A DNA stretch of 64,000 bases from assembly GCF_028368855.1 (NCBI RefSeq), contig NZ_JAQNCY010000002.1, forward strand, positions 336,333-400,332. The letters run 5' to 3'. Both the position numbers and the translations under genes were made by a program. The DNA comes from Leisingera sp. SS27. Lineage in GTDB: Bacteria > Pseudomonadota > Alphaproteobacteria > Rhodobacterales > Rhodobacteraceae. The notes below the pieces were generated by a model. The model ran no database searches, had not been told where the DNA came from, and saw nothing but the letters and a program-made list of their open reading frames with translations. Position 1 is the stretch's first letter; the number at the start of each line of letters is the position of its first letter. Below are positions 1 through 64,000 of this stretch, in pieces.

Positions 1-598
1 TTCCGATGCCGCCAAGCACCAGATCATCCCCTGCACCATTCTGATCGCTGATGGACTTGGCAGAAATACCTGCAAGATCCAGCACGGTTCCGTCCGCGAA
101 TTCGATCAGCTCCATGTCTTCGAGCGTGTTGTCGAAGTGGTCTGTGACGGTGACGGTGTCGCCGTTGCTCAGGGTGATAACCAGATCCTTGCCCGCGTTC
201 TGCGAGAAAGTGACGTCCTCCGCGTTGACATCGGTGAAGACGAGGCGGTCGTTGACGTTCTGGCCGCTGCGGTCTGCGATGACATCATTGCCATCGCCGA
301 GGCTGTAGAGATAGGTGTCCGCGCCGCCGCCACCGCTCAGGGTATCGTCTCCTGCACTTGCCCAAAAGACTGCGTTGTCGACACTAACCAAATGATCTGC
401 TCCACTAGTACCGATGAGCACGTCAGAACTGGATGTCTCTATTTGAAACACGAAAGCCAATGCGAAGCTCGGATTTGAATAGCTCTCGGCTGCGTTTCTT
501 AAATCAAATTCGAAGCTATCTTGGGTTCTCTCCAAGTCCGGGCGAATTAACTGAATAATTAGGCCGAATTTGATGCCTCCAAGACTCCAGCTGAAACT
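1..598 (-). pseudogene. C-terminal RTX (calcium-binding) part of a frame-broken gene, 3' end outside window
   Basis: Read on the minus strand this stretch encodes a glycine/aspartate-rich RTX-type region: a GDDTLSGGGGADTY nonapeptide-like repeat, then a segment like the haemolysin-type calcium-binding-related domain (SLGDGNDVI, LVFTDVNAEDVTFSQ, VTVTDHFDN, LIEFADGTVLDL), then another GDDLVLGG motif running off the window. The frame is open from base 598 down, but a TGA at 601-599 blocks it upstream. It has no good start codon and lies in a different frame (by two bases) from the 542-residue reading frame that ends at 559. RTX repeats bind calcium during type I secretion. I infer it was, or through slippage still is, the C-terminus of the neighbouring protein. 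A sequencing error is the main alternative. Confidence 0.6.
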
Positions 599-2187
599 TC
601 ATCCCAGAGTTCGTGCATAACGAACTCAAATCGGCCCGTCTCGTGCAAGGTGTCAAATTCAGGATTTCTTAAGCTTGCGAAATAACTGAGAGAAAATAAT
701 GGGTGGTCTGTAGGGGATTCAATCCTGCCGAGTGCGAGGCTAGAGGACGGACTTTCAGCCATAAAGCGAGCAGCGAAATCATTTGCGATCGTATCAAATT
801 GTAGATCCAAATCATCGCCTGCATTTTGACGTGGGTCAGCGTCGCCATCCTGAACAAAATCTCTCCCGTAAATCACCTCTAGAAATGCAAGTTTTCGTGC
901 ATCTACATAGGACCCTCTAGAAGTTGGATCGATGCTATCTACATCAGCCCATTGAAAGAGGAATTCTACAAAGTTTTCTCGAAAGGACGCTACGTTTCCG
1001 GCCTCAAGTTGAGAAATTAGCTCAATGCCAGACGCCAATAGTTCGTTTGACGTTGAGAAAGAAACAAGCGTAGAGGGAAGGTTTCCGTACCCGAAAAGGC
1101 GAGGCATGAAGAGAGCTTCAGTGCTGAATTCGAAATTTTCGGGAAGAATAAAGTCGCCAATTTTTGGATCATTTTGAAACCAAACATCTTCGATAGAAGA
1201 CGAACTTCCGTCACTCCAGGTGACTGAAGAACGGTCCGAAATTAGATTGCCCTCATTGGTTTCTGATACAGTAGCTGCATTCAAATCAATACGAATTAGG
1301 CCCGCCTGAGAAAGGCCTTGCAACTCATTTTCTTCGCTCGTTCCACTCGAATTTAAATCCTGCCAAAGAAGAAGATCGCTGAACTGGTCGTCGGACGCGT
1401 CAATAATGCCATCACCATTACTATCCAGTTCAGACAGTTTGGAGAACCCATTTTCATGTCCAACATCGTTTCCAAAGAGTTCCGCCTGGTTGTCAATCAC
1501 TCCATTATTATTCAAGTCAAGAGCTAACAACGCATCATCTGGTGAAACCCACCCTGTTTTCTCTGCAAAACCGTTGTTGTCTAAATCGAAATGTACATCG
1601 GAATGCTCAAGGGAGAGCAACTCAATACCATCACCGTCAAGATCGATAACAAGTGGCGAAATCGGCGGGCACGGGAAAGCCCCGTCCTCTGGCAGAGTGT
1701 TTTCTGAGGAACCTTCTCCTGCGCTGTCCGGGTCTCTCCCAGGCCCACTCCCTCCTTCTTGGCCATCCGAGCCGCCAAATAGGCCTCGCGCCCATTCCGA
1801 CAGGAGTATTTTGGAGTTGGTATATCTCGCCCATGCATTGCTGCTTGTATTATGAGATTGACCTACCCAATGCGGCAAACCTGCCGCCACCCAAGCTTCG
1901 TTTGGAACTCCGTGCGTAGACGGCGTTTCTGAAGGAGTGATGGTAGTCGGACCATAAACTTCATCTATAACTGCGTCAGCAACAGCAGCAAAGTCATCAA
2001 CTTTGTTTGCAGTTTGCGCGACGTCTCTGAGTGCTTCAGTTAAATCTCTTAACGGACCATCAGGAACACCTTCAGCTACGTCTTCCCACTTATCAGCCAA
2101 GGCATCCCTTACTTCTTCCGACGCTTCTGTGAAAGGATCATCATCCTGTGGTGCTTCATCGTTATGGGGACAATCTGACACTGCCAC
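559..2187 (-). CDS. RTX-family protein, EF-hand-like N-terminal portion (542 aa)
   Basis: The 542-residue product has an acidic N-terminus without a signal peptide, a Gly/Ser-rich linker near residue 150, and then a series of EF-hand-like loops: DLDGDGIELL, DLDNNGFAEKTGW, DLNNNGVIDNQAELFG, DSNGDGIID and WQDLNSSG. This arrangement occurs in the middle of large type I-secreted RTX proteins, where it is followed by GGxGxD repeats. Here the frame stops at TAA 561-559, and the RTX repeats continue in another frame on the same strand. No C-terminal secretion signal is visible in this frame, so the protein as annotated may be truncated. Codon use is AT-richer than the flanking core genes, which suggests acquisition. 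Function (adhesin, toxin or enzyme) cannot be told from this part. Confidence 0.7.
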   Translation of the reverse strand: MAVSDCPHNDEAPQDDDPFTEASEEVRDALADKWEDVAEGVPDGPLRDLTEALRDVAQTANKVDDFAAVADAVIDEVYGPTTITPSETPSTHGVPNEAWVAAGLPHWVGQSHNTSSNAWARYTNSKILLSEWARGLFGGSDGQEGGSGPGRDPDSAGEGSSENTLPEDGAFPCPPISPLVIDLDGDGIELLSLEHSDVHFDLDNNGFAEKTGWVSPDDALLALDLNNNGVIDNQAELFGNDVGHENGFSKLSELDSNGDGIIDASDDQFSDLLLWQDLNSSGTSEENELQGLSQAGLIRIDLNAATVSETNEGNLISDRSSVTWSDGSSSSIEDVWFQNDPKIGDFILPENFEFSTEALFMPRLFGYGNLPSTLVSFSTSNELLASGIELISQLEAGNVASFRENFVEFLFQWADVDSIDPTSRGSYVDARKLAFLEVIYGRDFVQDGDADPRQNAGDDLDLQFDTIANDFAARFMAESPSSSLALGRIESPTDHPLFSLSYFASLRNPEFDTLHETGRFEFVMHELWDEVSAGVLEASNSA

Positions 2188-2215
2188 TCTCCTTTATTTT
2201 GATATGCCTTATTTA

Positions 2216-3022
2216 TCAGTTAGCTGGGCATAAATCTCTAATTGCCGCCTTAAGGGAAGAAGTCGTTTCAAAGTGAGAGGAATCTATACTGTAGTATATC
2301 TTCATCATTAAAATCAATTCCGGTGGAAATTTGACAGATCCGCCCTCCCCGTATAGAAGGGGGTAGCTGTCAAAAAGAGATTCACTGCCCTCAGGGTCAC
2401 TAAACAATCCGGATGAGTTGTATAGCTCTTCATAGATACATGATTCTGTTTCGGAGGGCGAAAGATGTGAATTGATAGCAATATTGACATGCAAAACTTC
2501 ACCATCAGCTTTGTAAGCCCTCCCCGAACATGGGATGCCGCTCTCTGAAAATTTCTCCAAATATCTTGACACCTCGAGAATTCCCATCCTCTTCACGAGG
2601 GTGAGTGTATTTAAATCTGCAACAAAGATTAGTAAGTTACCTAAATCACTCCCGACGGTAACTGAAAGCCCTGACGCTTCGTGAAAAATATCACCAAAAT
2701 ATTTAGCTGATTTTTCAAAAGTTTCATTATGGGGATTTAAATGGCCGCCCTCAATTAAAGATATCCTTAAGGGTTGATTCCATTTTTCGGTTGAGGGTCC
2801 GCATTTTTCTTCTCTTCTTAGGTGGGCGCACCTTTCTGAGCCTCTCGCCATATAAAAGAGGTCATTGCGAAACTTTTCGCTGCTAGCGACAGCGCAACCC
2901 TCCACGCCCAATGATTCACCCGTCAAGGCTTGTGTGCCATGAAGAAAGGCACAAAAAACAGTTACCCAAAAAGTCGATCCGGAACGCATGTCAATGTCGC
3001 TTTTAATGCTTGTGAGGTCCAT
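2216..3022 (-). CDS. DUF2927-like secreted protein of unknown function
   Basis: The 268-residue product has a hydrophobic segment near the N-terminus (residues 17-32, ending HGTQA) that looks like a signal peptide. The second Met (residue 12, base 2989) is an alternative start that would place this segment at the extreme N-terminus. The body has the pattern I associate with DUF2927 proteins of Rhodobacterales: W-x-QPLRISLIEGG, a middle part with paired strands, C-x-YEELYNSSGLFSDPEGSESLFD, and a late LILMMKIYYS. This match is by memory only. It precedes the RTX-like gene on the same strand by 28 bases and shares its low GC, so the two may be co-transcribed. No enzymatic motif is visible. Confidence 0.55.
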   Translation of the reverse strand: MDLTSIKSDIDMRSGSTFWVTVFCAFLHGTQALTGESLGVEGCAVASSEKFRNDLFYMARGSERCAHLRREEKCGPSTEKWNQPLRISLIEGGHLNPHNETFEKSAKYFGDIFHEASGLSVTVGSDLGNLLIFVADLNTLTLVKRMGILEVSRYLEKFSESGIPCSGRAYKADGEVLHVNIAINSHLSPSETESCIYEELYNSSGLFSDPEGSESLFDSYPLLYGEGGSVKFPPELILMMKIYYSIDSSHFETTSSLKAAIRDLCPAN

Positions 3023-3462
3023 TAATCGTTCATAAGTTCTAGGTGGTTGCTTCTTGCTTTTTGCAATTTATGGATGCTTGCGTGCTCCGGTGATCCCTTT
3101 ATGGTTCCGATATCACTGGCTGCAAAGAAGTAAAGTCTTAAGTAGCTGAACCTTTGTGACCGTCCGGTGGGGTCAACCCCAGAGCAACCGATCATACCAA
3201 GACCTTGGTCAGAAACCCAGAGCGGACCTTAAGGCGACAGCAGCATAGTCCCGTGAGCGGATTTGCCGTGGCAGGGCAGTGAACGACCGTTCAGGCGCCG
3301 ATTGCGTCGTGCTGCAGAAGCGAAGGCTTGGCAAGCGATCAAGGTCCGCTGTGGGCTCTCTGGGCACCTTAGCTGCATGCCGCATGAACGTCCGTTTTTC
3401 TGGGATTGGGTCAGAAAACTGACAAGAAGGTCAGTTTTGCTTGGCATTCGACATTTGGGAAG
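3023..3462. other. Gene-free stretch beside tRNA-Arg with a 10-bp inverted repeat
   Basis: I find no convincing gene in these 440 bases. They contain a perfect 10-bp inverted repeat, AGCGGACCTT at 3221-3230 and AAGGTCCGCT at 3341-3350, enclosing about 110 bases, plus the tRNA terminator hairpin at 3415-3438. The short open frames on both strands show no recognisable protein. Base composition changes from AT-rich on the left to GC-rich on the right across this stretch. Confidence 0.5.
3415..3438 (-). terminator. Intrinsic terminator after tRNA-Arg
   Basis: A 9-bp perfect stem (AAAACTGAC / GTCAGTTTT) with a six-base loop lies 24 bases past the tRNA 3' end on the minus strand. It ends in a short T run. 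It is nearly symmetric and could also act on the plus strand. Confidence 0.7.
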
Positions 3463-3539
3463 TGGCGGACCGAGGAGGATTCGAACCCCCGACCCCTTGA
3501 TTCGTAGTCAAGTACTCTATCCAGCTGAGCTATCGGTCC
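3463..3539 (-). tRNA. tRNA-Arg (anticodon ACG)
   Basis: On the minus strand the 77 bases fold as a standard cloverleaf: acceptor GGACCGA paired with TCGGTCC, D-arm with AGCTGGATAG, anticodon loop CTACGAA with ACG (plus-strand bases 3503-3505), T-arm GGGGGTTCGAATCC, and an encoded GCCA end. After wobble editing of A34 it would read CGU, CGC and CGA. It lies downstream of the histidine-kinase gene on the same strand. AT-richer accessory genes lie on its 3' side, the side where tRNA-targeting integrases insert. Confidence 0.97.
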
Positions 3540-3637
3540 ACTGCGGCGGGGTTTACTCATAGCTTCGCGCGGGCGCAACCCCAAAAACAAAAATAGTTCG
3601 GGCCGCCGCCATTTTCAGGCTGTCCCTTGCGAAGGTC

Positions 3638-5023
3638 TCACAGCGTGCCGTCGCCCTTAGGCAGGCAGATCTCGAACACGGTGCCCTCGGCACCGGTCTT
3701 GTTCAGCCTGACGCTGCCGCCGTGGCCGCGGGCCAGTTCGCCTGCAATCGCCAGCCCCAGCCCCGTGCCCCCCTTGCGGGCGCCGCCCTGGAACGGGGTG
3801 AACAAGTTGTCCTGCGCCCTCTTGGGCAGGCCCGGTCCGGTGTCCGATACTGTGACGTACCAGGCGTCCGCCTCCTCGCGGGCCTCCACCGTGACCTGTC
3901 CCGGATTGCCGGTGGCGGCAATCGCCTGGCGGGCATTGCGCACCAGGTTCATCACGATGCGGAACAGCTGCTCCGGGTCAGCACGCAGCATCATGGGCTT
4001 GGGCACCGCGTTGATGATCCCGACGTTGCCGCTGTCTGCGGCCAGCAATTCGCTTTCGGCGATGTCGGCAGTGATCTCATGCAGGCAGACCACGCCGAAG
4101 GTGGGCGATGGCTCTTCCGCCTTGCCAAAGGCCAATGTGCCTTCGCACAGCGACACCGCCCGGGTGATCGAGTTCACCAGCTTCGGCGCCAGGCGGCGCA
4201 CCAGGGGATCCTCGCTCATCTCGATGCGGTCAGTGAACAGCTGTGCCGAGGTCAGGATGTTGCGCAGGTCGTGGCTCACCTTGGCCACCGCGCCCCCCAG
4301 CTGGGCCAGCCGCTCGCGCTGTTTCAGCGCCTGTGTCAGCTCGGTCTGCAGCTGCATCAGCGCCTCTTCCGCCTCGCGCAGCTCCACCACGCTGGAGCTG
4401 GGATGGATGATGCCGCGCGCATCCTCCGGTGCCGCCGCATAGCGCTGCATATAGCCGACCACGCCCTTGATCGGCTTGACCAGCACGATCCGCACCGCCC
4501 CGAACAGCAGCACCGCGGTAAAGACGGAGATCACGGCGGACAGGATCAGGATCCGCACCCCGTAGTCGATCATCGCCGCGCGCAAGGGGGCGGTTTCCAT
4601 GGTCACTTCGATCAGGAGGCCCGCCTCGCGCACCGGCGCGCCAATCACCCGGATGATCTCATTCTCCGGGCGGATCAGCCGCATCATTGCGTCGCGGATC
4701 AGGGTCAGGGCGCCGGCCATACGCAAATCATAGGTGGCGGTGATTTCCTGCGGGATCGGCGAGGCCAGCATCAGCTGGCGGATCTCGTCGCGGCGCAGCA
4801 CCACGTTGTAGACGCCCGCGTTCTCCAGCAGCTCCGCTTCCAGCTCGGTCTCCAGCATGTCATCAGCCAGAAGCGCCAGCGAGGCGATCTGCGCCCGCTC
4901 CAGCCGGTCGGCCAGGTAGTCCTCGCGGAACCGTGCAATCGACGGCACAAAGATCAGCACCTCGGCCAGCATCACGAAGACCGTGGTCAGGATCAGGAAT
5001 CTGCCCGAGAGCGTGTTGAGCAT
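3638..5023 (-). CDS. Membrane-bound sensor histidine kinase
   Basis: The 461-residue kinase has a transmembrane segment at residues 8-28, a periplasmic sensing region of about 130 residues, a second membrane segment near residues 155-180 and a HAMP-like linker with a coiled coil (ELREAEEALMQLQTELTQALKQRERLAQLGG). The H-box is VSHDLRN at about residue 250, followed by the N-box NLVRNARQA and ATP-lid motifs DTGPGLP and GGTGLGLAIAGELA. All catalytic motifs are intact. It starts 15 bases after the FAD oxidoreductase stop, so it is probably the last gene of an operon with the TVP38 protein. No response regulator is adjacent, so its partner is unknown. A redox or envelope signal is only a guess from the neighbours. 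Confidence 0.9.
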   Translation of the reverse strand: MLNTLSGRFLILTTVFVMLAEVLIFVPSIARFREDYLADRLERAQIASLALLADDMLETELEAELLENAGVYNVVLRRDEIRQLMLASPIPQEITATYDLRMAGALTLIRDAMMRLIRPENEIIRVIGAPVREAGLLIEVTMETAPLRAAMIDYGVRILILSAVISVFTAVLLFGAVRIVLVKPIKGVVGYMQRYAAAPEDARGIIHPSSSVVELREAEEALMQLQTELTQALKQRERLAQLGGAVAKVSHDLRNILTSAQLFTDRIEMSEDPLVRRLAPKLVNSITRAVSLCEGTLAFGKAEEPSPTFGVVCLHEITADIAESELLAADSGNVGIINAVPKPMMLRADPEQLFRIVMNLVRNARQAIAATGNPGQVTVEAREEADAWYVTVSDTGPGLPKRAQDNLFTPFQGGARKGGTGLGLAIAGELARGHGGSVRLNKTGAEGTVFEICLPKGDGTL

Positions 5024-5038
5024 GAAGCGGCCTTCAGT

Positions 5039-6457
5039 TCATGAAATCCAGCGCTGAACAAAGCGCACTGCGCGTTTAACAAATCTACTCTCAAACAGCC
5101 GCGGGGAGAAATAGGCTCCGGCAGCCCGTTTGTTAATCTCGCTCATGCTGGGATAAGGTGCAACCATTGCCGCCACTTGGCTCATCTTCAGGCCATTGGC
5201 GATGGCCATCGACCACAAGGCGATGTGCTCTCCCGCCTGATGGCCCGCAATGGTGACCCCCACCGGGCGCCCCTTGGCCACCATCACCTTGATGAAGCCC
5301 CTTGTCTTGCGTTCTGCAATGGCGCGGTCGTTGTGGCTGTAGCCGAACCGCGCCACCTCCAGCTTTACCCCGTAACGGTCGCGCGCCTGCATCTCTGTCA
5401 GCCCGACCTGCGCCAGCTCCGGATCGGTATAGGTGGCCCAGGGGATGTGGCTGGTCTTCGCCTTCGACGGCAGGCCGAACAGAGCAGAACGGATGATGAC
5501 GCTGGCATGGTAGCCTGCTACATGGGTGAACTGCATCCCCCCCGCCACATCGCCAATGGCATATACTCTCTTATTCGTGGTCAGCAGGCTTTCATCCACC
5601 TTGATGCCGTTGCCTTGCGTCTCAATCCCGGCAGCCGCAAGGTTCAGCCGCTCCATATTGGCCTTGCGCCCCACCGCCATCAGCAGGTGGCTTCCCTTGA
5701 AGATGCTGCCGTCCCTGGTTTCGACCTCGATGGCACCCGCCTGACCGCCAATGCGGGAGACCATGGCGCCTTCGGCGATCTCCACGCCTTCTGCGCGCAG
5801 GGCATCCAGCACCAGCGCTGCGGCCTCCGGGTCGTCCTTGCCCAGCGCCCGCTGGCCTTCGATCACTGTCACCTTGCAGCCCAGACGGATATGCGCCTGC
5901 GCCATTTCCATGCCAATCGGACCGCCGCCGATGATCAGCAAGTGCTCCGGCTTCTCACGCAGATCTAACAGCGTTTCGTTGGTTTCATAGGGCACCTTGT
6001 CCAGTCCCGGGACCGGCGGCACCAGCGGCGCCGAGCCGGTGGCAATCACCACCCGCCGCGCGGTGATGCGGTACGCGCCTGCGGCGACTTCGGTTTCCGA
6101 GGTGAAATGCCCGAACTCCCGGATCACCCGCACGCCGAAACCCTCGAACCGCTCCTGACTGTCCACCGGGGCGATGGTTTCGATGACCTGATGCACATGA
6201 TCCTTGGCCGCCGCGTAGTCCGCCTGCGGCACCTGATCCGCCACGCCGAATTCACTGGAATGCGTCTGACGATAGGCTGCCTTGGCGCTTGCCAGCAGCG
6301 CCTTTGAGGGCACACAGCCGTAGTTCAGGCAATCGCCGCCCATCTTGTGGCCTTCCAGCAGCACCACGTCAGCCCCCATCTGACTGGCGCCCGCCGCCAC
6401 CGAAAGACCGCCGGAACCGGCCCCGATGACCAGAAGATCGCAGGTGATACGGGTCAT
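5039..6457 (-). CDS. FAD-dependent pyridine nucleotide-disulfide oxidoreductase (mercuric reductase/LpdA-like)
   Basis: The 472-residue protein begins with an FAD-binding VIGAGSGG motif. It has the redox-active disulfide GGDCLNYGCVPSKALL of class I oxidoreductases, a NAD(P)-binding IIGGGPIGMEMAQ, the AIGDVAGG flavin motif, and a C-terminal dimerisation domain. I place the start at the ATG two bases after the TVP38 stop. The open frame extends 34 codons upstream, but that overlaps the TVP38 gene. The mercuric-reductase C-terminal vicinal cysteines are absent and there is no lipoyl enzyme nearby, so the substrate is open. The pairing with a TVP38 protein is one I have seen annotated as a mercuric reductase-like pair. 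It is likely translationally coupled to that gene. Confidence 0.85.
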   Translation of the reverse strand: MTRITCDLLVIGAGSGGLSVAAGASQMGADVVLLEGHKMGGDCLNYGCVPSKALLASAKAAYRQTHSSEFGVADQVPQADYAAAKDHVHQVIETIAPVDSQERFEGFGVRVIREFGHFTSETEVAAGAYRITARRVVIATGSAPLVPPVPGLDKVPYETNETLLDLREKPEHLLIIGGGPIGMEMAQAHIRLGCKVTVIEGQRALGKDDPEAAALVLDALRAEGVEIAEGAMVSRIGGQAGAIEVETRDGSIFKGSHLLMAVGRKANMERLNLAAAGIETQGNGIKVDESLLTTNKRVYAIGDVAGGMQFTHVAGYHASVIIRSALFGLPSKAKTSHIPWATYTDPELAQVGLTEMQARDRYGVKLEVARFGYSHNDRAIAERKTRGFIKVMVAKGRPVGVTIAGHQAGEHIALWSMAIANGLKMSQVAAMVAPYPSMSEINKRAAGAYFSPRLFESRFVKRAVRFVQRWIS

Positions 6458-6459
6458 GT

Positions 6460-7230
6460 TCAGCGCCCCTTCTTCTTGCCGCGGATGGATTTCACGATGA
6501 TCGGCATCGCTGCCAGCACACACAGCCCCAGGATAGGTCCGATCACATGCGGCTCCCACAGCAGGCTCAGGTCCGGGTCCTCGCCGCGGTCAAAGACAGA
6601 GCCGACGCCCACGCCGATCCAGGTAAAGACGATGGCGCCGGGAATGATCCCCGCCGCAGTGGTCCACAGGAAGTTGCGGAAACTCACCCCGACCAGCGCG
6701 GGCAGCAGATTGGCGACAAAGAACGGCACCGCCGGCACCAGCCGCAGCAGCAGCAGCACCTCAACCTCATTTTCCCGCAGTGCCTGTTTCAGCATCTGCA
6801 CCCGGCCCTCTGCCGCCTCCATCTTGGCCGTGAGCCAAGCCCCCAGCCCCATGCGCGCAGCCAGGAAGATGCCCGCAGCGCCGATGGTGGCAGAGACCAC
6901 ATTGAAGACAGTGCCCGCCGCCAGCCCGAACAAAAAGCCGCCGGTGACAGAGGCCACCGCCGCCCCGGGCAGCGAGAACACCACGATCACGATGTAAATC
7001 CCCATGAACAGCGCCACCAGCCCAGGATAGTTCTGATCCCGGAACGCCATCAGCGCCTCGCGGTTGTCACGCAGCGTGTCAAAGGTCAGGTAATCCTTCA
7101 GCACCACCGCGCCGATCAGCGCCACCGCCACCACCGCAATCAGCGGCAGATGCCGCGCCAGTCCCGGCTTGGCACCGTTCTGTTCCTTGGGCTGGGGATT
7201 CGTTTCCGGTGTCTCTGTCATGCCGCTCAT
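6460..7230 (-). CDS. TVP38/TMEM64 (DedA-like) family inner-membrane protein
   Basis: This is a multi-pass membrane protein of about 256 residues with hydrophobic stretches beginning at HLPLIAVVAVALIG and VALFMGIYIVIVVFSLPG. It contains the SNARE-associated/VTT core: GAAGIFLAARMGLG, then LLLLRLVPAVPFFVANLLPALVGVSFRNF. The family is thought to scramble or transport lipids, but no substrate can be read from sequence. The open frame extends 26 codons further upstream. I use the Met of MSGMTETPE because a GGA lies just upstream and the extra residues look non-coding. The Met three codons later is equally possible. It appears to be first in an operon with the flavoenzyme and the histidine kinase. 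Confidence 0.82.
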   Translation of the reverse strand: MSGMTETPETNPQPKEQNGAKPGLARHLPLIAVVAVALIGAVVLKDYLTFDTLRDNREALMAFRDQNYPGLVALFMGIYIVIVVFSLPGAAVASVTGGFLFGLAAGTVFNVVSATIGAAGIFLAARMGLGAWLTAKMEAAEGRVQMLKQALRENEVEVLLLLRLVPAVPFFVANLLPALVGVSFRNFLWTTAAGIIPGAIVFTWIGVGVGSVFDRGEDPDLSLLWEPHVIGPILGLCVLAAMPIIVKSIRGKKKGR

Positions 7231-7454
7231 CTGGTCCGTTCCAATTGCGCTCTTGCTGTTGCTACGTCTTAAATGGTTTTTCCGCGAGGCTGGTTCCCCC
7301 TGCCTCACAGGCGCTTGATCACAACCCCCGATTCCGTGAGCTTTATGGCAGAATCACCGCCCCCGTGTTACAGCCGCCCTGTCCGGGCAGGCCGCTCCGG
7401 GGCAGTTTTCGGCAGAAATGTTGCACACCCGGCGGCCTTGCCGTCACCCTCAGA

Positions 7455-7488
7455 GGCGATTTCTCACCCCAAAAGGTGATTTCTCACC
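7455..7488. promoter_or_regulatory. Tandem inverted-repeat operator candidate upstream of rpmH
   Basis: Two copies of GGYGATTTCTCACC (7455-7468 and 7475-7488) lie 20 bases apart. Each is a dyad of the form GGTGA-TTTC-TCACC, the first with one mismatch. The second ends 9 bases before the -35 box of the rpmH promoter. The helical phasing and symmetry suggest a dimeric regulator, but I do not recognise the motif. Confidence 0.5.
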
Positions 7489-7497
7489 CTACAGGGT

Positions 7498-7526
7498 TTG
7501 ACTTACCCGCCATTCCCTCCTAAAGA
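7498..7526 (+). promoter_or_regulatory. Promoter for rpmH-rnpA
   Basis: TTGACT (7498-7503), a 17-base spacer, then TAAAGA (7521-7526). The position 70 bases before the rpmH ATG leaves room for a normal leader. Confidence 0.6.
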
Positions 7527-7595
7527 CCGGGCTTCGAGATAGACCCCGGGCGGGCGATTCCGCGCACCCGATGACAAAATGTGGAGACCGGAGCG

Positions 7596-7730
7596 ATGAA
7601 ACGCACCTATCAGCCTTCGAACCTGGTTCGCAAACGCCGCCACGGCTTCCGTGCGCGCATGGCCACCAAGGCAGGCCGCAAGATCCTGAACGCACGCCGC
7701 GCCCGCGGCCGTAAAGAACTGAGCGCATAA
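7596..7730 (+). CDS. rpmH: 50S ribosomal protein L34
   Basis: The 44-codon gene encodes the standard L34 sequence, [22 protein letters not shown], continuing with [22 protein letters not shown]. It is a small, very basic protein of the 50S subunit. A GGAG (7583-7586) upstream provides the ribosome site. It is followed 23 bases later by rnpA, the conserved rpmH-rnpA arrangement, and is preceded by a recognisable promoter. Its length and sequence are typical of alphaproteobacteria. Confidence 0.98.
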
Positions 7731-7753
7731 GCTCAGTTCACGTTCTGACGGAC

Positions 7754-8179
7754 ATGACACCGCCGGAGGCCCCCAAGGACGGCAACGCTGCCCGCGGGGA
7801 CACGCCTCCGGCGGTGTCCGTTTGTCCGCCTGACACCCAAAAGATCGAGGTCATGGCCAAACGCCGTGATTTCCTCGCCTGCGCCCGCCCGCCTGCGCGC
7901 AAGCAGGGCACTAAGGCGATGATGGTGCAGGGCCGCAACCGCCGCGATGACGGCGGCATCCGCATGGGCTTCACCTGCTCCAAGAAAGTCGGCAACGCGG
8001 TCGCCCGCAACCGCGCTAAGCGCCGCCTGCGCGAGGCCGCGCGGATGATTCTGCCCTACCACGGCCGCCCCGGCTGGGATTACGTGCTGATCGGCCGCGC
8101 CATTGAGACCGCCCAGCGCCCGTTCGAAGAACTGAAGCGCGACCTGATCTATGCGCTGAAGAAGATCCACGGCCAGTAA
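7754..8179 (+). CDS. rnpA: Ribonuclease P protein component
   Basis: The 141-residue basic protein is the protein subunit of RNase P, which removes 5' leaders from pre-tRNA together with the RNA subunit. It contains the family signature [17 protein letters not shown] (residues 80-96) and the preceding [13 protein letters not shown]. The N-terminal 30 residues ([19 protein letters not shown]) are a proline-rich extension not needed for the fold. A start at the internal Met34 ([12 protein letters not shown]) is the alternative. It is co-transcribed with rpmH and followed closely by yidD. Confidence 0.95.
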
Positions 8180-8235
8180 CCGCTCCGGCCTGTGGCCGCA
8201 TTGCCACCGGGCCGCCCTGCCCCTATCTATCCGCC

Positions 8236-8466
8236 ATGACCCCGCTGGCCCATCTCTTTGCCCTGCCCGTGCGCGCCTACCGGCTGCTGTTCAGCCCTTG
8301 GGTCGGCTTCAACTGCCGCTACCAGCCCACCTGTTCGGCCTATGCCTTGGAAGCGCTGGAGAAACACGGGGCCATCAAAGGCGCCTGGCTGACCGCACGC
8401 CGGATCGGACGCTGCCACCCGTTCGGCGGCGACGGCTATGACCCGGTGCCAGAGCGCAAGGACTGA
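8236..8466 (+). CDS. yidD: Membrane protein insertion efficiency factor YidD
   Basis: This 76-residue protein has the YidD signature: a short amphipathic N-terminus ([31 protein letters not shown]) followed by [29 protein letters not shown]. All three conserved cysteines are present. YidD helps membrane protein insertion by YidC, encoded about 2.7 kb downstream. Here ttcA and an EAL-domain gene separate the two. Confidence 0.95.
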
Positions 8467-8522
8467 CCCCCTCCACGCCTTTTTTCCTTGGCAAAACGCC
8501 CCGCCTCGGCTAGGGCGCGGCC

Positions 8523-9410
8523 ATGCTTGATGATGATCTGGACGAAATCCACCCGCTGTTTGCCGGCGCCCCCTCGACCACCGAGTTCAAGAAGCTCAGG
8601 AAACGCATCGTGCGCTACGCGCGCGAGGCGATCGAGCAATACGGCATGGTGGAGCGACGCGAAGACGGCAGCACGCCCAAGTGGCTGGTCTGCCTGTCGG
8701 GCGGCAAGGACAGCTATACCCTGCTGGCGGTTCTTTATGAGCTGAAGTGGCGCGGCCTGCTGCCGGTGGACCTGCTCGCGTGCAACCTGGATCAGGGCCA
8801 GCCCGGTTTTCCGGCGACAGTGCTGCCGGAGTTCCTCGAGAAGATGGGCGTGCCGCACCGGATCGAATATCAGGACACCTATTCCATCGTCGTCGACAAG
8901 GTGCCGCAGGGGCGTACCTACTGTGCGCTGTGCTCGCGTCTGCGCCGCGGCAACCTCTACCGCATCGCGCGCGAGGAGGGCTGCTCGGCTGTGGTGCTGG
9001 GTCACCACCGCGACGACATCCTGGAAACTTTCTTCATGAACCTGTTTCACGGCGGCCGGCTGGCGACCATGCCGCCCAAGCTGGTCAATGAGGAAGGCGA
9101 CCTGTTTGTGTTCCGCCCGCTGGCCCATGTGGCAGAGGCAGACTGCGAAAAGTTTGCCCGCGCCATGAACTACCCGATCATTCCCTGCGATCTTTGCGGC
9201 AGCCAGGACGGGCTGCAGCGCCAGCAGGTGAAACAGATCCTCGACCAGTGGGAATCAAATTCACCAGGCCGCCGTCAGGTGATGTTCCGCGCGCTGATGA
9301 ATGCGCGCCCGTCGCATCTTCTGGACCCGAAACTGTTCGATTTCGCGGGTCTTGAGCTGAAGATTGCCGATTCCGCAGGCGAAAATCCGGAAATTCCCCA
9401 GCTGCGTTAA
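8523..9410 (+). CDS. ttcA: tRNA 2-thiocytidine(32) synthetase TtcA
   Basis: TtcA thiolates cytidine-32 of some tRNAs using ATP and a labile Fe-S cluster. The 295-residue product has the PP-loop SGGKDS at residues 59-64, a CxxC in [12 protein letters not shown], a second CxxC in IPCDLCGSQ, and [19 protein letters not shown], all diagnostic of TtcA rather than TilS. The start ATG lies 56 bases after yidD and the genes read together. The C-terminal tail is of ordinary length. Confidence 0.95.
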
Positions 9411-9476
9411 CTCCCGGGTTATATCAGCATCTTAGTCTCAGGGCCGAACGAACGGCTGCAGACGAAAGGTCTGGGA

Positions 9477-11021
9477 ATGACACATACGGGTTCAGGCTTC
9501 CTGGCACGCCTCCGGCATATCCTCGCCCCCGCACTTACCGGGCCGGCGATGCTGGCCTTTTTGCCTGCTCTGACCCTGGCCACCTTTTGGATCGGCGGCG
9601 AAACGGCACTGCTGGCCGTTGCGCTGGGGCTGCCGGTCCTGATTGCCGCCGGCGGCGGCTTCAGCAAACTGGGCGGCGGCTCTCAGCCGCGCGACCCGGT
9701 CACCGGCATGATGCTGCGCAACGGGTTTGAGCAGGAGGCCGCCCGGATCCACGCCGAATGCAGCGAGGGCGGACTGCGTTCTGCCATTTTCATTCTGGAG
9801 CTGGACGACCACCGGGAACTGACGGGCCGTCACGGTCAGGAGGCCGGCGACCGGTTCATGCAGCATTGCGGTGCGCAAATCGTATCAGCGCTGCGTCAGG
9901 ACGACATCGTCGCCCGGATAAGTGACAGCCGCTTTGCGGTCTGCCTGGCACCAACCCTGCAGCTGGACCTGGAATTGTGCATTCAGCTGGCCGGCCGCAT
10001 GCAATCCGCCACCGAGGAACCCCTGGCGCTGGACGGAACCACCATCTACATGACCTCTTCGATGGGTTTCTGCCAGCACAGCCGCGCCCCCGGCGCCACG
10101 AGCTCCGAGTGGATCAGCGCTGCCGCTGCCGCCCTCTCTGAGGCGCAGGGCAACGGGCCTGGCGGCATCCGGGCCTATTCCACCGACATGCCGGGCTGCA
10201 CCGGCAGCCGCTCCACCCTGCGCGAGGAAGCTGCTGCAGCGCTGGAAAGCGGCCAGATCCAGGCCTGGTTCCAGCCGCAGATCTGCACCGACACCGGGCG
10301 GGTTTCGGGATTTGAGGCGCTGGCCCGCTGGCAGCATCCGGTGCAGGGCCTGATCCCGCCCTCGACTTTCCTGCCCGCGCTGGAGGAGGCCGGACTGATG
10401 GACCGGCTGAGCCAAGTGATGCTCTACAACGCGCTGGTTGCCATCAAGGCCTGGGATGATGCCGGGGTGACGGTGCCTTGCGTCGGCGTCAACTTTGCCA
10501 CTCAGGAGTTGCGCAACCCGGGCCTGGCGGGCCGCATCAAATGGGAGCTGGAGCGCTTCGGCCTGCCGGCTGACCGCCTTTGCGTGGAAATCCTGGAAAC
10601 GGTGATGACCGATCAGCCTGACGATGTGGTCACACGCAACATCCTCGCTCTCAGCGAGCTGGGCTGCCCGATTGACCTGGATGACTTCGGCACCGGCCAT
10701 GCCTCGATCTCCGCGGTGCGCCGCTTCAACATCTCCCGCATCAAGATCGACCGCACCTTCGTGATGAAGGCGGATCAGGACCCGGAGCAGCAGAAACTGA
10801 TCTCTGCCATCCTGACCATGGCCGAGCGGCTGGAGCTGGAGACCCTTGCCGAGGGGGTTGAAACCGCAGGAGAGCACGCGCTGCTGGCGCAGCTCGGCTG
10901 CGGCCACGTGCAGGGTTTCGGCATCGGCCGCCCGATGCCCTTTGACCAGACCCTGGACTGGATCACCGCGCATGAAGCCAAGCTGCAGGATGCGCCGGCA
11001 ATTGGCCGCCAGACGCCCTGA
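9477..11021 (+). CDS. EAL-domain c-di-GMP phosphodiesterase with degenerate GGDEF domain
   Basis: The 514-residue protein starts with two hydrophobic segments (residues 15-60), which probably anchor it in the membrane. A GGDEF-type domain follows (residues about 75-235), but the catalytic loop reads RISDSRFAV where GGDEF should be, so it cannot be an active cyclase of the usual kind. The EAL domain is complete: FEALARWQHP, then NFATQEL, EILETVM, DDFGTGHASISAVRRF, KIDRTFV and ETLAEGVET. I infer an active phosphodiesterase that lowers cyclic di-GMP, with the GGDEF part perhaps binding GTP or acting structurally. It lies alone between ttcA and yidC. Confidence 0.9.
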   Translation: MTHTGSGFLARLRHILAPALTGPAMLAFLPALTLATFWIGGETALLAVALGLPVLIAAGGGFSKLGGGSQPRDPVTGMMLRNGFEQEAARIHAECSEGGLRSAIFILELDDHRELTGRHGQEAGDRFMQHCGAQIVSALRQDDIVARISDSRFAVCLAPTLQLDLELCIQLAGRMQSATEEPLALDGTTIYMTSSMGFCQHSRAPGATSSEWISAAAAALSEAQGNGPGGIRAYSTDMPGCTGSRSTLREEAAAALESGQIQAWFQPQICTDTGRVSGFEALARWQHPVQGLIPPSTFLPALEEAGLMDRLSQVMLYNALVAIKAWDDAGVTVPCVGVNFATQELRNPGLAGRIKWELERFGLPADRLCVEILETVMTDQPDDVVTRNILALSELGCPIDLDDFGTGHASISAVRRFNISRIKIDRTFVMKADQDPEQQKLISAILTMAERLELETLAEGVETAGEHALLAQLGCGHVQGFGIGRPMPFDQTLDWITAHEAKLQDAPAIGRQTP

Positions 11022-11154
11022 ACGCGCAATTCCTTTGAATTTCTGCCGCACCGCCCCCCCTTGACGCCCCGCTGCACCGCGATTCTGCTTGACCTTTGCG
11101 GCCCACCTCTGTTGAACCCCTCGTGTCCTTCCCTACACGAGGTGGCAGTCCCCA

Positions 11155-12963
11155 ATGGACGATCAGAACAAAAATCTTATTCTCGCAACCGTACTCAGCT
11201 TTCTGGTGATCCTGGGGTGGTATACCTTCTTCCCGCCGCCGGAACCGGAGCAGGCACCGCAAACCGCGGTCACTGAAACCGCGCCTGCCGGCGATACCGC
11301 TGCCGCGCCCAGCGCCGCAGGTGCCGATGCGGTGGCAGACACCGCCGCCGAAGAGGCCGCCGCCCCGGATGCGCCGCGCGTCGCCATCGACACCCCCCGC
11401 GTCACCGGCAGCATCTCGCTGCAGGGCGGCCGGATCGACGACCTGTCGCTGAAGGACTACCGCGAGACCCTGGATGAGGGCTCCCCGATCGTCAAACTGC
11501 TGAAGCCCGTGGGCGAGGCCGGCGCCTATTACGCGCTCTACGGCTGGGCACCGGGCGCAGGTCTGACCTTGAACGACGTGCCAGGCGCCAACACCATCTG
11601 GTCCGCCCCTGAGGGCGCCACCCTGTCCCCCGGCAGCCCGGTCACGCTCACCTGGGACAACGGCAATGGCCTGACCTTCTCGCGCACCATCGCGGTGGAT
11701 GAGGATTACATGTTCTCCGTCACCCAGTCGGTTGCCAACGCCTCCGGCGGCACCGTGTCGCTGGCGCCCTACGGCACCCTGGCCCGCCACGGCCAGCCCG
11801 AGGGGCTGAAGAATTTCTTCATCCTGCACGAAGGCCTGGTCGGCATGACCGACGGCGAGCTGGCCGAGACCGACTATGACGACATGGCCGATTTCGATCC
11901 GGACCCGCGCGACGGCTCCAAGTCCAGCGTCAAGCAGGTCGAGGCGAACGGCTGGATCGGCTTCACCGACCACTACTGGATGTCCACCCTGGTGCCCGCA
12001 CCGGGCCAGGGCTTCCGCTCCATCGCCAAGTTCGATGAACGCCGCGATATCTACCAGACCGACATCGTGCTGCCGACCGTCACCGTGGCAGAGGGCCAGT
12101 CCACCGAAGTGACCACCCAGCTGTTTGCCGGCGCCAAGGAATGGGACGCCATCCGCGGCTACGAGAAGGCGGGCATCGAGGGCTTCCTGGACGTGATCGA
12201 CTGGGGCTGGTTCTTCTTCCTGACCAAGCCGATGTTCTGGCTGCTGCACAATCTGAACGTCCTGATCGGCAACATGGGCTGGGCGATCATCGGCCTCACG
12301 GTGGTGATCAAGATCCTGGTGTTCCCGCTGGCCTATAAATCCTATGCCTCCATGGCGAAGATGAAAGAGCTTCAGCCGGAGATGGAGAAGCTCAAGGAGC
12401 GCGCCGGCGACGACCGCCAGAAGATGCAGAAGGAGATGATGGAACTGTATAAAAAGGAGAAGGTGAACCCCGCCGCGGGCTGTCTGCCGATCCTGATCCA
12501 GATCCCGATCTTCTTCTCGCTCTACAAGGTGATTTTTGTCACCCTGGAACTGCGCCACGCGCCCTTCTTCGGCCCCTTCCAGGACCTCAGCGCGCCGGAT
12601 CCAACCTCGATCATGAACCTCTTTGGCCTGCTGCCCTTTGCCTCCCCGGCACCTGAGAGCATCTTGGCCCTGGTCTTCATCGGTATCCTGCCGATCCTGC
12701 TCGGCATCTCGATGTGGCTGCAGCAAAAGCTGAACCCGGCGCCCACCGACCCGACCCAGCAGATGATCTTTGCCTGGATGCCCTGGGTGTTCATGTTCAT
12801 GCTGGGCGGCTTCGCCTCCGGCCTGGTGGTTTACTGGATCGCCAACAACACGATCACCTTCAGCCAGCAGTACCTGATCATGCGCAGCCATGGCTACAAG
12901 CCGGACGTGTTCGGCAACATCAAGTCGAGCTTCAAGAAGAAGCCGAAGGCTGAGAAGGAATGA
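11155..12963 (+). CDS. yidC: Membrane protein insertase YidC
   Basis: YidC inserts and folds inner-membrane proteins, alone or with SecYEG. The 602-residue product has an N-terminal membrane anchor (residues 7-23), an Ala/Pro-rich linker, a large periplasmic beta domain and the conserved C-terminal five-helix core (GWFFFLTKPMFWLLHNLNVLIGNMGWAII, YKKEKVNPAAGCLPILIQIPIFFSLYKVI, GLVVYWIANNTITFSQQY). The length is typical of Gram-negative YidC. The next gene starts within its stop codon region (4-base overlap), so yidC, the MOSC gene and engB form one translationally coupled run. Confidence 0.97.
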   Translation: MDDQNKNLILATVLSFLVILGWYTFFPPPEPEQAPQTAVTETAPAGDTAAAPSAAGADAVADTAAEEAAAPDAPRVAIDTPRVTGSISLQGGRIDDLSLKDYRETLDEGSPIVKLLKPVGEAGAYYALYGWAPGAGLTLNDVPGANTIWSAPEGATLSPGSPVTLTWDNGNGLTFSRTIAVDEDYMFSVTQSVANASGGTVSLAPYGTLARHGQPEGLKNFFILHEGLVGMTDGELAETDYDDMADFDPDPRDGSKSSVKQVEANGWIGFTDHYWMSTLVPAPGQGFRSIAKFDERRDIYQTDIVLPTVTVAEGQSTEVTTQLFAGAKEWDAIRGYEKAGIEGFLDVIDWGWFFFLTKPMFWLLHNLNVLIGNMGWAIIGLTVVIKILVFPLAYKSYASMAKMKELQPEMEKLKERAGDDRQKMQKEMMELYKKEKVNPAAGCLPILIQIPIFFSLYKVIFVTLELRHAPFFGPFQDLSAPDPTSIMNLFGLLPFASPAPESILALVFIGILPILLGISMWLQQKLNPAPTDPTQQMIFAWMPWVFMFMLGGFASGLVVYWIANNTITFSQQYLIMRSHGYKPDVFGNIKSSFKKKPKAEKE

Positions 12964-13712
12964 CCGCAAAGGTCACAGACATCTGGCGCCACCCGCTCAA
13001 ATCCCATGGGCGGGAGGCACTGGAAAGCGTCACCATGATCGCCGGGCAGACCATGCCCGGCGACCGTGTTTGGGCGGTTGCGCATGAGGCCTCCAAGGCG
13101 GACGGTTCCGAATGGGTGCCCTGCGCCAATTTCACCCGCGGCTCCAAGGCGCCGGGGCTGATGGCCATCAACGCCCGGCTGGACGATGCCAGCGGCCAGC
13201 TGACGCTGACCCACCCTGCCCGGCCTGATCTGACATTCGACCCGGAAAATCCGGACGATCTGCAGCGCTTCCTGGAGTGGGAAAAGCCGCTGCTGCCCGA
13301 AAACCGCGCCGGGTCTTCCCGTATTGTCAGGGTGCCGGGCCGCGGCATGACCGACACACCATTCCCATCGGTGTCGCTGGCCAACTTGTCTTCCCACCGC
13401 GCGGTGGAGCAGGCGATCGGCCACACCCTCTCGCCCCTGCGCTGGCGCAGCAACATCTGGTTCGACCTGGGTGATCCTTGGGCCGAAAACGACTGGCTCG
13501 GCCGCGAGGTGCAGATCGGCGAAACCGTCTTTGCGGTGCGCGAGCGGGTGGTGCGCTGCCTGGCGACCACTGCCAATCCCGAAACCGGCGAACGCGACGC
13601 CGATACGCTCAAGACCCTCAAGGACAATTGGGGCCACCAGGATTTCTCGGTCTACGCCGAGGTGGTGCGCGGCGGCGAAATCCGCCTGGGCGACGCGGTA
13701 AAGGTGCTGTGA
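12960..13712 (+). CDS. MOSC domain-containing protein
   Basis: The 250-residue protein matches the MOSC fold (beta-barrel domain of molybdenum-cofactor sulfurase C-termini). It has an N-terminal WRHPLKS segment typical of MOSC_N, then VSLANLSSHRAVEQA, RWRSNIWFDLGDPWAENDWLGREVQIGE and the conserved cysteine in RVVRCLATTANPETGERD. MOSC proteins bind or use molybdenum cofactor to move sulfur or reduce N-hydroxylated compounds; the substrate here is unknown. It overlaps yidC by 4 bases and shares one base with engB (TGATG), which indicates translational coupling. Confidence 0.88.
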   Translation: MTAKVTDIWRHPLKSHGREALESVTMIAGQTMPGDRVWAVAHEASKADGSEWVPCANFTRGSKAPGLMAINARLDDASGQLTLTHPARPDLTFDPENPDDLQRFLEWEKPLLPENRAGSSRIVRVPGRGMTDTPFPSVSLANLSSHRAVEQAIGHTLSPLRWRSNIWFDLGDPWAENDWLGREVQIGETVFAVRERVVRCLATTANPETGERDADTLKTLKDNWGHQDFSVYAEVVRGGEIRLGDAVKVL

Positions 13713-14359
13713 TGCAGATGCAATTTTCCCTGGCCGAAGCGCCGGATGAGATCTCCGCCGAGAAGGGCCGCAAGCTGTTTGCAGGCGAGACCGAGTTCCT
13801 CAAGGGCGTGGTGGCAATGAACGGCCTGCCGGACGCCGACCGGGTGGAGGTCTGCTTTGCCGGCCGCTCCAACGTCGGCAAGTCGAGTCTGATCAACGCG
13901 CTGACGGGCACCAAGGGCATCGCGCGCGCCTCCAACACCCCGGGCCGCACCCAGGAGATCAACTTCTTCACCCAGGGGCCTGCGCTCTATCTGGTCGACC
14001 TGCCCGGCTATGGCTATGCCAACGCGCCGCTCAAGGTGGTAGAGCAATGGCAGAAACTGCTGAAACGCTACCTGTCCGGCCGCCAGAACCTGCGCCGCGC
14101 CTTTGTGCTGATCGACAGCCGCCACGGCGTGAAGGCGGTGGACGACGAGATCATGAAGCTCCTGGACAGCTCCGCCGTCACCTTCCAGTGCGTGATGACC
14201 AAGGCCGACAAGGTTAAGGAAAAGGACCGCGCCAAGGTGCTGGAGCAGGTGAAGGGCGCGCTGGCCAAACACCCGGCGGCCTATCCGGAGATTGTGCTGA
14301 CCTCATCCGAGAAGGGTGACGGGATCGCCACCCTCCGCTCCATCATCGCCGGGCTGTAA
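13712..14359 (+). CDS. engB: Ribosome biogenesis GTP-binding protein EngB (YihA/YsxC)
   Basis: This 215-residue GTPase acts in assembly of the 50S subunit. It has G1 GRSNVGKSS (residues 51-59), the NTPGRTQ switch I, G3 DLPGYGYA (from residue 96) and G4 TKAD (163-166). I choose the ATG that shares its A with the upstream TGA stop. The longer open frame upstream runs through the MOSC gene and is an artefact. The product length is that of the family. Confidence 0.95.
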   Translation: MQMQFSLAEAPDEISAEKGRKLFAGETEFLKGVVAMNGLPDADRVEVCFAGRSNVGKSSLINALTGTKGIARASNTPGRTQEINFFTQGPALYLVDLPGYGYANAPLKVVEQWQKLLKRYLSGRQNLRRAFVLIDSRHGVKAVDDEIMKLLDSSAVTFQCVMTKADKVKEKDRAKVLEQVKGALAKHPAAYPEIVLTSSEKGDGIATLRSIIAGL

Positions 14360-14364
14360 CTGAC

Positions 14365-14730
14365 GTGCTCAGCCGCCTGCCCTCCCTGCTGGTTGTGATC
14401 GCCCTGGCCGTGGCCGGGCTGATCCCCTCCGGCTGGATGCCTGCCTCGGCGCAGGACGGCAAGGTGCTGCTGGTGATCTGTACCGGCCACGGGCCGGTGG
14501 AAACCTGGGTCGATCTGGACAGCGGCGAACCCCACGCACCTGCCGAACAGATGGAGGACCGCAGCTGTCCGTTTGCAGCCCTTGGCGCCGTGGCGCTGCT
14601 GCCGGGCAGCCTGATCAGCCTGAACCTGGAACCGCCTCTCAGCGACCGCTGGTCGCGCGAGGCCTTCACCCATCGCACCGCCGGCTTCCACTGGCGCTAT
14701 GACGCCCGCGGCCCGCCCGCACTCTCCTGA
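14365..14730 (+). CDS. DUF2946-like small secreted or membrane protein
   Basis: The 121-residue product starts with GTG. It has a hydrophobic N-terminal segment ending in ASA, a probable signal peptide, then VLLVICTGHGPVETWVDLDSG and MEDRSCPFAALGAVALLP. The CPFA motif and size resemble DUF2946 proteins, which often lie next to TonB-dependent receptors and copper or heme genes. No function is established. It begins 5 bases after engB and is followed by a PepSY-domain membrane protein, so a role in metal or siderophore handling is an inference from that neighbour. Confidence 0.6.
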   Translation: MLSRLPSLLVVIALAVAGLIPSGWMPASAQDGKVLLVICTGHGPVETWVDLDSGEPHAPAEQMEDRSCPFAALGAVALLPGSLISLNLEPPLSDRWSREAFTHRTAGFHWRYDARGPPALS

Positions 14731-14800
14731 TTTTCTGAACAAACTGACATTTCCGCCGGCGCCCCGCGCGCCCGGCCCCGTTCCGGTATGGAGAGACACC

Positions 14801-16198
14801 ATGGCAACCAGCCAACCGCAATCCGCGGACCCATCGCGTCCGCTGTCCCAAAAATTCTACGCCGCCGTCTGGCGCTGGCATTTCTATGCCGGCCTCTTTG
14901 TGATCCCCTTTTTGATCATGCTGGCCGTCACTGGCCTGATGATGATGTTCATCACCCAAGCAGATGGCCGCGACGGCGAGAAGATCACCGTCACCCAAGG
15001 CACCGCTGAACTAAGCATCCCCGCACAGGAGGCCGCTGTTCTGGCCGCCCAGCCCGGCACCATCGCCGAATGGATCGGCCCCAAGGCCCCCGATCTGGCC
15101 GCCGTGTTCCGGGTGAAAACAGATGACGGCCAGCGCCTCGTCGCGCTGGATCAATACACCGGTGAAGTAATCCAGGTCTGGGACCGCCGCGCAGGCTGGT
15201 ACGACTTTGCCGACAACATCCACTCCACTCTGCTGATCGGCGACACCGGCGACCGGCTGATCGAGATTGCCGCGGGCCTTGGCATCGTGCTGGTGCTGAC
15301 CGGGCTGTACCTGTGGTGGCCGCGCGGGAATGCCGTCAGCGCTTTTGTCCCCAACCTCCGCGCCCGCGGCCGGGCGTTGTGGAAGAACCTGCACGCCGTC
15401 ACTGGTTTCTGGATGTCGGCGCTGCTGGTGATCTTCCTGATTTCGGGCCTCTCTTGGACTGGAATCTGGGGCGGACAGATGATGCAGGCGTGGTCCACGT
15501 TCCCAGCAGCAAAATGGGACAATGTGCCCCTGTCCGATGATATCCACGCCAGCATGAACCACGGATCCATTAACGATGTGCCCTGGGCACTGGAACAGAC
15601 CCCGATGCCCGCCTCCGGCTCTGACGCGGGCATTACCGGCGTGGCCGAGGGCGCGACCGTGGATGCCGCCAGCCTGATCGCGCTGGGACGTGACCTGGGG
15701 ATGGAGGGCCGCTTCCGCCTCGCCTACCCCGGCGGTGAAACAGGCGTCTGGACCATAAACCGCGACAGCATGAGCGGCGACGGCGACAGCCCCTTCATCG
15801 ACCGCACCGTGCATGTCGACCAGTACACGGGCAGGATCCTCGCCGATGTGAAATACGCGGACTACTCCTGGGCCGGCAAGGCGATGGCCGTCAGCATCCC
15901 CTTCCACATGGGTCTGATGGGCACCTGGAGCTTCATCCTGAACGTGGTCTTCTGCCTAGCGGTGATCTTTGTCTGCGTCTCCGGCCTGGTGATGTGGATA
16001 AAACGCCGCCCCGCCGGTGCCGCCCGCCTGGCCGCACCGCCGGAACCGGCAGAGATGCCGTTCTGGAAAGGTGCCGCGCTGATCGCCGTGCTGGTCTCGC
16101 TGGCCTTTCCGCTCACCGGCCTCGCGCTCTTGGCTGTTCTGGCGTTCGACGTGCTGCTGCTCGGCAATCTGCCCATGCTGAAACGCGCGGTGAGCTGA
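14801..16198 (+). CDS. PepSY-associated transmembrane protein
   Basis: The 465-residue protein has the PepSY-TM layout: RWHFYAGLFVIPFLIMLAVTGLMMMF near the N-terminus, a PepSY segment (VFRVKTDDGQRLVALDQYTGEVI), a second membrane helix with HSTLLIGDTGDRLIEIAAGLGIVLVLTGLYLWWPR, HAVTGFWMSALLVIFLISGLSW, and further helices at the end. Histidines in the helices suggest heme or metal coordination; relatives act as ferric-siderophore reductases. I start it at the ATG behind GGAGAG, not at the upstream Met of the longer frame. It pairs with the DUF2946-like gene in front of it. A repeat element follows its stop. Confidence 0.85.
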   Translation: MATSQPQSADPSRPLSQKFYAAVWRWHFYAGLFVIPFLIMLAVTGLMMMFITQADGRDGEKITVTQGTAELSIPAQEAAVLAAQPGTIAEWIGPKAPDLAAVFRVKTDDGQRLVALDQYTGEVIQVWDRRAGWYDFADNIHSTLLIGDTGDRLIEIAAGLGIVLVLTGLYLWWPRGNAVSAFVPNLRARGRALWKNLHAVTGFWMSALLVIFLISGLSWTGIWGGQMMQAWSTFPAAKWDNVPLSDDIHASMNHGSINDVPWALEQTPMPASGSDAGITGVAEGATVDAASLIALGRDLGMEGRFRLAYPGGETGVWTINRDSMSGDGDSPFIDRTVHVDQYTGRILADVKYADYSWAGKAMAVSIPFHMGLMGTWSFILNVVFCLAVIFVCVSGLVMWIKRRPAGAARLAAPPEPAEMPFWKGAALIAVLVSLAFPLTGLALLAVLAFDVLLLGNLPMLKRAVS

Positions 16199-16209
16199 CA
16201 ATGAGCTGA

Positions 16210-16322
16210 GGGCAGCGCCCGCCCCGCCGGGGTGGGAAGCGAAGCGCCCGCCCCGTCGTGCTGGAAGCACGCCTTCGGCATGACGGGGGGCGGGACGGGC
16301 GCTGCCCGGCCTCACGGCCGGG
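16210..16322. repeat. Intergenic stem-loop repeat, family A copy 1
   Basis: Outer arms GGGCAGCGCCCG (16210-16221) and CGGGCGCTGCCC (16296-16307) enclose an inner hairpin built on GTCGTGC...GCATGAC, and a second stem CCCGGC-CTCAC-GGCCGGG follows. The same arms, in the same order, occur again at 41912-42004. It sits between two convergent genes and may act as a two-way terminator. Confidence 0.65.
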
Positions 16323-16336
16323 CCGAAGATCTGCAA

Positions 16337-17065
16337 CTAAACGTGCTGGGCGCCGTTCACCTCGATCTCGGCGCCGGAGATGTAGGAACTGCCCTCCGAG
16401 CACAGGAAATAGATGGCTGAGGCCACCTCCTCCGGCTGGCCCAGCCGCTGCATCGGCAGCTTCTCGACGATCTTCTCGGTACCGGGCGACAGGATCGAGG
16501 TTTCCACCTCGCCCGGCGCAATCGCATTGACCCGCACACCCATCGGACCGAAATCATGCGCCATTTCCCGCGTCAGCGCCGCCAGCGCCGCCTTGGAGGT
16601 GGCATAGGCCGCGCCTGCAAAGGGATGCACCCGGCTGCCCGCGATCGAGGTCACGTTGACCACCGATCCCTTGGCCGCGGCCAGCTCATCCTTCAGGCCG
16701 CGGGCCAGCACCACCGAGGCGAAGAAGTTCACGTGAAACACCTTGCCCCAGTCCATCAGGTCGGTGTTGAGCGTGCTGAGCCGCTCGCCCTCCGGCCCTT
16801 TGGGCGAAATGCCCGCATTGTTGACCAAGGCATCCAGCTGCCCGTCCAGCAGCTCCTGGATCCGGCCCACCCCGTTGATCGTGTCCGACGGGTCCGACAG
16901 GTCCAGCTGCACATGGTTCTCCTGGCCGCCGCCCCAGGGGCATTCCTGCGGGAACGGCTGGCGCGAGCAGGTGATGACCCGCCAGCCCTCGGCGTTAAAC
17001 CGGCGCACGGTTGCATGGCCGATGCCGCGGCTGGCGCCTGTCAGCAGTAGTGTCTTCTGGCGCAT
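16337..17065 (-). CDS. SDR family NAD(P)-dependent oxidoreductase
   Basis: This is a classical short-chain dehydrogenase of 242 residues. The nucleotide-binding TGASRGIG is at residues 9-16, NNAG follows in ALVNNAGIS, and the active site is serine in VNVTSIAGS with the YATSK tyrosine-lysine pair. After that comes [13 protein letters not shown]. The substrate cannot be told. A strong GGAGG lies before the ATG. It reads opposite to its neighbours and diverges from argB, with 134 bases in between for both promoters. Confidence 0.9.
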
Positions 17066-17199
17066 GGCGCCCTCCTGATGAGAGAATCTGGGCTGAGCCT
17101 AGCATCCGCGCCGCCATCTGCAACGGGGTGCGCCAAAGCCTCCCCTTGGCAGCAGCGCCGGAACCCCGTAACACATTCAGACCAAGGGATGATGCAGCA

Positions 17200-18060
17200 A
17201 TGAAGAAACAAGACATGAACCGCGATTGGATTGCCACCGCCGAAACCCTCTCCAGCGCGCTGCCGTATTTCCAGCGCTTTGCAGGGGCGATTGTCGTCAT
17301 CAAGCTCGGAGGCCACGCCATGGGCAGCGACGAGGCGATGGAGACCTTTGCCCGCGACATCGTGCTGATGCGCCAGGTGGGCGTGAACCCGGTCATCGTG
17401 CACGGCGGCGGACCGATGATCAACGCGATGCTGGAAAAGCTGCAGATCAAGTCCGAATTCGTGAACGGCAAGCGGGTGACCGATGCCGCCACCATGGAAG
17501 TGGTGGAGATGGTGCTGTCCGGTGTCGTCAACAAGCGCATCGTGCAGGCAATCAACAGCCAGGGCGGCCGCGCCGTCGGCCTGTCGGGCAAGGACGCGAA
17601 CCTGATCACCTGCGACCAGGCCGACCCGGACCTGGGCTTTGTCGGCGCACCGGCGGAAATGGACCCCAAGGTGCTGCACGGGCTGTTCGAGAAGAACATG
17701 ATCCCGGTCATTGCCCCCATCGGGTCGGGCAGGAACGGCGAGACTTACAACATCAACGGCGACACTGCGGCCGGCGCCATCGCCAAGGCGCTGCAGGCCG
17801 ACCGGCTGCTGCTGCTGACCGATGTTGCGGGCGTCAAGAACGCCGGCGGTGAAGTGGTGACCGAGCTGAAGGCTGCGGACGTCGAGGAGATGACCGCCAG
17901 CGGCGTCATTGCCGGCGGCATGATCCCCAAGACCGAAACCGCGCTGGATGCGGTCCGCGGCGGCGTGCGCGCCTGCATCATTGTCGACGGGCGGGTGCAG
18001 AACGCGGTTCTGCTGGAACTTTACACCGACCACGGCGCAGGTTCGATGATCCGCGCCTGA
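17200..18060 (+). CDS. argB: Acetylglutamate kinase
   Basis: ArgB phosphorylates N-acetylglutamate, the second step of arginine biosynthesis. The 286-residue protein carries [10 protein letters not shown], the VHGGGPMIN loop, [35 protein letters not shown] and [14 protein letters not shown], which are standard for the amino-acid kinase fold. The open frame runs 63 codons further upstream without coding character, so I start at the ATG of [10 protein letters not shown]; the Met five codons later is possible. No other arg gene is adjacent. Confidence 0.96.
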
Positions 18061-18084
18061 CCGCCGCGCGCCACGCGAAACTCA

Positions 18085-18150
18085 GGAGGGGCGCTGCCCC
18101 TCTTGGCCCTGCCGGGCCAATTCACCCCGGGATATTTTCAGCCAGATGAA
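18085..18150. repeat. Intergenic repeat family C, copy 1
   Basis: Two small hairpins (GAGGGGC-GCT-GCCCCTC and TTGGCCC-TGCC-GGGCCAA) are followed by a conserved tail TTCACCCCGGGATATTTTCA and GCCAGATGAA. A nearly identical unit occurs at 31023-31086 and a diverged relative at 28151-28206. It lies between the convergent argB and GYD genes. Confidence 0.75.
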
Positions 18151-18165
18151 CAGGGGATCCCGGGA

Positions 18166-18498
18166 TCAGCTCCCCGGCGCCTTGTACGCACCCGCAATGG
18201 ACCCCGCCTTCTTCTGGATCTCGGTAAACTCATCCGAGGTGAAGGCGCGCACGGTCCTGAGGTTGCTGACCGCACCGCTGGCACCGGTTGCCAGGAGGCC
18301 TGCCAGCAGGCCGCTGATGTCGTCAATCGTGACCTTGATCGCAAAATCATGGTCCCCGGTGGTCAGATAAAACGTCTCCAGCTTTCCGCCCGCGGCCTCG
18401 ACAAGAGCACGGGCAGCGGCCTCGCGGTCACTGGGGTTTTCGATCATCGCCTTCATCGCAGAAGACGTATAGTTCCCGGTCACGATAAATCTTGGCAT
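18166..18498 (-). CDS. GYD domain-containing protein
   Basis: The 110-residue protein matches the GYD family of small alpha/beta proteins. It begins PRFIVTGNYTSSAMKAMIENPSDREAAARALVEAAGGKLETFYLTTGDHDFAI and ends with a VRAFTSDEFTEIQKKAG segment. The GD in TTGDHDF replaces the family's usual GxYD turn. The molecular function of GYD proteins is unknown. It faces argB and has a short unpaired upstream region. Confidence 0.85.
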   Translation of the reverse strand: MPRFIVTGNYTSSAMKAMIENPSDREAAARALVEAAGGKLETFYLTTGDHDFAIKVTIDDISGLLAGLLATGASGAVSNLRTVRAFTSDEFTEIQKKAGSIAGAYKAPGS

Positions 18499-18734
18499 TC
18501 TGTCACTCCCTGGGGCGGAAGATGCAGGCCGTTTTCAGGCACGATGCCGGATAATCCGGCCTGCATGCCCCGGCGGGATCATACCACGGATCACGTTTCC
18601 GGCATATGAGGAAGGCATGGGGGCTGAGAGCTGGCAGGAAGACGCCGGCAGGCCAGAGCGGGACGTTTTTGGCCTCTGCTGGCGCCAGCACCGCTGCTAG
18701 GCTCGCCCCAAGCCGCCTGACGGGGACGCCTGAA

Positions 18735-19436
18735 ATGAGCCATAACGGAAATCCCGCTGCCCGCCAAAGCAGCGCTGCTTCTTACGCTGCCGCTGAGACG
18801 GCCGCCGCCGGCGCCGGTATGGCGCTTCAGGGCGCGCTGCACCCGGCCCGCCGGCCGGTCCAATCGCTGGAGGGCGGCACCCTGCTGCTTCTGGGCACAG
18901 GCAGCGCCTTCTGGCCACTGTTCCAATCCAGCCCGGAATGCCTCGACGGCGCCCCGGACCCGGTCGACCGCTGGTCCGCACGGGTGATCGGCGCGCTGGC
19001 GGATACATTGGGCGGCACCGCCTATTTCCCCTTTGGCGGGCCGCCCCACACGCCCTTCATCAACTGGGCGCTGGGGACCGGGCGGTTTTTCACATCCCCG
19101 TCACAGATGCTGGTGCATGATAGCGCCGGCATGATGATATCCATGCGGGGGGCCATTCATTTCGAACAGGAATTTGACATTCCCCCTGCACCTTTGGCAC
19201 AGTCCCCCTGCGACAGCTGCCCCTCCCGTCCCTGCCTTGCCGCCTGCCCTGTCAGCGCCCTGGCCGACGGAGGCCCCTACGATCTGGCGGCCTGCCACGC
19301 GTATCTCGACACCAGCGCAGGCGCCGGATGCATGTCCGGCGGCTGCCTTGCCCGGCTGGCCTGCCCGCTCAGCCGCACTGCCCGCCGCGACCCCGGCCAA
19401 ACCGCACATCACATGAGGCATTTTCACCCGCAATGA
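18735..19436 (+). CDS. Ferredoxin-like iron-sulfur protein
   Basis: The 233-residue protein ends with a cysteine-rich part, CDSCPSRPCLAACPVSAL (CxxCxxxxCxxxCP) and CHAYLDTSAGAGCMSGGCLARLACP. These fit one or two [4Fe-4S] clusters. The N-terminal 130 residues resemble the upstream half of related Rhodobacteraceae ferredoxin-like proteins (GTGSAFWPLFQSSPE, DPVDRWSARVIGALADTLGG, FPFGGPPHTPF). I start it at the ATG of MSHNGNP, as the earlier frame is compositionally unlike coding sequence. It overlaps the phosphatase gene by four bases (ATGA). An electron-transfer role is inferred; it is not QueG. Confidence 0.75.
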   Translation: MSHNGNPAARQSSAASYAAAETAAAGAGMALQGALHPARRPVQSLEGGTLLLLGTGSAFWPLFQSSPECLDGAPDPVDRWSARVIGALADTLGGTAYFPFGGPPHTPFINWALGTGRFFTSPSQMLVHDSAGMMISMRGAIHFEQEFDIPPAPLAQSPCDSCPSRPCLAACPVSALADGGPYDLAACHAYLDTSAGAGCMSGGCLARLACPLSRTARRDPGQTAHHMRHFHPQ

Positions 19437-19930
19437 CCTGCACCCTGATCCTGACCCGCCACGCCAAATCCGCCTGGGACACCAATGTCCCCAGCGACCA
19501 TGCCCGCCCTCTGAACAAGCGCGGCCGCCGCTCAGCCCCGGCCATTTCCGCCTGGATGCGCGAATGCGGCTACCTGCCGGATCAGGTGATCTCCTCCTCG
19601 TCGCAACGCACCCGCGAGACCTGCGAGCTGATGGACCTGGGGGTTCCTGCCACGTTCACAGAGCGGCTGTACCACGCCAATTCCGATATGATCTTCAAGG
19701 TGCTGAGCGAGGCCGAGCAGAAGCGGGTCATGGTGATCGGCCACAACCCCGGCATTGCCGCCTTTGCCCATACTATCGTCTCCAGTCCGCCCGACCATGC
19801 GCGGTTCGACGACTATCCCACCGGCGCGACGCTGGTGGCTGAGTTCGATATCGGCAGCTGGCGCGAACTGAGCTGGAGCAGCGGCAAGGTAATCGACTTT
19901 GCGGTGCCGCGGGAGCTGCTGGGCGAGTGA
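19433..19930 (+). CDS. Histidine phosphatase family protein (SixA-like)
   Basis: The 165-residue protein has the histidine-phosphatase core LILTRHAKSAWD (catalytic RHA near the N-terminus), NKRGRRSAP, SSSQRTRETCELM, and a second catalytic histidine in VMVIGHNPGIAAFAH. Size and motifs match SixA-type phosphohistidine phosphatases. I choose the ATG that overlaps the upstream TGA. SixA acts on phosphotransfer proteins, but the target here is unknown. Confidence 0.85.
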   Translation: MTCTLILTRHAKSAWDTNVPSDHARPLNKRGRRSAPAISAWMRECGYLPDQVISSSSQRTRETCELMDLGVPATFTERLYHANSDMIFKVLSEAEQKRVMVIGHNPGIAAFAHTIVSSPPDHARFDDYPTGATLVAEFDIGSWRELSWSSGKVIDFAVPRELLGE

Positions 19931-20031
19931 GCCCTGCGGCACGCTGGCGCATCCCGCGCAGGAGGCCACTGGCAAAGGCGCGCGCGCCTGCTTAGATTGC
20001 CTGCCAGACATTTGCCGGACTGGAGACCGTC

Positions 20032-20484
20032 ATGCACCGCCGTTTTATGCTGCTGGCCGCAGCCGCCCTCCCCTTTGCCGCCCTGCCCGGTTTCGTGGCA
20101 GCGGCAGAGACCATCCGCATCATGAAATCGCCCAGCTGCGGCTGCTGCTCCGCTTGGGCCGATCATCTGGCCGCCGCCGGATTCCAGACCGAGGTGCGCA
20201 ATGTGGCGGACGCGGATCTGTGGGCCATGAAGGAGCGGCTGGGCGTCAGCGGCGATCTGTCCTCCTGCCATACCGCAATGGCCGGGCCTTATGTGATCGA
20301 GGGCCATGTGCCTGCCGAAGACATCCGGCGGCTGCTGGCGGAACAGCCCAAGGCGCTGGGGCTGAGCGTGCCGGGCATGCCGATCGGCTCACCGGGCATG
20401 GAGATGGGGGACGAGCGCGAGGCGTTTGACACCCTGTTGATCCTGGCGGACGGCACGACTGAGGTATTCGCAAGCCATTCCTGA
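20032..20484 (+). CDS. DUF411 domain protein, probable metal-binding periplasmic protein
   Basis: The 150-residue precursor has a signal peptide of about 25 residues ending AAAE. The DUF411 core has the motif SPSCGCCSAWADHLAAAGF, followed by SSCHTAMAGPYVIEGHVPAEDIRRLL and GLSVPGMPIGSPGMEMG. The cysteine pair and methionines suit copper binding; family members sit near copper resistance genes. No copper pump or regulator is adjacent here. A GGAG ribosome site precedes the ATG by six bases. Confidence 0.88.
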   Translation: MHRRFMLLAAAALPFAALPGFVAAAETIRIMKSPSCGCCSAWADHLAAAGFQTEVRNVADADLWAMKERLGVSGDLSSCHTAMAGPYVIEGHVPAEDIRRLLAEQPKALGLSVPGMPIGSPGMEMGDEREAFDTLLILADGTTEVFASHS

Positions 20485-20500
20485 ACACAGGTTCCGCAAC

Positions 20501-20536
20501 AAAAAAGGCCGGGCGCAGTGCCCGGCCTTTCTGTTT
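20501..20536. terminator. Bidirectional intrinsic terminator between the DUF411 gene and aapP
   Basis: An 11-bp perfect stem AAAGGCCGGGC / GCCCGGCCTTT with a five-base loop has A6 on the left and T-rich sequence on the right. It can end the DUF411 transcript on plus and the aap operon on minus. Confidence 0.85.
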
Positions 20537-20551
20537 GGTGGTGCAGTTGCC

Positions 20552-21343
20552 TCAGTGGCCCAGGATCTGGCTGAGGAACAGTTTGGTGCGGTCGCTCTTC
20601 GGGTTGTTGAAGAACTCTTCCGGCTCGTTCTGTTCGACGATCTGGCCCGCATCCATGAAGATCACCCGGTTCGCCACCTGACGGGCAAAGCCCATCTCGT
20701 GGGTCACACACAGCATGGTCATGCCTTCCTCGGCCAGTTCGATCATGGTGTCCAAGACTTCCTTGATCATCTCCGGGTCCAGCGCCGACGTGGGTTCGTC
20801 GAACAGCATGATGCGCGGCATCATGCAAAGCGAGCGCGCGATGGCCACACGCTGCTGCTGGCCGCCCGACAGCATGCCCGGGTATTTGTGGGCCTGCTCC
20901 GGGATCTTCACCTTCTCCAGGAAGTGCATCGCCCGCTCTTCGGCTTCCTTCTTGGGTGTCTTGCGGACCCAGATCGGCGCCAGGGTGCAGTTCTCCAGAA
21001 TGGTCAGATGCGGGAACAGGTTGAAGTGCTGGAACACCATCCCGACCTCGGACCGGATCTTGTCGATGTTCTTGAGGTCGTTGGACAACTCGGTGCCATC
21101 CACCACGATCTTGCCCTGCTGGTGCTCTTCCAGCGCGTTCAGGCAGCGGATCAGGGTGGATTTGCCGGAGCCCGACGGGCCCGCGATCACGATCCGCTCG
21201 CCCTGGTTGACGGTCAGATTGATGTCGCGCAGCACGTGGAAGGACCCGTACCACTTGTTCATGTTGGTGATTTCAATGGCAACCTCGTCGCTCACCTGCA
21301 TTTTGGAGCGGTCGATTGCGCGGTCGGACATAAGTTCAGACAT
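20552..21343 (-). CDS. aapP: General L-amino acid ABC transporter, ATP-binding protein
   Basis: The 263-residue ATPase has Walker [10 protein letters not shown], the [15 protein letters not shown] signature, Walker [15 protein letters not shown] and the H-loop CVTHEMGFA. The polar amino acid uptake class is shown by [21 protein letters not shown] and [13 protein letters not shown]. It follows aapM by 12 bases, completing a JQMP operon. In rhizobia the Aap system imports a broad range of L-amino acids. The terminator beyond its stop ends the operon. Confidence 0.93.
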
Positions 21344-21355
21344 ATGTTGAACTCC

Positions 21356-22654
21356 TTAACGGTGGTCGGTGGCGAGACGGCGCTCGAGCCACTGTGAGTA
21401 TTGTGAAATGCCGTAGCAGACGACGAAGAACAGAAGCGCAGCAAAGCCCAGAAGCTCCCAATAGACCCCGTTCCACTCGGTGGAGGCGAGGATCGGGCCG
21501 CGGATCATGCCCACCAGGTCGAACATCGAGATGACCGAAACCAGGGTGGTGTCCTTGAACAGGCCGACGGCCACGTTCACGATGCCCGGGATGGAGATCT
21601 TCAGCGCCTGCGGCAGGATGATCAGCCGCATCGCCTGGGGGTAATCCAGGCCAAGGCTGTCAGCCGCTTCATACTGTCCCTTCGGCAGGGCTGCCAGGCC
21701 GCCGCGGATCACCTCGGCGATATAGGCTGCCGAGAACATGGTGATCATGATCACCACGCGCAGGAACAGGTCGACGGTGCTTTCCGGCGGGAAGAAGTAG
21801 GCCAGCATCACCGATGCCACGAACAGCAGGGTGATCAGCGGCACGCCGCGCACGAACTCGATGAAGACGACGCACATCCACTTGATCAGCGGCATGTCCG
21901 ACTGACGGCCCAGCGCCAGCGCGATGCCCAACGGCAGCGACAGCGACACACAGGTCACGCCCAGCATCAGGTTCAGCATGAAGCCGCCCAGGTCGCGCGA
22001 CGGCACGGCCTGCAGCATGGCGTTGTCGGACGCCCCGTCCGGGATCAGCATTCCGCCGATGATCCACACAGCAAAGGCTGCGGCAATCGCCCCGAAGAAG
22101 CCGACCGCAAAACTGCTCTTGCCGTAGGTCTGGAACACGAATGCGCCTGCAGCAAAGCCGACCAGTGCCACGATGGGCGCCAGGATGGTGCCGCCCCAGA
22201 TCAGCCAGAAGGCCAGAAACGGGTAGACCGCGGTAAAGGCCAACAGCTTGCGCGGCAAGTCAAAGAACAGAACCGGCGCAATGGCAAACAGCAAGAGCAC
22301 CAGGGCCAGGTTCGGGCGCCAGTACTGGTCCGACGGGTATTTGAAACCATACAGAAGCTGGTTCCAGCGTTCGGTCAGCACCGAGAAGCAGGCGCCGGTC
22401 TTGCCCTGCAGAACCTCGCGGCATTCCGCCAGCGAGCTGGTGGTCCACACGCCGTTCAGCAGCCACGGCAGGGTCTTGCTGAGCAGAATGTAGATGACCA
22501 GCAGCGATGCAATGGTCAGGGCAGAGTTCACTGCATTGGAGAACAGGTTTTCCCGCAGCCATTTGACCGCGCCGGTTTCCCCGGCTGGCGGCGGCGACGG
22601 CGGGATTTCGGTATCGCGGACAAAGGCGATGGAGTGTGCGTGCGTATCGCTCAT
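21356..22654 (-). CDS. aapM: General L-amino acid ABC transporter, permease
   Basis: The 432-residue permease has an N-terminal cytosolic segment with PPSPPPAGETGAVKWLRENLFS, several extra helices and the C-terminal MetI-like domain with the EAA loop (YEAADSLGLDYPQAMRLIILPQALKISIPGI). The large size and the extra N-terminal helices are as in rhizobial AapM. It pairs with AapQ to form the membrane channel. It starts three bases after the aapQ stop. Confidence 0.92.
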   Translation of the reverse strand: MSDTHAHSIAFVRDTEIPPSPPPAGETGAVKWLRENLFSNAVNSALTIASLLVIYILLSKTLPWLLNGVWTTSSLAECREVLQGKTGACFSVLTERWNQLLYGFKYPSDQYWRPNLALVLLLFAIAPVLFFDLPRKLLAFTAVYPFLAFWLIWGGTILAPIVALVGFAAGAFVFQTYGKSSFAVGFFGAIAAAFAVWIIGGMLIPDGASDNAMLQAVPSRDLGGFMLNLMLGVTCVSLSLPLGIALALGRQSDMPLIKWMCVVFIEFVRGVPLITLLFVASVMLAYFFPPESTVDLFLRVVIMITMFSAAYIAEVIRGGLAALPKGQYEAADSLGLDYPQAMRLIILPQALKISIPGIVNVAVGLFKDTTLVSVISMFDLVGMIRGPILASTEWNGVYWELLGFAALLFFVVCYGISQYSQWLERRLATDHR

Positions 22655-22657
22655 GTC

Positions 22658-23890
22658 TCAGCGCTCCTTCAACTTAACAGATGCGTTGTAGACGTTCATC
22701 ACCATCGAGATGGTCAGCGAAGCGGTCAGGTAGAACAGCATCAGAAGCAGAACACATTCAATGGCGCGGCCGGTCTGGTTCAGGGTGATCCCGCCCAGAG
22801 TTGCGGTGATATCCGCATAGCCCACGGCAATCGCCAGCGAGGAGTTCTTGGTGATGTTGAGGAAGTTCGAGATGAGCGGCGGGATGATCACCCGCAGCGC
22901 CTGCGGCAGAACCACCAGGTTCATCACCCGGCGCGGACGCAGCCCCAGGGCCGATGCGGCCTCGGTCTGGCCCTTGGACACAGCCTGGATACCCGCGCGG
23001 ACGTTTTCCGCGATGAAGGCGCCGGTGTAGATCGACAGCGCGAACCACAGCGCGATCAGCGGGCCGCCGACCTTGATGCCGCCGCTGAAGTTGAAGCCCT
23101 TCAGCTCAGGATATTCCCAGGTCAGCCCCATGATCAGCATCAGCGCCAGAAACGGCACCAGCCACGCGGCGAGGATCAGTGCCGTGGTCTTGGGCCGTAC
23201 GCCGGTGGATTCCTGCTTGTTGTTGGCCCAGACGTTGATCTGATGCGCCGCAATCCAGGAGCCTGCAAACCCGGCCAGCACCAGAAGCCAGTTCATTGCT
23301 GTGCTGGCAAAGATGCCGTTTTCGAACCAGGGCATCGGGATATAGATGCCGCGGTTGGTGAAGGCAAAGGCGTCAAACAGCATGCTGGACGTTGCGTTGT
23401 CGCCGCGGAATTCCCGCGGTCCCGGCAGCACGGCTGTCATGATGGTGAAGATGATGATGATCCAGATCAGTACCGGAATGTTGCGGAAGATCTCAACGTA
23501 GACCGCCATCAGCTTGGAGACGAGCCAGTTGTTGGACAGCCGCAGAACACCTGCGATCACGCCGAACACAGTCGCAGTGATACAGGCCAGGAAGGCCACC
23601 AGCAGCGTGTTCAGCAGCCCGACCAGAGCCGCCTTGGCGTGGCTCGACTGGCTGTCGTATTCAACCAGGCGCTGGTTGATGTCATAGCCGGACGGGTCGC
23701 CCAGGAATGTGTAGGAAATGTTGAGCCCGGCAGCGCGGAGGTTCTGGATCAGGTTGTTTCCAAGATACCAAATGCACAGGGCAAGGACGATAGCCGCGAT
23801 CACCTGGAAGGTCAGTGAACGGTAGCGGGTATCGTTGATGAGCATAGACAGCCGAAAGCCTTCGTTCGGCGGGTCAGTCAACGTTGACAT
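22658..23890 (-). CDS. aapQ: General L-amino acid ABC transporter, permease
   Basis: The 410-residue permease has an N-terminal helix (FQVIAAIVLALCIWYLGNNLI), an insert not found in short amino-acid permeases, and the C-terminal channel domain with EAASALGLRPRRVMNLVVLPQALRVIIPPL. The size and insert match rhizobial AapQ. It is separated from aapJ by about 130 bases that carry a hairpin terminator, a layout that leaves the binding protein more abundant than the permeases. Confidence 0.92.
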   Translation of the reverse strand: MSTLTDPPNEGFRLSMLINDTRYRSLTFQVIAAIVLALCIWYLGNNLIQNLRAAGLNISYTFLGDPSGYDINQRLVEYDSQSSHAKAALVGLLNTLLVAFLACITATVFGVIAGVLRLSNNWLVSKLMAVYVEIFRNIPVLIWIIIIFTIMTAVLPGPREFRGDNATSSMLFDAFAFTNRGIYIPMPWFENGIFASTAMNWLLVLAGFAGSWIAAHQINVWANNKQESTGVRPKTTALILAAWLVPFLALMLIMGLTWEYPELKGFNFSGGIKVGGPLIALWFALSIYTGAFIAENVRAGIQAVSKGQTEAASALGLRPRRVMNLVVLPQALRVIIPPLISNFLNITKNSSLAIAVGYADITATLGGITLNQTGRAIECVLLLMLFYLTASLTISMVMNVYNASVKLKER

Positions 23891-23974
23891 ATATTGTGAT
23901 CCCCTGACTCTGGCGTTCTGATCCTGGCGGGGTTGTCCCCGCTCCGCAGCTTGCCAGAGCTTTTTTCATGATAG

Positions 23975-24002
23975 GAAAAGGGCGCAGGAAAATCCTGCGC
24001 CC
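23975..24002 (-). terminator. Internal terminator between aapJ and aapQ
   Basis: A 10-bp perfect stem GGGCGCAGGA / TCCTGCGCCC with a three-base loop follows aapJ on the minus strand and is followed by CTTTTCC. Partial termination here would raise AapJ above its permease partners, as is usual for such operons. Confidence 0.75.
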
Positions 24003-24017
24003 CTCCCGGTGGTGTGT

Positions 24018-25034
24018 TTAGCGGAACGGCGGAGCGTACAGCAGGCCGCCTTCGGTCCACTGAGCGTTCAGGCCGCGGGCCAAGCCGACCGGAGTGTCTT
24101 CGCCGATGTTCTTGGCAAAGATCTCGCCGTAGTTGCCCTGCGACGCGATTGCGTTCTTGGCCCAGTCAGCCGACAGGCCCAGCATTTCGCCCAGGGTGCC
24201 TTCGCTGCCCAGCAGGCGGTTGATTTCCGGGTTCTCGGTGCCAGCTGCCATTTCGCCCAGGTTGGCCGAGGTGATGCCCAGCTCTTCTGCCGCGATCAGC
24301 GCCATCAGGCTCCAGCGCACAACGTCGCCCCACTCGTGGTCGCCATGGCGGACCAGCGGGCCCAACGGCTCCTTGGAGATGATTTCCGGCAGGATCACGT
24401 GGCCGGCCGGATCGTCGAAGGTGGCGCGGGTTGCGGCCAGGCCGGAAGCGTCAGTGGTGTAGACGTCACAGGCGCCTGCCAGGTACTGCTGCTGCGCTTC
24501 GGCGTTGGTTTCGATCGGAACCGGCTCGTAGCTGATGTTGTTGGAGCGGAAGAAGTCCGCCAGGTTCAGCTCGGTGGTGGTGCCGGTCTGGATGCAGACG
24601 GTGGCGCCGTCCAGTTCCTTGGCCGAGGACACGCCCAGCTCTTTCGGGACCATGAAGCCCTGGCCGTCATAGTAGTTGACGCCCACGAATTCGAACTTCA
24701 GGTCAACGTCGCGGCTGAAGGTCCAGGTGGTGTTGCGGGCCAGCATGTCGATTTCGCCAGACGCCAGCGCGGTAAAGCGGGTCTTGCCGGTGGTCGGCAC
24801 GAATTCGACAGCGTTGGAGTCGCCCAGCACGGCTGCAGCCACAGCACGGCAGACGGCAACGTCAAAGCCTTCCCATTCACCGTTTGCATTCGGGGCCGCA
24901 AAGCCGACCAGGCCGGTGGTGACGCCGCAGTTCAGCTTGCCGCGGGCCTTCACATCGTCCAGCGTGCCAGCAGATGCTGCGCCAGCCGCAAGACCGGCAA
25001 AGGTCATTGCGCCCAAAATAACGGATTTTTTCAT
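24018..25034 (-). CDS. aapJ: General L-amino acid ABC transporter, periplasmic binding protein
   Basis: The 338-residue precursor starts with a signal peptide (MKKSVILGAMTFAGLAAGAASAG). The mature protein has the type 2 amino-acid-binding pattern: DDVKARGKLNCGV, FDVAVCRAVAAAVLGD, ATVCIQTGTTTELNLADFF, YLAGACDVYTTDASGLA. These and the length match AapJ. The start is the ATG behind GAGG (AGAGGTAAATATG); the open frame runs upstream without signal-peptide character. It is the first gene of the operon and should capture a wide range of L-amino acids. Confidence 0.94.
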   Translation of the reverse strand: MKKSVILGAMTFAGLAAGAASAGTLDDVKARGKLNCGVTTGLVGFAAPNANGEWEGFDVAVCRAVAAAVLGDSNAVEFVPTTGKTRFTALASGEIDMLARNTTWTFSRDVDLKFEFVGVNYYDGQGFMVPKELGVSSAKELDGATVCIQTGTTTELNLADFFRSNNISYEPVPIETNAEAQQQYLAGACDVYTTDASGLAATRATFDDPAGHVILPEIISKEPLGPLVRHGDHEWGDVVRWSLMALIAAEELGITSANLGEMAAGTENPEINRLLGSEGTLGEMLGLSADWAKNAIASQGNYGEIFAKNIGEDTPVGLARGLNAQWTEGGLLYAPPFR

Positions 25035-25160
25035 ATTTACCTCTTCCTGATAGCCCGCCATTCGGCGGTTCTTATTTTCCGGCGATCCCCCGCCGGATAT
25101 GAGACTGAAGAAGGGTTTGCCCCTAATTCGTGGCTGAGTTTGGGCGCATTCATCAGCAAA

Positions 25161-25263
25161 CGTCAAGTGCGGTATCAGGAATTTCGATGTACGAATTCCG
25201 CACGAACGGGGTCCGCGCGGAATTTTATTTCAGGTCCGGCTGTGGATAAGTAATTTCTTATCC
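25161..25263. promoter_or_regulatory. Upstream region of aapJ with two inverted repeats
   Basis: A TTGACG on the minus strand (25161-25166) is a possible -35 for aapJ, with no strong -10. Further up lie an imperfect dyad GGAATTTCG-ATGTA-CGAATTCC (25178-25199) and a perfect dyad GGATAAG-TAATTT-CTTATCC (25244-25263). The second is close behind the ATP12 stop and may be a weak terminator. It overlaps a TGTGGATAA that matches a DnaA box. Confidence 0.35.
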
Positions 25264-25265
25264 GG

Positions 25266-25970
25266 TCAGGAGAAATCGTAGAATCGCTTGGCGTGCAGGA
25301 ATTCCTGCCGTTTCACCTCGGCTGCGGCCTGGGCTTCCTCGTCCTCGCCCCACTGCTCTTCCTGCCAGCGTTCATCCAGACGCGACAGCTGCCAGATTTC
25401 ATCGGCACTGCGCCAGCCGGAAGCGGCTGCAAACCCAAGGATCAAAGAGCCTGAAATGCCTACCAGGTCGTGAAATGCGGCCAGCTGGAAAGGCGTCATG
25501 GCGCGGGTTTTTTCTGCCAGAACCGCCAGGGCTGCGGCCTCCTGCGGCTGGTGCAGAACCCCGGTCCGGGGCTGCAGGCGCACCCCTAGTTCCGCTTCCG
25601 CCCAGTCCAGAACCGGGTCCCATTCGGCGGCCTGCCGGGACGCCAGCTCAACCGGAGAGTCCGCCCGGTAGCACAACAAATCGCTGTCGCCGTACTCAGA
25701 CAGCATTGCCGCAACTTCGGTGTGCTGATGTGTCACCTTGTCGATGGCGGCATTGGCAGAGCGGGTGCAGGGCATGGTTTTCGGGTCAACTGATTCGGTT
25801 TGGGCGTCCCATTCCGCTGCAATCGCCTCTGCCATTTCCCGTGTCGGCACCGCCAGCGCCGCCTTGGCCGGGGTCTTGACCCGGCGGCCGTCCAGCTCCA
25901 CTGCGAAACCTTCTGCGGTTTCTGCCACGGTGACCTCTTTCCAGAACCGCTTTTGTGCCCAGCCGCTCAT
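25266..25970 (-). CDS. ATP12 family chaperone protein
   Basis: The 234-residue product matches the ATP12 family of F1-ATPase alpha-subunit assembly chaperones. It has the N-terminal QKRFWKEVTVAETAEGFAVELDGRRVKTPAKAALAVPT, the EWDAQ segment and SVDPKTMPCTRSANAAIDKVT, then DSDLLCYRADSPVELASRQAAEWDPVLDW. This is a common alphaproteobacterial and mitochondrial protein. The HAD phosphatase gene lies 3 bases upstream and reads into it, so a crcB-rluC-HAD-ATP12 operon is likely. Confidence 0.92.
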   Translation of the reverse strand: MSGWAQKRFWKEVTVAETAEGFAVELDGRRVKTPAKAALAVPTREMAEAIAAEWDAQTESVDPKTMPCTRSANAAIDKVTHQHTEVAAMLSEYGDSDLLCYRADSPVELASRQAAEWDPVLDWAEAELGVRLQPRTGVLHQPQEAAALAVLAEKTRAMTPFQLAAFHDLVGISGSLILGFAAASGWRSADEIWQLSRLDERWQEEQWGEDEEAQAAAEVKRQEFLHAKRFYDFS

Positions 25971-25973
25971 ATC

Positions 25974-26642
25974 CTAGCCCTTCCAGATCTCTGCCAGCAA
26001 CGGGCGCAGCTCCGCGAAATCGCGGATCAGGTAGTCGGCGCCCAATGTCTCTGCCGGGTGATAGCCCCAGGGCACGGCGATGGTGGTGACCCCCGCTGCG
26101 CGCCCCATTTCAATGTCAAACCGCGTGTCGCCGATCATCACGGTGCTTGCCCGCTCCACACCGGTCTCCGCCATCGCCGTCAGCACCATCGACGGATGCG
26201 GCTTGGACGGGTGGTGATCGGCCACCTGCCGCGTCACAAAGCAATTCAGCCCATGCGCCGCGATCAGCGCATCCACGCCGCGCTGGGATTTGCCGGTGGC
26301 GACCCCCAGCAGGTATTCCGGCACCTCGTTCAGCTCCGCAAGCATCTCCTGCGTGCCGGGATAAAGCGGCGAATGCGCCGCGCCCGCCGCCTCGCGCGCC
26401 AGCATGTAAGAGGACTTGTAGCCCTCCACCAGCGCCTCCAGCGTGGCGGCGTCCTGCTCCGGCGCCAGTTCCTGCATCGCCAGCGGCAGCGACAGGCCGA
26501 CAATGGACAGGATCATTTCGCGCGGCGGTGTTTCCAGGCCAACCCCTTGAAAAGCCTCATCCATCGCGCCAGTGATCGCGCCCTGGCTGTCCACCAGGGT
26601 GCCATCCACGTCAAACAGGATCAGCCGCAGGTCCGCGCTCAC
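25974..26642 (-). CDS. HAD-IA family hydrolase (phosphoglycolate phosphatase-like)
   Basis: The 222-residue protein has HAD motif I LFDVDGTLVDSQ, motif II in LLGVATGKSQRG, a lysine in PSKPHPSM and motif IV MIGDTRFDIEMGRAAGV. The four-helix cap near residues 15-90 fits subfamily IA, as in phosphoglycolate phosphatases. The substrate is not determined. It starts within the last codons of the pseudouridine synthase gene (ATGA overlap) and is followed by the ATP12 gene. Confidence 0.88.
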   Translation of the reverse strand: MSADLRLILFDVDGTLVDSQGAITGAMDEAFQGVGLETPPREMILSIVGLSLPLAMQELAPEQDAATLEALVEGYKSSYMLAREAAGAAHSPLYPGTQEMLAELNEVPEYLLGVATGKSQRGVDALIAAHGLNCFVTRQVADHHPSKPHPSMVLTAMAETGVERASTVMIGDTRFDIEMGRAAGVTTIAVPWGYHPAETLGADYLIRDFAELRPLLAEIWKG

Positions 26643-27685
26643 TTCAGATCCTCGAACGGGTCGTCCGCTGCCAGATCCTCGGTCCAGCCGAAGGTCTCCC
26701 AGCTTTCCTTCATATGCTCCGGCAGCGGCGCCACCACCGAGACCGGCTTGTGCGTCACCGGGTGCTCAAACACCATCCGGCGGGCATGCAGATGCAGTTT
26801 CTTGGAGATCACCCCGCCGATCGAGGCCCCCCAGCCGTCGCCCAGGTTCTCCTGACCCGAGCCGCCGTATTTGCCGTCGCCCGCAATCGGATGGCCCATG
26901 CCGGACATATGCGCCCGCAGCTGGTGGGTGCGCCCGGTGATCGGCTCCATCGCCACCCATGCGGCGCGGCTGGCCACCCGGTAGAGCGTGGCGTAAAGCG
27001 TATGCGCGCGCTTGGCGCCGAGCGTGTCGTCGATGTCGTGCGGATGCACGTTGATCATCTTCTCGCCTTCGCCGGACTTGCCATGCCCCGGCGCCTTGAC
27101 CAGCCCGTTCTTGATCTCGCCCAGGTACGGCGTTGGCACGCCGGCCACCAAGGCCCAGTAGATCTTGCGGGTGTTCTTGTGGCGGAAGGCAGCGGTCAGC
27201 CCCTGGGCTGCCTTGCGGTTCCTTGCCAGCACCAGCACGCCGGAAGTGTCCTTGTCGATCCGGTGCACCAGCTTGGGTTTGTCTTCCAGCCCGAACTTCA
27301 GCGCCTCTGCCAGACCATCCACATGTTTGGTGGTGCCAGAGCCGCCCTGCACCGCCAGGCCTGCAGGCTTGTTCAACACGATCACGTCATCGTCGCGGTA
27401 AATGACGCAGTCGCGGATCATCTTGGCGTCGGCATCGGAAACCCGCATCTCGCGCGGCGCGGCAGGTTTCAGGTCGCTGTCCGCCAGCGGCGGCACCCGC
27501 ACCACCTGCCCCGCCTCGACACGGGTATTGGCCTTCACGCGGGCGCCGTCCAGCCGCAGCTCGCCCTTGCGGCACATCTTCTCGATGCGGCCCTGGTTCA
27601 CATGCGGAAACAGCCGCCGCAGCCAGCGGTCAATGCGCTGGCCGCCATCGTCTTCGCTGACGGTAATCATCTGAACGCCGCTCAT
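26639..27685 (-). CDS. rluC: RluA-family 23S rRNA pseudouridine synthase (RluC-like)
   Basis: The 348-residue enzyme has an N-terminal S4 RNA-binding domain (QRIDRWLRRLFPHVNQGRIEKMCRKGELRLDGARVKANTRV) and the catalytic HRIDKDTSGVLVLAR with the conserved aspartate, then KIYWALV and GRTHQLRAHM. I start it at the ATG overlapping the crcB stop (ATGA). The long upstream frame is an artefact in the crcB gene. Among RluA-type enzymes the S4 domain and layout best fit RluC, but the modified positions cannot be read from sequence. Confidence 0.85.
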   Translation of the reverse strand: MSGVQMITVSEDDGGQRIDRWLRRLFPHVNQGRIEKMCRKGELRLDGARVKANTRVEAGQVVRVPPLADSDLKPAAPREMRVSDADAKMIRDCVIYRDDDVIVLNKPAGLAVQGGSGTTKHVDGLAEALKFGLEDKPKLVHRIDKDTSGVLVLARNRKAAQGLTAAFRHKNTRKIYWALVAGVPTPYLGEIKNGLVKAPGHGKSGEGEKMINVHPHDIDDTLGAKRAHTLYATLYRVASRAAWVAMEPITGRTHQLRAHMSGMGHPIAGDGKYGGSGQENLGDGWGASIGGVISKKLHLHARRMVFEHPVTHKPVSVVAPLPEHMKESWETFGWTEDLAADDPFEDLK

Positions 27686-28062
27686 GCGAACACTCCTCTT
27701 GCGGCCATCAGGCCCAGAAACAAACCGCCGACCGACAGGCCCACGGACAAAGCTACATAGAGCGCCGCCTGCCCGAAGGCGCCGCGCTCGATCAGGTTGG
27801 CGGTCTCCAGCGAGAACGCCGAGAAGGTCGTGAACCCGCCCAGCAGCCCGGTCATCACCAGCGGGCTGAGCCAGGTCAGGTCCCGCAGCGCCGCCGCCAC
27901 CACGAACATCCCCATCAGAAACGAGCCGAGGATGTTCACCGTCAGGATCGCCACCGGGAAATCGTGATGCCCCAGCACCCGGATGATGCCCAGCCCGGCC
28001 AGATAACGGCACACCGCCCCGATTGCGCCGCCAAGGGCCACCATGGAAACCGAAGAAATCAT
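27682..28062 (-). CDS. crcB: Fluoride exporter CrcB (FluC)
   Basis: The 126-residue, four-helix protein exports fluoride. It has the signature GGAIGAVCRYLAG near the N-terminus, FPVAILTVNILGSFLMG, and TGLLGGFTTFSAFSLET with the conserved phenylalanines of the fluoride pathway. I looked for a crcB-type fluoride riboswitch upstream and saw none. The gene is likely the first of an operon with rluC, the HAD gene and the ATP12 gene. Confidence 0.93.
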   Translation of the reverse strand: MISSVSMVALGGAIGAVCRYLAGLGIIRVLGHHDFPVAILTVNILGSFLMGMFVVAAALRDLTWLSPLVMTGLLGGFTTFSAFSLETANLIERGAFGQAALYVALSVGLSVGGLFLGLMAARGVFA

Positions 28063-28150
28063 CCCCGTCCTGTCGCCGGCACAGGCAGGGATGTCAAGTT
28101 TTGCCCGTGTTGCACGGCGCGCAGGGCTGCCAGCAAATGGCTCCCGGCTC

Positions 28151-28206
28151 TTTCATCTTGCTCCAAATACTCCCGCCGGAGGCAGCGGCTTTGCCGGCAA
28201 AGCCGC
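28151..28206. repeat. Intergenic repeat, diverged relative of family C
   Basis: A lead segment TTTCATCTTGCTCCAAATAC then TCCCGCCGG resembles the tail of family C read on the other strand (TTCATCTGGCTGAAAATATC). A perfect 22-bp palindrome at 28185-28206 (halves GCGGCTTTGCC / GGCAAAGCCGC) follows, touching the rarA stop. It could end rarA transcription. Confidence 0.55.
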
Positions 28207-28207
28207 T

Positions 28208-29530
28208 TCACTTGTTCCGCTTTGCCCTGAGGTTCGCGAAATAATCCGTGCGCCGCTTCAGCTCGCGCTCGAACCCGCGCTCCACCGGCTGATACAGAAC
28301 CGGGCGTTTCACCCCGTCGGGGAAGTAGTTCTGGCCGGAGAACCCGTCCTCGGCATCGTGGTCATAGGCATAGCCGTCGCCATAGCCCTGCTCCGACATC
28401 AGCTTGGTCGGCGCGTTCAGGATATGCTTGGGCGGCGGCGCGCTGCCGGTCTGCTTGGCCAGCCGCCGGGCGGCCTTGATGCCCACATAGACCGCGTTGG
28501 ATTTCGGCGCCAGCGCCAGATAGACGGCGGCGTTGGCCAGCGCCAGTTCGCCCTCCGGGCTGCCAAGACGCTCATATGTCTGCCAGGCGTTGAGGCAGAC
28601 GGTATTAGCCTGCGGGTCGGCCATGCCGATATCCTCGGTCGACATCATCGTGAGGCGCCGGGCCAGAAACCGCGGGTCCTCGCCGCCCTCCAGCATCCGC
28701 GCCAGCCAGTAAAGCGCCGCATCCGGATCAGAGCCGCGGATCGACTTGTGCAGGGCGGAAATCAGGTTGTAATGCTCGTCGCCGGATTTGTCGAACTTGG
28801 CCGCGCGGCGCATCAGCCGGTTTGACAGCGCCTCACGCCCCAGGGGCGCCTCCACCTTCCAGGCGGCAACTTGTTCAATAAGGTTCAGAAGCGCCCGCCC
28901 GTCGCCATCGGCCATCTCATGCAGCGCGTCGCGGGCATCCCCGCGCAGCGGCAAGGCGCGGCCCAGCTCCTTCTCGGCGCGCTGGGTCAGGCGTTCGAGG
29001 TCGGCCAGCGACAGCCGCTCCAGCACCAGCACCTGCGAGCGGGACAGCACAGCGGCGTTCAGCTCAAACGAAGGATTCTCCGTTGTCGCCCCGACCAGAA
29101 GGATGGTGCCATCCTCCATATGCGGCAGGAAGCCGTCCTGCTGGGCCTTGTTGAAACGGTGGATCTCATCCACGAACAGCAGCGTCCCCTGCCCGTTCTG
29201 GCGGCGGATCTTGGCGGCCTCAAACACCTTCCTTAGATCCGGCACACCGGTGAAGATCGCCGAGATCTGCACAAAATGCAGGTCAGTCTCCCGTGCAAGC
29301 AGCCGTGCGATGGTGGTCTTGCCCACGCCGGGCGGCCCCCAGAAGATCAGGGACGACAAAGACCCTGAGGCCAGCATCACGCCCAAAGGCGCCTCTGGAC
29401 CCAGCACCTGTTCCTGGCCGATCACATCCGCCAGCGACTGCGGCCGCAAGCGGTCGGCCAGCGGCCGGTTCCTGCTGGCCTGCTGCGCCTCGTCCTTGCC
29501 AGGCTCCGGGCTGCCGAACAGGTCCGCCAT
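28208..29530 (-). CDS. rarA: Replication-associated recombination protein RarA (MgsA)
   Basis: This 440-residue AAA+ ATPase acts at stalled replication forks. It has LADVIGQEQVLG, Walker A GPPGVGKTTIARLL, Walker B LLFVDEIHRFNKAQQDGFLP, sensor motif GATTENPSFELNAAVLSRSQV and the C-terminal clamp-loader-like domain with EDIGMADP. The start ATG shares one base with the upstream stop (TGATG), so it is coupled to the Do-family protease gene. Confidence 0.95.
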   Translation of the reverse strand: MADLFGSPEPGKDEAQQASRNRPLADRLRPQSLADVIGQEQVLGPEAPLGVMLASGSLSSLIFWGPPGVGKTTIARLLARETDLHFVQISAIFTGVPDLRKVFEAAKIRRQNGQGTLLFVDEIHRFNKAQQDGFLPHMEDGTILLVGATTENPSFELNAAVLSRSQVLVLERLSLADLERLTQRAEKELGRALPLRGDARDALHEMADGDGRALLNLIEQVAAWKVEAPLGREALSNRLMRRAAKFDKSGDEHYNLISALHKSIRGSDPDAALYWLARMLEGGEDPRFLARRLTMMSTEDIGMADPQANTVCLNAWQTYERLGSPEGELALANAAVYLALAPKSNAVYVGIKAARRLAKQTGSAPPPKHILNAPTKLMSEQGYGDGYAYDHDAEDGFSGQNYFPDGVKRPVLYQPVERGFERELKRRTDYFANLRAKRNK

Positions 29531-30936
29531 CAGGTGCGGAACCGCAGGGTGACGCGCTGGCCGCGGCGGTTCAGGTCCAGTTGAATCCAGCGGCCGCTGT
29601 TTGCGAGGATGGCATAAACGTCCTCAGTGCCGCTGACGGGCTGGCCGTTCACCGCCAAGAGCGCATCGCCGGGCTGCACCCCGCCGCGGCCCGCATAAGG
29701 GCCGGGATCGGTGACCACCACGCCCTCCGCCGACAGCGGCAGGCCAAGCCGCGCAATCACCTGCGGATTGATCTGCGCCACGGTCAGGCCGGGCAGTGCA
29801 GTCCGCTCATCCAGCTGCACCGGGTTGGCGGGCGGCTGGTCCGGCGCGGTGATCATCGGCACCGCCACCGCCTCGCGCTCGTCCCCGCGCAGGCGGGTAA
29901 TGTCCGCGGTGCCGCCCAGGCCGGAGACCGACATGCGGAACACCATTTCGGAGGGCGAATTCACCACCTCGCCGTCCACATGGGTGATCACATCGCCCAC
30001 CTTGAACCCTGCCTTGGCAAAGGGGCTTTCCCGGTGCAGGTCGGAGACCACCATGCCCTCCGGCACCTCCATGCCCAGCGAGGCAGCCAGATCCGCATCC
30101 ACCGGCTGCCCGGCCATGCCCGCCCAGGGGCGCTGGAACTCCTCGGCGCCGTCCCGCGCCTGTTCCACGAATTGTTTGACCAGATTGGCGGGGATCGCAA
30201 AGCCGATGCCGTTGGAGCCGCCGGAGCGCGACAGGATGCGGGTGTTAATGCCGATGAGATCGCCGTTGACGTCAATCAGCGCACCGCCGGAATTGCCCGG
30301 GTTGATCGGCGCGTCGGTCTGGATGTAGTAGCCAAAGCCATCGCCCGCCCCCATGCCGGTGCGCGCAAGCCCGGAGATGATGCCGCTGCTGACAGTCTGG
30401 CCGACCCCGAACGGGTTGCCGATCGCCAGCGCCAGCTCGCCCACCTCGACCTCATCGCTGTCGCGCAGGTCCAGATGCGGCAGGTCTTCGGCCTCATCCA
30501 GCTGCAGGATTGCCAGGTCGCTGGCCTTGTCGCCCAGGATCACCCGCGCATTGTACTCGCGCCGGTCATTGGTCACCACGCGGATTTCCGTGGCGCTGCC
30601 GACAACGTGGTAGTTGGAAACCACGATACCATCCGCCGACAGGATCACTCCTGACCCCAGAGAGTTCTCCACCCGCGGCTGCGGCTTGGCAAAACCGCGG
30701 AAGAAATCGTCGAAGAACGGGTCGTTCATGAACGGGGAGCGGCGGCGCTGCTGCACCTGGCGCACCACCTTGGCATAGATGTTGACCACCGCCGGAGAGG
30801 CTTCTTTGACCAGCGGCGCAAACCCCAGCGCGATCTCTGCCCGGGACTGCGGCACCCTGGTTTCAGCGGCGGCGGGCAAGGCCAGCGCAGGCAGGGCAAG
30901 GCACAGGGCAAAGGCGGTCAGGGCTGGGCGGATCAT
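29530..30936 (-). CDS. Do-family periplasmic serine endopeptidase (DegP/DegQ-like)
   Basis: The 468-residue precursor has a signal peptide of about 24 residues ending AAAET, a trypsin-like domain with catalytic His110 (SNYHVVGSA), Asp140 (KASDLAIL) and Ser216 (NPGNSGGAL), then two PDZ domains (GMVVSDLHRESPFAKAGFKVGDVI; GVVVTDPGPYAGRGGVQPGDALLAVNGQPV). It degrades or refolds damaged envelope proteins. I start at the ATG of MIRPALTAF rather than the earlier frame, which lacks signal-peptide character. It is coupled to rarA by a one-base overlap. Confidence 0.93.
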   Translation of the reverse strand: MIRPALTAFALCLALPALALPAAAETRVPQSRAEIALGFAPLVKEASPAVVNIYAKVVRQVQQRRRSPFMNDPFFDDFFRGFAKPQPRVENSLGSGVILSADGIVVSNYHVVGSATEIRVVTNDRREYNARVILGDKASDLAILQLDEAEDLPHLDLRDSDEVEVGELALAIGNPFGVGQTVSSGIISGLARTGMGAGDGFGYYIQTDAPINPGNSGGALIDVNGDLIGINTRILSRSGGSNGIGFAIPANLVKQFVEQARDGAEEFQRPWAGMAGQPVDADLAASLGMEVPEGMVVSDLHRESPFAKAGFKVGDVITHVDGEVVNSPSEMVFRMSVSGLGGTADITRLRGDEREAVAVPMITAPDQPPANPVQLDERTALPGLTVAQINPQVIARLGLPLSAEGVVVTDPGPYAGRGGVQPGDALLAVNGQPVSGTEDVYAILANSGRWIQLDLNRRGQRVTLRFRT

Positions 30937-31022
30937 GGGGGCTCCGTTGGTTGCTGCGTGAAGGATATGCGGAGAGCGCACCCGGATTGCAAGGCTGCAG
31001 GCAAGCCTCATCCTTGCGGGGC

Positions 31023-31086
31023 GGAGGGGCGCTGCCCCTCTTGGCCTGACGGCCAATTCACCCCGGGATATTTTCAGCCAGATGAA
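31023..31086. repeat. Intergenic repeat family C, copy 2
   Basis: Same unit as at 18085-18150 with few changes: GAGGGGC-GCT-GCCCCTC, a shorter TTGGCC-TGAC-GGCCAA hairpin, then the identical TTCACCCCGGGATATTTTCA-GCCAGATGAA tail. It lies between the DAHP synthase stop and the protease start. Confidence 0.75.
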
Positions 31087-31132
31087 TAAAGGAGCAGACC
31101 GCGCAGTTCAGAGGCCTGCCCCCTGGCAAGCC

Positions 31133-32212
31133 TCAGGCCTCTGCCAGTTCCGCCTGCGGGGCCGCCGTGCGGCGTTTGGCAACCGCTTCGGCCAGATGCT
31201 CCAGCTCTGTCACGGTGTCCTCCCATCCCAGGCAGCCGTCGGTGACAGACTGGCCGTAGGTCAGCGCCCCCTTGCCCAGGTCCTGGCGGCCTGCCACCAG
31301 ATGGCTTTCCACCATCACGCCGGTGATGCGGCTGTCGCCGCCGGCAATCTGTGCCGCCACATCGCGCAGCACCGCGGGCTGCCGCATCGGGTCCTTGCCG
31401 CTGTTGGCGTGGCTGGCGTCGATCATCACATGGCCGCGGATGCCGTCCTTTTCCGCCAGTTTGCAGGCCGCATCGACCGAGGCCGCGTCATAGTTTGTGC
31501 CGCCGCCGCCGCGCAGGATCAGGTGGCAGTCCGGGTTGCCGCTGGTGGCCGCAATCGCCGCGCGGCCCGACTTGGCCAGTGCCATGAAATGATGCGGATG
31601 GGCGGCCGAGCGCACCGCGTCCACCGCGATCTGCACATTGCCGCGGGTGCCGTTTTTGAAGCCCACCGGGCAGCTGAGGCCGGAGGCCATTTCGCGGTGG
31701 ATCTGGCTTTCCGTGGTGCGGGCGCCGATGGCGGCCCAAGCCACCAGGTCGGAGATGTATTGCGGCACCGCAGTATCCAGGAACTCTGTCCCGACCGGCA
31801 GGCCCAGCGCGTTGATGTCCAGGCACAGGCGGCGCGCCAGCCCCAGGCCCTCGTTGATGCGGAAGGAGTTGTCGAGGCCAGGATCGTTGATCAGCCCCTT
31901 CCAGCCAGAGATGGTGCGGGGCTTCTCGAAGTAGACCCGCATGACGATCTCCAGCTCACCTGCCAGCCTCTGGCGCAGCGGGGCCAGCCGTTCGGCGTAT
32001 TCCATTGCCGCCTTGGGATCATGGATCGAACAGGGGCCGACCACGGCCACCACGCGCCCGTCGCGGCCGTGCAGCACGTCCTGAATGGCGGTGCGGCTGG
32101 CCAGAACGGTATCAGTGGCGGCAGCCGTCGAGGGCATCTGCGCGGCGAGGTCCTCGGGCGAGATCAGTTCCTGCATGCCGGTGATGCGGAGGTTTTCGGT
32201 TTGCGGTGTCAT
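31133..32212 (-). CDS. 3-deoxy-7-phosphoheptulonate synthase (class I DAHP synthase)
   Basis: DAHP synthase joins phosphoenolpyruvate and erythrose 4-phosphate, the entry step to aromatic amino acids. The 359-residue product is of the AroF/AroG/AroH type: VVAVVGPCSIHDPKAAMEYAERLAPL, MRVYFEKPRTISGWKGLINDP, GLPVGTEFLDT, WAAIGARTTESQIHREMASGLSCPVGFKNGT, and RGHVMIDASHANSGKDP. The leader in front encodes a peptide with six aromatic residues in a row followed by a terminator, so the gene is likely controlled by attenuation in response to charged aromatic tRNAs. No other aro or trp gene is adjacent. Confidence 0.94.
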   Translation of the reverse strand: MTPQTENLRITGMQELISPEDLAAQMPSTAAATDTVLASRTAIQDVLHGRDGRVVAVVGPCSIHDPKAAMEYAERLAPLRQRLAGELEIVMRVYFEKPRTISGWKGLINDPGLDNSFRINEGLGLARRLCLDINALGLPVGTEFLDTAVPQYISDLVAWAAIGARTTESQIHREMASGLSCPVGFKNGTRGNVQIAVDAVRSAAHPHHFMALAKSGRAAIAATSGNPDCHLILRGGGGTNYDAASVDAACKLAEKDGIRGHVMIDASHANSGKDPMRQPAVLRDVAAQIAGGDSRITGVMVESHLVAGRQDLGKGALTYGQSVTDGCLGWEDTVTELEHLAEAVAKRRTAAPQAELAEA

Positions 32213-32257
32213 GTTTCAGCTTCCTTGGCGGGAGGCCCGTGGCGCTGCGGCGGATAC

Positions 32258-32287
32258 AAAAAAACCGCCTGCGGGCTGCGGGCGGTT
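32258..32287 (-). terminator. Attenuator terminator before the DAHP synthase gene
   Basis: The minus strand shows AACCGCC, an 11-base loop CGCAGCCCGCA, GGCGGTT and then seven T's. It lies between the leader-peptide stop and the synthase ATG, a position where it can only be a conditional terminator. Confidence 0.85.
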
Positions 32288-32315
32288 GGTGGTATCCTGG
32301 TGCGTTCCGGTCTGT

Positions 32316-32399
32316 CTAACCCGGGAATGCGCTGACCCCTCCGTCCGCCATGTGGCGCGGATAAAAGAAATACCAGAATGCGGCATAGGTACGGGTCAT
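32316..32399 (-). CDS. Aromatic leader peptide (27 aa) of the DAHP synthase attenuator
   Basis: The short frame encodes MTRTYAA, then the run F-W-Y-F-F-Y, then PRHMADGGVSAFPG and TAG. Six aromatic codons in succession at residues 8-13 (Phe, Trp, Tyr, Phe, Phe, Tyr) are the mark of a transcription-attenuation leader sensing all three aromatic aminoacyl-tRNAs. The stop lies 28 bases before a strong terminator. The segment just after the aromatic codons contains GGCGG, complementary to the CCGCC arm of the terminator, so it can serve as anti-terminator when a ribosome stalls. A promoter places transcription start at or one base before the ATG, with no ribosome site, so the mRNA is probably leaderless. 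Confidence 0.85.
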   Translation of the reverse strand: MTRTYAAFWYFFYPRHMADGGVSAFPG

Positions 32400-32406
32400 G
32401 GGCCGG

Positions 32407-32435
32407 ACGCTAGCGGAGATTCGCGGGGCTGTCAC
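32407..32435 (-). promoter_or_regulatory. Promoter of the leader peptide and DAHP synthase
   Basis: GTGACA (minus strand, 32435-32430), a 17-base spacer and TAGCGT (32412-32407). The start site expected seven bases on falls at about base 32400, directly at the leader ATG (32399). Confidence 0.55.
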
Positions 32436-32514
32436 CCCTGAAAATCCCGCACCCCAAAAAGCGCAAGGACCCTCCGCTGCGGGAGAGCCCTTGGCAGTTT
32501 CCTGTGCGCAGACC

Positions 32515-34935
32515 TCAGAAGTCCTGCCACATGTCGCGGGCGGCATTGCCGTCACTGGCGGCGGCTGCAACCGGCGCCGGGCCAGGCTCGGCCGCCCAAT
32601 CCTCATCGGCCCAGTCGTCATCGCCATGTGCCGAGGGCTGCGCCGCTGGCGCGGCCGGCGCTGCCAATGCGGCGCTGCTGCCGTCCACCTGGAACCGCGT
32701 CACCAGGTCTGCAAGCTTCATCGCGTCGCTGTTCAGCATGTGGCCCGCCGCGGTGGCTTCCTCCACCATTGCGGCGTTCTGCTGGGTCACCTGATCCAGC
32801 TGGGTGACGCCGGTGTTGATCTCATGCAGGCCGGTGGACTGTTCCTCAGCGCCTTCGGCGATTTCAGAGACCAGCTGCGAGATATGGCTGACGCGGCCCA
32901 CGATGGACTCCAGCGCCTGGCCTGCCCGGCCCACCAGATCGACGCCCTGGTCCACCTGACGGGAGCTGTCGGAGATCAGTGTCTTGATTTCCATCGCCGC
33001 GTCTGAGGAGCGTTGCGCCAGCGCCCGCACCTCGGAGGCAACCACGGCAAAGCCGCGGCCCGCTTCGCCTGCACGGGCGGCCTCCACCCCGGCATTCAGC
33101 GCCAGAAGGTTGGTCTGGAAGGAAATGTCGTCGATCACGCCGATGATCTGGCTGATCTTCTTCGAGCTGTCCTCGATCCCGCCCATGGCGGCAACCGCCT
33201 CCTGCACCACCTCGCCGCTGGTTTCGGCTTCCTGGCGGGCCTCGCGCACGGTGTTTTCCACATTGCGGGCGCCTTCGGCCGCGGATTTCACACTGGCTGT
33301 CAGCTCATCAATGGCAGCAGCGGTTTCTTCCAGCGTTGCCGCCTGGCTTTCGGTGCGGTGCGACAGATCATCGGAAGCCTGGCTGATCTCCGCGGCACCG
33401 CTGCGGATGCTCGTGGTGGCCTCGATCACCTGCTGGACGGTGACGTTCAGATTGTCGATCGAGCCGTTGAAGTCGGCGCGCAGCTGCTCGTATTCCTCCG
33501 GGAATTGCTCAGCGATGCGGATGGTCAGATCGCCGTGGGCCAGCCGCGACAGCCGTTCGCTCAGCTCGCGCACAACGCCCGCCAGTTCGGCGTCCTTGCT
33601 CTCTGCCTTCTGCGCCTCCGCCTCCTGCATCCGCACCAGTTCGTCGCGGAATTTCTCCAGCGCGCGGGCCATGTCGCCGACTTCATCGCCGCGGTTCTGG
33701 CCATGGATCTCCACCGCGTTGTTGCCCTCGGCCAGGCCGCGCATCGACGTCACGATGCGGCGGATGCCCGACGCAATGCCGGAGGCGATCACAAGCGCCA
33801 GGATGCCGCCGATCAGGATGGCGCCGCCGATAGCCGCGGGGATCATGGTGCGGGTCTGTGCGCCCAGTTCCTCGTTGGCGGCGCGGCGTTCCGCCATAGC
33901 TGCGCTGCCGGCGGCCTGCAGGGTAGCCATAGTCGCGCGGAAGCTGTCAAAATACTCCTTGCCGCGGCCCTCTGCGACCAGGTCGGCCATGTCATCCATG
34001 GTGGCGGCACTGCCGATCACCCGGCGCAGCTGCAGCATCGGCACCACCACTTCATTGCGCCATTCGTCAATGATCCCCGCAACCTTGTTCAGGCGGTTTG
34101 ACTGCATCAGGTTGTCTGCCAGCGCCAGCCGGAGGTCGGCCATAACTTCGTTGAAGCGGCCGTTGCCCTCCATGTAGGGATCCAGAAACTCCCGGTCGCC
34201 TGCCAGAAGGAAGCCGCGCATGCCCGTCTCCATGTCCACCGCGGCGGCCTGCAGGTCCTTGGCGCGGCTGATCACCTTGTGGGTCTGCTCCACCGCCTGA
34301 AGCGAGGTGTTCAGATAGTCCGGATCCGCAATGCCTGCATTGACCAGCGACATGAAGGTGTTGCGGCGGTTGTTCAGCTCGACTTGCTCCTCCTCGATGA
34401 CATTGGTCATCTCGGTGCGGAACTGCTCGAAGTAGACCCGGCCCTTGGATTTCTTCACCTCGGCGGCCATGTCGTTCATGGTCATGGCGTCGCCGATTTC
34501 CTGGCGCAGCGCGATGGCGCCGGCGGCCACGTTTTCCTGCCAGCCGGTCAGGGTCTGCTCCGCCTCGTCCAGGGTGGCCAGCATCTCTGCATCGCCTGCT
34601 GCCAGGTTGCGCAGGCTGGCGAGAGTTTCAGCAACCTGACTTTTGCCCGCCTCGAACGGGACCAGGTACTCCTCCCGGCCCGCCAGAAGGTAGCCGCGCA
34701 GGCCTGCCTCCATTTGCGAAGCCGCCTCTGCCAGGGTCTGCGAACCGGTCAGGATTTCCTGGGTGTGATCCACCGCCTTGGCCGACTGGTCCATCCGGCC
34801 CAGGTTGAAGACGGCAAGCACCCCCACCCCAAGCACCAAAAGCAACGGCAGCACCGCGACGGAAACGATTTTCACCTTGGTACTGAGGTTTGCCAGTGAG
34901 AACCGCCTGGCCGCGGATGTCTTGTTCTTTGCCAT
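32515..34935 (-). CDS. Methyl-accepting chemotaxis protein with duplicated CHASE3-like sensor
   Basis: The 806-residue receptor has a membrane helix (residues 21-42) and two tandem helical sensor repeats. Each repeat has the CHASE3-type pattern E-x-GLRGYLLAGREEYLVP / METGMRGFLLAGDREFLDP. A second membrane helix (AAIGGAILIGGILALVIA), a HAMP domain with a second HAMP-like segment, and the signalling hairpin (EISQLVSEIAEGAEEQSTGLHEINTGVTQLDQVTQQNAAM) follow. The highly conserved tip is RNAGEAGRGFAVVASEVRALAQRS-like. The acidic tail ends in WQDF, resembling a CheR-docking pentapeptide. I start it at the ATG following a GGGAC rather than the upstream TTG. Confidence 0.92.
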   Translation of the reverse strand: MAKNKTSAARRFSLANLSTKVKIVSVAVLPLLLVLGVGVLAVFNLGRMDQSAKAVDHTQEILTGSQTLAEAASQMEAGLRGYLLAGREEYLVPFEAGKSQVAETLASLRNLAAGDAEMLATLDEAEQTLTGWQENVAAGAIALRQEIGDAMTMNDMAAEVKKSKGRVYFEQFRTEMTNVIEEEQVELNNRRNTFMSLVNAGIADPDYLNTSLQAVEQTHKVISRAKDLQAAAVDMETGMRGFLLAGDREFLDPYMEGNGRFNEVMADLRLALADNLMQSNRLNKVAGIIDEWRNEVVVPMLQLRRVIGSAATMDDMADLVAEGRGKEYFDSFRATMATLQAAGSAAMAERRAANEELGAQTRTMIPAAIGGAILIGGILALVIASGIASGIRRIVTSMRGLAEGNNAVEIHGQNRGDEVGDMARALEKFRDELVRMQEAEAQKAESKDAELAGVVRELSERLSRLAHGDLTIRIAEQFPEEYEQLRADFNGSIDNLNVTVQQVIEATTSIRSGAAEISQASDDLSHRTESQAATLEETAAAIDELTASVKSAAEGARNVENTVREARQEAETSGEVVQEAVAAMGGIEDSSKKISQIIGVIDDISFQTNLLALNAGVEAARAGEAGRGFAVVASEVRALAQRSSDAAMEIKTLISDSSRQVDQGVDLVGRAGQALESIVGRVSHISQLVSEIAEGAEEQSTGLHEINTGVTQLDQVTQQNAAMVEEATAAGHMLNSDAMKLADLVTRFQVDGSSAALAAPAAPAAQPSAHGDDDWADEDWAAEPGPAPVAAAASDGNAARDMWQDF

Positions 34936-35043
34936 CACATCTGTCCCGGAAATTTCGGATGACAACGTTAAGGCAGAAGAAAATTACGATTCCCTTTCAC
35001 GTTGAAAGTGAATCTGAAACGCCGCGAGCTGCCGTGGCGTAAG

Positions 35044-35072
35044 AAAAACCCCCGCTCCGGGCGGAGCGGGGG
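35044..35072 (-). terminator. Terminator of the alpha ribosomal block after rplQ
   Basis: On the minus strand CCCCCGCTCCG, loop CC, CGGAGCGGGGG, then TTTTTC. An 11-bp perfect stem with a T run about 35 bases past the rplQ stop. Confidence 0.88.
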
Positions 35073-35105
35073 CCAGACAGTGAACCCAGACAGGTTCAGC
35101 GCGTC

Positions 35106-35534
35106 TTATTCGTCTGCTTCAGCAGCTGCTTCTTCTGCTTCCAGGCGGGCCTTGTCGGCAGCGCCTTTGGCGGAAACGTCGCGGTCGACGAACTCGATGA
35201 TGGCCATCGGAGCCATGTCGCCGTAACGGAAGCCGGCCTTCAGAACACGGACATAGCCGCCCTGACGGTCCTTGTAGCGCGGGCCCAGAACCTCGAACAG
35301 TTTCGCGACGTCCTTGTCCTCTTTCAGCTTGGAAGCTGCCTGACGGCGGGCGTGCAGGTCGCCGCGTTTCGCCAGAGTGATCAGTTTTTCAATGATCGGG
35401 CGCAGTTCTTTTGCTTTGGGCAGGGTGGTCTTGATCTGCTCGTGCTCGATCAGCGAGCCGGCCATGTTGGAGAACAGGGCCTTGCGGTGCTCATGAGTAC
35501 GGTTCAGGCGGCGGTAACCACGTGCGTGACGCAT
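35106..35534 (-). CDS. rplQ: 50S ribosomal protein L17
   Basis: L17 lines the exit of the 50S subunit peptide tunnel. The 142-residue product has the standard [46 protein letters not shown] start and an acidic, alanine-rich tail ([20 protein letters not shown]), common in alphaproteobacteria. It is the last gene of the alpha block. The rpoA gap upstream holds a strong hairpin. Confidence 0.97.
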
Positions 35535-35640
35535 TTTTCAATTCCTTATCTTGCGTTTTGCTTTGTCAGGCGGCTGATGCGTGTCAGCCGCTCACCTTGG
35601 GGCGGGTGCCCGTTTCGTCCCCGGCAGTCCGGGCATTGAA

Positions 35641-35662
35641 GAGGAGGGCCGGAGCCCTCCTC
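35641..35662 (-). promoter_or_regulatory. Strong hairpin between rpoA and rplQ
   Basis: A 9-bp perfect stem GAGGAGGGC / GCCCTCCTC with a four-base loop lies eight bases after the rpoA stop. No T run follows on the minus strand, so it is more likely an mRNA-processing or stability element than a terminator. Confidence 0.5.
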
Positions 35663-35669
35663 GAAACAC

Positions 35670-36686
35670 TTAGAAGCTGTCTTCGAACTTCTTGGCCAGA
35701 TCTTCGATGTTGTCCGGCGGCCAGTCCTCGACGTCCATGCCAAGGTGCAGGCCCATGCCCGACAGAACCTCTTTGATCTCGTTCAGCGACTTGCGGCCGA
35801 AGTTCGGGGTGCGCAGCATCTCGGCTTCGGTCTTCTGGATCAGGTCGCCGATATAGACGATGTTGTCGTTCTTCAGGCAGTTTGCCGAACGGACAGACAG
35901 TTCCAGTTCGTCCACTTTCTTGAGCAGAAGCGGGTTGAACTCCAGACCGTCGTCCTCGTCCTGACGGCCGGCCGATTCCGGCTCGTCGAAGTTGACGAAA
36001 ATGCCCAGCTGGTCCTGCAGGATGCGGGCAGCATAAGCCACGGCATCATCAGGGGAGATGGAGCCGTCGGTTTCCACCTTCATGGTCAGCTTGTCATAGT
36101 CCAGAACCTGGCCCTCACGGGTCGGCTGAACGTCATAGGAGACCTTCTTGACCGGCGAGTAGATCGCGTCGATCGGGATCAGGCCGATCGGTGCGTCTTC
36201 GGGCTTGTTCTTGTCTGCCGAGACATAGCCCTTGCCGGTGTTCACGGTCAGTTCCATGAACAGGTCGGCGCCGTCATCCAGGTGGCAGATCACGTGGTCG
36301 CGGTTCAGAACCTCAATGCCTGCGGTCTCGGCAATGTCGCCAGCGGTGACAACTGCCGGGCCCTTGGCATTGATCGACAGGCGCTTGGGGCCTTCGACTT
36401 CCATGCGCAGGGACACGCCCTTGAGGTTCAGGATGATGTCGGTGACGTCTTCGCGGACACCGGCCACGGACGAAAACTCGTGCAGGACGTTGTCGATCTG
36501 CACGCTGGTGATGGCCGCGCCTTGCAGCGAGCTCATCAGGACGCGGCGCAGCGCGTTGCCCAGGGTCAGGCCGAAACCGCGTTCCAGCGGCTCTGCGACG
36601 ACAGTTGCCTGGCGTGCAGGATCGTTGCCCGGCTTCACTTCCAGCTGTGCCGGCTTGATCAGCTCTGCCCAGTTCTTATGGATCAT
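35670..36686 (-). CDS. rpoA: DNA-directed RNA polymerase subunit alpha
   Basis: The alpha subunit nucleates RNA polymerase assembly and its C-terminal domain contacts UP elements and activators. The 338-residue protein has the N-terminal [38 protein letters not shown], then the linker and the CTD with [45 protein letters not shown] use the ATG of MIHKNW preceded by GGAGGG; the upstream frame is an extension. It follows rpsK with a gap of about 113 bases. rpsD, present here in many bacteria, is absent. Confidence 0.97.
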
Positions 36687-36799
36687 GCGTTCCCTCCATT
36701 CCTGTCCCTGCCCCATGTCCAAAAGGCCAAGGACGCCCGAGGTTTAAATGACGCACTGGGGCCCTGCGAATCAAGCGGGGCCCCAGCAAAAAATTCGAA

Positions 36800-37189
36800 T
36801 TAGACGCGGCGGCGCTTCGGCGGGCGGCAGCCGTTGTGCGCGATCGGGGTCACATCACGGATCGAAGTGATGTTGAAACCGACAGCGGCCAGTGCGCGCA
36901 GAGCCGATTCACGGCCAGAGCCGGGGCCCTGAACTTCGACTTCCAGGGTCTTCACACCGTGTTCCTGGGCTTTCTTGCCCGCGTCCTCAGCAGCCATCTG
37001 AGCGGCGTAAGGAGTGGATTTCCGGGAGCCTTTGAAGCCCATGGTGCCGGCGGACGACCAGGAGATCGCGTTGCCCTGCACATCGGAGATCAGGATTTTG
37101 GTGTTGTTGAACGAAGAGTTCACGTGAGCAACGCCGGTGGCGATGTTCTTGCGCTCTTTACGCTTAATACGGGTTTTATCGCGTGCCAT
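36800..37189 (-). CDS. rpsK: 30S ribosomal protein S11
   Basis: S11 lies in the platform of the 30S subunit and helps form the mRNA exit site. The 129-residue product has the standard core [57 protein letters not shown] and ends [15 protein letters not shown]. It follows rpsM by 14 bases in the alpha block. Confidence 0.97.
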
Positions 37190-37203
37190 TGATCAAGCCC
37201 CCC

Positions 37204-37572
37204 TTACTTCTTCTTGCCGGCGATCGGCTTCGCCGGGCCCTTACGGGTGCGGGCGTTGGTGTGGGTGCGCTGACCGCGGACCGGCAGGTTGCGGCGGTGG
37301 CGCAGGCCACGGTAGCAGCCCAGGTCCATCAGGCGCTTGATGTTCATGGTCACTTCACGGCGCAGGTCGCCTTCGACGGTGTAGTTGGCGTCGATGTGCT
37401 CGCGCACGGCCAGAACTTCAGCGTCGGACAGTTCGTTCACACGACGGGTTGCGTCGATGCCAACAGCCTCACAGATGGCTTTCGCCGAGGTGTTGCCGAT
37501 ACCGGTGATGTAGGTGAGGGCGATGGGAACCCGCTTTGCAGTCGGGATGTTAACGCCGGCAATACGTGCCAC
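37204..37572 (-). CDS. rpsM: 30S ribosomal protein S13
   Basis: S13 sits in the head of the 30S subunit and contacts the P-site tRNA and bridges to 50S. The 122-residue product starts [39 protein letters not shown] and ends with the basic tail RTNAR-like [14 protein letters not shown]. It is the first gene of the alpha block, with its own promoter region because adk ends the preceding block and the BLUF gene lies between. Confidence 0.97.
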
Positions 37573-37594
37573 GTGTCACTTTCCTTTTCGTTGC

Positions 37595-37620
37595 GGTTCC
37601 GTAGCGCCGGAACCTTTTTT
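37595..37620 (+). terminator. Plus-strand terminator-like hairpin in the rpsM leader
   Basis: GGTTCC, an eight-base loop, GGAACC and six T's on the plus strand. It lies in the rpsM 5' leader and points towards the BLUF gene, so it could stop antisense transcription out of the ribosomal genes. Confidence 0.5.
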
Positions 37621-37725
37621 CACAACACTTGACCGTGGCAGTGTGGCCAGAGGGTCCAGCATTTCGAGGTGGTAAGGCAGACAGACGAATCCATCCGCCG
37701 GGAATCATTCCCAGAAGGGATGGGG

Positions 37726-37753
37726 TTGCCTATGTGGATTTTAAGGTGGCGTC
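37726..37753 (-). promoter_or_regulatory. Promoter candidate for the rpsM-rplQ block
   Basis: TTGACG on the minus strand (37753-37748), a 16-base spacer and ATAGGC (37731-37726). The -10 resembles the TATAGG found before rplO and rpmC. It leaves a leader of about 150 bases before rpsM. Confidence 0.5.
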
Positions 37754-37870
37754 AACCGCTAAGGAATATGCTTCTGCACAGGAGAAGGCACCGGGGTGCG
37801 CCGGAAGCGACAAACCAGCCGGTTCCGCATCCTGAATTGTGTTGTTTCAGAGTGCATGAGGTTTCAGGCC

Positions 37871-38281
37871 ATGTTGTCGAGACTGCTTTACAAGTCCAAA
37901 GCAGCGCACCCGCCCTACTGTGACGTCAAAATCCTTGAAGAAGCCAGGGCGCTCAATTTCCTCGTGGACGTGACCGGCTTTCTGATCCGCAGCGGGAGCA
38001 GCTATCTGCAGGTGATCGAGGGTCCGCAGGCCGAGATCAGGGGGCTTGGCGACCGCATCAAGGCCGACGTCCGCCACCATGACTATTGCGAAGTTCTGCA
38101 CGAGTCCGCTGACGGGCGTTTGTTTGAAACCTGGTCAATGGGGTACCTGAATATGTCCGGCCAGGATAACTGGATCAATGAACATATCCCTGAGATGTCG
38201 CCCGCCAGCGGTGAAGCGCTGAAGGCGCAGTTTGTGCAGGCCTATGCCCTGGCGGCGCATAAACACGAAAGGCGGCCCTAA
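37871..38281 (+). CDS. BLUF-domain blue-light photoreceptor
   Basis: The 136-residue protein is a single BLUF domain with a short C-terminal helix. FAD-binding key residues are all present: Tyr7 (LLYKSKA), Asn29 (ARALNFLVDVTGFL), Gln47 (YLQVIEGP), Trp88 and Met90 (ETWSMGY). The Asn-Gln and Gln-Trp spacings (18 and 41) equal those of AppA. No output domain is fused, so it must act through a partner. I start at the ATG behind GAGG; an upstream Met (37856) is possible. It lies antisense between adk and rpsM, inside the ribosomal cluster, and ends convergently with adk. Confidence 0.88.
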   Translation: MLSRLLYKSKAAHPPYCDVKILEEARALNFLVDVTGFLIRSGSSYLQVIEGPQAEIRGLGDRIKADVRHHDYCEVLHESADGRLFETWSMGYLNMSGQDNWINEHIPEMSPASGEALKAQFVQAYALAAHKHERRP

Positions 38282-38317
38282 GGCCGCCCTGTTCAGGAAC
38301 CGCTTCCGCAAGGCGGC

Positions 38318-38961
38318 TTATTCGCCCATGATCCAGGCCATGCTCTTGCGCACTTCCTCAATCGAAGCGAGACCGTCCAGGCGCTGGAGGTTGCCCTTGG
38401 CGTAGTAGTAGCCAATCAGGGGCGAGGTCTTCTTGTAGTATTCCATCAGGCGGGTCTTGAGGCTGTCCTCATTGTCGTCCGCCCGGCGCTGCACGTCAGT
38501 GCTGCCGCAGTTGGCGCATTTGCCGTCTTCCGGCCAGGGCTTGGTCTGGTCGTGGTAGACCTCGCCGCAGCCGCCGCAGGTGGAGCGGCCGGTGATGCGG
38601 GCGACCAGCGCGTCGTCGTCCACCTGCATCTCGATCACGGCATCAAGCTTCAGGTGCATCTCGCGCAGCAGGCGCTCCAGCGCGTCGGCCTGGGCCAGAG
38701 TGCGCGGGAAGCCGTCGAAGATGAAACCGCCATGGGAAGTGTCCTGCAGCTTCTCGCGGATCAGGCCGATCACGATCTGGTCGGTGACCAGCTTGCCCTC
38801 GGCCATGATGGCGGCGACCTTCTTGCCCATTTCGGTGCCGGAGGTCTGGGCCTCGCGCAGCATGTCGCCGGTGCTGAGCTGCACCATGCGGCGGCTTTCC
38901 ACAAGGTAACGCGCTTGCGTACCTTTGCCCGCACCAGGCGGGCCAAGGAGAATAATGTTGG

Positions 38962-38965
<4 letters not shown>
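38318..38965 (-). CDS. adk: Adenylate kinase
   Basis: Adk keeps AMP, ADP and ATP in balance. The 215-residue enzyme has the P-loop [12 protein letters not shown], the [14 protein letters not shown] segment and the long LID domain with a zinc-type cysteine cluster, [10 protein letters not shown] and CANCGS. The Zn-LID form is normal in alphaproteobacteria. It overlaps secY by four bases and closes the rplO-secY-adk block. Confidence 0.97.
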
Positions 38966-40326
<1,361 letters not shown>

Positions 40327-40437
40327 GAAAAGGTCTCTTCTTTAGCGAAACGCCGCCCGGAACCGTTTTCCGGCTCGGGCGGCGTTCTAGGAAAACTCGG
40401 AGACTATGTAAGCGGCATTGGCGCCGCTCACAAGCCG

Positions 40438-40908
40438 TTACTCTGCGGCGGCGGGGGCTGCCACAGTCAGAGTGCCGCCAGCTTTAGCAACAGCGTCAAC
40501 AGCAGCAGCGGATGCGCCGGTGACTGCGATGGTTGCTTTGGCGGTGATTTCGCCTTTGGCCAGGATGCGGACGCCGTCCAGTTTGCGGCGGACCAGGCCG
40601 GAAGCAACCAGCGAATCCTCGGTGATGGAGGCTGCGTCCAGCTTGCCTGCGTCGATGAATTTCTGGATCAGGCCCAGGTTCACAACGGCGTATGCCTTGC
40701 GGTTCGGCTTGTTGAAGCCGCGCTTGGGCAGACGCTGGTACAAGGGCATCTGGCCGCCTTCGTAGCCATTGATCGAGACACCCGAACGGGATTTCTGGCC
40801 TTTGATGCCGCGGCCGCCCATTTTGCCTTTGCCGGAACCCGGGCCACGGGCCACACGGGTGCGTTTCTTGGCGGCGCCTGCATTGTCGCGCAGTTCGTGA
40901 AGTTTCAT
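40438..40908 (-). CDS. rplO: 50S ribosomal protein L15
   Basis: L15 stabilises 23S rRNA during 50S assembly. The 156-residue product begins [43 protein letters not shown] and ends in an alanine-rich tail. I use this ATG, preceded by AAGGAG, rather than the 30-codon upstream extension. Its usual upstream neighbour rpmD is 3.3 kb away. A good promoter (TTGATC-17-TATAGG) lies about 100 bases before it, so it starts a separate transcription unit. Confidence 0.96.
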
Positions 40909-41004
40909 GTCGCTTCTCCTTGCCGGATGTGGCCCCCGAAGCGTGATGGGCCAAACACGGCGTTTCTTGATTGGTGATTCTGTGGCGCGGAACGCCACCG
41001 GGTG

Positions 41005-41033
41005 CCTATAGACGGCTTGGGGGATGGGATCAA
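41005..41033 (-). promoter_or_regulatory. Promoter for rplO-secY-adk
   Basis: TTGATC (41033-41028 on minus), a 17-base spacer and TATAGG (41010-41005). The -10 and the bases after it (CACCC) resemble those before rpmC. Confidence 0.75.
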
Positions 41034-41109
41034 GGGGGCGAGGCTGCCAGTGTTGACGTTCACTTCAGCGCGCAGTTTGATCACCCCATTGTCAATGAGA
41101 AAAAGATTC

Positions 41110-41550
41110 ATGGATATTACAGGAACTGAGCACGGCGATCTTTCGATCTATGAGTTCACACGCGAGAAGCTGAAGCGGCATAGCGCAGCCAAGACTGTCG
41201 AAGGGCAAAAAATTCTTCAAGACAAACGCCTGTTCCTCAGCTTTGTCAGACTAGAAAGAAGCAGGGCAGCGTCTGACTTTGACAGAGTTACGAGGGACGC
41301 CTGCAATTGCAGAGACAAGCTGCGCGATGCTGGCATCGAGCAAGCATATGGGTTCGTGCTGCTTTATTTGCGCTTCAGCTACGCTGGTGTCCACAGGCAT
41401 GCACCGGTCAGGCAGGATAGGAAAATCACTTACTCTGCAACTTACCAACGCCACATAACGCCCGAGCAGATCCTGATTCAGAATTGGGCAGAGCTTCAGG
41501 ACAAGAAGTTCGGAGAAACGATGCGAAGAGCAATGCACTGGGTGGCCTAG
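41110..41550 (+). CDS. Hypothetical protein, unknown family
   Basis: The product is about 146 residues (start at the Met of MDITGTEHGDLSIYEF; an upstream Met at 41095 is possible). I do not recognise it. Visible features are a lysine-rich N-terminal third (YEFTREKLKRHSAAKTVEGQKILQDKR), a middle SFVRLERSRAASDFDRV, and a C-terminal QILIQNWAELQDKKFGETMRRAMHW helix. Its codon use is less GC-rich than the surrounding ribosomal genes, which suggests recent acquisition. It reads opposite to them inside the rpmD/rplO gap. There is no signal peptide or membrane segment. Confidence 0.5.
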   Translation: MDITGTEHGDLSIYEFTREKLKRHSAAKTVEGQKILQDKRLFLSFVRLERSRAASDFDRVTRDACNCRDKLRDAGIEQAYGFVLLYLRFSYAGVHRHAPVRQDRKITYSATYQRHITPEQILIQNWAELQDKKFGETMRRAMHWVA

Positions 41551-41911
41551 CGGTACCACCGCTCTGCTTGAACGCCACTGCAATTGGCATGCGCGCAAAA
41601 CCTTCGCCAAGGCCCCTGCCCTGCCGGTTGCGTGTCCTGCCGTCTGTCTCTGTTTCCGTTCCGCTGCTGGCCGTCCGTTAAAGGGTGGCGGCGCCGCCGG
41701 GGTGGAGATGGGATGGGGTTGCCCCCATGCGAATACGCGTATCGCGCGCTCCGGGTGCCAGACCGGAGCCCTGTTCCAGGTGCCGGGGGTGTCAGGCCCG
41801 GCGGGTGATCATGACCGGGGATGATGTTGGCAGAGCGGGGTTAAAACCCCGTAGGCGGTGCGTACGGTGAGTGCGCAACGGGCTGGCGACCCCGGTTTTG
41901 AAGATCACGGA

Positions 41912-42028
41912 GGGCAGTGCCCGAACCGGGGTGGGCGAGGAGCGCCCGCCCCGTTTTGCCGGCGTCAAACCTTCGGTTTGACAGGGGCAGTTCGGGCGCT
42001 GCCCGGCCTGCCGCCGGGCGGTTTTTTT
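41912..42028. repeat. Intergenic stem-loop repeat, family A copy 2
   Basis: Outer arms GGGCAGTGCCCG (41912-41923) and CGGGCGCTGCCC (41993-42004) match those at 16210-16307. An inner hairpin TCAAACC-TTCG-GGTTTGA lies within. The element ends in GCCCGGC-CTGCC-GCCGGGC and seven T's, which makes this copy a good plus-strand terminator. Confidence 0.65.
42001..42028 (+). terminator. Terminator ending repeat A copy 2
   Basis: GCCCGGC (42001-42007), a five-base loop, GCCGGGC (42013-42019), GG and T7. It may terminate the hypothetical gene on the plus strand. Confidence 0.7.
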
Positions 42029-42046
42029 GTGCGTGCCCCGACAACA

Positions 42047-42079
42047 AACAAAAACGCCCCCGCCGGGATGGCAGGGGCG
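42047..42079 (-). terminator. Terminator after the first DUF1127 gene
   Basis: On the minus strand CGCCCCTGCC, four-base loop, GGCGGGGGCG, then TTTTTG. It lies about 55 bases past the stop. Confidence 0.75.
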
Positions 42080-42133
42080 CCTTTGGGCCAGGCATTCGGA
42101 GAGGGAGGAGGATCCGTCAGCCGGCCGGGGAGA

Positions 42134-42349
42134 TCACTTGCCGTAGACGTGCTCGCGGGCGGCGCCGGGGATGGCGCAGCGGCTGAGGCCGATGTCGGCC
42201 AGGTCGCGGGCCGAGAGCGCGCGCAGGGCGTGCACAGTCTGCCGGTATTCGCGGCGCAGCTGCCAGTTCCGGTAAAGACCGGACAGGATGCCTGCAAAAC
42301 GGGCGGGGATGCCGGCAGAGACCGGCGCGGTGAGAGTTGAATAAGCCAT
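42134..42349 (-). CDS. DUF1127 domain protein, copy 2
   Basis: The 71-residue protein has the short arginine-rich DUF1127 domain at its C-terminus: NWQLRREYRQTVHALRALSARDLADIGLSRCAIPGAAREHVYGK. DUF1127 proteins are small RNA- or protein-binding factors; relatives in Agrobacterium and Rhodobacter influence sRNA maturation, stress and phosphate responses. A paralogue with the same leader layout lies 270 bases upstream on the same strand. I start at MAYSTLTAPV, not at the upstream ORF Met, because it is preceded by the leader shared with the paralogue. Confidence 0.85.
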   Translation of the reverse strand: MAYSTLTAPVSAGIPARFAGILSGLYRNWQLRREYRQTVHALRALSARDLADIGLSRCAIPGAAREHVYGK

Positions 42350-42424
42350 TGTTCTTGTTCCTTCGCTGCGCTGCCTGAACGTGCTTCCGGCGCGTCGCTT
42401 GATCTGTTCGTCTGAAGTGACAGG

Positions 42425-42453
42425 GAGATAAGGATGGACCGGCAGGCCCGCAA
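42425..42453 (-). promoter_or_regulatory. Promoter of DUF1127 copy 2
   Basis: TTGCGG (42453-42448), a 17-base spacer and TATCTC (42430-42425). The -10 and the TGTCAC that follows are shared with the other DUF1127 copy. Confidence 0.55.
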
Positions 42454-42523
42454 CGGCTGCTTCGGTCTGGCGGCTATGCGGCGGGTGCATAGCACAAATG
42501 CGTGAGGCACCTTGAAAGCCCGC

Positions 42524-42561
42524 AATAGAAACCGCCCCCGCCCCGGATAGGGGCAGAGGCG
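42524..42561 (-). terminator. Terminator candidate after DUF1127 copy 1
   Basis: GCGCC and CCCC arms pair with GGGGC and GGCG on the minus strand (inner stem GCCCC/GGGGC), followed by GTTTCTATT. The stem has a central bulge and the T run is short. Confidence 0.45.
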
Positions 42562-42616
42562 CTTTGGCCCGGGCTTGAAGAGGAGGAGGAGAGGAGCGCC
42601 CGGGAAAAGGGAATTC

Positions 42617-42829
42617 TTAGCCGTAGACGTGCTGATGCGCGATGTCGGCAATGTCGCTGCGGCGGACGCCGATGTCCGAGAGCTCGTGGTCGGACAGCGC
42701 GTCCAGCTCGTTGTAGGTGCGCTGGAATTCGCGGGCTTTGGTCCAGGAATCCACCAGGCCTTCGACGGTTGCGCGGATGCGGGCGGTCAGGCTGTGGCCG
42801 GTGTGTGCAGCGGAGATAACATGTGCCAT
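42617..42829 (-). CDS. DUF1127 domain protein, copy 1
   Basis: The 70-residue protein starts MAHVISAAHTGHSLTARIRATVEGLVDSW and ends with the DUF1127 helix pair FQRTYNELDALSDHELSDIGVRRSDIADIAHQHVYG. The HVYG terminus is shared with the copy downstream. The two together look like a tandem duplication inside the ribosomal cluster. The promoter at 42901-42929 precedes it. Confidence 0.88.
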   Translation of the reverse strand: MAHVISAAHTGHSLTARIRATVEGLVDSWTKAREFQRTYNELDALSDHELSDIGVRRSDIADIAHQHVYG

Positions 42830-42900
42830 CGTTCAGGTCCTTCGTGTCTGATGCCGGGCCTATTCCCGGCGGTCTTTGTTCAGTCTTTCGATGTGACACC

Positions 42901-42929
42901 GAGATAGGACCGGGGAATGAGTCGAACAA
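42901..42929 (-). promoter_or_regulatory. Promoter of DUF1127 copy 1
   Basis: TTGTTC (42929-42924), a 17-base spacer and TATCTC (42906-42901), with TGTCAC just downstream as in the other copy. Confidence 0.5.
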
Positions 42930-43094
42930 CTGACGCAACCGGCAAGCCGCTATGCACGCGCTGCAAGGGCTTTTATAGCAATCTCTCTCACGACCGGCGA
43001 ACGCAGTCAGATCCGATAGAAATTTCAGAACGCTGCACTGGTTCCGCTAAGCTCAGAAAATGCTGCCCCAGTTGTCCCGAGCTCGGTTCCAGTC

Positions 43095-44015
43095 TCAGGT
43101 GCCAGGACGCAAAAAACCCCTGAACAATGACACCGCGCCCCAGAGTAGAAAGACCGGCAGGACAAGCATTCGCAGCGCGAAGACGCCGATCAATGTCAGA
43201 GATGAGCGAAGAATTGAGTCGGCCTCCGCTACAAACACCTGCGCCGCTTCGAGATACCGTCCGCTCTGCTCAAAGACTCCACTGATACCATCGCTGACCC
43301 CCGCTATCCGGCCGCCGAGCCACCCCAGCATCCCCTCATCCGCTTGTGCTTCCTGAGATGCCTCCGCTGTCACGTCATCCTCTGCCCCTAAGAGAATGTT
43401 GGCTTTCTGCGCGACGCCATCAAGTTCAGCCATAGCAGCACTCATCCGGGCTTCGGTGGCGCGCTCACCGGCCCAGACACCGAAGGCGAAAACCAAGGGC
43501 ATGGCAAGGCCAGCCGCGAATCCAAAGGCAATCCCTCTATTGCAAAGCGATATCACTGGTCCGGAGAAACTGGACATATGGCTGGCAGCAGCCCGGCCCA
43601 ACAACCCGGCTCCGAGAGCGATAAGCCCGAGCGATGCCACGGGCGCCATACCGACCGTGACCAGCGCCGCCCCTGCCGCAACGAGAAACACCGCGTCGGC
43701 CACGCGCTCCACCGTGTCATCAACCGGTTCCAGAACCTTCAGGGGCTGCAGGCTCGCCTGTCCGACGACCGAGGCACCCACTTCAATTTCCTGCGCCGTT
43801 GAAAGTGCAGCGTTGATTGCGCGCAACGAAACATAAACAGCTACAGCGGAGGTTGCGACATTTTCCGATGTCCACTCCGCCGCCGAGACCAGCGGGTTCC
43901 AATCGCTGCGTCCAACCAGGCCGAACACTCCGGTGCACAGCAGGAACAGCCCGGCAAAAGCCCAGACAGCTGCTTTGGCGCCTTTTCGCATTGGAACGCG
44001 GGCCGGGTTGATCAT
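43095..44015 (-). CDS. Integral membrane protein, unknown family
   Basis: The product is about 306 residues when started at the Met of MINPARVPMRK (behind a GGTGA). It has an N-terminal helix (VWAFAGLFLLCTGVFGLVG), a periplasmic loop, VAVYVSLRAINAALSTAQEIEVG, two further helices around residues 120-170, a fourth (GIAFGFAAGLAMPLVFAFGVWAG) and a final helix near the C-terminus (LTLIGVFALRMLVLPVFLLWGA). It has a central stretch VLEPVDDTVERVADAVFLVAAG that I recall from unnamed membrane proteins in gammaproteobacteria; that resemblance is from memory. No known function. It sits alone in the rpmD/rplO gap on the ribosomal strand. Confidence 0.6.
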   Translation of the reverse strand: MINPARVPMRKGAKAAVWAFAGLFLLCTGVFGLVGRSDWNPLVSAAEWTSENVATSAVAVYVSLRAINAALSTAQEIEVGASVVGQASLQPLKVLEPVDDTVERVADAVFLVAAGAALVTVGMAPVASLGLIALGAGLLGRAAASHMSSFSGPVISLCNRGIAFGFAAGLAMPLVFAFGVWAGERATEARMSAAMAELDGVAQKANILLGAEDDVTAEASQEAQADEGMLGWLGGRIAGVSDGISGVFEQSGRYLEAAQVFVAEADSILRSSLTLIGVFALRMLVLPVFLLWGAVSLFRGFLRPGT

Positions 44016-44123
44016 ATTTGGGTCACCGCTGCTGACAGGAAGGTTGCACACACGCATACCACGTAACGACCGAGACACAACACATCTGCGCCACCCGCCG
44101 CCGCCCCTCCCGGCCCGGAAACG

Positions 44124-44154
44124 AAAAACGCCCCCGGCGAACCGGAGGCGTTTT
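44124..44154 (-). terminator. Terminator of the spc block after rpmD
   Basis: On the minus strand AAAACGCCTCCGG, loop TTCG, CCGGGGGCGTTTTT. The stem is long with one mismatch and lies about 26 bases past the rpmD stop. It separates rpmD from rplO, which are normally co-transcribed. Confidence 0.85.
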
Positions 44155-44179
44155 CCAAAGTCAGTGCTCGAAAAGGGGC

Positions 44180-44368
44180 TTAGCCGCGCTCTTCGATGAT
44201 CTGAACCAGGTGCGGGATCGAGTTGACCATGCCGCGGACCGAAGGAGTATCCTCCAGCTCACGGGTCTTGTGCATCTTGTTCAGGCCCAGGCCAACCAGG
44301 GTTGCGCGCTGTTTGGCGGGGCGGCGGATCGGCGAGCCGATCTGCTTGACGACGATGGTTTTTGCCAT
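44180..44368 (-). CDS. rpmD: 50S ribosomal protein L30
   Basis: The 62-residue product matches bacterial L30, [57 protein letters not shown]. It is usually followed by rplO, but here the spc block ends with a strong terminator directly after it. It starts 13 bases after rpsE. Confidence 0.97.
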
Positions 44369-44381
44369 GTCTCTCTACTCC

Positions 44382-44951
44382 TTACGCTTCAGCTTCGGCA
44401 GCTGCCGGTGCGTCGTCCCGCTTGGGCAGGATGTCGGCGACCTTTTTGCCGCGGCGCTGAGCCACCGAACGCGGGCTCTGCTCTTTCTGCAGGCCGTTCA
44501 GGGTGGCGCGGATCATGTTGTAGGGGTTCTGCGAACCGATCGACTTGGAGACCACGTCCTTGATGCCCAGCATCTCGAACACGGCACGCATCGGACCACC
44601 GGCAATGATACCGGTACCTTCCGGTGCGGTCCGCATCACAACTTTGCCTGCGCCGTGACGGCCGGCCATGTCGTGGTGCAGGGTGCGGCCTTCTTTCAGC
44701 GGCACGCGGATCATCTGGCGCTTCGCCTGCTCGGTCGCCTTGCGGATCGCCTCGGGCACTTCTTTCGCCTTGCCCTTGCCAAAGCCGACGCGGCCTTTCT
44801 GGTCGCCAACGACAACCAGGGCTGCGAAGCCAAAGCGCTTACCGCCTTTTACGGTTTTCGACACGCGGTTGATCGCGACCAGGCGATCTGCAAATTCCGG
44901 TGCCTCTTCACGCTCGCGGCGGGGGCCGCGGCGGTTTTCACGTTCTGCCAT
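44382..44951 (-). CDS. rpsE: 30S ribosomal protein S5
   Basis: S5 is in the 30S A-site region and affects decoding fidelity. The 189-residue product has the core [44 protein letters not shown] and [26 protein letters not shown]. The gap between rplR and rpsE (132 bases) holds two hairpins, unlike the tight spacing elsewhere in this block. Confidence 0.97.
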
Positions 44952-45016
44952 CAGGCATTCCTTTCATAGGGCGCAGTCCAGTAACAAAGGGGGCGCCTGT
45001 TTTTCCGATCCTTGGT

Positions 45017-45074
45017 GAGAACCGGCCCAAAGGCCGGTCTCCCGGATCATCGGGGCAGCCCCAAGAGGCTGCCC
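45017..45074 (-). promoter_or_regulatory. Two hairpins in the rplR-rpsE gap
   Basis: Two stems stand next to each other: GAGAACCGGCC / GGCCGGTCTC (45017-45041) and GGGCAGCC / GGCTGCCC (45053-45074). No T run follows on the minus strand. They may process or stabilise the spc mRNA or separate expression levels. Confidence 0.45.
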
Positions 45075-45083
45075 GCATGGGAT

Positions 45084-45443
45084 TTAGATCTTCAGGCCGC
45101 CTTCACGCGCAGCGTCGGCCAGAGCCTTCACCTTGCCGTGGAACAGGAAGCCGCCGCGGTCGAAGTAGGCTTCGCTCACGCCAGCCGCTTTCGCGCGCTC
45201 TGCGATTGCTGCGCCAACTTTGGCCGCTGCTTCGATGTTGTTCTTGCCGACTACACCGAGATCTTTTTCCAGGGTCGACGCTGCTGCCAGGGTCACACCG
45301 CGCAGGTCGTCGATCAGCTGAACAGAGATGTTCTTGTTCGAACGGTGCACGGACAGACGCGGACGGCCTGCGTTCACTTTGCGAAGCTTGTTCCGGACGC
45401 GCAGCCGGCGCTTCAGAAACAGGGTACGTTTGCTGTTTGCCAT
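45084..45443 (-). CDS. rplR: 50S ribosomal protein L18
   Basis: L18 binds 5S rRNA. The 119-residue product begins [45 protein letters not shown] and ends [27 protein letters not shown], standard for the family. It starts 11 bases after rplF. Confidence 0.97.
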
Positions 45444-45454
45444 TTTGCTGGTCC

Positions 45455-45988
45455 TTACTTCTTCTTGCCTTCCTTGCGGAAGATGAACTCGCCCTTGTAG
45501 CGGATGCCCTTGCCTTTGTACGGCTCGGGACGGCGCCAGTCGCGGATTTTCGCCGCCACTTCGCCCACCTGCTGCTGGTCGATACCTTCCACAACGATTT
45601 CAGTCTGCTTCGGTGCGGTGATGGTGATGCCATCGGGTGCAACGAAGTCGACGTCGTGGCTGTAGCCCAGGTTCAGCTTCAGGGTGTTGCCCTGCATCTG
45701 AGCCCGGTAACCCACACCCTGGATCTCCAGCTCTTTTTTGAAGCCCTGGGTCACGCCGGTCACGAGGTTGGCCACCTGAGTGCGGGACATGCCCCACTGC
45801 TGACGGGCACGCTTGGACTTGCCGCGCGGCTCGATGGTGACAACGTTGTCGTTCACGGAGAGGGTGACGTCGTCGGTTGCGGTGAAGGTGCGGGCGCCTT
45901 TCGGGCCTTTCACTTCGATGGTCTGGCCGGACACAGAGGCGGAAACGCCGCTGGGCAGTTCGACCGGTTTCTTACCAATACGGGACAT
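45455..45988 (-). CDS. rplF: 50S ribosomal protein L6
   Basis: L6 stabilises the sarcin-ricin region. The 177-residue product has the two repeats of the L6 fold with [21 protein letters not shown] at the start and the C-terminal [28 protein letters not shown]. It starts 12 bases after rpsH. Confidence 0.97.
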
Positions 45989-46000
45989 TGCGAGGCCTCC

Positions 46001-46393
46001 TTAGAAGACGGTGCAAAGCACTTCGCCGCCAACGTTGGCTGCGCGTGCGTTTGCGTCCGACATCACACCCTTGGGGGTGGAGACAATCGACACGCCCAGG
46101 CCCTGGCGGACCGACGGGATGTCATTGACGCCCATGTAAACGCGGCGGCCGGGCTTGGAGACCCGCTTGAGCTCGCGAATGACAGGTTCGCCGTCGAAGT
46201 ACTTGAGGCTGATTTCGATGGCCGGGTGGCCATTTTCACCAGTCATCTTCTCATAACCGCGGATGTAGCCCTCGTCCGCCAGCACGTCCAGCACCCATGC
46301 CCGCAGCTTGGAAGCCGGGGTCATGACGGTGGATTTGCCGCGCATCTGAGAGTTACGGATACGGGTGAGCATATCGCCGATAGGATCGTTCAT
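46001..46393 (-). CDS. rpsH: 30S ribosomal protein S8
   Basis: S8 organises the 30S platform and in E. coli represses the spc operon. The 130-residue product has [27 protein letters not shown] and the conserved [26 protein letters not shown] end. I could not identify an S8 target structure by eye in this operon. Confidence 0.97.
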
Positions 46394-46406
46394 ATCAGTC
46401 TCTCCC

Positions 46407-46712
46407 TTACCAGCTCGATTTCACCAGGCCGGGGATCTGACCAGCAGAACCCAGCTCGCGCAGCGCAATACGGCTGACCTTCAGCTTACGGTAGTAAGCG
46501 TGCGGACGGCCGGTGAGCTGGCAACGGTTGTGAAGACGGGTTGCCGACGAGTTGCGCGGCAGTTTCGCCAGTTTCAGACGCGCCTTGAAGCGCTCTTCCA
46601 TCGGGCGAGATTCGTCGTTTGCGATTTCTTTCAGCTCGGCACGCTTTGCGGCGTATTTAGCCACCAGGCGCTCGCGCTTCTTCTCGCGTTCGATCATGCT
46701 TTTCTTAGCCAT
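46407..46712 (-). CDS. rpsN: 30S ribosomal protein S14
   Basis: The 101-residue product is the zinc-free form of S14 (no CxxC motifs), starting [27 protein letters not shown] and ending [21 protein letters not shown]. It follows rplE and precedes rpsH in the usual order. Confidence 0.97.
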
Positions 46713-46732
46713 GGTCTCTATCCTTCCCGCGC

Positions 46733-47296
46733 TTAGCTGTTGAAGGGCATGTTGAAAGCTTTCAACAGCGCCTTTGCTTCCGCGTCGGTTTTCGCGGTGG
46801 TGGCGATCACGATGTCCATGCCCCAGGCCTCGTCGATCTTGTCGAAATCGATTTCCGGGAACACGATGTGCTCTTTCAGGCCCATGGCATAGTTGCCGCG
46901 GCCGTCGAAGGAGGTGCCCGAAACACCGCGGAAGTCGCGGATACGGGGCATCGCAATGGTGATCAGACGGTCGAGAAATTCGTACATCCGGTCACCGCGC
47001 AGGGTCACCTTGGCGCCCATTGGCATGCCTTCGCGAACGCGGAAGCCGGCGATGGAGTTCTTTGCCACGGTGGTCAGAGCCTTCTGGCCCGCAATCGCGG
47101 TCAGGTCGGCCTGGGCGGATTTGGCTTTCTTGCTGTCTTTGACAGCAGCACGGCCGCAGCCGATGTTCAGAACGATTTTCTCCAGCTTGGGGAGCATCAT
47201 GTCGTTCTTGTAGCCGAACTCTTCTTTCAGGGCGCCACGGATGGTGTCCTTGTAGAGAGTTTTCAGGCGCGGGGTGTAGGTTGCAGCGTCAAGCAT
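46733..47296 (-). CDS. rplE: 50S ribosomal protein L5
   Basis: L5 forms a bridge with S13 and binds 5S rRNA. The 187-residue product begins [44 protein letters not shown] and ends with the conserved [27 protein letters not shown]. Its start overlaps the rplX stop by one base. Confidence 0.97.
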
Positions 47297-47601
47297 CAGA
47301 CAGTCTCCCCGGTGGTCTTGGCGAAGCGCACCTTCTTGCCGTCTTCCTCGCGGAAGCCGACGCGGGTTGCTTTGCCGTTGCTGTCCAGCAGTGCCAGGTT
47401 CGACAGGTCGATCGGCAGTGCCTTGGGCAGACGGCCGCCCTGGCTGTTTTGAGTCTGGCGGGTGTGGCGGATGGCCATGTTCACGCCTTCGACGACGGCT
47501 TTGCCGGCCTTCGGGTCAACGGAAGCAATGGTGCCTTCCTTGCCCTTATCGCGGCCTGCCAGCACGACGACCTTGTCGCCTTTACGGAGTTTCGCAGCCA
47601 T
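47296..47601 (-). CDS. rplX: 50S ribosomal protein L24
   Basis: L24 helps start 50S assembly. The 101-residue product has the KOW motif [44 protein letters not shown]. It overlaps rplE by one base and starts two bases after rplN. Confidence 0.97.
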
Positions 47602-47603
47602 GA

Positions 47604-47972
47604 TTACAGCACCTCCGGAGCCAGCGAGATGATCTTCATGAAGTTCTTCGCGCGCAGTTCACGAACAACCGGCCCAAAGATACGGGTACCGACCGGCTCG
47701 TTGTTGTTGTTCAGGATGACAGCTGCATTCCGGTCAAAACGGATCGCGGTGCCGTCTTCGCGGCGGACTTCTTTGGCGGTGCGCACGACAACGGCCTTAC
47801 GGACGTCGCCTTTTTTCACGCGGCCGCGCGGGATGGCTTCTTTAACCGAGACGACGATGATGTCGCCAACGGAAGCGTATTTACGCTTGGAGCCACCCAG
47901 AACCTTGATGCACTGAACTCGGCGGGCGCCGGAGTTGTCAGCAACATCCAGATTTGTTTGCATCTGGATCAT
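47604..47972 (-). CDS. rplN: 50S ribosomal protein L14
   Basis: The 122-residue product is L14, which contacts 16S rRNA at a subunit bridge: [27 protein letters not shown] and the end [24 protein letters not shown]. The 99-base gap to rpsQ contains a small hairpin (48054-48071) next to the rpsQ stop. Confidence 0.97.
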
Positions 47973-48071
47973 GTGGTTTCTCCCGACCTATGGGGCAGCG
48001 ATGCGTGCTGTTATCCCCCAGGGTTTCGACTGACTGTTAAGTCTAGCCGCCAGGAGTCTCGGATGAGACTC

Positions 48072-48302
48072 TTAGGCTTCCAGAACTTCCCAGCGTTTCG
48101 TTTTCGATTTCGGCGCGCATTCGATGATGCGTACGGAATCGCCGACCTTGAAAGCGTTCTTTTCATCGTGAGCCCGGTATTTCTTGGACTTACGGATGGT
48201 TTTCTTCAGAACCGGGTGCGTGAAGCGGCGTTCAACCGAGACGGTGACGGTCTGGGCGTTTGCGTCGCTGGTCACAACGCCTTGCAGGATACGTTTGGGC
48301 AT
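48072..48302 (-). CDS. rpsQ: 30S ribosomal protein S17
   Basis: S17 is an early-assembling 30S protein. The 76-residue product has the family segment [47 protein letters not shown] and ends with RWEVLEA. A hairpin GAGTCTC-ATCC-GAGACTC follows the stop. Confidence 0.97.
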
Positions 48303-48313
48303 TGTGTCGCTCC

Positions 48314-48514
48314 TTATTCGGCTGCTGCTGCAGCTTTTTCGTTCAGGATGGTCTTGACGCGGGCAGCGTTGCGGCGGGCCGCTTTGATGCCGGAGGTCGA
48401 TTCCAACTGACCGGTTGCCTGCTGAAAGCGCAGGTTGAAGCTCTCTTTTTTCAGGGATGCGAGCATATCGCGGAGTTCATCCACGGTCTTCTCGCGCAGA
48501 TCATTGGCGTTCAT
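48314..48514 (-). CDS. rpmC: 50S ribosomal protein L29
   Basis: L29 lies at the 50S tunnel exit. The 66-residue product begins [60 protein letters not shown] use the ATG preceded by AAGG, not the upstream extension. It is the first gene of the spc block here because rplP, its normal predecessor, is 3.9 kb away. Confidence 0.96.
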
Positions 48515-48656
48515 CGCCTTTGTTCCTTGTCCAAAGCACCAGAAGGCCCCGAGGGTCACCTTTTTACCTGGTGGGTTATGTCAACTGCCCGGAAGGGGCA
48601 GCAAAAAAGAATCACCTGACCCGGATCCAAGACGGATTGGGTTCAAGCGATGGGTC

Positions 48657-48685
48657 CCTATAGAGGAGACGGGGGTGAGGGGCAA
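48657..48685 (-). promoter_or_regulatory. Promoter for the rpmC-rpmD block
   Basis: TTGCCC (48685-48680 on minus), a 17-base spacer and TATAGG (48662-48657). The predicted leader before rpmC is about 135 bases. The same -10 stands before rplO. Confidence 0.65.
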
Positions 48686-48726
48686 GGGAAAGATTGGAAC
48701 GCCCCAGGGCTGCCCGCCAAAGGCGG

Positions 48727-49770
48727 TCAGATGATCTCATCCTCATCGAACATCGCCGCCCCGTCCAGCTGGGCGTTCAGGCTTTCGATGCGGCCCTCTG
48801 CCTCCTCCGGCGCGGAGACTTTGGCAATGTGGAACAGCGCGTCGCCTTCGTTGACGATGGGCATGTTGGCGCGGCCGATGATCAGGCCCGGCTGGCTGGC
48901 GGTCAGCTCTACCTCTTCCTCGCCGAAGGGGTCGGCGACAATGCCCAGCACGTCGCCCTCCTCGACCATTTCACCGGTGGTTTTGTAGGCGCGCAACAGG
49001 CCGCCGGCAGGCGCACGCTCCCAGCTGCTGTCGCTGGCCCGGACCGGCACCGCCTCGGCCAGCGGCACGCCATCCTCGGGGATCATCCCCAGCGCGTGCA
49101 TCACCCGCAGGATGCCCGCCACGCCGACGCGGGCGGACTGCTCGTCGAACCGCAGCCCCTCCCCCGCCTCGTAGAGCAGGATATCGACGCCCGCCTTCTG
49201 CGCCTCCTTGCGCAGCGAGCCATCACGGAGAGAGGAGCGGATCACCACCGGGGCGCCGAAGGCATCGGCGTATTCCAGCGTCTCCTTGGACTTGGGCGAC
49301 ACCCGGATCTGCGGCATGTTGGTGCGGTGGATGGCGGCGGAATGCAGGTCGATGCCCAGATCACAGCGCGCCACCACCTCTGTCATGAACAGATGCGCCA
49401 GGCGGCTGGCCAGGGATCCGCCCTCGCTGCCCGGAAAGCACCGGTTCAGGTCGCGCCGGTCCGGCAGGTAGCGGGAGTGGTTCAGGAAGCCGAAGGTATT
49501 GACGATCGGCACCACGATCAGCGTGCCCTTCAGGCGCGAGAACTGGCGGCTGCGCAGCAGGCGGCGGGCGATTTCCACCCCGATCACTTCATCGCCATGG
49601 ATGGCGGCGGAGACAAACAGCGCTGGCCCCTCCTTCGCGCCGTGGATCACATGGGCGGACATGGTGACCGGCGTGTGGTCCGACAGAACGCTGACCGGCA
49701 TATCCACCGTGCGGCGGGTGCCGGGCGGAATGTGGAAGCCGCCGATTTCAAAAGGGGAACGCCGCGCCAT
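48727..49770 (-). CDS. Succinylglutamate desuccinylase/aspartoacylase family protein
   Basis: The 347-residue zinc carboxypeptidase-like enzyme has the metal ligands in AIHGDEVIGVEIARRLL and DLHSAAIHRTNMPQIR, the asn/arg segment LNRCFPGSEGGSLASRLAHLF and an acidic DEDEII end. Members remove acyl groups from amino acids; the substrate is unclear because no arginine or ectoine catabolic genes are adjacent. It heads, on the minus strand, towards rpmC in the rplP/rpmC gap. Confidence 0.85.
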   Translation of the reverse strand: MARRSPFEIGGFHIPPGTRRTVDMPVSVLSDHTPVTMSAHVIHGAKEGPALFVSAAIHGDEVIGVEIARRLLRSRQFSRLKGTLIVVPIVNTFGFLNHSRYLPDRRDLNRCFPGSEGGSLASRLAHLFMTEVVARCDLGIDLHSAAIHRTNMPQIRVSPKSKETLEYADAFGAPVVIRSSLRDGSLRKEAQKAGVDILLYEAGEGLRFDEQSARVGVAGILRVMHALGMIPEDGVPLAEAVPVRASDSSWERAPAGGLLRAYKTTGEMVEEGDVLGIVADPFGEEEVELTASQPGLIIGRANMPIVNEGDALFHIAKVSAPEEAEGRIESLNAQLDGAAMFDEDEII

Positions 49771-49820
49771 CTATACCTCCCGCAGTGCCGTTCCGGGACG
49801 CTATGCGGGTTCGAAGGCTT

Positions 49821-50189
49821 TTACAATTGCCGCACCCTGTTGAGAATTGTTTCGAACTGCCAGCCGTCGGGAAGGCGGGGGAGCCAGAGGCGGGTTTCTG
49901 CCGTATGAATCATCATGGCGCCGCGGACGGTCCTGAGACGCCGGATGTCTTTGATGGCAACTTCACTGCTCATGCCCTGCTTTTCCACAACCAGAACACG
50001 CTGCGTGGTGATCACATAAGTGGCTGAGCGAAAGGCCCGGTGAACGAACAGCCAGATCACCAGAGCAACCGGCGCGCAAAGAACAATGACCAGAATTTCG
50101 GTCAGCGTGGGCGCGATGCGCGCGTGGACAGCATGAACAACCTGCTCGCCGTCTCGGAGCACGAGCGGCGCATGGTCATACATTGGCAA
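49821..50189 (-). CDS. PH domain-containing membrane protein
   Basis: The 122-residue protein has one hydrophobic hairpin (IAPTLTEILVIVLCAPVALVIWLFVHRAF) followed by the bacterial PH-like pattern TYVITTQRVLVVEKQGMSSEVAIKDIRRLRTVRGAMMIHTAETRLWLPRL. It resembles YdbS/bPH2 small membrane proteins of unknown function. It lies between the oxygenase-like gene and the desuccinylase gene on the same strand. Confidence 0.65.
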   Translation of the reverse strand: MPMYDHAPLVLRDGEQVVHAVHARIAPTLTEILVIVLCAPVALVIWLFVHRAFRSATYVITTQRVLVVEKQGMSSEVAIKDIRRLRTVRGAMMIHTAETRLWLPRLPDGWQFETILNRVRQL

Positions 50190-50225
50190 TGCCCGGTTTG
50201 CGGTTGAACCGCAGGGGAAGGCAAA

Positions 50226-50846
50226 TCAGTCCCACTTGTAGTTGAAGCTCACTGAAATCCGCTCGTCCTCGGCCATATTCATCGGCACCTCGTGGCGCAG
50301 CCAGCTTTCCCACAAGAGCACATCGCCCACATCCGGTTTCATGTAGATGAAGGGCTGCAGTTCGCGCCGGGCTTCCTTGGTACGGGTGGGCGCCGCCATC
50401 ATCCGGGCGGAGCGCGGGTCCTCCAGCTTGAGCGCGCTGGCGCCGTCGGGCATCGACACATAGGTGGTGCCGGAGATCACCGAATGGGGGTGCAGGTGGC
50501 TGGAATGGGTGCCGCCCTCGGGCAGGATGTTGATCCAGAGATCTTCCAGCTTCAGCGCGCGCCCGTCCAAATCGAACTCCAGATCCTTTGCGAACGCCGC
50601 GACGTGCTGGTCCAGCGATTTCACCAGGTCGGCAAAGATCGGGAAGCGCCAAGGCAGATCGGTCAGCGAAGCATAGGAGGTATAGCCGGGATAGCCGTTC
50701 TCCTCGCACCAGTCCTGGCCCGCATCATCATCGCCGGCGATGACAAGGCAGGAGTTTTCCAGTTCCTGCGCGTCAACCTTTGGTCCGTATTCAGACAGTT
50801 GCGCGCGGTAGAGGCGGGTCACGAAGAGCGATTCAATCTGGGCCAT
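50226..50846 (-). CDS. TIGR02466-family 2OG-Fe(II) oxygenase-like protein
   Basis: The 206-residue protein starts AQIESLFVTRLYRAQLSEYG and has a HLHPHSVISGTTYVSMPDGASALKLEDPR segment and a second part PDVGDVLLWESWLRHEVPMNMAEDERISVSFNYKWD. These fit the HxD...H metal triad and the arginine that binds 2-oxoglutarate, as in the TIGR02466 family; the first ligand region reads HLHPH, so metal binding should be tested. The substrate is unknown. Confidence 0.75.
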   Translation of the reverse strand: MAQIESLFVTRLYRAQLSEYGPKVDAQELENSCLVIAGDDDAGQDWCEENGYPGYTSYASLTDLPWRFPIFADLVKSLDQHVAAFAKDLEFDLDGRALKLEDLWINILPEGGTHSSHLHPHSVISGTTYVSMPDGASALKLEDPRSARMMAAPTRTKEARRELQPFIYMKPDVGDVLLWESWLRHEVPMNMAEDERISVSFNYKWD

Positions 50847-51029
50847 GCCAGCGTCTTAGCGCAGCCCGCCTGCGAGCGCGAGTGCCGCCAGGAGAATCGC
50901 CCGCTCTTTCTGCTGCCGCGCAGCCTGCAGAGCGGCAGGCCTCAGGCAAATCCCCTGTCGTGGCTCGCCGCAATTTCACGCCCGATGTGCAAGATCCCGC
51001 AGGAACCGCAGAAGTGAAGGCATTGCGCA

Positions 51030-51167
51030 ATGACCCTTTTCGAAGACGATACCTTGCGGCCGGACGCCCTGAAACCGGTTCGCTCTCCAGCAGAGGAAAC
51101 TGCACTGCTTTCCCAATCCGGCACCGTCCAGCCAGTTTGGGCCGACGGGCAGTCCGTGAATTCGTGA
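51030..51167 (+). CDS. Possible small protein, 45 aa
   Basis: An ATG with a GAAGG 11 bases upstream opens a frame encoding MTLFEDDTLRPDALKPVRSP and AEETALLSQSGTVQPVWADG, ending QSVNS. The composition is acidic and protein-like, but I recognise no family and the frame is too short to judge. It may equally be chance. Confidence 0.25.
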   Translation: MTLFEDDTLRPDALKPVRSPAEETALLSQSGTVQPVWADGQSVNS

Positions 51168-51185
51168 ACGACGTTCAGAAAATAC

Positions 51186-51214
51186 TTGACGGCGCCGCAG
51201 AGGTGGCGCAATGT
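51186..51214 (+). promoter_or_regulatory. Promoter for the His-rich protein/DUF2145 pair
   Basis: TTGACG (51186-51191), a 17-base spacer and CAATGT (51209-51214), about 33 bases before the first ATG. Confidence 0.5.
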
Positions 51215-51246
51215 TGTGAACATCGTTCATGGACGGAGTTCAAATC

Positions 51247-51546
51247 ATGCCCATTTCCAAGAGCCTGCTGGCAGCCGTTGCGGTTTGCGCAGCATCCCAG
51301 GCCGCAGCAGGCCCCAGCACCCAGCATTCGGCACAAAGCCTTCAGCATTCCGGATACAGCGCCGCCGCCAGCAGTGAAGCTGCGGCTGCCACCGCTGTGG
51401 CAATTGTTGCCATTCCTGTTCTGGCCGTGGGCGCCGGGCTCGTGGTGTCCGCAAACGCGCTGGCCTCCCCCCATCCGCATAGCCATGCCCATAGCCACCC
51501 TGCCCCGGGGCAAATCCCGCAGCCGGCACAAGGAGGCAACCGATGA
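51247..51546 (+). CDS. Small exported histidine-rich protein
   Basis: The 99-residue precursor has a signal peptide (residues 1-21, PISKSLLAAVAVCAASQAAA) and a second hydrophobic segment (TAVAIVAIPVLAVGAGLVVS). A short His-rich tail, HPHSHAHSHP, follows. I do not recognise a family. Alternating His residues suggest binding of a transition metal. I start at the ATG behind GGAG. Its stop overlaps the DUF2145 start (ATGA), so both are translated together. Confidence 0.6.
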   Translation: MPISKSLLAAVAVCAASQAAAGPSTQHSAQSLQHSGYSAAASSEAAAATAVAIVAIPVLAVGAGLVVSANALASPHPHSHAHSHPAPGQIPQPAQGGNR

Positions 51547-52343
51547 TACGCAGGATATTCATCGCAATGGCTGCTGCGGCCGCCCTCCATGCCGCCCCTG
51601 CTGCAGCTGGCAGCAGCGAAACCGGCAAGACGCATTTGCCCATTTCTGATACCGCCGCCTTTTCAAATCAGGTGCAACTGGATCTGGCGGCCCGCGGCGC
51701 CGGTATCGCAATTGTAGCACGGACCGGGCGGCCACCGCACACGCTGCCGGAGGGGGTCAACTATACGCATACCGCCTTGTGGGTTTATTCAACGATCAAA
51801 ACCCCGGACGGCAGCAGCGCCAAAGGGTACCGGGTGTACAATCTCTATCAAGACCAGGATGACCTGACCCGCAGCTCCCTGGTGCAAGAGGCGCCTGCAG
51901 ATTTCTTCAGAAGCGCCCACACGCTGGATACGGGCATCATCATCCCCGCCCCGCACTTGCAGCGCAAACTGCTGAAGGCCATCGCCAGCCCGGTCTATCC
52001 CGCACTGCACAACCCCAGCTATTCGGTGCTGTCCAACCCCAACACAACGCAGTTCCAGAACTGCAACGAACTGACCCTGGACCTGCTGATTGCCAGTATT
52101 TATGGCACGACGGACAAATCCGGGATCAAGGCCCGGATCGCCGCCGAGTTTCACCCCCAGCCGATCCGCATCAACGGGCTGAAACGGTTTCTGGCCCCCG
52201 CCGCCTCGGCTTCGCTGACAACATCCGACCATGGCAAGGGCGTCGCGACCGTGACCTTTGGCTCGCTGGCACGCTACCTGCGGGCCAAAAACCTCGCCTC
52301 AGAGATCTACCAGCTCACGCCTGACAGGGCGGTGCGGCTATAA
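51543..52343 (+). CDS. DUF2145 family exported protein
   Basis: The 266-residue precursor has a signal peptide of about 22 residues ending AAAG. It matches DUF2145 as I recall it: FSNQVQLDLAARGAGIAIVARTGRPPHTLPEGVNYTHTALWVY, YNLYQDQDDLTRSSLVQEAPADFFR, GIIIPAPHLQRKLLKAIASP and FQNCNELTLDLLIASIYGT. The NC-N-E-T pattern and the early HTA hint at an NlpC/P60-like cysteine hydrolase fold, which is a guess. It is coupled to the histidine-rich gene and followed by a two-way terminator. Confidence 0.78.
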   Translation: MIRRIFIAMAAAAALHAAPAAAGSSETGKTHLPISDTAAFSNQVQLDLAARGAGIAIVARTGRPPHTLPEGVNYTHTALWVYSTIKTPDGSSAKGYRVYNLYQDQDDLTRSSLVQEAPADFFRSAHTLDTGIIIPAPHLQRKLLKAIASPVYPALHNPSYSVLSNPNTTQFQNCNELTLDLLIASIYGTTDKSGIKARIAAEFHPQPIRINGLKRFLAPAASASLTTSDHGKGVATVTFGSLARYLRAKNLASEIYQLTPDRAVRL

Positions 52344-52365
52344 ACTGCCCCAGCCAAAAAACAAG

Positions 52366-52399
52366 AAAGCCCCCCGCTGATTGCTCAGCGGGGGGCTTT
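52366..52399. terminator. Bidirectional terminator between the DUF2145 gene and rplP
   Basis: A 15-bp perfect stem AAAGCCCCCCGCTGA / TCAGCGGGGGGCTTT with loop TTGC, with T runs at both ends. On minus it ends the rplB-rplP block 24 bases past rplP; on plus it ends the DUF2145 transcript. Confidence 0.92.
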
Positions 52400-52422
52400 T
52401 AATTCTCCATGACCGGCAGAGT

Positions 52423-52836
52423 TTACCAGTCTTCGCGGACCACGACGCGGGTCTTGACCGGCAGCTTCATCGCGGCCAGGCGCAGAGCCTCGCGTGCGAT
52501 TTCATCGCTGACGCCGTCGATCTCGAACATCACGCGGCCAGGCTTAACCTTGGCTGCCCAGTAGTCCACGGAGCCTTTACCTTTACCCATACGGACTTCG
52601 GTCGGCTTCGAGGTCACCGGAGTGTCCGGGAAGATACGGATCCAGACACGGCCCTGACGCTTCATGTGGCGGGTCATGGCACGGCGGGCAGCTTCGATCT
52701 GGCGTGCAGTCACACGCTCAGGCTGGGTTGCCTTCAGGCCATAGGTGCCGAAGTTCAGGTCGGAGCCGCCTTTTGCCAGGCCGTGGATCCGGCCCTTGTG
52801 CATCTTGCGGAATTTAGTGCGCTTTGGCTGAAGCAT
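52423..52836 (-). CDS. rplP: 50S ribosomal protein L16
   Basis: L16 is at the tRNA-binding face of the 50S. The 137-residue product starts [70 protein letters not shown]. It is normally followed by rpmC; here a strong terminator follows instead. Confidence 0.97.
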
Positions 52837-52848
52837 CTCAAATCCTCC

Positions 52849-53559
52849 TTAGCGACGGCCGCCACCAGCACCACGGGGTGCAGGGCCGTCCTGGATTTCT
52901 TGTGCTTTACGGTCACGCGCCGAAGGATCGTGCTCCATGATCTCGCCTTTGAAGATCCAGACCTTGATCCCGATGATCCCGTAGGGGGTCATCGCTTCGG
53001 AGTGTGCGTAATCGATGTCGGCACGCAGGGTGTGCAGCGGCACGCGGCCCTCACGGTACCATTCGGTACGCGCGATTTCCGCACCGCCCAGACGGCCAGC
53101 GACGTTCACCCGGATACCCAGGGCGCCCATGCGCATGGCGTTCTGCACGGCCCGTTTCATGGCACGGCGGAAGGACACACGGCGCTCCAGCTGCTGAGCG
53201 ATGGACTCGCCGACCAGCTGAGCGTCCAGTTCCGGCTTGCGCACTTCAACGATGTTGAGGTGCAGCTCGGAATCGGTCATCTTGGCGATTTTCTTGCGCA
53301 GGACTTCGATGTCCGCGCCTTTCTTGCCGATGATGACGCCCGGACGGGCGGTGTGAATGGTCACGCGGCATTTCTTGTGCGGGCGCTCGATGATGACGCG
53401 CGCAATGCCAGCCTGCTTGCATTCTTCCTTGATGAACTCGCGGATTTTCAGGTCCTCGAGCAGCAGATCACCGTAGTCTTTGGTGTCGGCGTACCAGCGG
53501 CTGTCCCAGGTGCGGTTCACCTGAAGGCGCATGCCGATCGGATTGACTTTCTGACCCAT
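52849..53559 (-). CDS. rpsC: 30S ribosomal protein S3
   Basis: S3 lies at the mRNA entry and unwinds structured mRNA. The 236-residue product starts [32 protein letters not shown] and has the KH domain [20 protein letters not shown]. It overlaps rplV by one base (stop/start) and precedes rplP by 12 bases. Confidence 0.97.
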
Positions 53560-53939
53560 TAGGCTTGCTCCTCAACTTGACGCACCTTGATGGTGATCTC
53601 CGCGAACGGCTTCAGGATTTTGCCGAACCGGCCACGGGCACGCGGACGGCCGCGCTTCATGGTCAGGTTCTTGCCAACCCATGCCTCGGCGACGATCAGT
53701 TCATCGACGTCCAGGTTGTGGTTGTTTTCAGCATTCGCGATGGCGGACTGAAGGCATTTCTTCACGTCCTGCGCGATCCGCTTGTTGGAGAAAGTCAGGT
53801 CGGTCAGGGCCTTCTCGACTTTCTTGCCGCGGATCATCTGAGCCACCAGGTTCAGTTTCTGCGGGGAGGTACGGAGCATGCGCAGTTTTGCCATTGCTTC
53901 GTTGTCTGCCACGCGGCGGGGGTTCTTTTCCTTGCCCAT
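53559..53939 (-). CDS. rplV: 50S ribosomal protein L22
   Basis: L22 lines the nascent-peptide tunnel. The 126-residue product has [54 protein letters not shown] and the loop with [21 protein letters not shown]. It starts three bases after rpsS. Confidence 0.97.
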
Positions 53940-53942
53940 GAC

Positions 53943-54221
53943 TTACTTCCGCTTCGCTTTTTTGTCTGCGGCGTGGCCATAATAGGTGCGGGTCGGCGAG
54001 TATTCACCGAACTTCTGACCGATCATGTCTTCCGAGACGTTGACGGGGATATGCTTCTGGCCGTTGTACACACCAAAGGTCAGGCCGACGAACTGCGGCA
54101 GGATGGTGGAACGGCGCGACCAGATCTTGATCACTTCATTGCGGCCCGATTCACGCGCTGCTTCTGCCTTTTTCAGGACGTAAGCATCAACGAAGGGGCC
54201 CTTCCATACGGAACGTGCCAT
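53943..54221 (-). CDS. rpsS: 30S ribosomal protein S19
   Basis: S19 lies in the 30S head. The 92-residue product begins [82 protein letters not shown]. It starts three bases after rplB. Confidence 0.97.
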
Positions 54222-54224
54222 GGA

Positions 54225-55067
54225 TTAGCGGCCTTTCTTCTTGGCGTGGCGCGAGCGGACGATGAGCTTCTGCGACGCCTTGTTTTTGTTGCGGGTCCGT
54301 TTGCCCTTGGTCGGTTTGCCCCAGGGGGTCACCGGGTGGCGGCCACCGGAGGTCCGGCCTTCACCACCGCCGTGGGGGTGGTCGATCGGGTTCATGACGA
54401 CACCACGCACGGAAGGACGCTTGCCCTTGTGGCGCATACGGCCGGCTTTACCGAAGTTCTGGTTCGAGTTGTCCGGGTTCGACACAGCACCGACGGTTGC
54501 CATGCATTCCTGACGGACCAGGCGCAGTTCGCCCGAGGACAGGCGGATCTGAGCGTAACCGCCGTCACGGCCAACGAACTGAGCGTAGGTACCGGCTGCG
54601 CGGGCAATCTGGCCGCCTTTGCCGGGCTTCATTTCGATGTTGTGAACGATGGTACCGATCGGCATGCCCGAGAACGGCATTGCGTTGCCCGGCTTGATGT
54701 CAGCCTTCGCGGATGCGATGACCTGGTCGCCAACTGCCAGACGCTGCGGCGCCAGGATGTAGGCTTGCTCGCCGTCTTCGTATTTGATCAGCGCGATGAA
54801 TGCGGTCCGGTTCGGGTCGTATTCGATCCGCTCAACGGTGGCCGCTACATCAAATTTGTTCCGTTTGAAGTCAACGATCCGGTAGAGGCGCTTTGCGCCG
54901 CCGCCACGGCGGCGTGCAGTGATCCGTCCGGTGTTGTTCCGGCCGCCCGATTTGGTCAGACCCTCAGTGAGAGATTTGACCGGACGCCCTTTCCAAAGCT
55001 CCGAACGGTCGATCAGAACCAGCCCACGCTGGCCCGGCGTCGTCGGCTTATACGACTTGAGTGCCAT
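54225..55067 (-). CDS. rplB: 50S ribosomal protein L2
   Basis: L2 is needed for subunit joining and peptidyl transfer. The 280-residue product starts [44 protein letters not shown] and has the signature [44 protein letters not shown]. rplW, its usual neighbour, is not present in the 300 bases upstream nor elsewhere to the window end. This copy therefore begins a new transcription unit. Confidence 0.97.
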
Positions 55068-55379
55068 GCTTTCTGTCTTCCGTTTAGCGTGCCAGGCCTT
55101 AGGTTCTTGTCTTTGGCCCAGCTATGTTGAAGGCCCCCGTAGGTGCCTGAGATATAGGGCCCCGAAGGTCCCCGAGTTCGTGCATCCTGACAAACATAAC
55201 GACCCCGGAAACGAATCCGGGGTCTGCAGGATGGATGGCGTTTAGCAGAGTCGCCGGGAGGTGGCAATGACAGACTTCCGGCTTTTCAGAGATTGCCGTC
55301 AGGCTGCCGGGTACCGCCCCGCTGCCCTCCTGTTTGGACCATCCGGCTGCCAAGTGCCACCCCGGCAGTTTCTGCTGCC
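55068..55379. other. Gene-free leader region before rplB
   Basis: These 312 bases separate rplB from the LysR gene, both on minus. I see no rplW and no other gene. An 8-bp stem GACCCCGG / CCGGGGTC (55201-55224) may end the LysR transcript, and a TATATC at about 55152-55157 is a possible -10 for rplB, without a clear -35. Confidence 0.45.
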
Positions 55380-56270
55380 TCAAGACAGAAACGCCGACGC
55401 GGCATGCCGTTCGAGCAGATCCTGGACCAACGGGTTCGGGAACCGGCGGCGGAGCGTGACCGCAAAAAATGTTTCCTGAATGCGGGGGTGCTCGCTGGCC
55501 TCTCTGAGCCGGCCGGAGTTCAACTCATCCGTCACGACAATGGGCGCAACAAGGGCCAGCCCGATATCCTCCCGCGCGAGAAGCCGCATCATGGCCATGT
55601 CATCCACTTCCGCCGCGATCTGAGGACGGACCGACAACCGGCTGGCCAGGGCATCAAAAGCCGTGCGCACACTGCTGCCGGCGGTGGGCAGAATGAAGGG
55701 CTGTTCAAGGAGAAGCTCCCGCAGCGGGCGGTCCGGGTCGAGCCGCGCAGGACTGCCGACAATGCTGACATCCTGCTCGCCGATCTTGTGTGCCTCATAC
55801 GGGGTCAGGCTGTCATCCGGCGGCGGCTGGTTCATCAGCACAAGGTCGACGTTCAGCGTTCCCAGGCCCTCGAGCAACTCCGCCGGACTGCCTGAGCGCA
55901 GGACAACCTCAACATCGCTGCGGGACAGGATCGGCCTCAGAAACCCGATCTGAAAGTTACGGGACAGCGTCGCGAGCGCGCCCACACGCAGGGCCTTCCG
56001 GCTTTGGACCGCCCCCGACAGCGTAGCGACAAGCTCTTGACCGGTCGAGAATATCGCATCCGCGTGGCCCAGCGCGATACGCCCGGCCTCAGTCAGATGA
56101 AGCTGCCGCCCGCGGCGTTCGAACAGGTCGTGGCCCAAGCGCTCTTCCAATTGCTTGATCTGAACTGACAGCGCCGACTGCGACAGGTTCAGCCGTTGCG
56201 CGGTGCGGGTCAGATTGCCGTCATGCGCAACCGCCCAGAAGTACCGGAGATGATGATAGTTCAATGGCAT
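55380..56270 (-). CDS. LysR-family transcriptional regulator (DAB-linked)
   Basis: The 296-residue regulator has the LysR helix-turn-helix HHLRYFWAVAHDGNLTRTAQRLNLSQSALSVQIKQLEERLGHDLFERRGRQLHLTEAGR and the type 2 periplasmic-binding-like effector domain. It diverges from dabB with 111 bases between. A 15-bp dyad lies four bases before its own ATG. LysR genes next to DAB operons are thought to sense CO2 or bicarbonate shortage; that is an inference here. Confidence 0.88.
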   Translation of the reverse strand: MPLNYHHLRYFWAVAHDGNLTRTAQRLNLSQSALSVQIKQLEERLGHDLFERRGRQLHLTEAGRIALGHADAIFSTGQELVATLSGAVQSRKALRVGALATLSRNFQIGFLRPILSRSDVEVVLRSGSPAELLEGLGTLNVDLVLMNQPPPDDSLTPYEAHKIGEQDVSIVGSPARLDPDRPLRELLLEQPFILPTAGSSVRTAFDALASRLSVRPQIAAEVDDMAMMRLLAREDIGLALVAPIVVTDELNSGRLREASEHPRIQETFFAVTLRRRFPNPLVQDLLERHAASAFLS

Positions 56271-56273
56271 TCA

Positions 56274-56288
56274 TTCTATATACTAGAA
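56274..56288. promoter_or_regulatory. LysR-type operator candidate between the LysR gene and dabB
   Basis: A perfect inverted repeat TTCTA-TATAC-TAGAA, of the T-N11-A kind bound by LysR proteins. It overlaps the LysR start region, which would allow autorepression and control of dabB. Confidence 0.5.
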
Positions 56289-56381
56289 CGAAATCGATCA
56301 AACAATGAATTTTTATCACGGAAAGCTGTGTCTTATGCATTTCCCAATGTCTCTGACTGAGAAAACTGAAGGGTTCCGATC

Positions 56382-57932
56382 ATGACCTATCTTCTTCTGC
56401 CCCTCCTCAGCCCGCTGGTCCTGCTGGCTGCAGCCTTCTATGCGTTCCGCCATCCCGGCAAACGTCCCGGGCGGGTGCCGGTACTGGCCGAGGCCGCTGC
56501 CTTTGCCGCCTTTGCCATCGCGGCGGCAGCTGCCACGCTTCTGATTTTGAATGGCTCCGGCACCTCGGCATTGATCGGGCTTTTCGGGGCCGGGCTGTCG
56601 GTCCGGCTGGACGCGGTAAGTGCGGTGATGCTGGTTCTGGTCAGCTTCATCGGCTGGATCGTCCTGCGCTTTTCCAAGACCTACCTGGACGGCGAAGACC
56701 GGCAGGGCGCCTTCACGGGCTGGGTCAGCACGGCACTGGCCTCTGTTCTGCTGCTGGTGATGTCCGGCAATCTCATCCAGCTCATTGCGGCCTGGACAGT
56801 GACCAGTCTGGCGCTGAACCAGCTGCTGCTGTTTTATCCCGAACGCGCGACAGCCCGGCGGGCTGCCCGCAAGAAGGCCGTGGTTGCACGGCTGAGCGAG
56901 GGCGCCTTGGCCGGTGCCGTTATTTTGCTGATCGCCGCAACCGGGACGACGGATATCGAAACGATCCTGTCCACGGCCGGAGCCGGCTGGCTGACGGCCG
57001 CGGCCGCCCTGCTGATCGCCGCGGCGGCGGTTCTGGCCTCGGCGCAGTTCCCGCTGCACGGCTGGCTGACCGAGGTGATGGAGGCGCCCACACCGGTTTC
57101 CGCCCTGCTGCACGCAGGTGTGATCAACGCGGGCGGGTTCCTGCTGATCCGCTTTGCCGACGTGATGCTGCTGGCTCCGGGCGTGATGGCGCTGCTGGTC
57201 ATGCTCGGCGGGTTCACCGCGCTGTTCGGCGGCCTGGTGATGCTGACCCAGCCCGCAGTTAAAACGTCGCTGGCCTGGTCGACCATCGCGCAGATGGCCT
57301 TCATGATCATGCAATGCGGCCTGGCGCTGTTCCCGCTTGCCCTGCTGCACATCGTGGCGCACTCGCTCTATAAGGCGCATGCCTTCCTCAGCTCAGGCGA
57401 GGCAGTGCGCAACGTCGCCGCGATCCGCCGTCCCGGTCCGGTAGCAGTGCCAAGCGCGCGCAACGTGCTGCAGGCCTTTGCCATTGCCATCGTGATCTAC
57501 AGCGGCGTTGGTGCGGTTCTGGGATTTGACGGCAAGTCGGTCCAGGCCATTGCCCTGGGTGTGATCCTGATCTTCGGTGTCGCCTACCTGCTGGCACAGG
57601 GCTTTGCCGACGCGGCGCCGCGGGCACTGATGCAACGGACCGCAGCCTATGCCCTGGCTGCCTCGGTCAGCTACTTTGCCCTGCAGGTCATCGCCCAGCA
57701 TCTGACCGCGGGCAGCCTGCCGCCGGCCCCAACCCCCGGACCGCTGGAATGGGCGCTCATCCTCCTTGCCCTCGCAAGCTTTGGCCTGGTGGCCGTGGCG
57801 CAGGCAACCTTCCCGCTCTGGGCATCTCACCCAGCGGCCGCGGGACTGCGCGTCCACCTGACCAACGGTCTCTACGCCAATGCGATCTTCGACAAGCTGC
57901 TGGACGGATGGTCCAAGCGCGCTGCTGCCTGA
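56382..57932 (+). CDS. dabB: Inorganic carbon transporter subunit DabB (NuoL-like)
   Basis: The 516-residue membrane protein is a NuoL/MrpA-like proton-channel homologue of 12-14 helices ([117 protein letters not shown]). The conserved lysine and glutamate residues of these antiporter families are visible. It is the partner of DabA, which follows. The GAAGGG ribosome site precedes the ATG. Together they energise CO2 hydration or bicarbonate accumulation by cation gradient. Confidence 0.93.
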
Positions 57933-57946
57933 AAGGAAACCCGCTC

Positions 57947-60355
57947 ATGTTTGCGAAACTCGAGTCCTACCCCGCCGCCCTGCTGGAACTTGTTGCCGAA
58001 GCCAACACTGCTGCCAAGGCGATCCCGCCGCTCTTCCCGCTCTCTGCCAATGTTGCGGTGAACCCGTTCCTTGGCCAGACGAGCGAACCCCTGGCCGTCA
58101 CTGCTGCGCGTCTTGAGCGCGCGGGAGGTGCCCGGATTACACCGCCGCGCGCCTATTGGGCGCAGAAGCTGGAGGCAGGCAGCATCACTGAAGCCGACCT
58201 GCAGGTCGCTCTGGCTGCGGTCGAAGGCCGCTTCAATGCGCCGAGACTGCAAGACATCAAGGCCGCCCTGGCCAGTGAGACTGCTGAACCCAAAGCCCTT
58301 CCAACAGTGGCCGAACTGGCCGCAGAGGTTTCGGGCATCGACTGGCCCGGACTGATCGAAGACCGCGTCAGCGTATGGGCCGCCAGTCATTTCGATCAGG
58401 GGCAGGCCCTGTGGCAGCAGGACGGCACCGGCGGTGCTTTCAGTGCCTGGCGGGACTTTGCCGCGCGTGACCTGACACCGGAGATCCACGGCCTGACGGG
58501 TTTCTGCGCCTTTGCTGCGGACACCAACCGGTCGCATTGGCGGGCCATCGGCCGGGCGTCGGAAACCCTTGGCGTGAACTCTAGCGCCGCCGCAACTGCA
58601 TTCCACCGCTGGCTGATGACGCTGGGCGGCTGGGCACAGTACAGCCGCTATCTCCTGTGGCAAGCGGAACTGGAGGGCAAGCAGGACAGCACGGTGACAG
58701 AGCTTCTGGCCATCCGGATGGTCTTTGATGAAGCCCTGTTCGAGCTTTACAAAGACCAAATCCAGGCTCGCTGGGCAGAGGCTGTTGCGGCCCATCAGGC
58801 CCCGGTCACCCCGTCTGCGGACCTGGTCATCGACGCTGTTCTGCAGGAGGCCGCAGAACGGGCCGGACAACGCGCCCTGGAGGCCAAGCTGCTGCAGGGC
58901 AAACCGCAGCAAACCGAAGGGCGCCCGGATGTGCAGGCAGCCTTCTGTATCGACGTGCGCTCGGAAGTGTTCCGCCGCGCACTGGAGGCGCAAAGCAGCA
59001 GCATCCAGACCATCGGTTTTGCAGGTTTCTTCGGCCTGGCCAGCGCCCATAAGGCCGCAGGTTCGGATGTGACCGAAAGGCGCAACCCGGTGCTGCTCCA
59101 GCCCGGCATGGCCTCTCAGGCAGGCGAAACCGGGCAAGCCAACCTCAACCGCCGTTACTCGGCACGGGCCAAACGCGCCTGGGGCCGGTTCAAGCTCGCC
59201 GCTGTCTCCTCCTTTGCCTTTGTGGAGGCCGCTGGCCCGATCTATGTGGGCAAACTGCTCCGGGATGCACTGGGGCTGAATGGCCAGCCGGCCGCAGATC
59301 CCGCCCCCGTGATGGACCCGGAAATCGATCTGGAGAGCCGCGTGGGCATGGCCCGATCGGTACTGACAGCCATGTCGCTGACGGAGAATTTCGCACGGAT
59401 CGTGCTGCTGGCAGGCCACGGCGCCCGAGTAACCAACAATCCGCATGAAAGCACGCTGCATTGCGGTGCCTGCGGCGGTTACGCCGGAGATGTGAATGCC
59501 CGCCTGCTGGCCAGCCTTTTGAACGACCCGAGCGTGCAGGCCGGCCTGCGGGACAAGGGGATCAGCATCCCCTCCGATACCGTCTTCGTGCCGGCGCTTC
59601 ATCATACAACAACTGACGATCTGATCCTGTTTGAACAGGACCTGCCGGATGGGAAGCCGAAGCAAAACCTGAAGCAGCTGAGGACATGGCTCGCCGCAGC
59701 CGGCAGCCTGGCACGTGCCGAGCGCGCAATGCGCCTGCCGCGCGCGGACCGCGCCGCTGCAATTACCCGCCGGGCCCGGGATTGGGCTGAGACACGCCCT
59801 GAATGGGGTCTGGCAGGCTGCCGCGCCTTTGTCGCGGCGCCGCGCCACCGGACCGGCGCCACAGACCTGTCCGGCCAGGCCTTCCTGCACGACTACGACT
59901 GGCAGCGGGACGAAGGGTTCGGTGTGCTTGAGCTGATCGTGACGGCGCCCGTGGTGGTCGCCAGCTGGATCAGCCTCCAGTACTACGGCTCCACCGTGGC
60001 GCCGTCCGTGTTCGGCGGCGGCAACAAGCTGCTTCACAACGTGGTCGGCGGGATCGGCGTTCTTGAGGGCAACACCGGCGCGCCGCGTCCGGGGCTGCCG
60101 TGGCAATCCGTCCACGACGGCACCGGTCTGCAGCACGACCCGCTGCGCCTGACCGTAGTCATCGAAGCGCCGCGCGAAGCGATGTCGAAAATCCTGAAAC
60201 GCCACCCCAGGGTGCGCGAGCTGTTTGACAACGGCTGGCTGCACCTGATCGCAATGGACGGCGAAGGCAAGCTCGCCTGGCGCTACCGCCCTGGCCTCGA
60301 ATGGGAACGCTTTAACGAACGCGCAGAAGCCCTCCGCGCGATCGCCGCGGAGTAA
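57947..60355 (+). CDS. dabA: Inorganic carbon transporter subunit DabA (DUF2309, beta-CA-like)
   Basis: The 802-residue protein matches DabA (formerly UPF0753). Zinc ligands expected from the characterised homologue are present: Cys334 and Asp336 in [12 protein letters not shown], His491 in [15 protein letters not shown] and Cys506 in TLHCGACGG. The 15-residue His-Cys spacing equals that in Halothiobacillus DabA. I start at the ATG behind AAAGGAAA, 15 bases after the dabB stop; the longer frame overlaps dabB. DabA-DabB converts CO2 to bicarbonate one way. No rubisco or carboxysome gene is in the window. Confidence 0.95.
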
Positions 60356-60387
60356 CCTGCCTTTGCCGGCTTGAGAATGAGCAATCG

Positions 60388-60425
60388 GGCGGCACTGATC
60401 TGAAGATTTCAGAGCCGGTGCCGCC
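60388..60425. terminator. Hairpin after dabA
   Basis: GGCGGCAC / GTGCCGCC with an inner CTGAA-GAT-TTCAG stem follows dabA by about 33 bases. There is no T run, so it is a weak candidate for a terminator between the convergent dabA and MOSC genes. Confidence 0.4.
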
Positions 60426-60518
60426 TCCGGATTGCATCAGCACCGGGGCTTTGTATCCTTCCACAGTTCAGGTCCGGCACTGCGCGGATGGTTGGCCGAT
60501 GACCGGTTCGTGCAAAAG

Positions 60519-61211
60519 CTAGGCTCCCAGCCTTTTGCTCGTGTCCTCGGTTTTTTCGCCTCCGGCCATTCGCCCGAACGCCTGCCGCCAGCCTGGAGCC
60601 AGTGCTTCCATTTCCGCCAGCACTCCGGCATCTTCCAAGGATATCCTCCGGGTCAAGCGGGCTTGTGTCACGCGCAAGACGCTCCAGTCCGGGTGGCGCC
60701 TCTCTATCAGGGTTATCCTGTCGCCTGCCGCTACGCCGCCTTCTTCCAGAACACGGTAGTACCACCCCGTACGGCCCGTTTTCTGAAACAGGTAAGGCAT
60801 CTTTTCGTTGCCCGTATGAAAGCCAAGTTTCCAGCACGGCTGGCGGCCCTGGCTGATCTGAACGGTGGCAGACCCCAGCCTGAGGATATCGCCTATACAG
60901 AGGTTTTCTTCTGTCAGGCCAATTGTGGTGATGTTTTCACCAAAAGCCGCAGCCGCCGTGCCGGGAGTCATATGCCCTTCGCTTTGCCAGGCGGCATAGT
61001 GATCAAAGGCATAGTGATGGACCGCTTTTTCCTCGCCGCCGTGCACGGTCAAGTCCGCCTGGGCATCGCCTGAAAATCCGGTCAGAGTAAGGGACTGGCG
61101 GCCGGGCACCCGGTCTTTCTGAATGGCTGAAGCTGCTTTGCCCGCCCAACGGTTCTGGACACTTCCGAAGAAAATGCCGCCGATTTCCACCGACAAGTCA
61201 GGATGTGTCAT
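60519..61211 (-). CDS. MOSC domain protein (YiiM-like)
   Basis: The 230-residue protein has a MOSC domain with GFSGDAQADLTVHGGEEKAVHHYAFDHYAAW, FGENITTIGLTEENLCIGDILRLGSATVQISQGRQPCWKLGFH, and a C-terminal 3-alpha extension. The layout is that of YiiM, which reduces N-hydroxylated bases using molybdenum cofactor. It starts directly on the MarR stop (TGA then ATG), so the two are coupled and likely share control. Confidence 0.88.
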   Translation of the reverse strand: MTHPDLSVEIGGIFFGSVQNRWAGKAASAIQKDRVPGRQSLTLTGFSGDAQADLTVHGGEEKAVHHYAFDHYAAWQSEGHMTPGTAAAAFGENITTIGLTEENLCIGDILRLGSATVQISQGRQPCWKLGFHTGNEKMPYLFQKTGRTGWYYRVLEEGGVAAGDRITLIERRHPDWSVLRVTQARLTRRISLEDAGVLAEMEALAPGWRQAFGRMAGGEKTEDTSKRLGA

Positions 61212-61754
61212 TCAGGCCTCTTTATGCTCAATACAAATCTTGTCTTTTTCCCCGGCTTCCAAGGCCAGCCCAAGCAAAGTGCAAAAGCCATTCGGAAAAC
61301 TGGAATCGTGATAGGTACAGGTCCGGCAGCGTCCAAACGCCCGGCCGCCATTGGCAGCCAAAGCCAGCCTCAAACTTTGCATGAGGCCGCTTTCCAGATC
61401 TTCCCTGACGTCCGGCGGCAACGCGCCTATCGCCTTAGCAATGGGGTTCGGCTCCTTCAGGGCGGCCACACCTGCTTCTGTGAGCGCGTAGCATATTGAC
61501 CGCTGATCCGTTTCTTGCCGCCGCTCGGTGACATACCCCTTGCGCACCAGCGCCTTCAGCGTCTGGGACATCGTTCCGCGCGTGGTTCCGAGATACTCCG
61601 CAACATGCGACGGCGACCGGGAAAACTGATTGGCTGCAGACAGATACTCGAGCGCCGCCTTTTGGGTCGGATTCAAATCCCCAATCCAGCCGCCTGCCGT
61701 GTCTATCCTGGCAAGGCGGTTGATGAGGATGCGGATACCGTGATCGTTTTTCAT
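61212..61754 (-). CDS. MarR-family regulator with cysteine-rich C-terminus
   Basis: The 180-residue protein has the winged-helix MarR core: LNPTQKAALEYLSAANQFSRSPSHVAEYLGTTRGTMSQTLKALVRKGYVTERRQETDQRSICYALTEAG. The C-terminal 45 residues have a CRTC-x-YHDSSFPNGFC-x(17)-C-x-EH pattern that could hold a metal or act as a redox switch. I start at the Met of MKNDHG. A palindrome repeated twice in the divergent promoter region is its probable operator. Its MOSC partner suggests control of a response to oxidised or N-hydroxylated compounds. Confidence 0.85.
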   Translation of the reverse strand: MKNDHGIRILINRLARIDTAGGWIGDLNPTQKAALEYLSAANQFSRSPSHVAEYLGTTRGTMSQTLKALVRKGYVTERRQETDQRSICYALTEAGVAALKEPNPIAKAIGALPPDVREDLESGLMQSLRLALAANGGRAFGRCRTCTYHDSSFPNGFCTLLGLALEAGEKDKICIEHKEA

Positions 61755-61764
61755 GACCAGACAA

Positions 61765-61819
61765 TAGCGAGTCGAAATTAAAGTTGCAATCCATCTCATC
61801 TTTTAGTAGCGAGTCGCTA
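61765..61819. promoter_or_regulatory. MarR operator pair between divergent genes
   Basis: TAGCGA-G-TCGCTA (61807-61819, perfect 13-base dyad) and TAGCGA-G-TCGAAA (61765-61777, one arm preserved) lie 42 bases centre to centre, four helical turns. The second overlaps the MarR start region and the first lies 21 bases before the secreted protein ATG. Confidence 0.7.
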
Positions 61820-61839
61820 TCAAATGAAAGGAGACGATC

Positions 61840-62589
61840 ATGAAGCTTTCCCCATCAGTACTTGCCGCCGTTGTTCTCAGGGCCTCAACGGCCTTCGCAG
61901 GCGGGGACCACGCCCTGCATCAAGAGGGGGCCGTCATTTCGCCTGCAGATCCTGGCAAGGCGGCGGATTTTGACATTCTGGCCTCCCATGCGCATCGCGA
62001 TGGCAATACCGTGACCTTCCACATGACCACTGCCGGCACCGCAGGCGCCTCAGTCCCGGATTCGGGTGGGACAGTTGGCGGTGCAGATGTCTGGTCTTAT
62101 GTGTGGCCGACCTCTCTGGACCCATCTGCAGTGGGGTTCGAGGGCGGCACCGGAATTCTTGCGCTGGCTGCAACCAGCCACCCGGATTTCGACGATACCC
62201 CGCTTTTTGACGAAAACGGCGATGGCGATCCCGCAAATGACGGTGTCGAATGGCACAGCCATTGGGTTGTTCTGACTCCGGCAGAGGCCTGCGGCCCAGG
62301 CGCATTAGCCGTGCGCGACATCCCCGAAGGCGCTTCGCCCAAGCTGCCCGCGACATGGCCGGGTTTCCCGGTCTTCTTGGACAGCCCAGGATTTACACCG
62401 CTGTTTGACGGGCCGGAAATCAAGGTGAACGCCGGATTTGCCAGCGATGTGCAGCTGGATGGCGTTGCCTATGACGGGGTCACCTCTGCATTGCGGGTGA
62501 ATGCCAACATCCACGCCCCCCTGCTGTGTGTCACCGATGTTTTCGATGTTGCCTCAGGTGATCTGAGCCTGCCCGGCAAGCTTCAGTAA
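61840..62589 (+). CDS. Secreted protein, spondin-like, unknown function
   Basis: The 249-residue precursor has a signal peptide ending in AFAG. The mature part has DFDILASHAHRDGNTVTFHMTTAGTAG, a Ca-binding-like DENGDGDPANDGVEWHSHWVVLTPAEACGPGALAVRDIP and the C-terminal VKVNAGFASDVQLDGVAYDGVTSALRVNAN-like strands. It resembles beta-sandwich domains in exported proteins, but I do not know the family. A GGAG ribosome site precedes the ATG. It is divergent from the MarR gene and probably repressed by it. Confidence 0.65.
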   Translation: MKLSPSVLAAVVLRASTAFAGGDHALHQEGAVISPADPGKAADFDILASHAHRDGNTVTFHMTTAGTAGASVPDSGGTVGGADVWSYVWPTSLDPSAVGFEGGTGILALAATSHPDFDDTPLFDENGDGDPANDGVEWHSHWVVLTPAEACGPGALAVRDIPEGASPKLPATWPGFPVFLDSPGFTPLFDGPEIKVNAGFASDVQLDGVAYDGVTSALRVNANIHAPLLCVTDVFDVASGDLSLPGKLQ

Positions 62590-62854
62590 TCTCTAAGGGG
62601 CAGCCGCAGCAATCAATGTGGCGGCCCCTGGTTGAGAAAATGAAGAAATACGAAAGCCCATTTTTCGGGAGCCGCCCACCTGCCCCGGGATCCACCATCC
62701 AGTGAAAAAGAGGCCAGTCATCCTCCAAAAGTCAAACCGGTCCGGTCAAATCAGTCCTCTCAGCGGCTTGTAGTGCCGCGGTGTTTCCAAACGCTTCTGC
62801 GCGCCGTTTCTTCTTTGCAACCAGCATTTTGCGCGCGGCACTAGCCCGGGTTCT

Positions 62855-63865
62855 TCAGGCAGAAGTTTGCTTTCTGAACTGGCTGGGAGTCGCGCCCTCC
62901 CGCTGCCGGAAGGCGCGCTCAAATGCAGAAACCTCAGAATAACCCAACCTTTCGGAAATGTCGTGAAGCTGCGCGCCCGGAGCCAGCAGCATGCGCTTGG
63001 CTATCTCCATGCGGCAGCCCGCCAGCAGACGGGAAAACTTCTGCCCTTCATCCTCCAGCCGGCGCCGCAGAGTACGGCGCGACATGCCCAGGGCGGCGGC
63101 GATGGCGGTCTGTTCAAAACTTTCACGGCCGATCCGCATCAGCAGCTCTCGGCGCACCCGCACCGTCACCGGCGCCTCCCGTTCGCTTTGACGGGCGGAG
63201 CGGACAATCGACTGCGAAGCGGCTTTAAAGGCTGGATTTTCGCTGGCAGCCAGCGGCAGGTCAAGCAGGCCGGAGGAAAACACCAGCGTGTTCGAGGGCG
63301 CCGCACACTGTACCGGGCAGAGCGGCCCGGCGGCATTGTGACTGAGCAGCGCACTTGATTCGTGCTCTAGCGACAGCAGTTCAGGCCGCCAGTCCGGGCC
63401 GCTTGCAGAGCGAATCAGACTGTGGAAAACAGACAGCGTCAACTCTGCATCCTGCTGCCGCGGCCAGATGCTGTTGTCGAGGATCCGGTAGGTCAGCCGT
63501 GCCTTGCCCCCATCCACCGAAAGGCTGAGCTCCGAGTCGCTTTGCACCATCGGAAAGGCATTGCGGAACAGTGCCAGAGCTGCCCCCAGCGTCGGCGCCT
63601 GCATGATATATTCACCAAGTGCGCCAAGGTTTTGCAGGTCAAAAACCGAACCGACCCGCCAGCCGAAATCGGGGAGTTGAAGCTGATGAGAGGCGTGTTC
63701 ACAGAAGTCCACGAATTTCTTCAGACCTATTTCACCGTCCAGGTCTTGCGGATGTATCCCGGCGTTGCGGGAAATGGCTGCAGAGTCACCGTTCATGAAC
63801 TCAACGGCCCGCAACGGATCGTTCAAGGTGGAGGCAGAAATCCGGGGCTGGTAAGTGTGTGGCAT
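62855..63865 (-). CDS. AraC-family transcriptional regulator
   Basis: The 336-residue protein has the N-terminal Arabinose_bd-like domain (ISRNAGIHPQDLDGEIGLKKFVDFCEHASHQLQLPDFGWRVGSVFDLQNLGALGEYIMQAPTLGAALALF) and a C-terminal AraC HTH pair (FEQTAIAAALGMSRRTLRRRLEDEGQKFSRLLAGCRMEIAKRMLLAPGAQLHDISERLGYSEVSAFERAFRQREGATPSQFRK). I use the ATG behind GAGGAAA; a longer frame extends upstream. The regulon is unknown. It lies alone at the right edge with no divergent gene visible. Confidence 0.88.
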   Translation of the reverse strand: MPHTYQPRISASTLNDPLRAVEFMNGDSAAISRNAGIHPQDLDGEIGLKKFVDFCEHASHQLQLPDFGWRVGSVFDLQNLGALGEYIMQAPTLGAALALFRNAFPMVQSDSELSLSVDGGKARLTYRILDNSIWPRQQDAELTLSVFHSLIRSASGPDWRPELLSLEHESSALLSHNAAGPLCPVQCAAPSNTLVFSSGLLDLPLAASENPAFKAASQSIVRSARQSEREAPVTVRVRRELLMRIGRESFEQTAIAAALGMSRRTLRRRLEDEGQKFSRLLAGCRMEIAKRMLLAPGAQLHDISERLGYSEVSAFERAFRQREGATPSQFRKQTSA

Positions 63866-64000
63866 CGCGCATTTCCTCTGGATTGCGCTAGAATACGGCA
63901 AAATTCGCCAATTCCAGAAAAATAGCCGCAACCGGGGCCCAAGCGGCCGATTCTGTCCGGAAATGTCGGGTTGTTGTCCGGAAGTGTCCGCCACAAGAGG

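Follow-up and report, generated by a model that had tools for sequence, protein, structure and literature searches.

The type I DAHP synthase gene of our window, the whole 64,000-nucleotide stretch of Leisingera sp. SS27 DNA that was analyzed, is preceded by a short reading frame with a run of aromatic codons and an intrinsic terminator, which together very probably constitute a ribosome-mediated transcription attenuator of the enzyme governed by the supply of charged aromatic tRNAs. Beyond this locus, and with a lesser degree of conviction, we favor a broader reading in which the leader belongs to an undescribed but widespread attenuator family, where one peptide would act as an OR gate for a shortage of any aromatic aminoacyl-tRNA and so set the entry enzyme of the pathway. 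This family would move through Alpha-, Beta- and Gammaproteobacteria as one unit with the type I gene, leaderless in alphaproteobacteria (and probably in Xanthomonadaceae) and with a 5′ untranslated region (UTR) in most betaproteobacteria. The mechanism and the parts are those of classical amino acid attenuation. In the direction of transcription, the features of the locus in window coordinates are:

32464..32493, minus strand: terminator-like site behind the upstream chemoreceptor gene, from a terminator scan
32430..32435, minus strand: −35-like box GTGACA, read directly; a similar box is common among Rhodobacterales relatives
32407..32412, minus strand: −10-like box TAGCGT, 7 nt before the leader ATG; position kept in alphaproteobacteria
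32316..32399, minus strand: leader peptide reading frame, MTRTYAAFWYFFYPRHMADGGVSAFPG, 27 codons plus a TAG stop, read directly
32361..32378, minus strand: aromatic control codons Phe-Trp-Tyr-Phe-Phe-Tyr (codons 8–13), read directly
32354..32361, minus strand: segment 1, candidate partner of segment 2 (protector hairpin), 74.9% of cells paired, weak covariation
32345..32349, minus strand: segment 2, GGCGG, antiterminator strand within the leader frame; GGCGG or AGCGG in 80/80 leaders
32281..32285, minus strand: segment 3, CCGCC, 5′ arm of the terminator and partner of segment 2, from alignment and pairing
32265..32269, minus strand: segment 4, GGCGG, 3′ arm of the terminator, from alignment and pairing
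32258..32264, minus strand: T7 run of the intrinsic terminator; 80/80 leaders have a T-rich run after GGCGG
32287–32258, minus strand: whole terminator, AACCGCC...GGCGGTT plus T7, read directly
32222..32226, minus strand: Shine-Dalgarno-like AAGGA of the DAHP synthase gene, read directly
31133..32212, minus strand: type I (AroFGH) DAHP synthase, 359 aa, ATG at 32212, PF00793 and TIGR00034

The preliminary description of this DNA had reported a 27-codon aromatic frame and a T7 terminator directly before a DAHP synthase gene, and both were confirmed in place on the minus strand. The identity of the enzyme is supported by matches to TIGR00034 aroFGH (E 1.3e-152) and PF00793 (E 4.4e-93), and its named relatives at 94–95% identity include, among the matches listed, Leisingera aquaemixtae and L. 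daeponensis. Upstream, a chemoreceptor gene (CHASE3/HAMP/MCPsignal) on the minus strand ends at 32515, and the terminator-like site behind it would make the leader a separate transcription unit. A second CCGCC, within TATCCGCCG, lies at 32249–32253 of the minus strand, 4 nt past the T run; it is common in Rhodobacterales leaders and could pair with the GGCGG of segment 2 or 4 in read-through RNA.

In the mechanism that we propose, transcription would begin at the leader ATG or only a few bases from it, as the promoter position suggests, so that translation would be leaderless or nearly so. A ribosome waiting on codons 8–11 (Phe, Trp, Tyr, Phe) would leave the downstream GGCGG of segment 2 free to pair with the CCGCC of segment 3 before segment 4 is made, and this 2:3 pairing would block the terminator and allow the DAHP synthase gene to be transcribed. 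When charged tRNAs are plentiful, the ribosome would instead advance and cover segment 2, which would later be taken up by upstream structure, and the CCGCC/GGCGG terminator would then halt transcription. Two hallmarks of such attenuators, a leader frame with codons for the end products and an intrinsic terminator between leader and gene, are directly visible, while the third, an exclusive antiterminator freed by the stalled ribosome, was found by comparison and folding, clearly in the window and with a mixed picture in relatives. The start site, the translation, the stalling and the response to each amino acid are what we infer from these observations.

Within the genome, this control would fall on one particular isozyme. 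The DAHP synthase downstream of the leader is the genome's only TIGR00034 match, and a type II DAHP synthase is encoded elsewhere (G000:C1:314425-315735). Inspection of ∼600 nt upstream revealed no aromatic leader before the type II gene and no Trp leader before a trpE-like gene of this genome, and the type I gene therefore seems to be the attenuated isozyme.

We compared the 500 nt upstream of DAHP synthase in 90 loci, comprising the window's own, nine genes of its family and the best 80 of 589 confirmed stretches; 86 of these are distinct once four repeats are dropped. Scored as a short frame with at least four aromatic residues in seven, an aromatic-run leader was present at 84/90 loci, or 80/86 distinct ones, a high rate that applies to close relatives of the enzyme since the sample includes the best 80 of 589. 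The leader mostly stands 155–210 nt ahead of the gene. A covariance model added two more leaders, one ∼600 nt upstream of its gene (L089) and one in a Hyphomicrobiales MAG (L082, 1321–1454) whose aromatic run is thinned to MRHHAASSFARYFSCPIRLAAERVCAI and which is perhaps a decaying or a Phe/Tyr-only version. At four loci (L057, L071, L081 and L087), neither the 500-nt search nor the covariance model found a leader. In the window's family, a type I gene was found at E 1e-80 in 9/149 genomes, in all nine cases with the leader, showing that gene and leader go together.

By their record titles, the loci come from Rhodobacterales, Bradyrhizobium, Inquilinus, Pelagibius, Phenylobacterium, Novosphingobium, Pseudoxanthomonas and Rhodanobacter, and from Burkholderiales, e.g. 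Massilia, Duganella, Caballeronia and Paraburkholderia. Assigned by hand from titles and likeness, the 80 leaders fall into 24 + 14 alphaproteobacteria (three of the 14, L009, L010 and L086, likewise belong to the family of the window or are akin to it), 8 Xanthomonadaceae and 34 betaproteobacteria. Two titles are probably wrong: over the longest aligned piece, a record titled Mycobacterium sp. KBS0706 (L035) shares ∼91% identity with an Inquilinus limosus MAG (L067), while one titled Nocardioides marinus (L014) shares 84% with Leisingera daeponensis (L015). The preliminary description had named conservation of the aromatic run in relatives as a check on its reading, and the run, the GGCGG and the CCGCC/GGCGG terminator are all kept in Alpha-, Beta- and Gammaproteobacteria. 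The peptide itself varies by clade (FWYFFY, YFWYFSY, FYFWYYF, FYFYFFW) with its aromatic character retained, and Rhodobacterales leader peptides are alike beyond the aromatic run.

At the RNA level, GGCGG or AGCGG starts at nt 47–58 of the frame in all 80 leaders, and around nt 90–145, again in all 80, CCGCC (or CCGCT) and GGCGG form a stem accompanied by a T-rich run. In 71/80 leaders, the GGCGG is read in the frame NNG-GCG-GNN. The codon before GCG, which encodes Met, Lys, Leu, Thr, Gln, Glu or Pro, has G as its last base in 69 of these 71, the two exceptions being misread leaders in which the first AGCGG was taken rather than GGCGG (L035 and L067); the codon after it starts with G and encodes Val, Asp, Ala or Glu. 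Because GGCGG is kept while the encoded amino acids vary, the constraint acts on the RNA and not on the peptide. In a 59-sequence alignment, the terminator (3:4) is fully paired (100% of cells) and one of its pairs shows an AU/GC double change in 17/59 sequences, while the 1:2 hairpin is paired in 74.9% of cells, differs by clade in its outer pairs and register, and covaries weakly. The joint covariation score of 1:2 and 3:4 was 0.123 versus a shuffle maximum of 0.088; since sliding the structure by +3 gave a higher value, 0.154, this score is no proof.

The preliminary description had proposed that the GGCGG of the leader pairs with the CCGCC of the terminator as antiterminator, and this pairing holds up, with few co-changes of segments 2 and 3. 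The core of 2:3 is invariant, and its covariation score, 0.057, compares with 0.037 for shuffles and with 0.051 and 0.053 when the partners are slid by +1 and +3. The core pairs in all 129 leaders scored of 133 (125 GGCGG/CCGCC, three AGCGG/CCGCT and one GU intermediate, GGCGG/CCGCT), a result that is partly by construction since the search pattern required [GA]GCGG and CCGC[CT]; the pattern missed L102, L137, L140 and L160. AGCGG was found only alongside CCGCT, and these three co-changes support the GGCGG–CCGCC antiterminator as a conserved candidate pairing. The first flanking pair of 2:3 was paired in 79/129 leaders versus 59.6 expected and a maximum of 72 in 2000 shuffles that ignore relatedness. 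The second flank (69 versus 61.3 expected, maximum 73) and those further out were not above shuffles.

To model how a waiting ribosome would affect these pairings, we computed folds of the nascent transcript as far as segment 4, masking a ribosome footprint from 15 nt behind to 12 nt ahead of the start of the A-site codon; these equilibrium calculations ignore kinetics. In the window leader, the probability of 2:3 pairing was 0.96, 0.92, 0.92 and 0.92 with Phe8, Trp9, Tyr10 and Phe11 in the A site, then fell to 0.24 at Phe12, 0.07 at Tyr13 and 0 at codons 14–24. Before the run it was 0.96 at Ala6 and Ala7, 0.12–0.49 at codons 2–5 and 0.80 at codon 1. It was 0.06 in free RNA and 0.23 with the ribosome at the stop codon. 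With 10 or 14 nt masked ahead, the shape of the curve was broadly the same (0.62–0.97 at codons 8–11). Phe12 and Tyr13 are thus predicted to lie too near segment 2 to act.

Across the 80 leaders, the stalled state raised 2:3 pairing by >0.05 in 57 and lowered it by >0.05 in none. Among the 23 without a rise, 18 were already high, three were low throughout and two had been measured at the wrong segment (L035 and L067, for which the folding was redone, with the other counts kept unchanged). The 2:3 probability was already ≥0.5 in free nascent RNA in 30/80 leaders, and ≥0.5 with the ribosome at the stop codon in 20/80, so that default termination is not reproduced in those relatives. The averaged curve tops (0.78–0.80) at six to eight codons before segment 2, where aromatic residues are commonest, each of these three positions being aromatic in 96–97% of the 80 leaders. 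The curve is also broad, averaging 0.59–0.78 further upstream, with 0.59 as far back as 16 codons before segment 2, and reaching 0 only at two codons before it. It tells stalls before the run from stalls past it but is not specific to aromatic codons. This masked folding supports a kinetic switch, short of proof.

The generic scans listed neither signal of the leader: a strict sigma-70 consensus scan called no promoter there, with TAGCGT at 3/6 matches, and the attenuator terminator is absent from the list of a simple terminator scan. The promoter and terminator calls rest on conservation in relatives. The free-RNA fold of the whole window leader was no more stable than shuffles (z −1.09), which makes overall stability uninformative. 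A pairing between UGACCC at the leader start and GGGGUCA was seen in the free fold and dropped as a general feature, being lost in relatives such as L003.

The window's GTGACA (32435–32430) and TAGCGT (32412–32407) are 17 nt apart, and 7 nt separate the latter from the leader ATG (32399). When the best −35/−10 pair was sought in the 75 nt upstream of each leader, it ended 6–9 nt before the ATG in 36 of the 38 alphaproteobacterial leaders (the exceptions being L018 and L038) compared with 8.4% in mononucleotide shuffles, a control that covers the 38 alphaproteobacteria only. In most Rhodobacterales relatives, a −35-like box (such as GTGACA, ATGACA or TCGACA) and the −10 are likewise separated by 17 nt. 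Of the 38 alphaproteobacterial leaders, two are preceded by a Shine-Dalgarno match of four, with none longer, and a match of at least four precedes the gene in 33/38. The eight Xanthomonadaceae have a −10 box 7–10 nt from the ATG, with weaker boxes and without a shuffle control. The claim of the preliminary description that transcription starts at the leader ATG is thus backed by a −10 box at leaderless distance in nearly all alphaproteobacteria and does not extend to betaproteobacteria in general, where the box lies 22–39 nt from the ATG in 31/34. That betaproteobacterial arrangement gives some weight to a reading in which translated leader transcripts have a 5′ UTR in Rhodobacterales too, as does the leader frame of the window, which is open upstream as far as 32627 and whose transcription start is predicted from the promoter position. 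Against this stand the 6–9 nt spacing in 36/38 leaders versus 8.4% of shuffles and two leaders with two in-frame ATGs (L021 and L026), the first of which lies at the 7-nt distance, although this start was chosen after sight of the sequence. We regard a 5′ UTR in Rhodobacterales as improbable, and a leaderless start in alphaproteobacteria as likely from these promoter positions.

Which amino acids the attenuator reads is a finer question. The 12 codons before segment 2 hold Phe, Tyr and exactly one Trp in 38/38 alphaproteobacterial and 8/8 Xanthomonadaceae leaders, and the simplest reading of these codons is a three-way aromatic sensor in both groups, with all three aminoacyl-tRNAs presumably sensed. 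Among the 34 betaproteobacterial leaders, the same 12 codons include Phe in 34, Tyr in 31 and Trp in 18, and the 16 leaders that have no Trp there lend some credit to a version in which the attenuator senses one or two amino acids only (e.g. Phe, or Phe and Tyr) and the Trp codon is incidental. Ribosome pausing is weaker at single codons than at runs, which counts in the same direction. So does the aroR leader of Corynebacterium glutamicum, where in a review's account Phe limitation raises expression and Tyr availability does not. A Trp present exactly once in 46/46 alphaproteobacterial and Xanthomonadaceae leaders would be hard to square with an incidental codon, and in the window this Trp, codon 9, sits at a site of strong predicted antitermination (0.92 in masked folding). 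Sensing of only one or two amino acids is therefore a reading we take seriously while holding it somewhat doubtful. A further possibility is that the peptide or the terminated small RNA acts in trans, like rnTrpL/peTrpL of Sinorhizobium, with control of DAHP synthase secondary. Attenuator products that act in trans have been published, as far as the text seen goes, for the leaderless trpL of a related group, and Rhodobacterales peptides are similar past the aromatic run, but the peptide changes across clades (FWYFFY, FYFYFFW, YFWYFSY) while its aromatic character and the RNA-level GGCGG stay, and most leaders keep their place 155–210 nt before the gene; we consider this role quite unlikely. 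Finally, short reading frames are plentiful and the promoter is weak by consensus, as would suit a random small frame with aromatic codons ahead of an ordinary terminator. FWYFFY is, however, the sole run of at least five aromatic codons in the six frames of the 64 kb window, runs of at least six are expected 0.02 times per 64 kb (mean of 60 first-order Markov sequences), and the leader is conserved in relatives; this conservation already refutes a chance origin, to which we give next to no credence.

Among the literature found, the closest case in function to the ribosome-mediated attenuator proposed here is aroR of C. glutamicum (Neshat et al. 2014), described in the accessible accounts as a Phe-Tyr-Phe leader peptide before a DAHP synthase gene, aroF, on which Phe limitation acts and Tyr availability, according to a review, does not (PMC4046766, PMC11802643). 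Like the window leader, aroR is a mixed aromatic leader before a DAHP synthase, and the C. glutamicum genome, like that of the window, has matches for both type I and type II enzymes. It differs in that it belongs to an actinobacterium and has three aromatic codons named, with no Trp, and the likeness is one of function and description. The preliminary description knew of no published account of the family; a published relative in function does exist in aroR, while for proteobacteria no account of the leader was found in open PubMed Central literature; subscription papers may hold one. An earlier prediction is possible in Vitreschak et al. 2004, Panina et al. 2001 or Neshat et al. 2014. The preliminary description had also put enteric pheA and trp attenuators at one amino acid each, and a single kind of aromatic codon does not hold for every known Phe attenuator, as the pheM leaders that we found read FRFFFYF.

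The pheL and pheM leaders (Rfam RF01859) resemble the window leader in their aromatic run and terminator-type leader, and appear as weak matches to our covariance model, but their genes are pheA-like genes and pheS, and the RF01859 model misses the window leader even at E 10. Leader RNAs that start at the leader ATG are described, in the portions of the sources seen, for trpL/rnTrpL of Sinorhizobium meliloti (PMC7298713, PMC10117765) and for several leaders of Streptomyces lividans (PMC8079986); these concern Trp, Leu and others before other genes, unlike the mixed aromatic leader before DAHP synthase in the window. In E. coli, TyrR and TrpR control aroF and aroH, so that the same enzyme is regulated by aromatic amino acids, but there by DNA-binding regulators, and each of the isozymes AroF, AroG and AroH is inhibited by a single amino acid in the account seen (PMC5343134). 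The consulted part of that proteobacterial regulon comparison places DAHP synthase under TyrR and TrpR, and it mentions attenuation in connection with trp and pheA. For Shewanella aroF, a table names an attenuator sensing tyr-tRNA, citing E. coli work (PMC2659441). The main text of a survey of premature terminators contains none of six aromatic terms sought (PMC2965389), and an actinobacterial survey reports, in the text consulted, that Phe or Tyr operons are preceded by no conserved RNA structure (PMC1262725). E. coli divides the control of DAHP synthase among three isozymes and two repressors; in the window a single short RNA seems to sense the end products jointly, and the leader may be an important control of the aromatic entry flux in many proteobacteria. 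It also offers a clean test case for how codon order and position set attenuator sensitivity, and for whether leaderless translation can drive attenuation.

To survey the leader more widely, we built a covariance model, R1, from 59 leaders and searched at a threshold of E 1e-3. R1 matched in 67/398 Pseudomonadota genomes (70 matches) and in 19/385 genomes of the window's class. Of the 70 phylum matches, 48 stand before DAHP synthase, some being training sequences or near them; the other 22 comprise five pheM-like leaders before pheS-like genes, six pheL-like leaders before chorismate mutase/prephenate dehydratase-like genes and 11 without a clear gene. Six of the 11 genes behind Phe leaders were verified by Pfam, and as a positive control, 5/5 tested pheL/pheM loci matched Rfam Phe_leader. 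That R1 recovers Phe attenuators outside its training set speaks for the same kind of switch. The 19 class matches include 13 before DAHP synthase, one cut by a contig end (L095) and five without a gene, and we take the weak matches lacking a clear gene (11/70 in the phylum, 5/19 in the class) as chance. For L103, the leader displayed is an artefact that stems from a short flank. Of the 398 phylum genomes, 225 carry a type I DAHP synthase at E 1e-60, and with strict filters R1 matches at DAHP synthase number at least 48, so many type I genes lack an R1-detectable leader.

At gathering scores, Rfam gave no family at the window leader or in 20 relatives, and at E up to 10, no relevant family was found in 32180–32480, with Phe_leader RF01859 absent. 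Rfam likewise showed no T-box or known riboswitch in the window, in the 20 relatives or in 32180–32480 at E 10. R1 thus provides a ready annotation, with 48/70 matches at the expected gene where no Rfam family matched. The open frames behind two of the pheL-like leaders (L149, 667 aa, and L165, 646 aa) combine chorismate mutase and prephenate dehydratase with a DAHP synthase domain at the C-terminus; judged from its leader, this fusion of three functions is under a putative Phe attenuator. Elsewhere in the window, Rfam identified an L2-Alphaproteobacteria ribosomal protein leader at 55070–55148 on the minus strand (62.1 bits).
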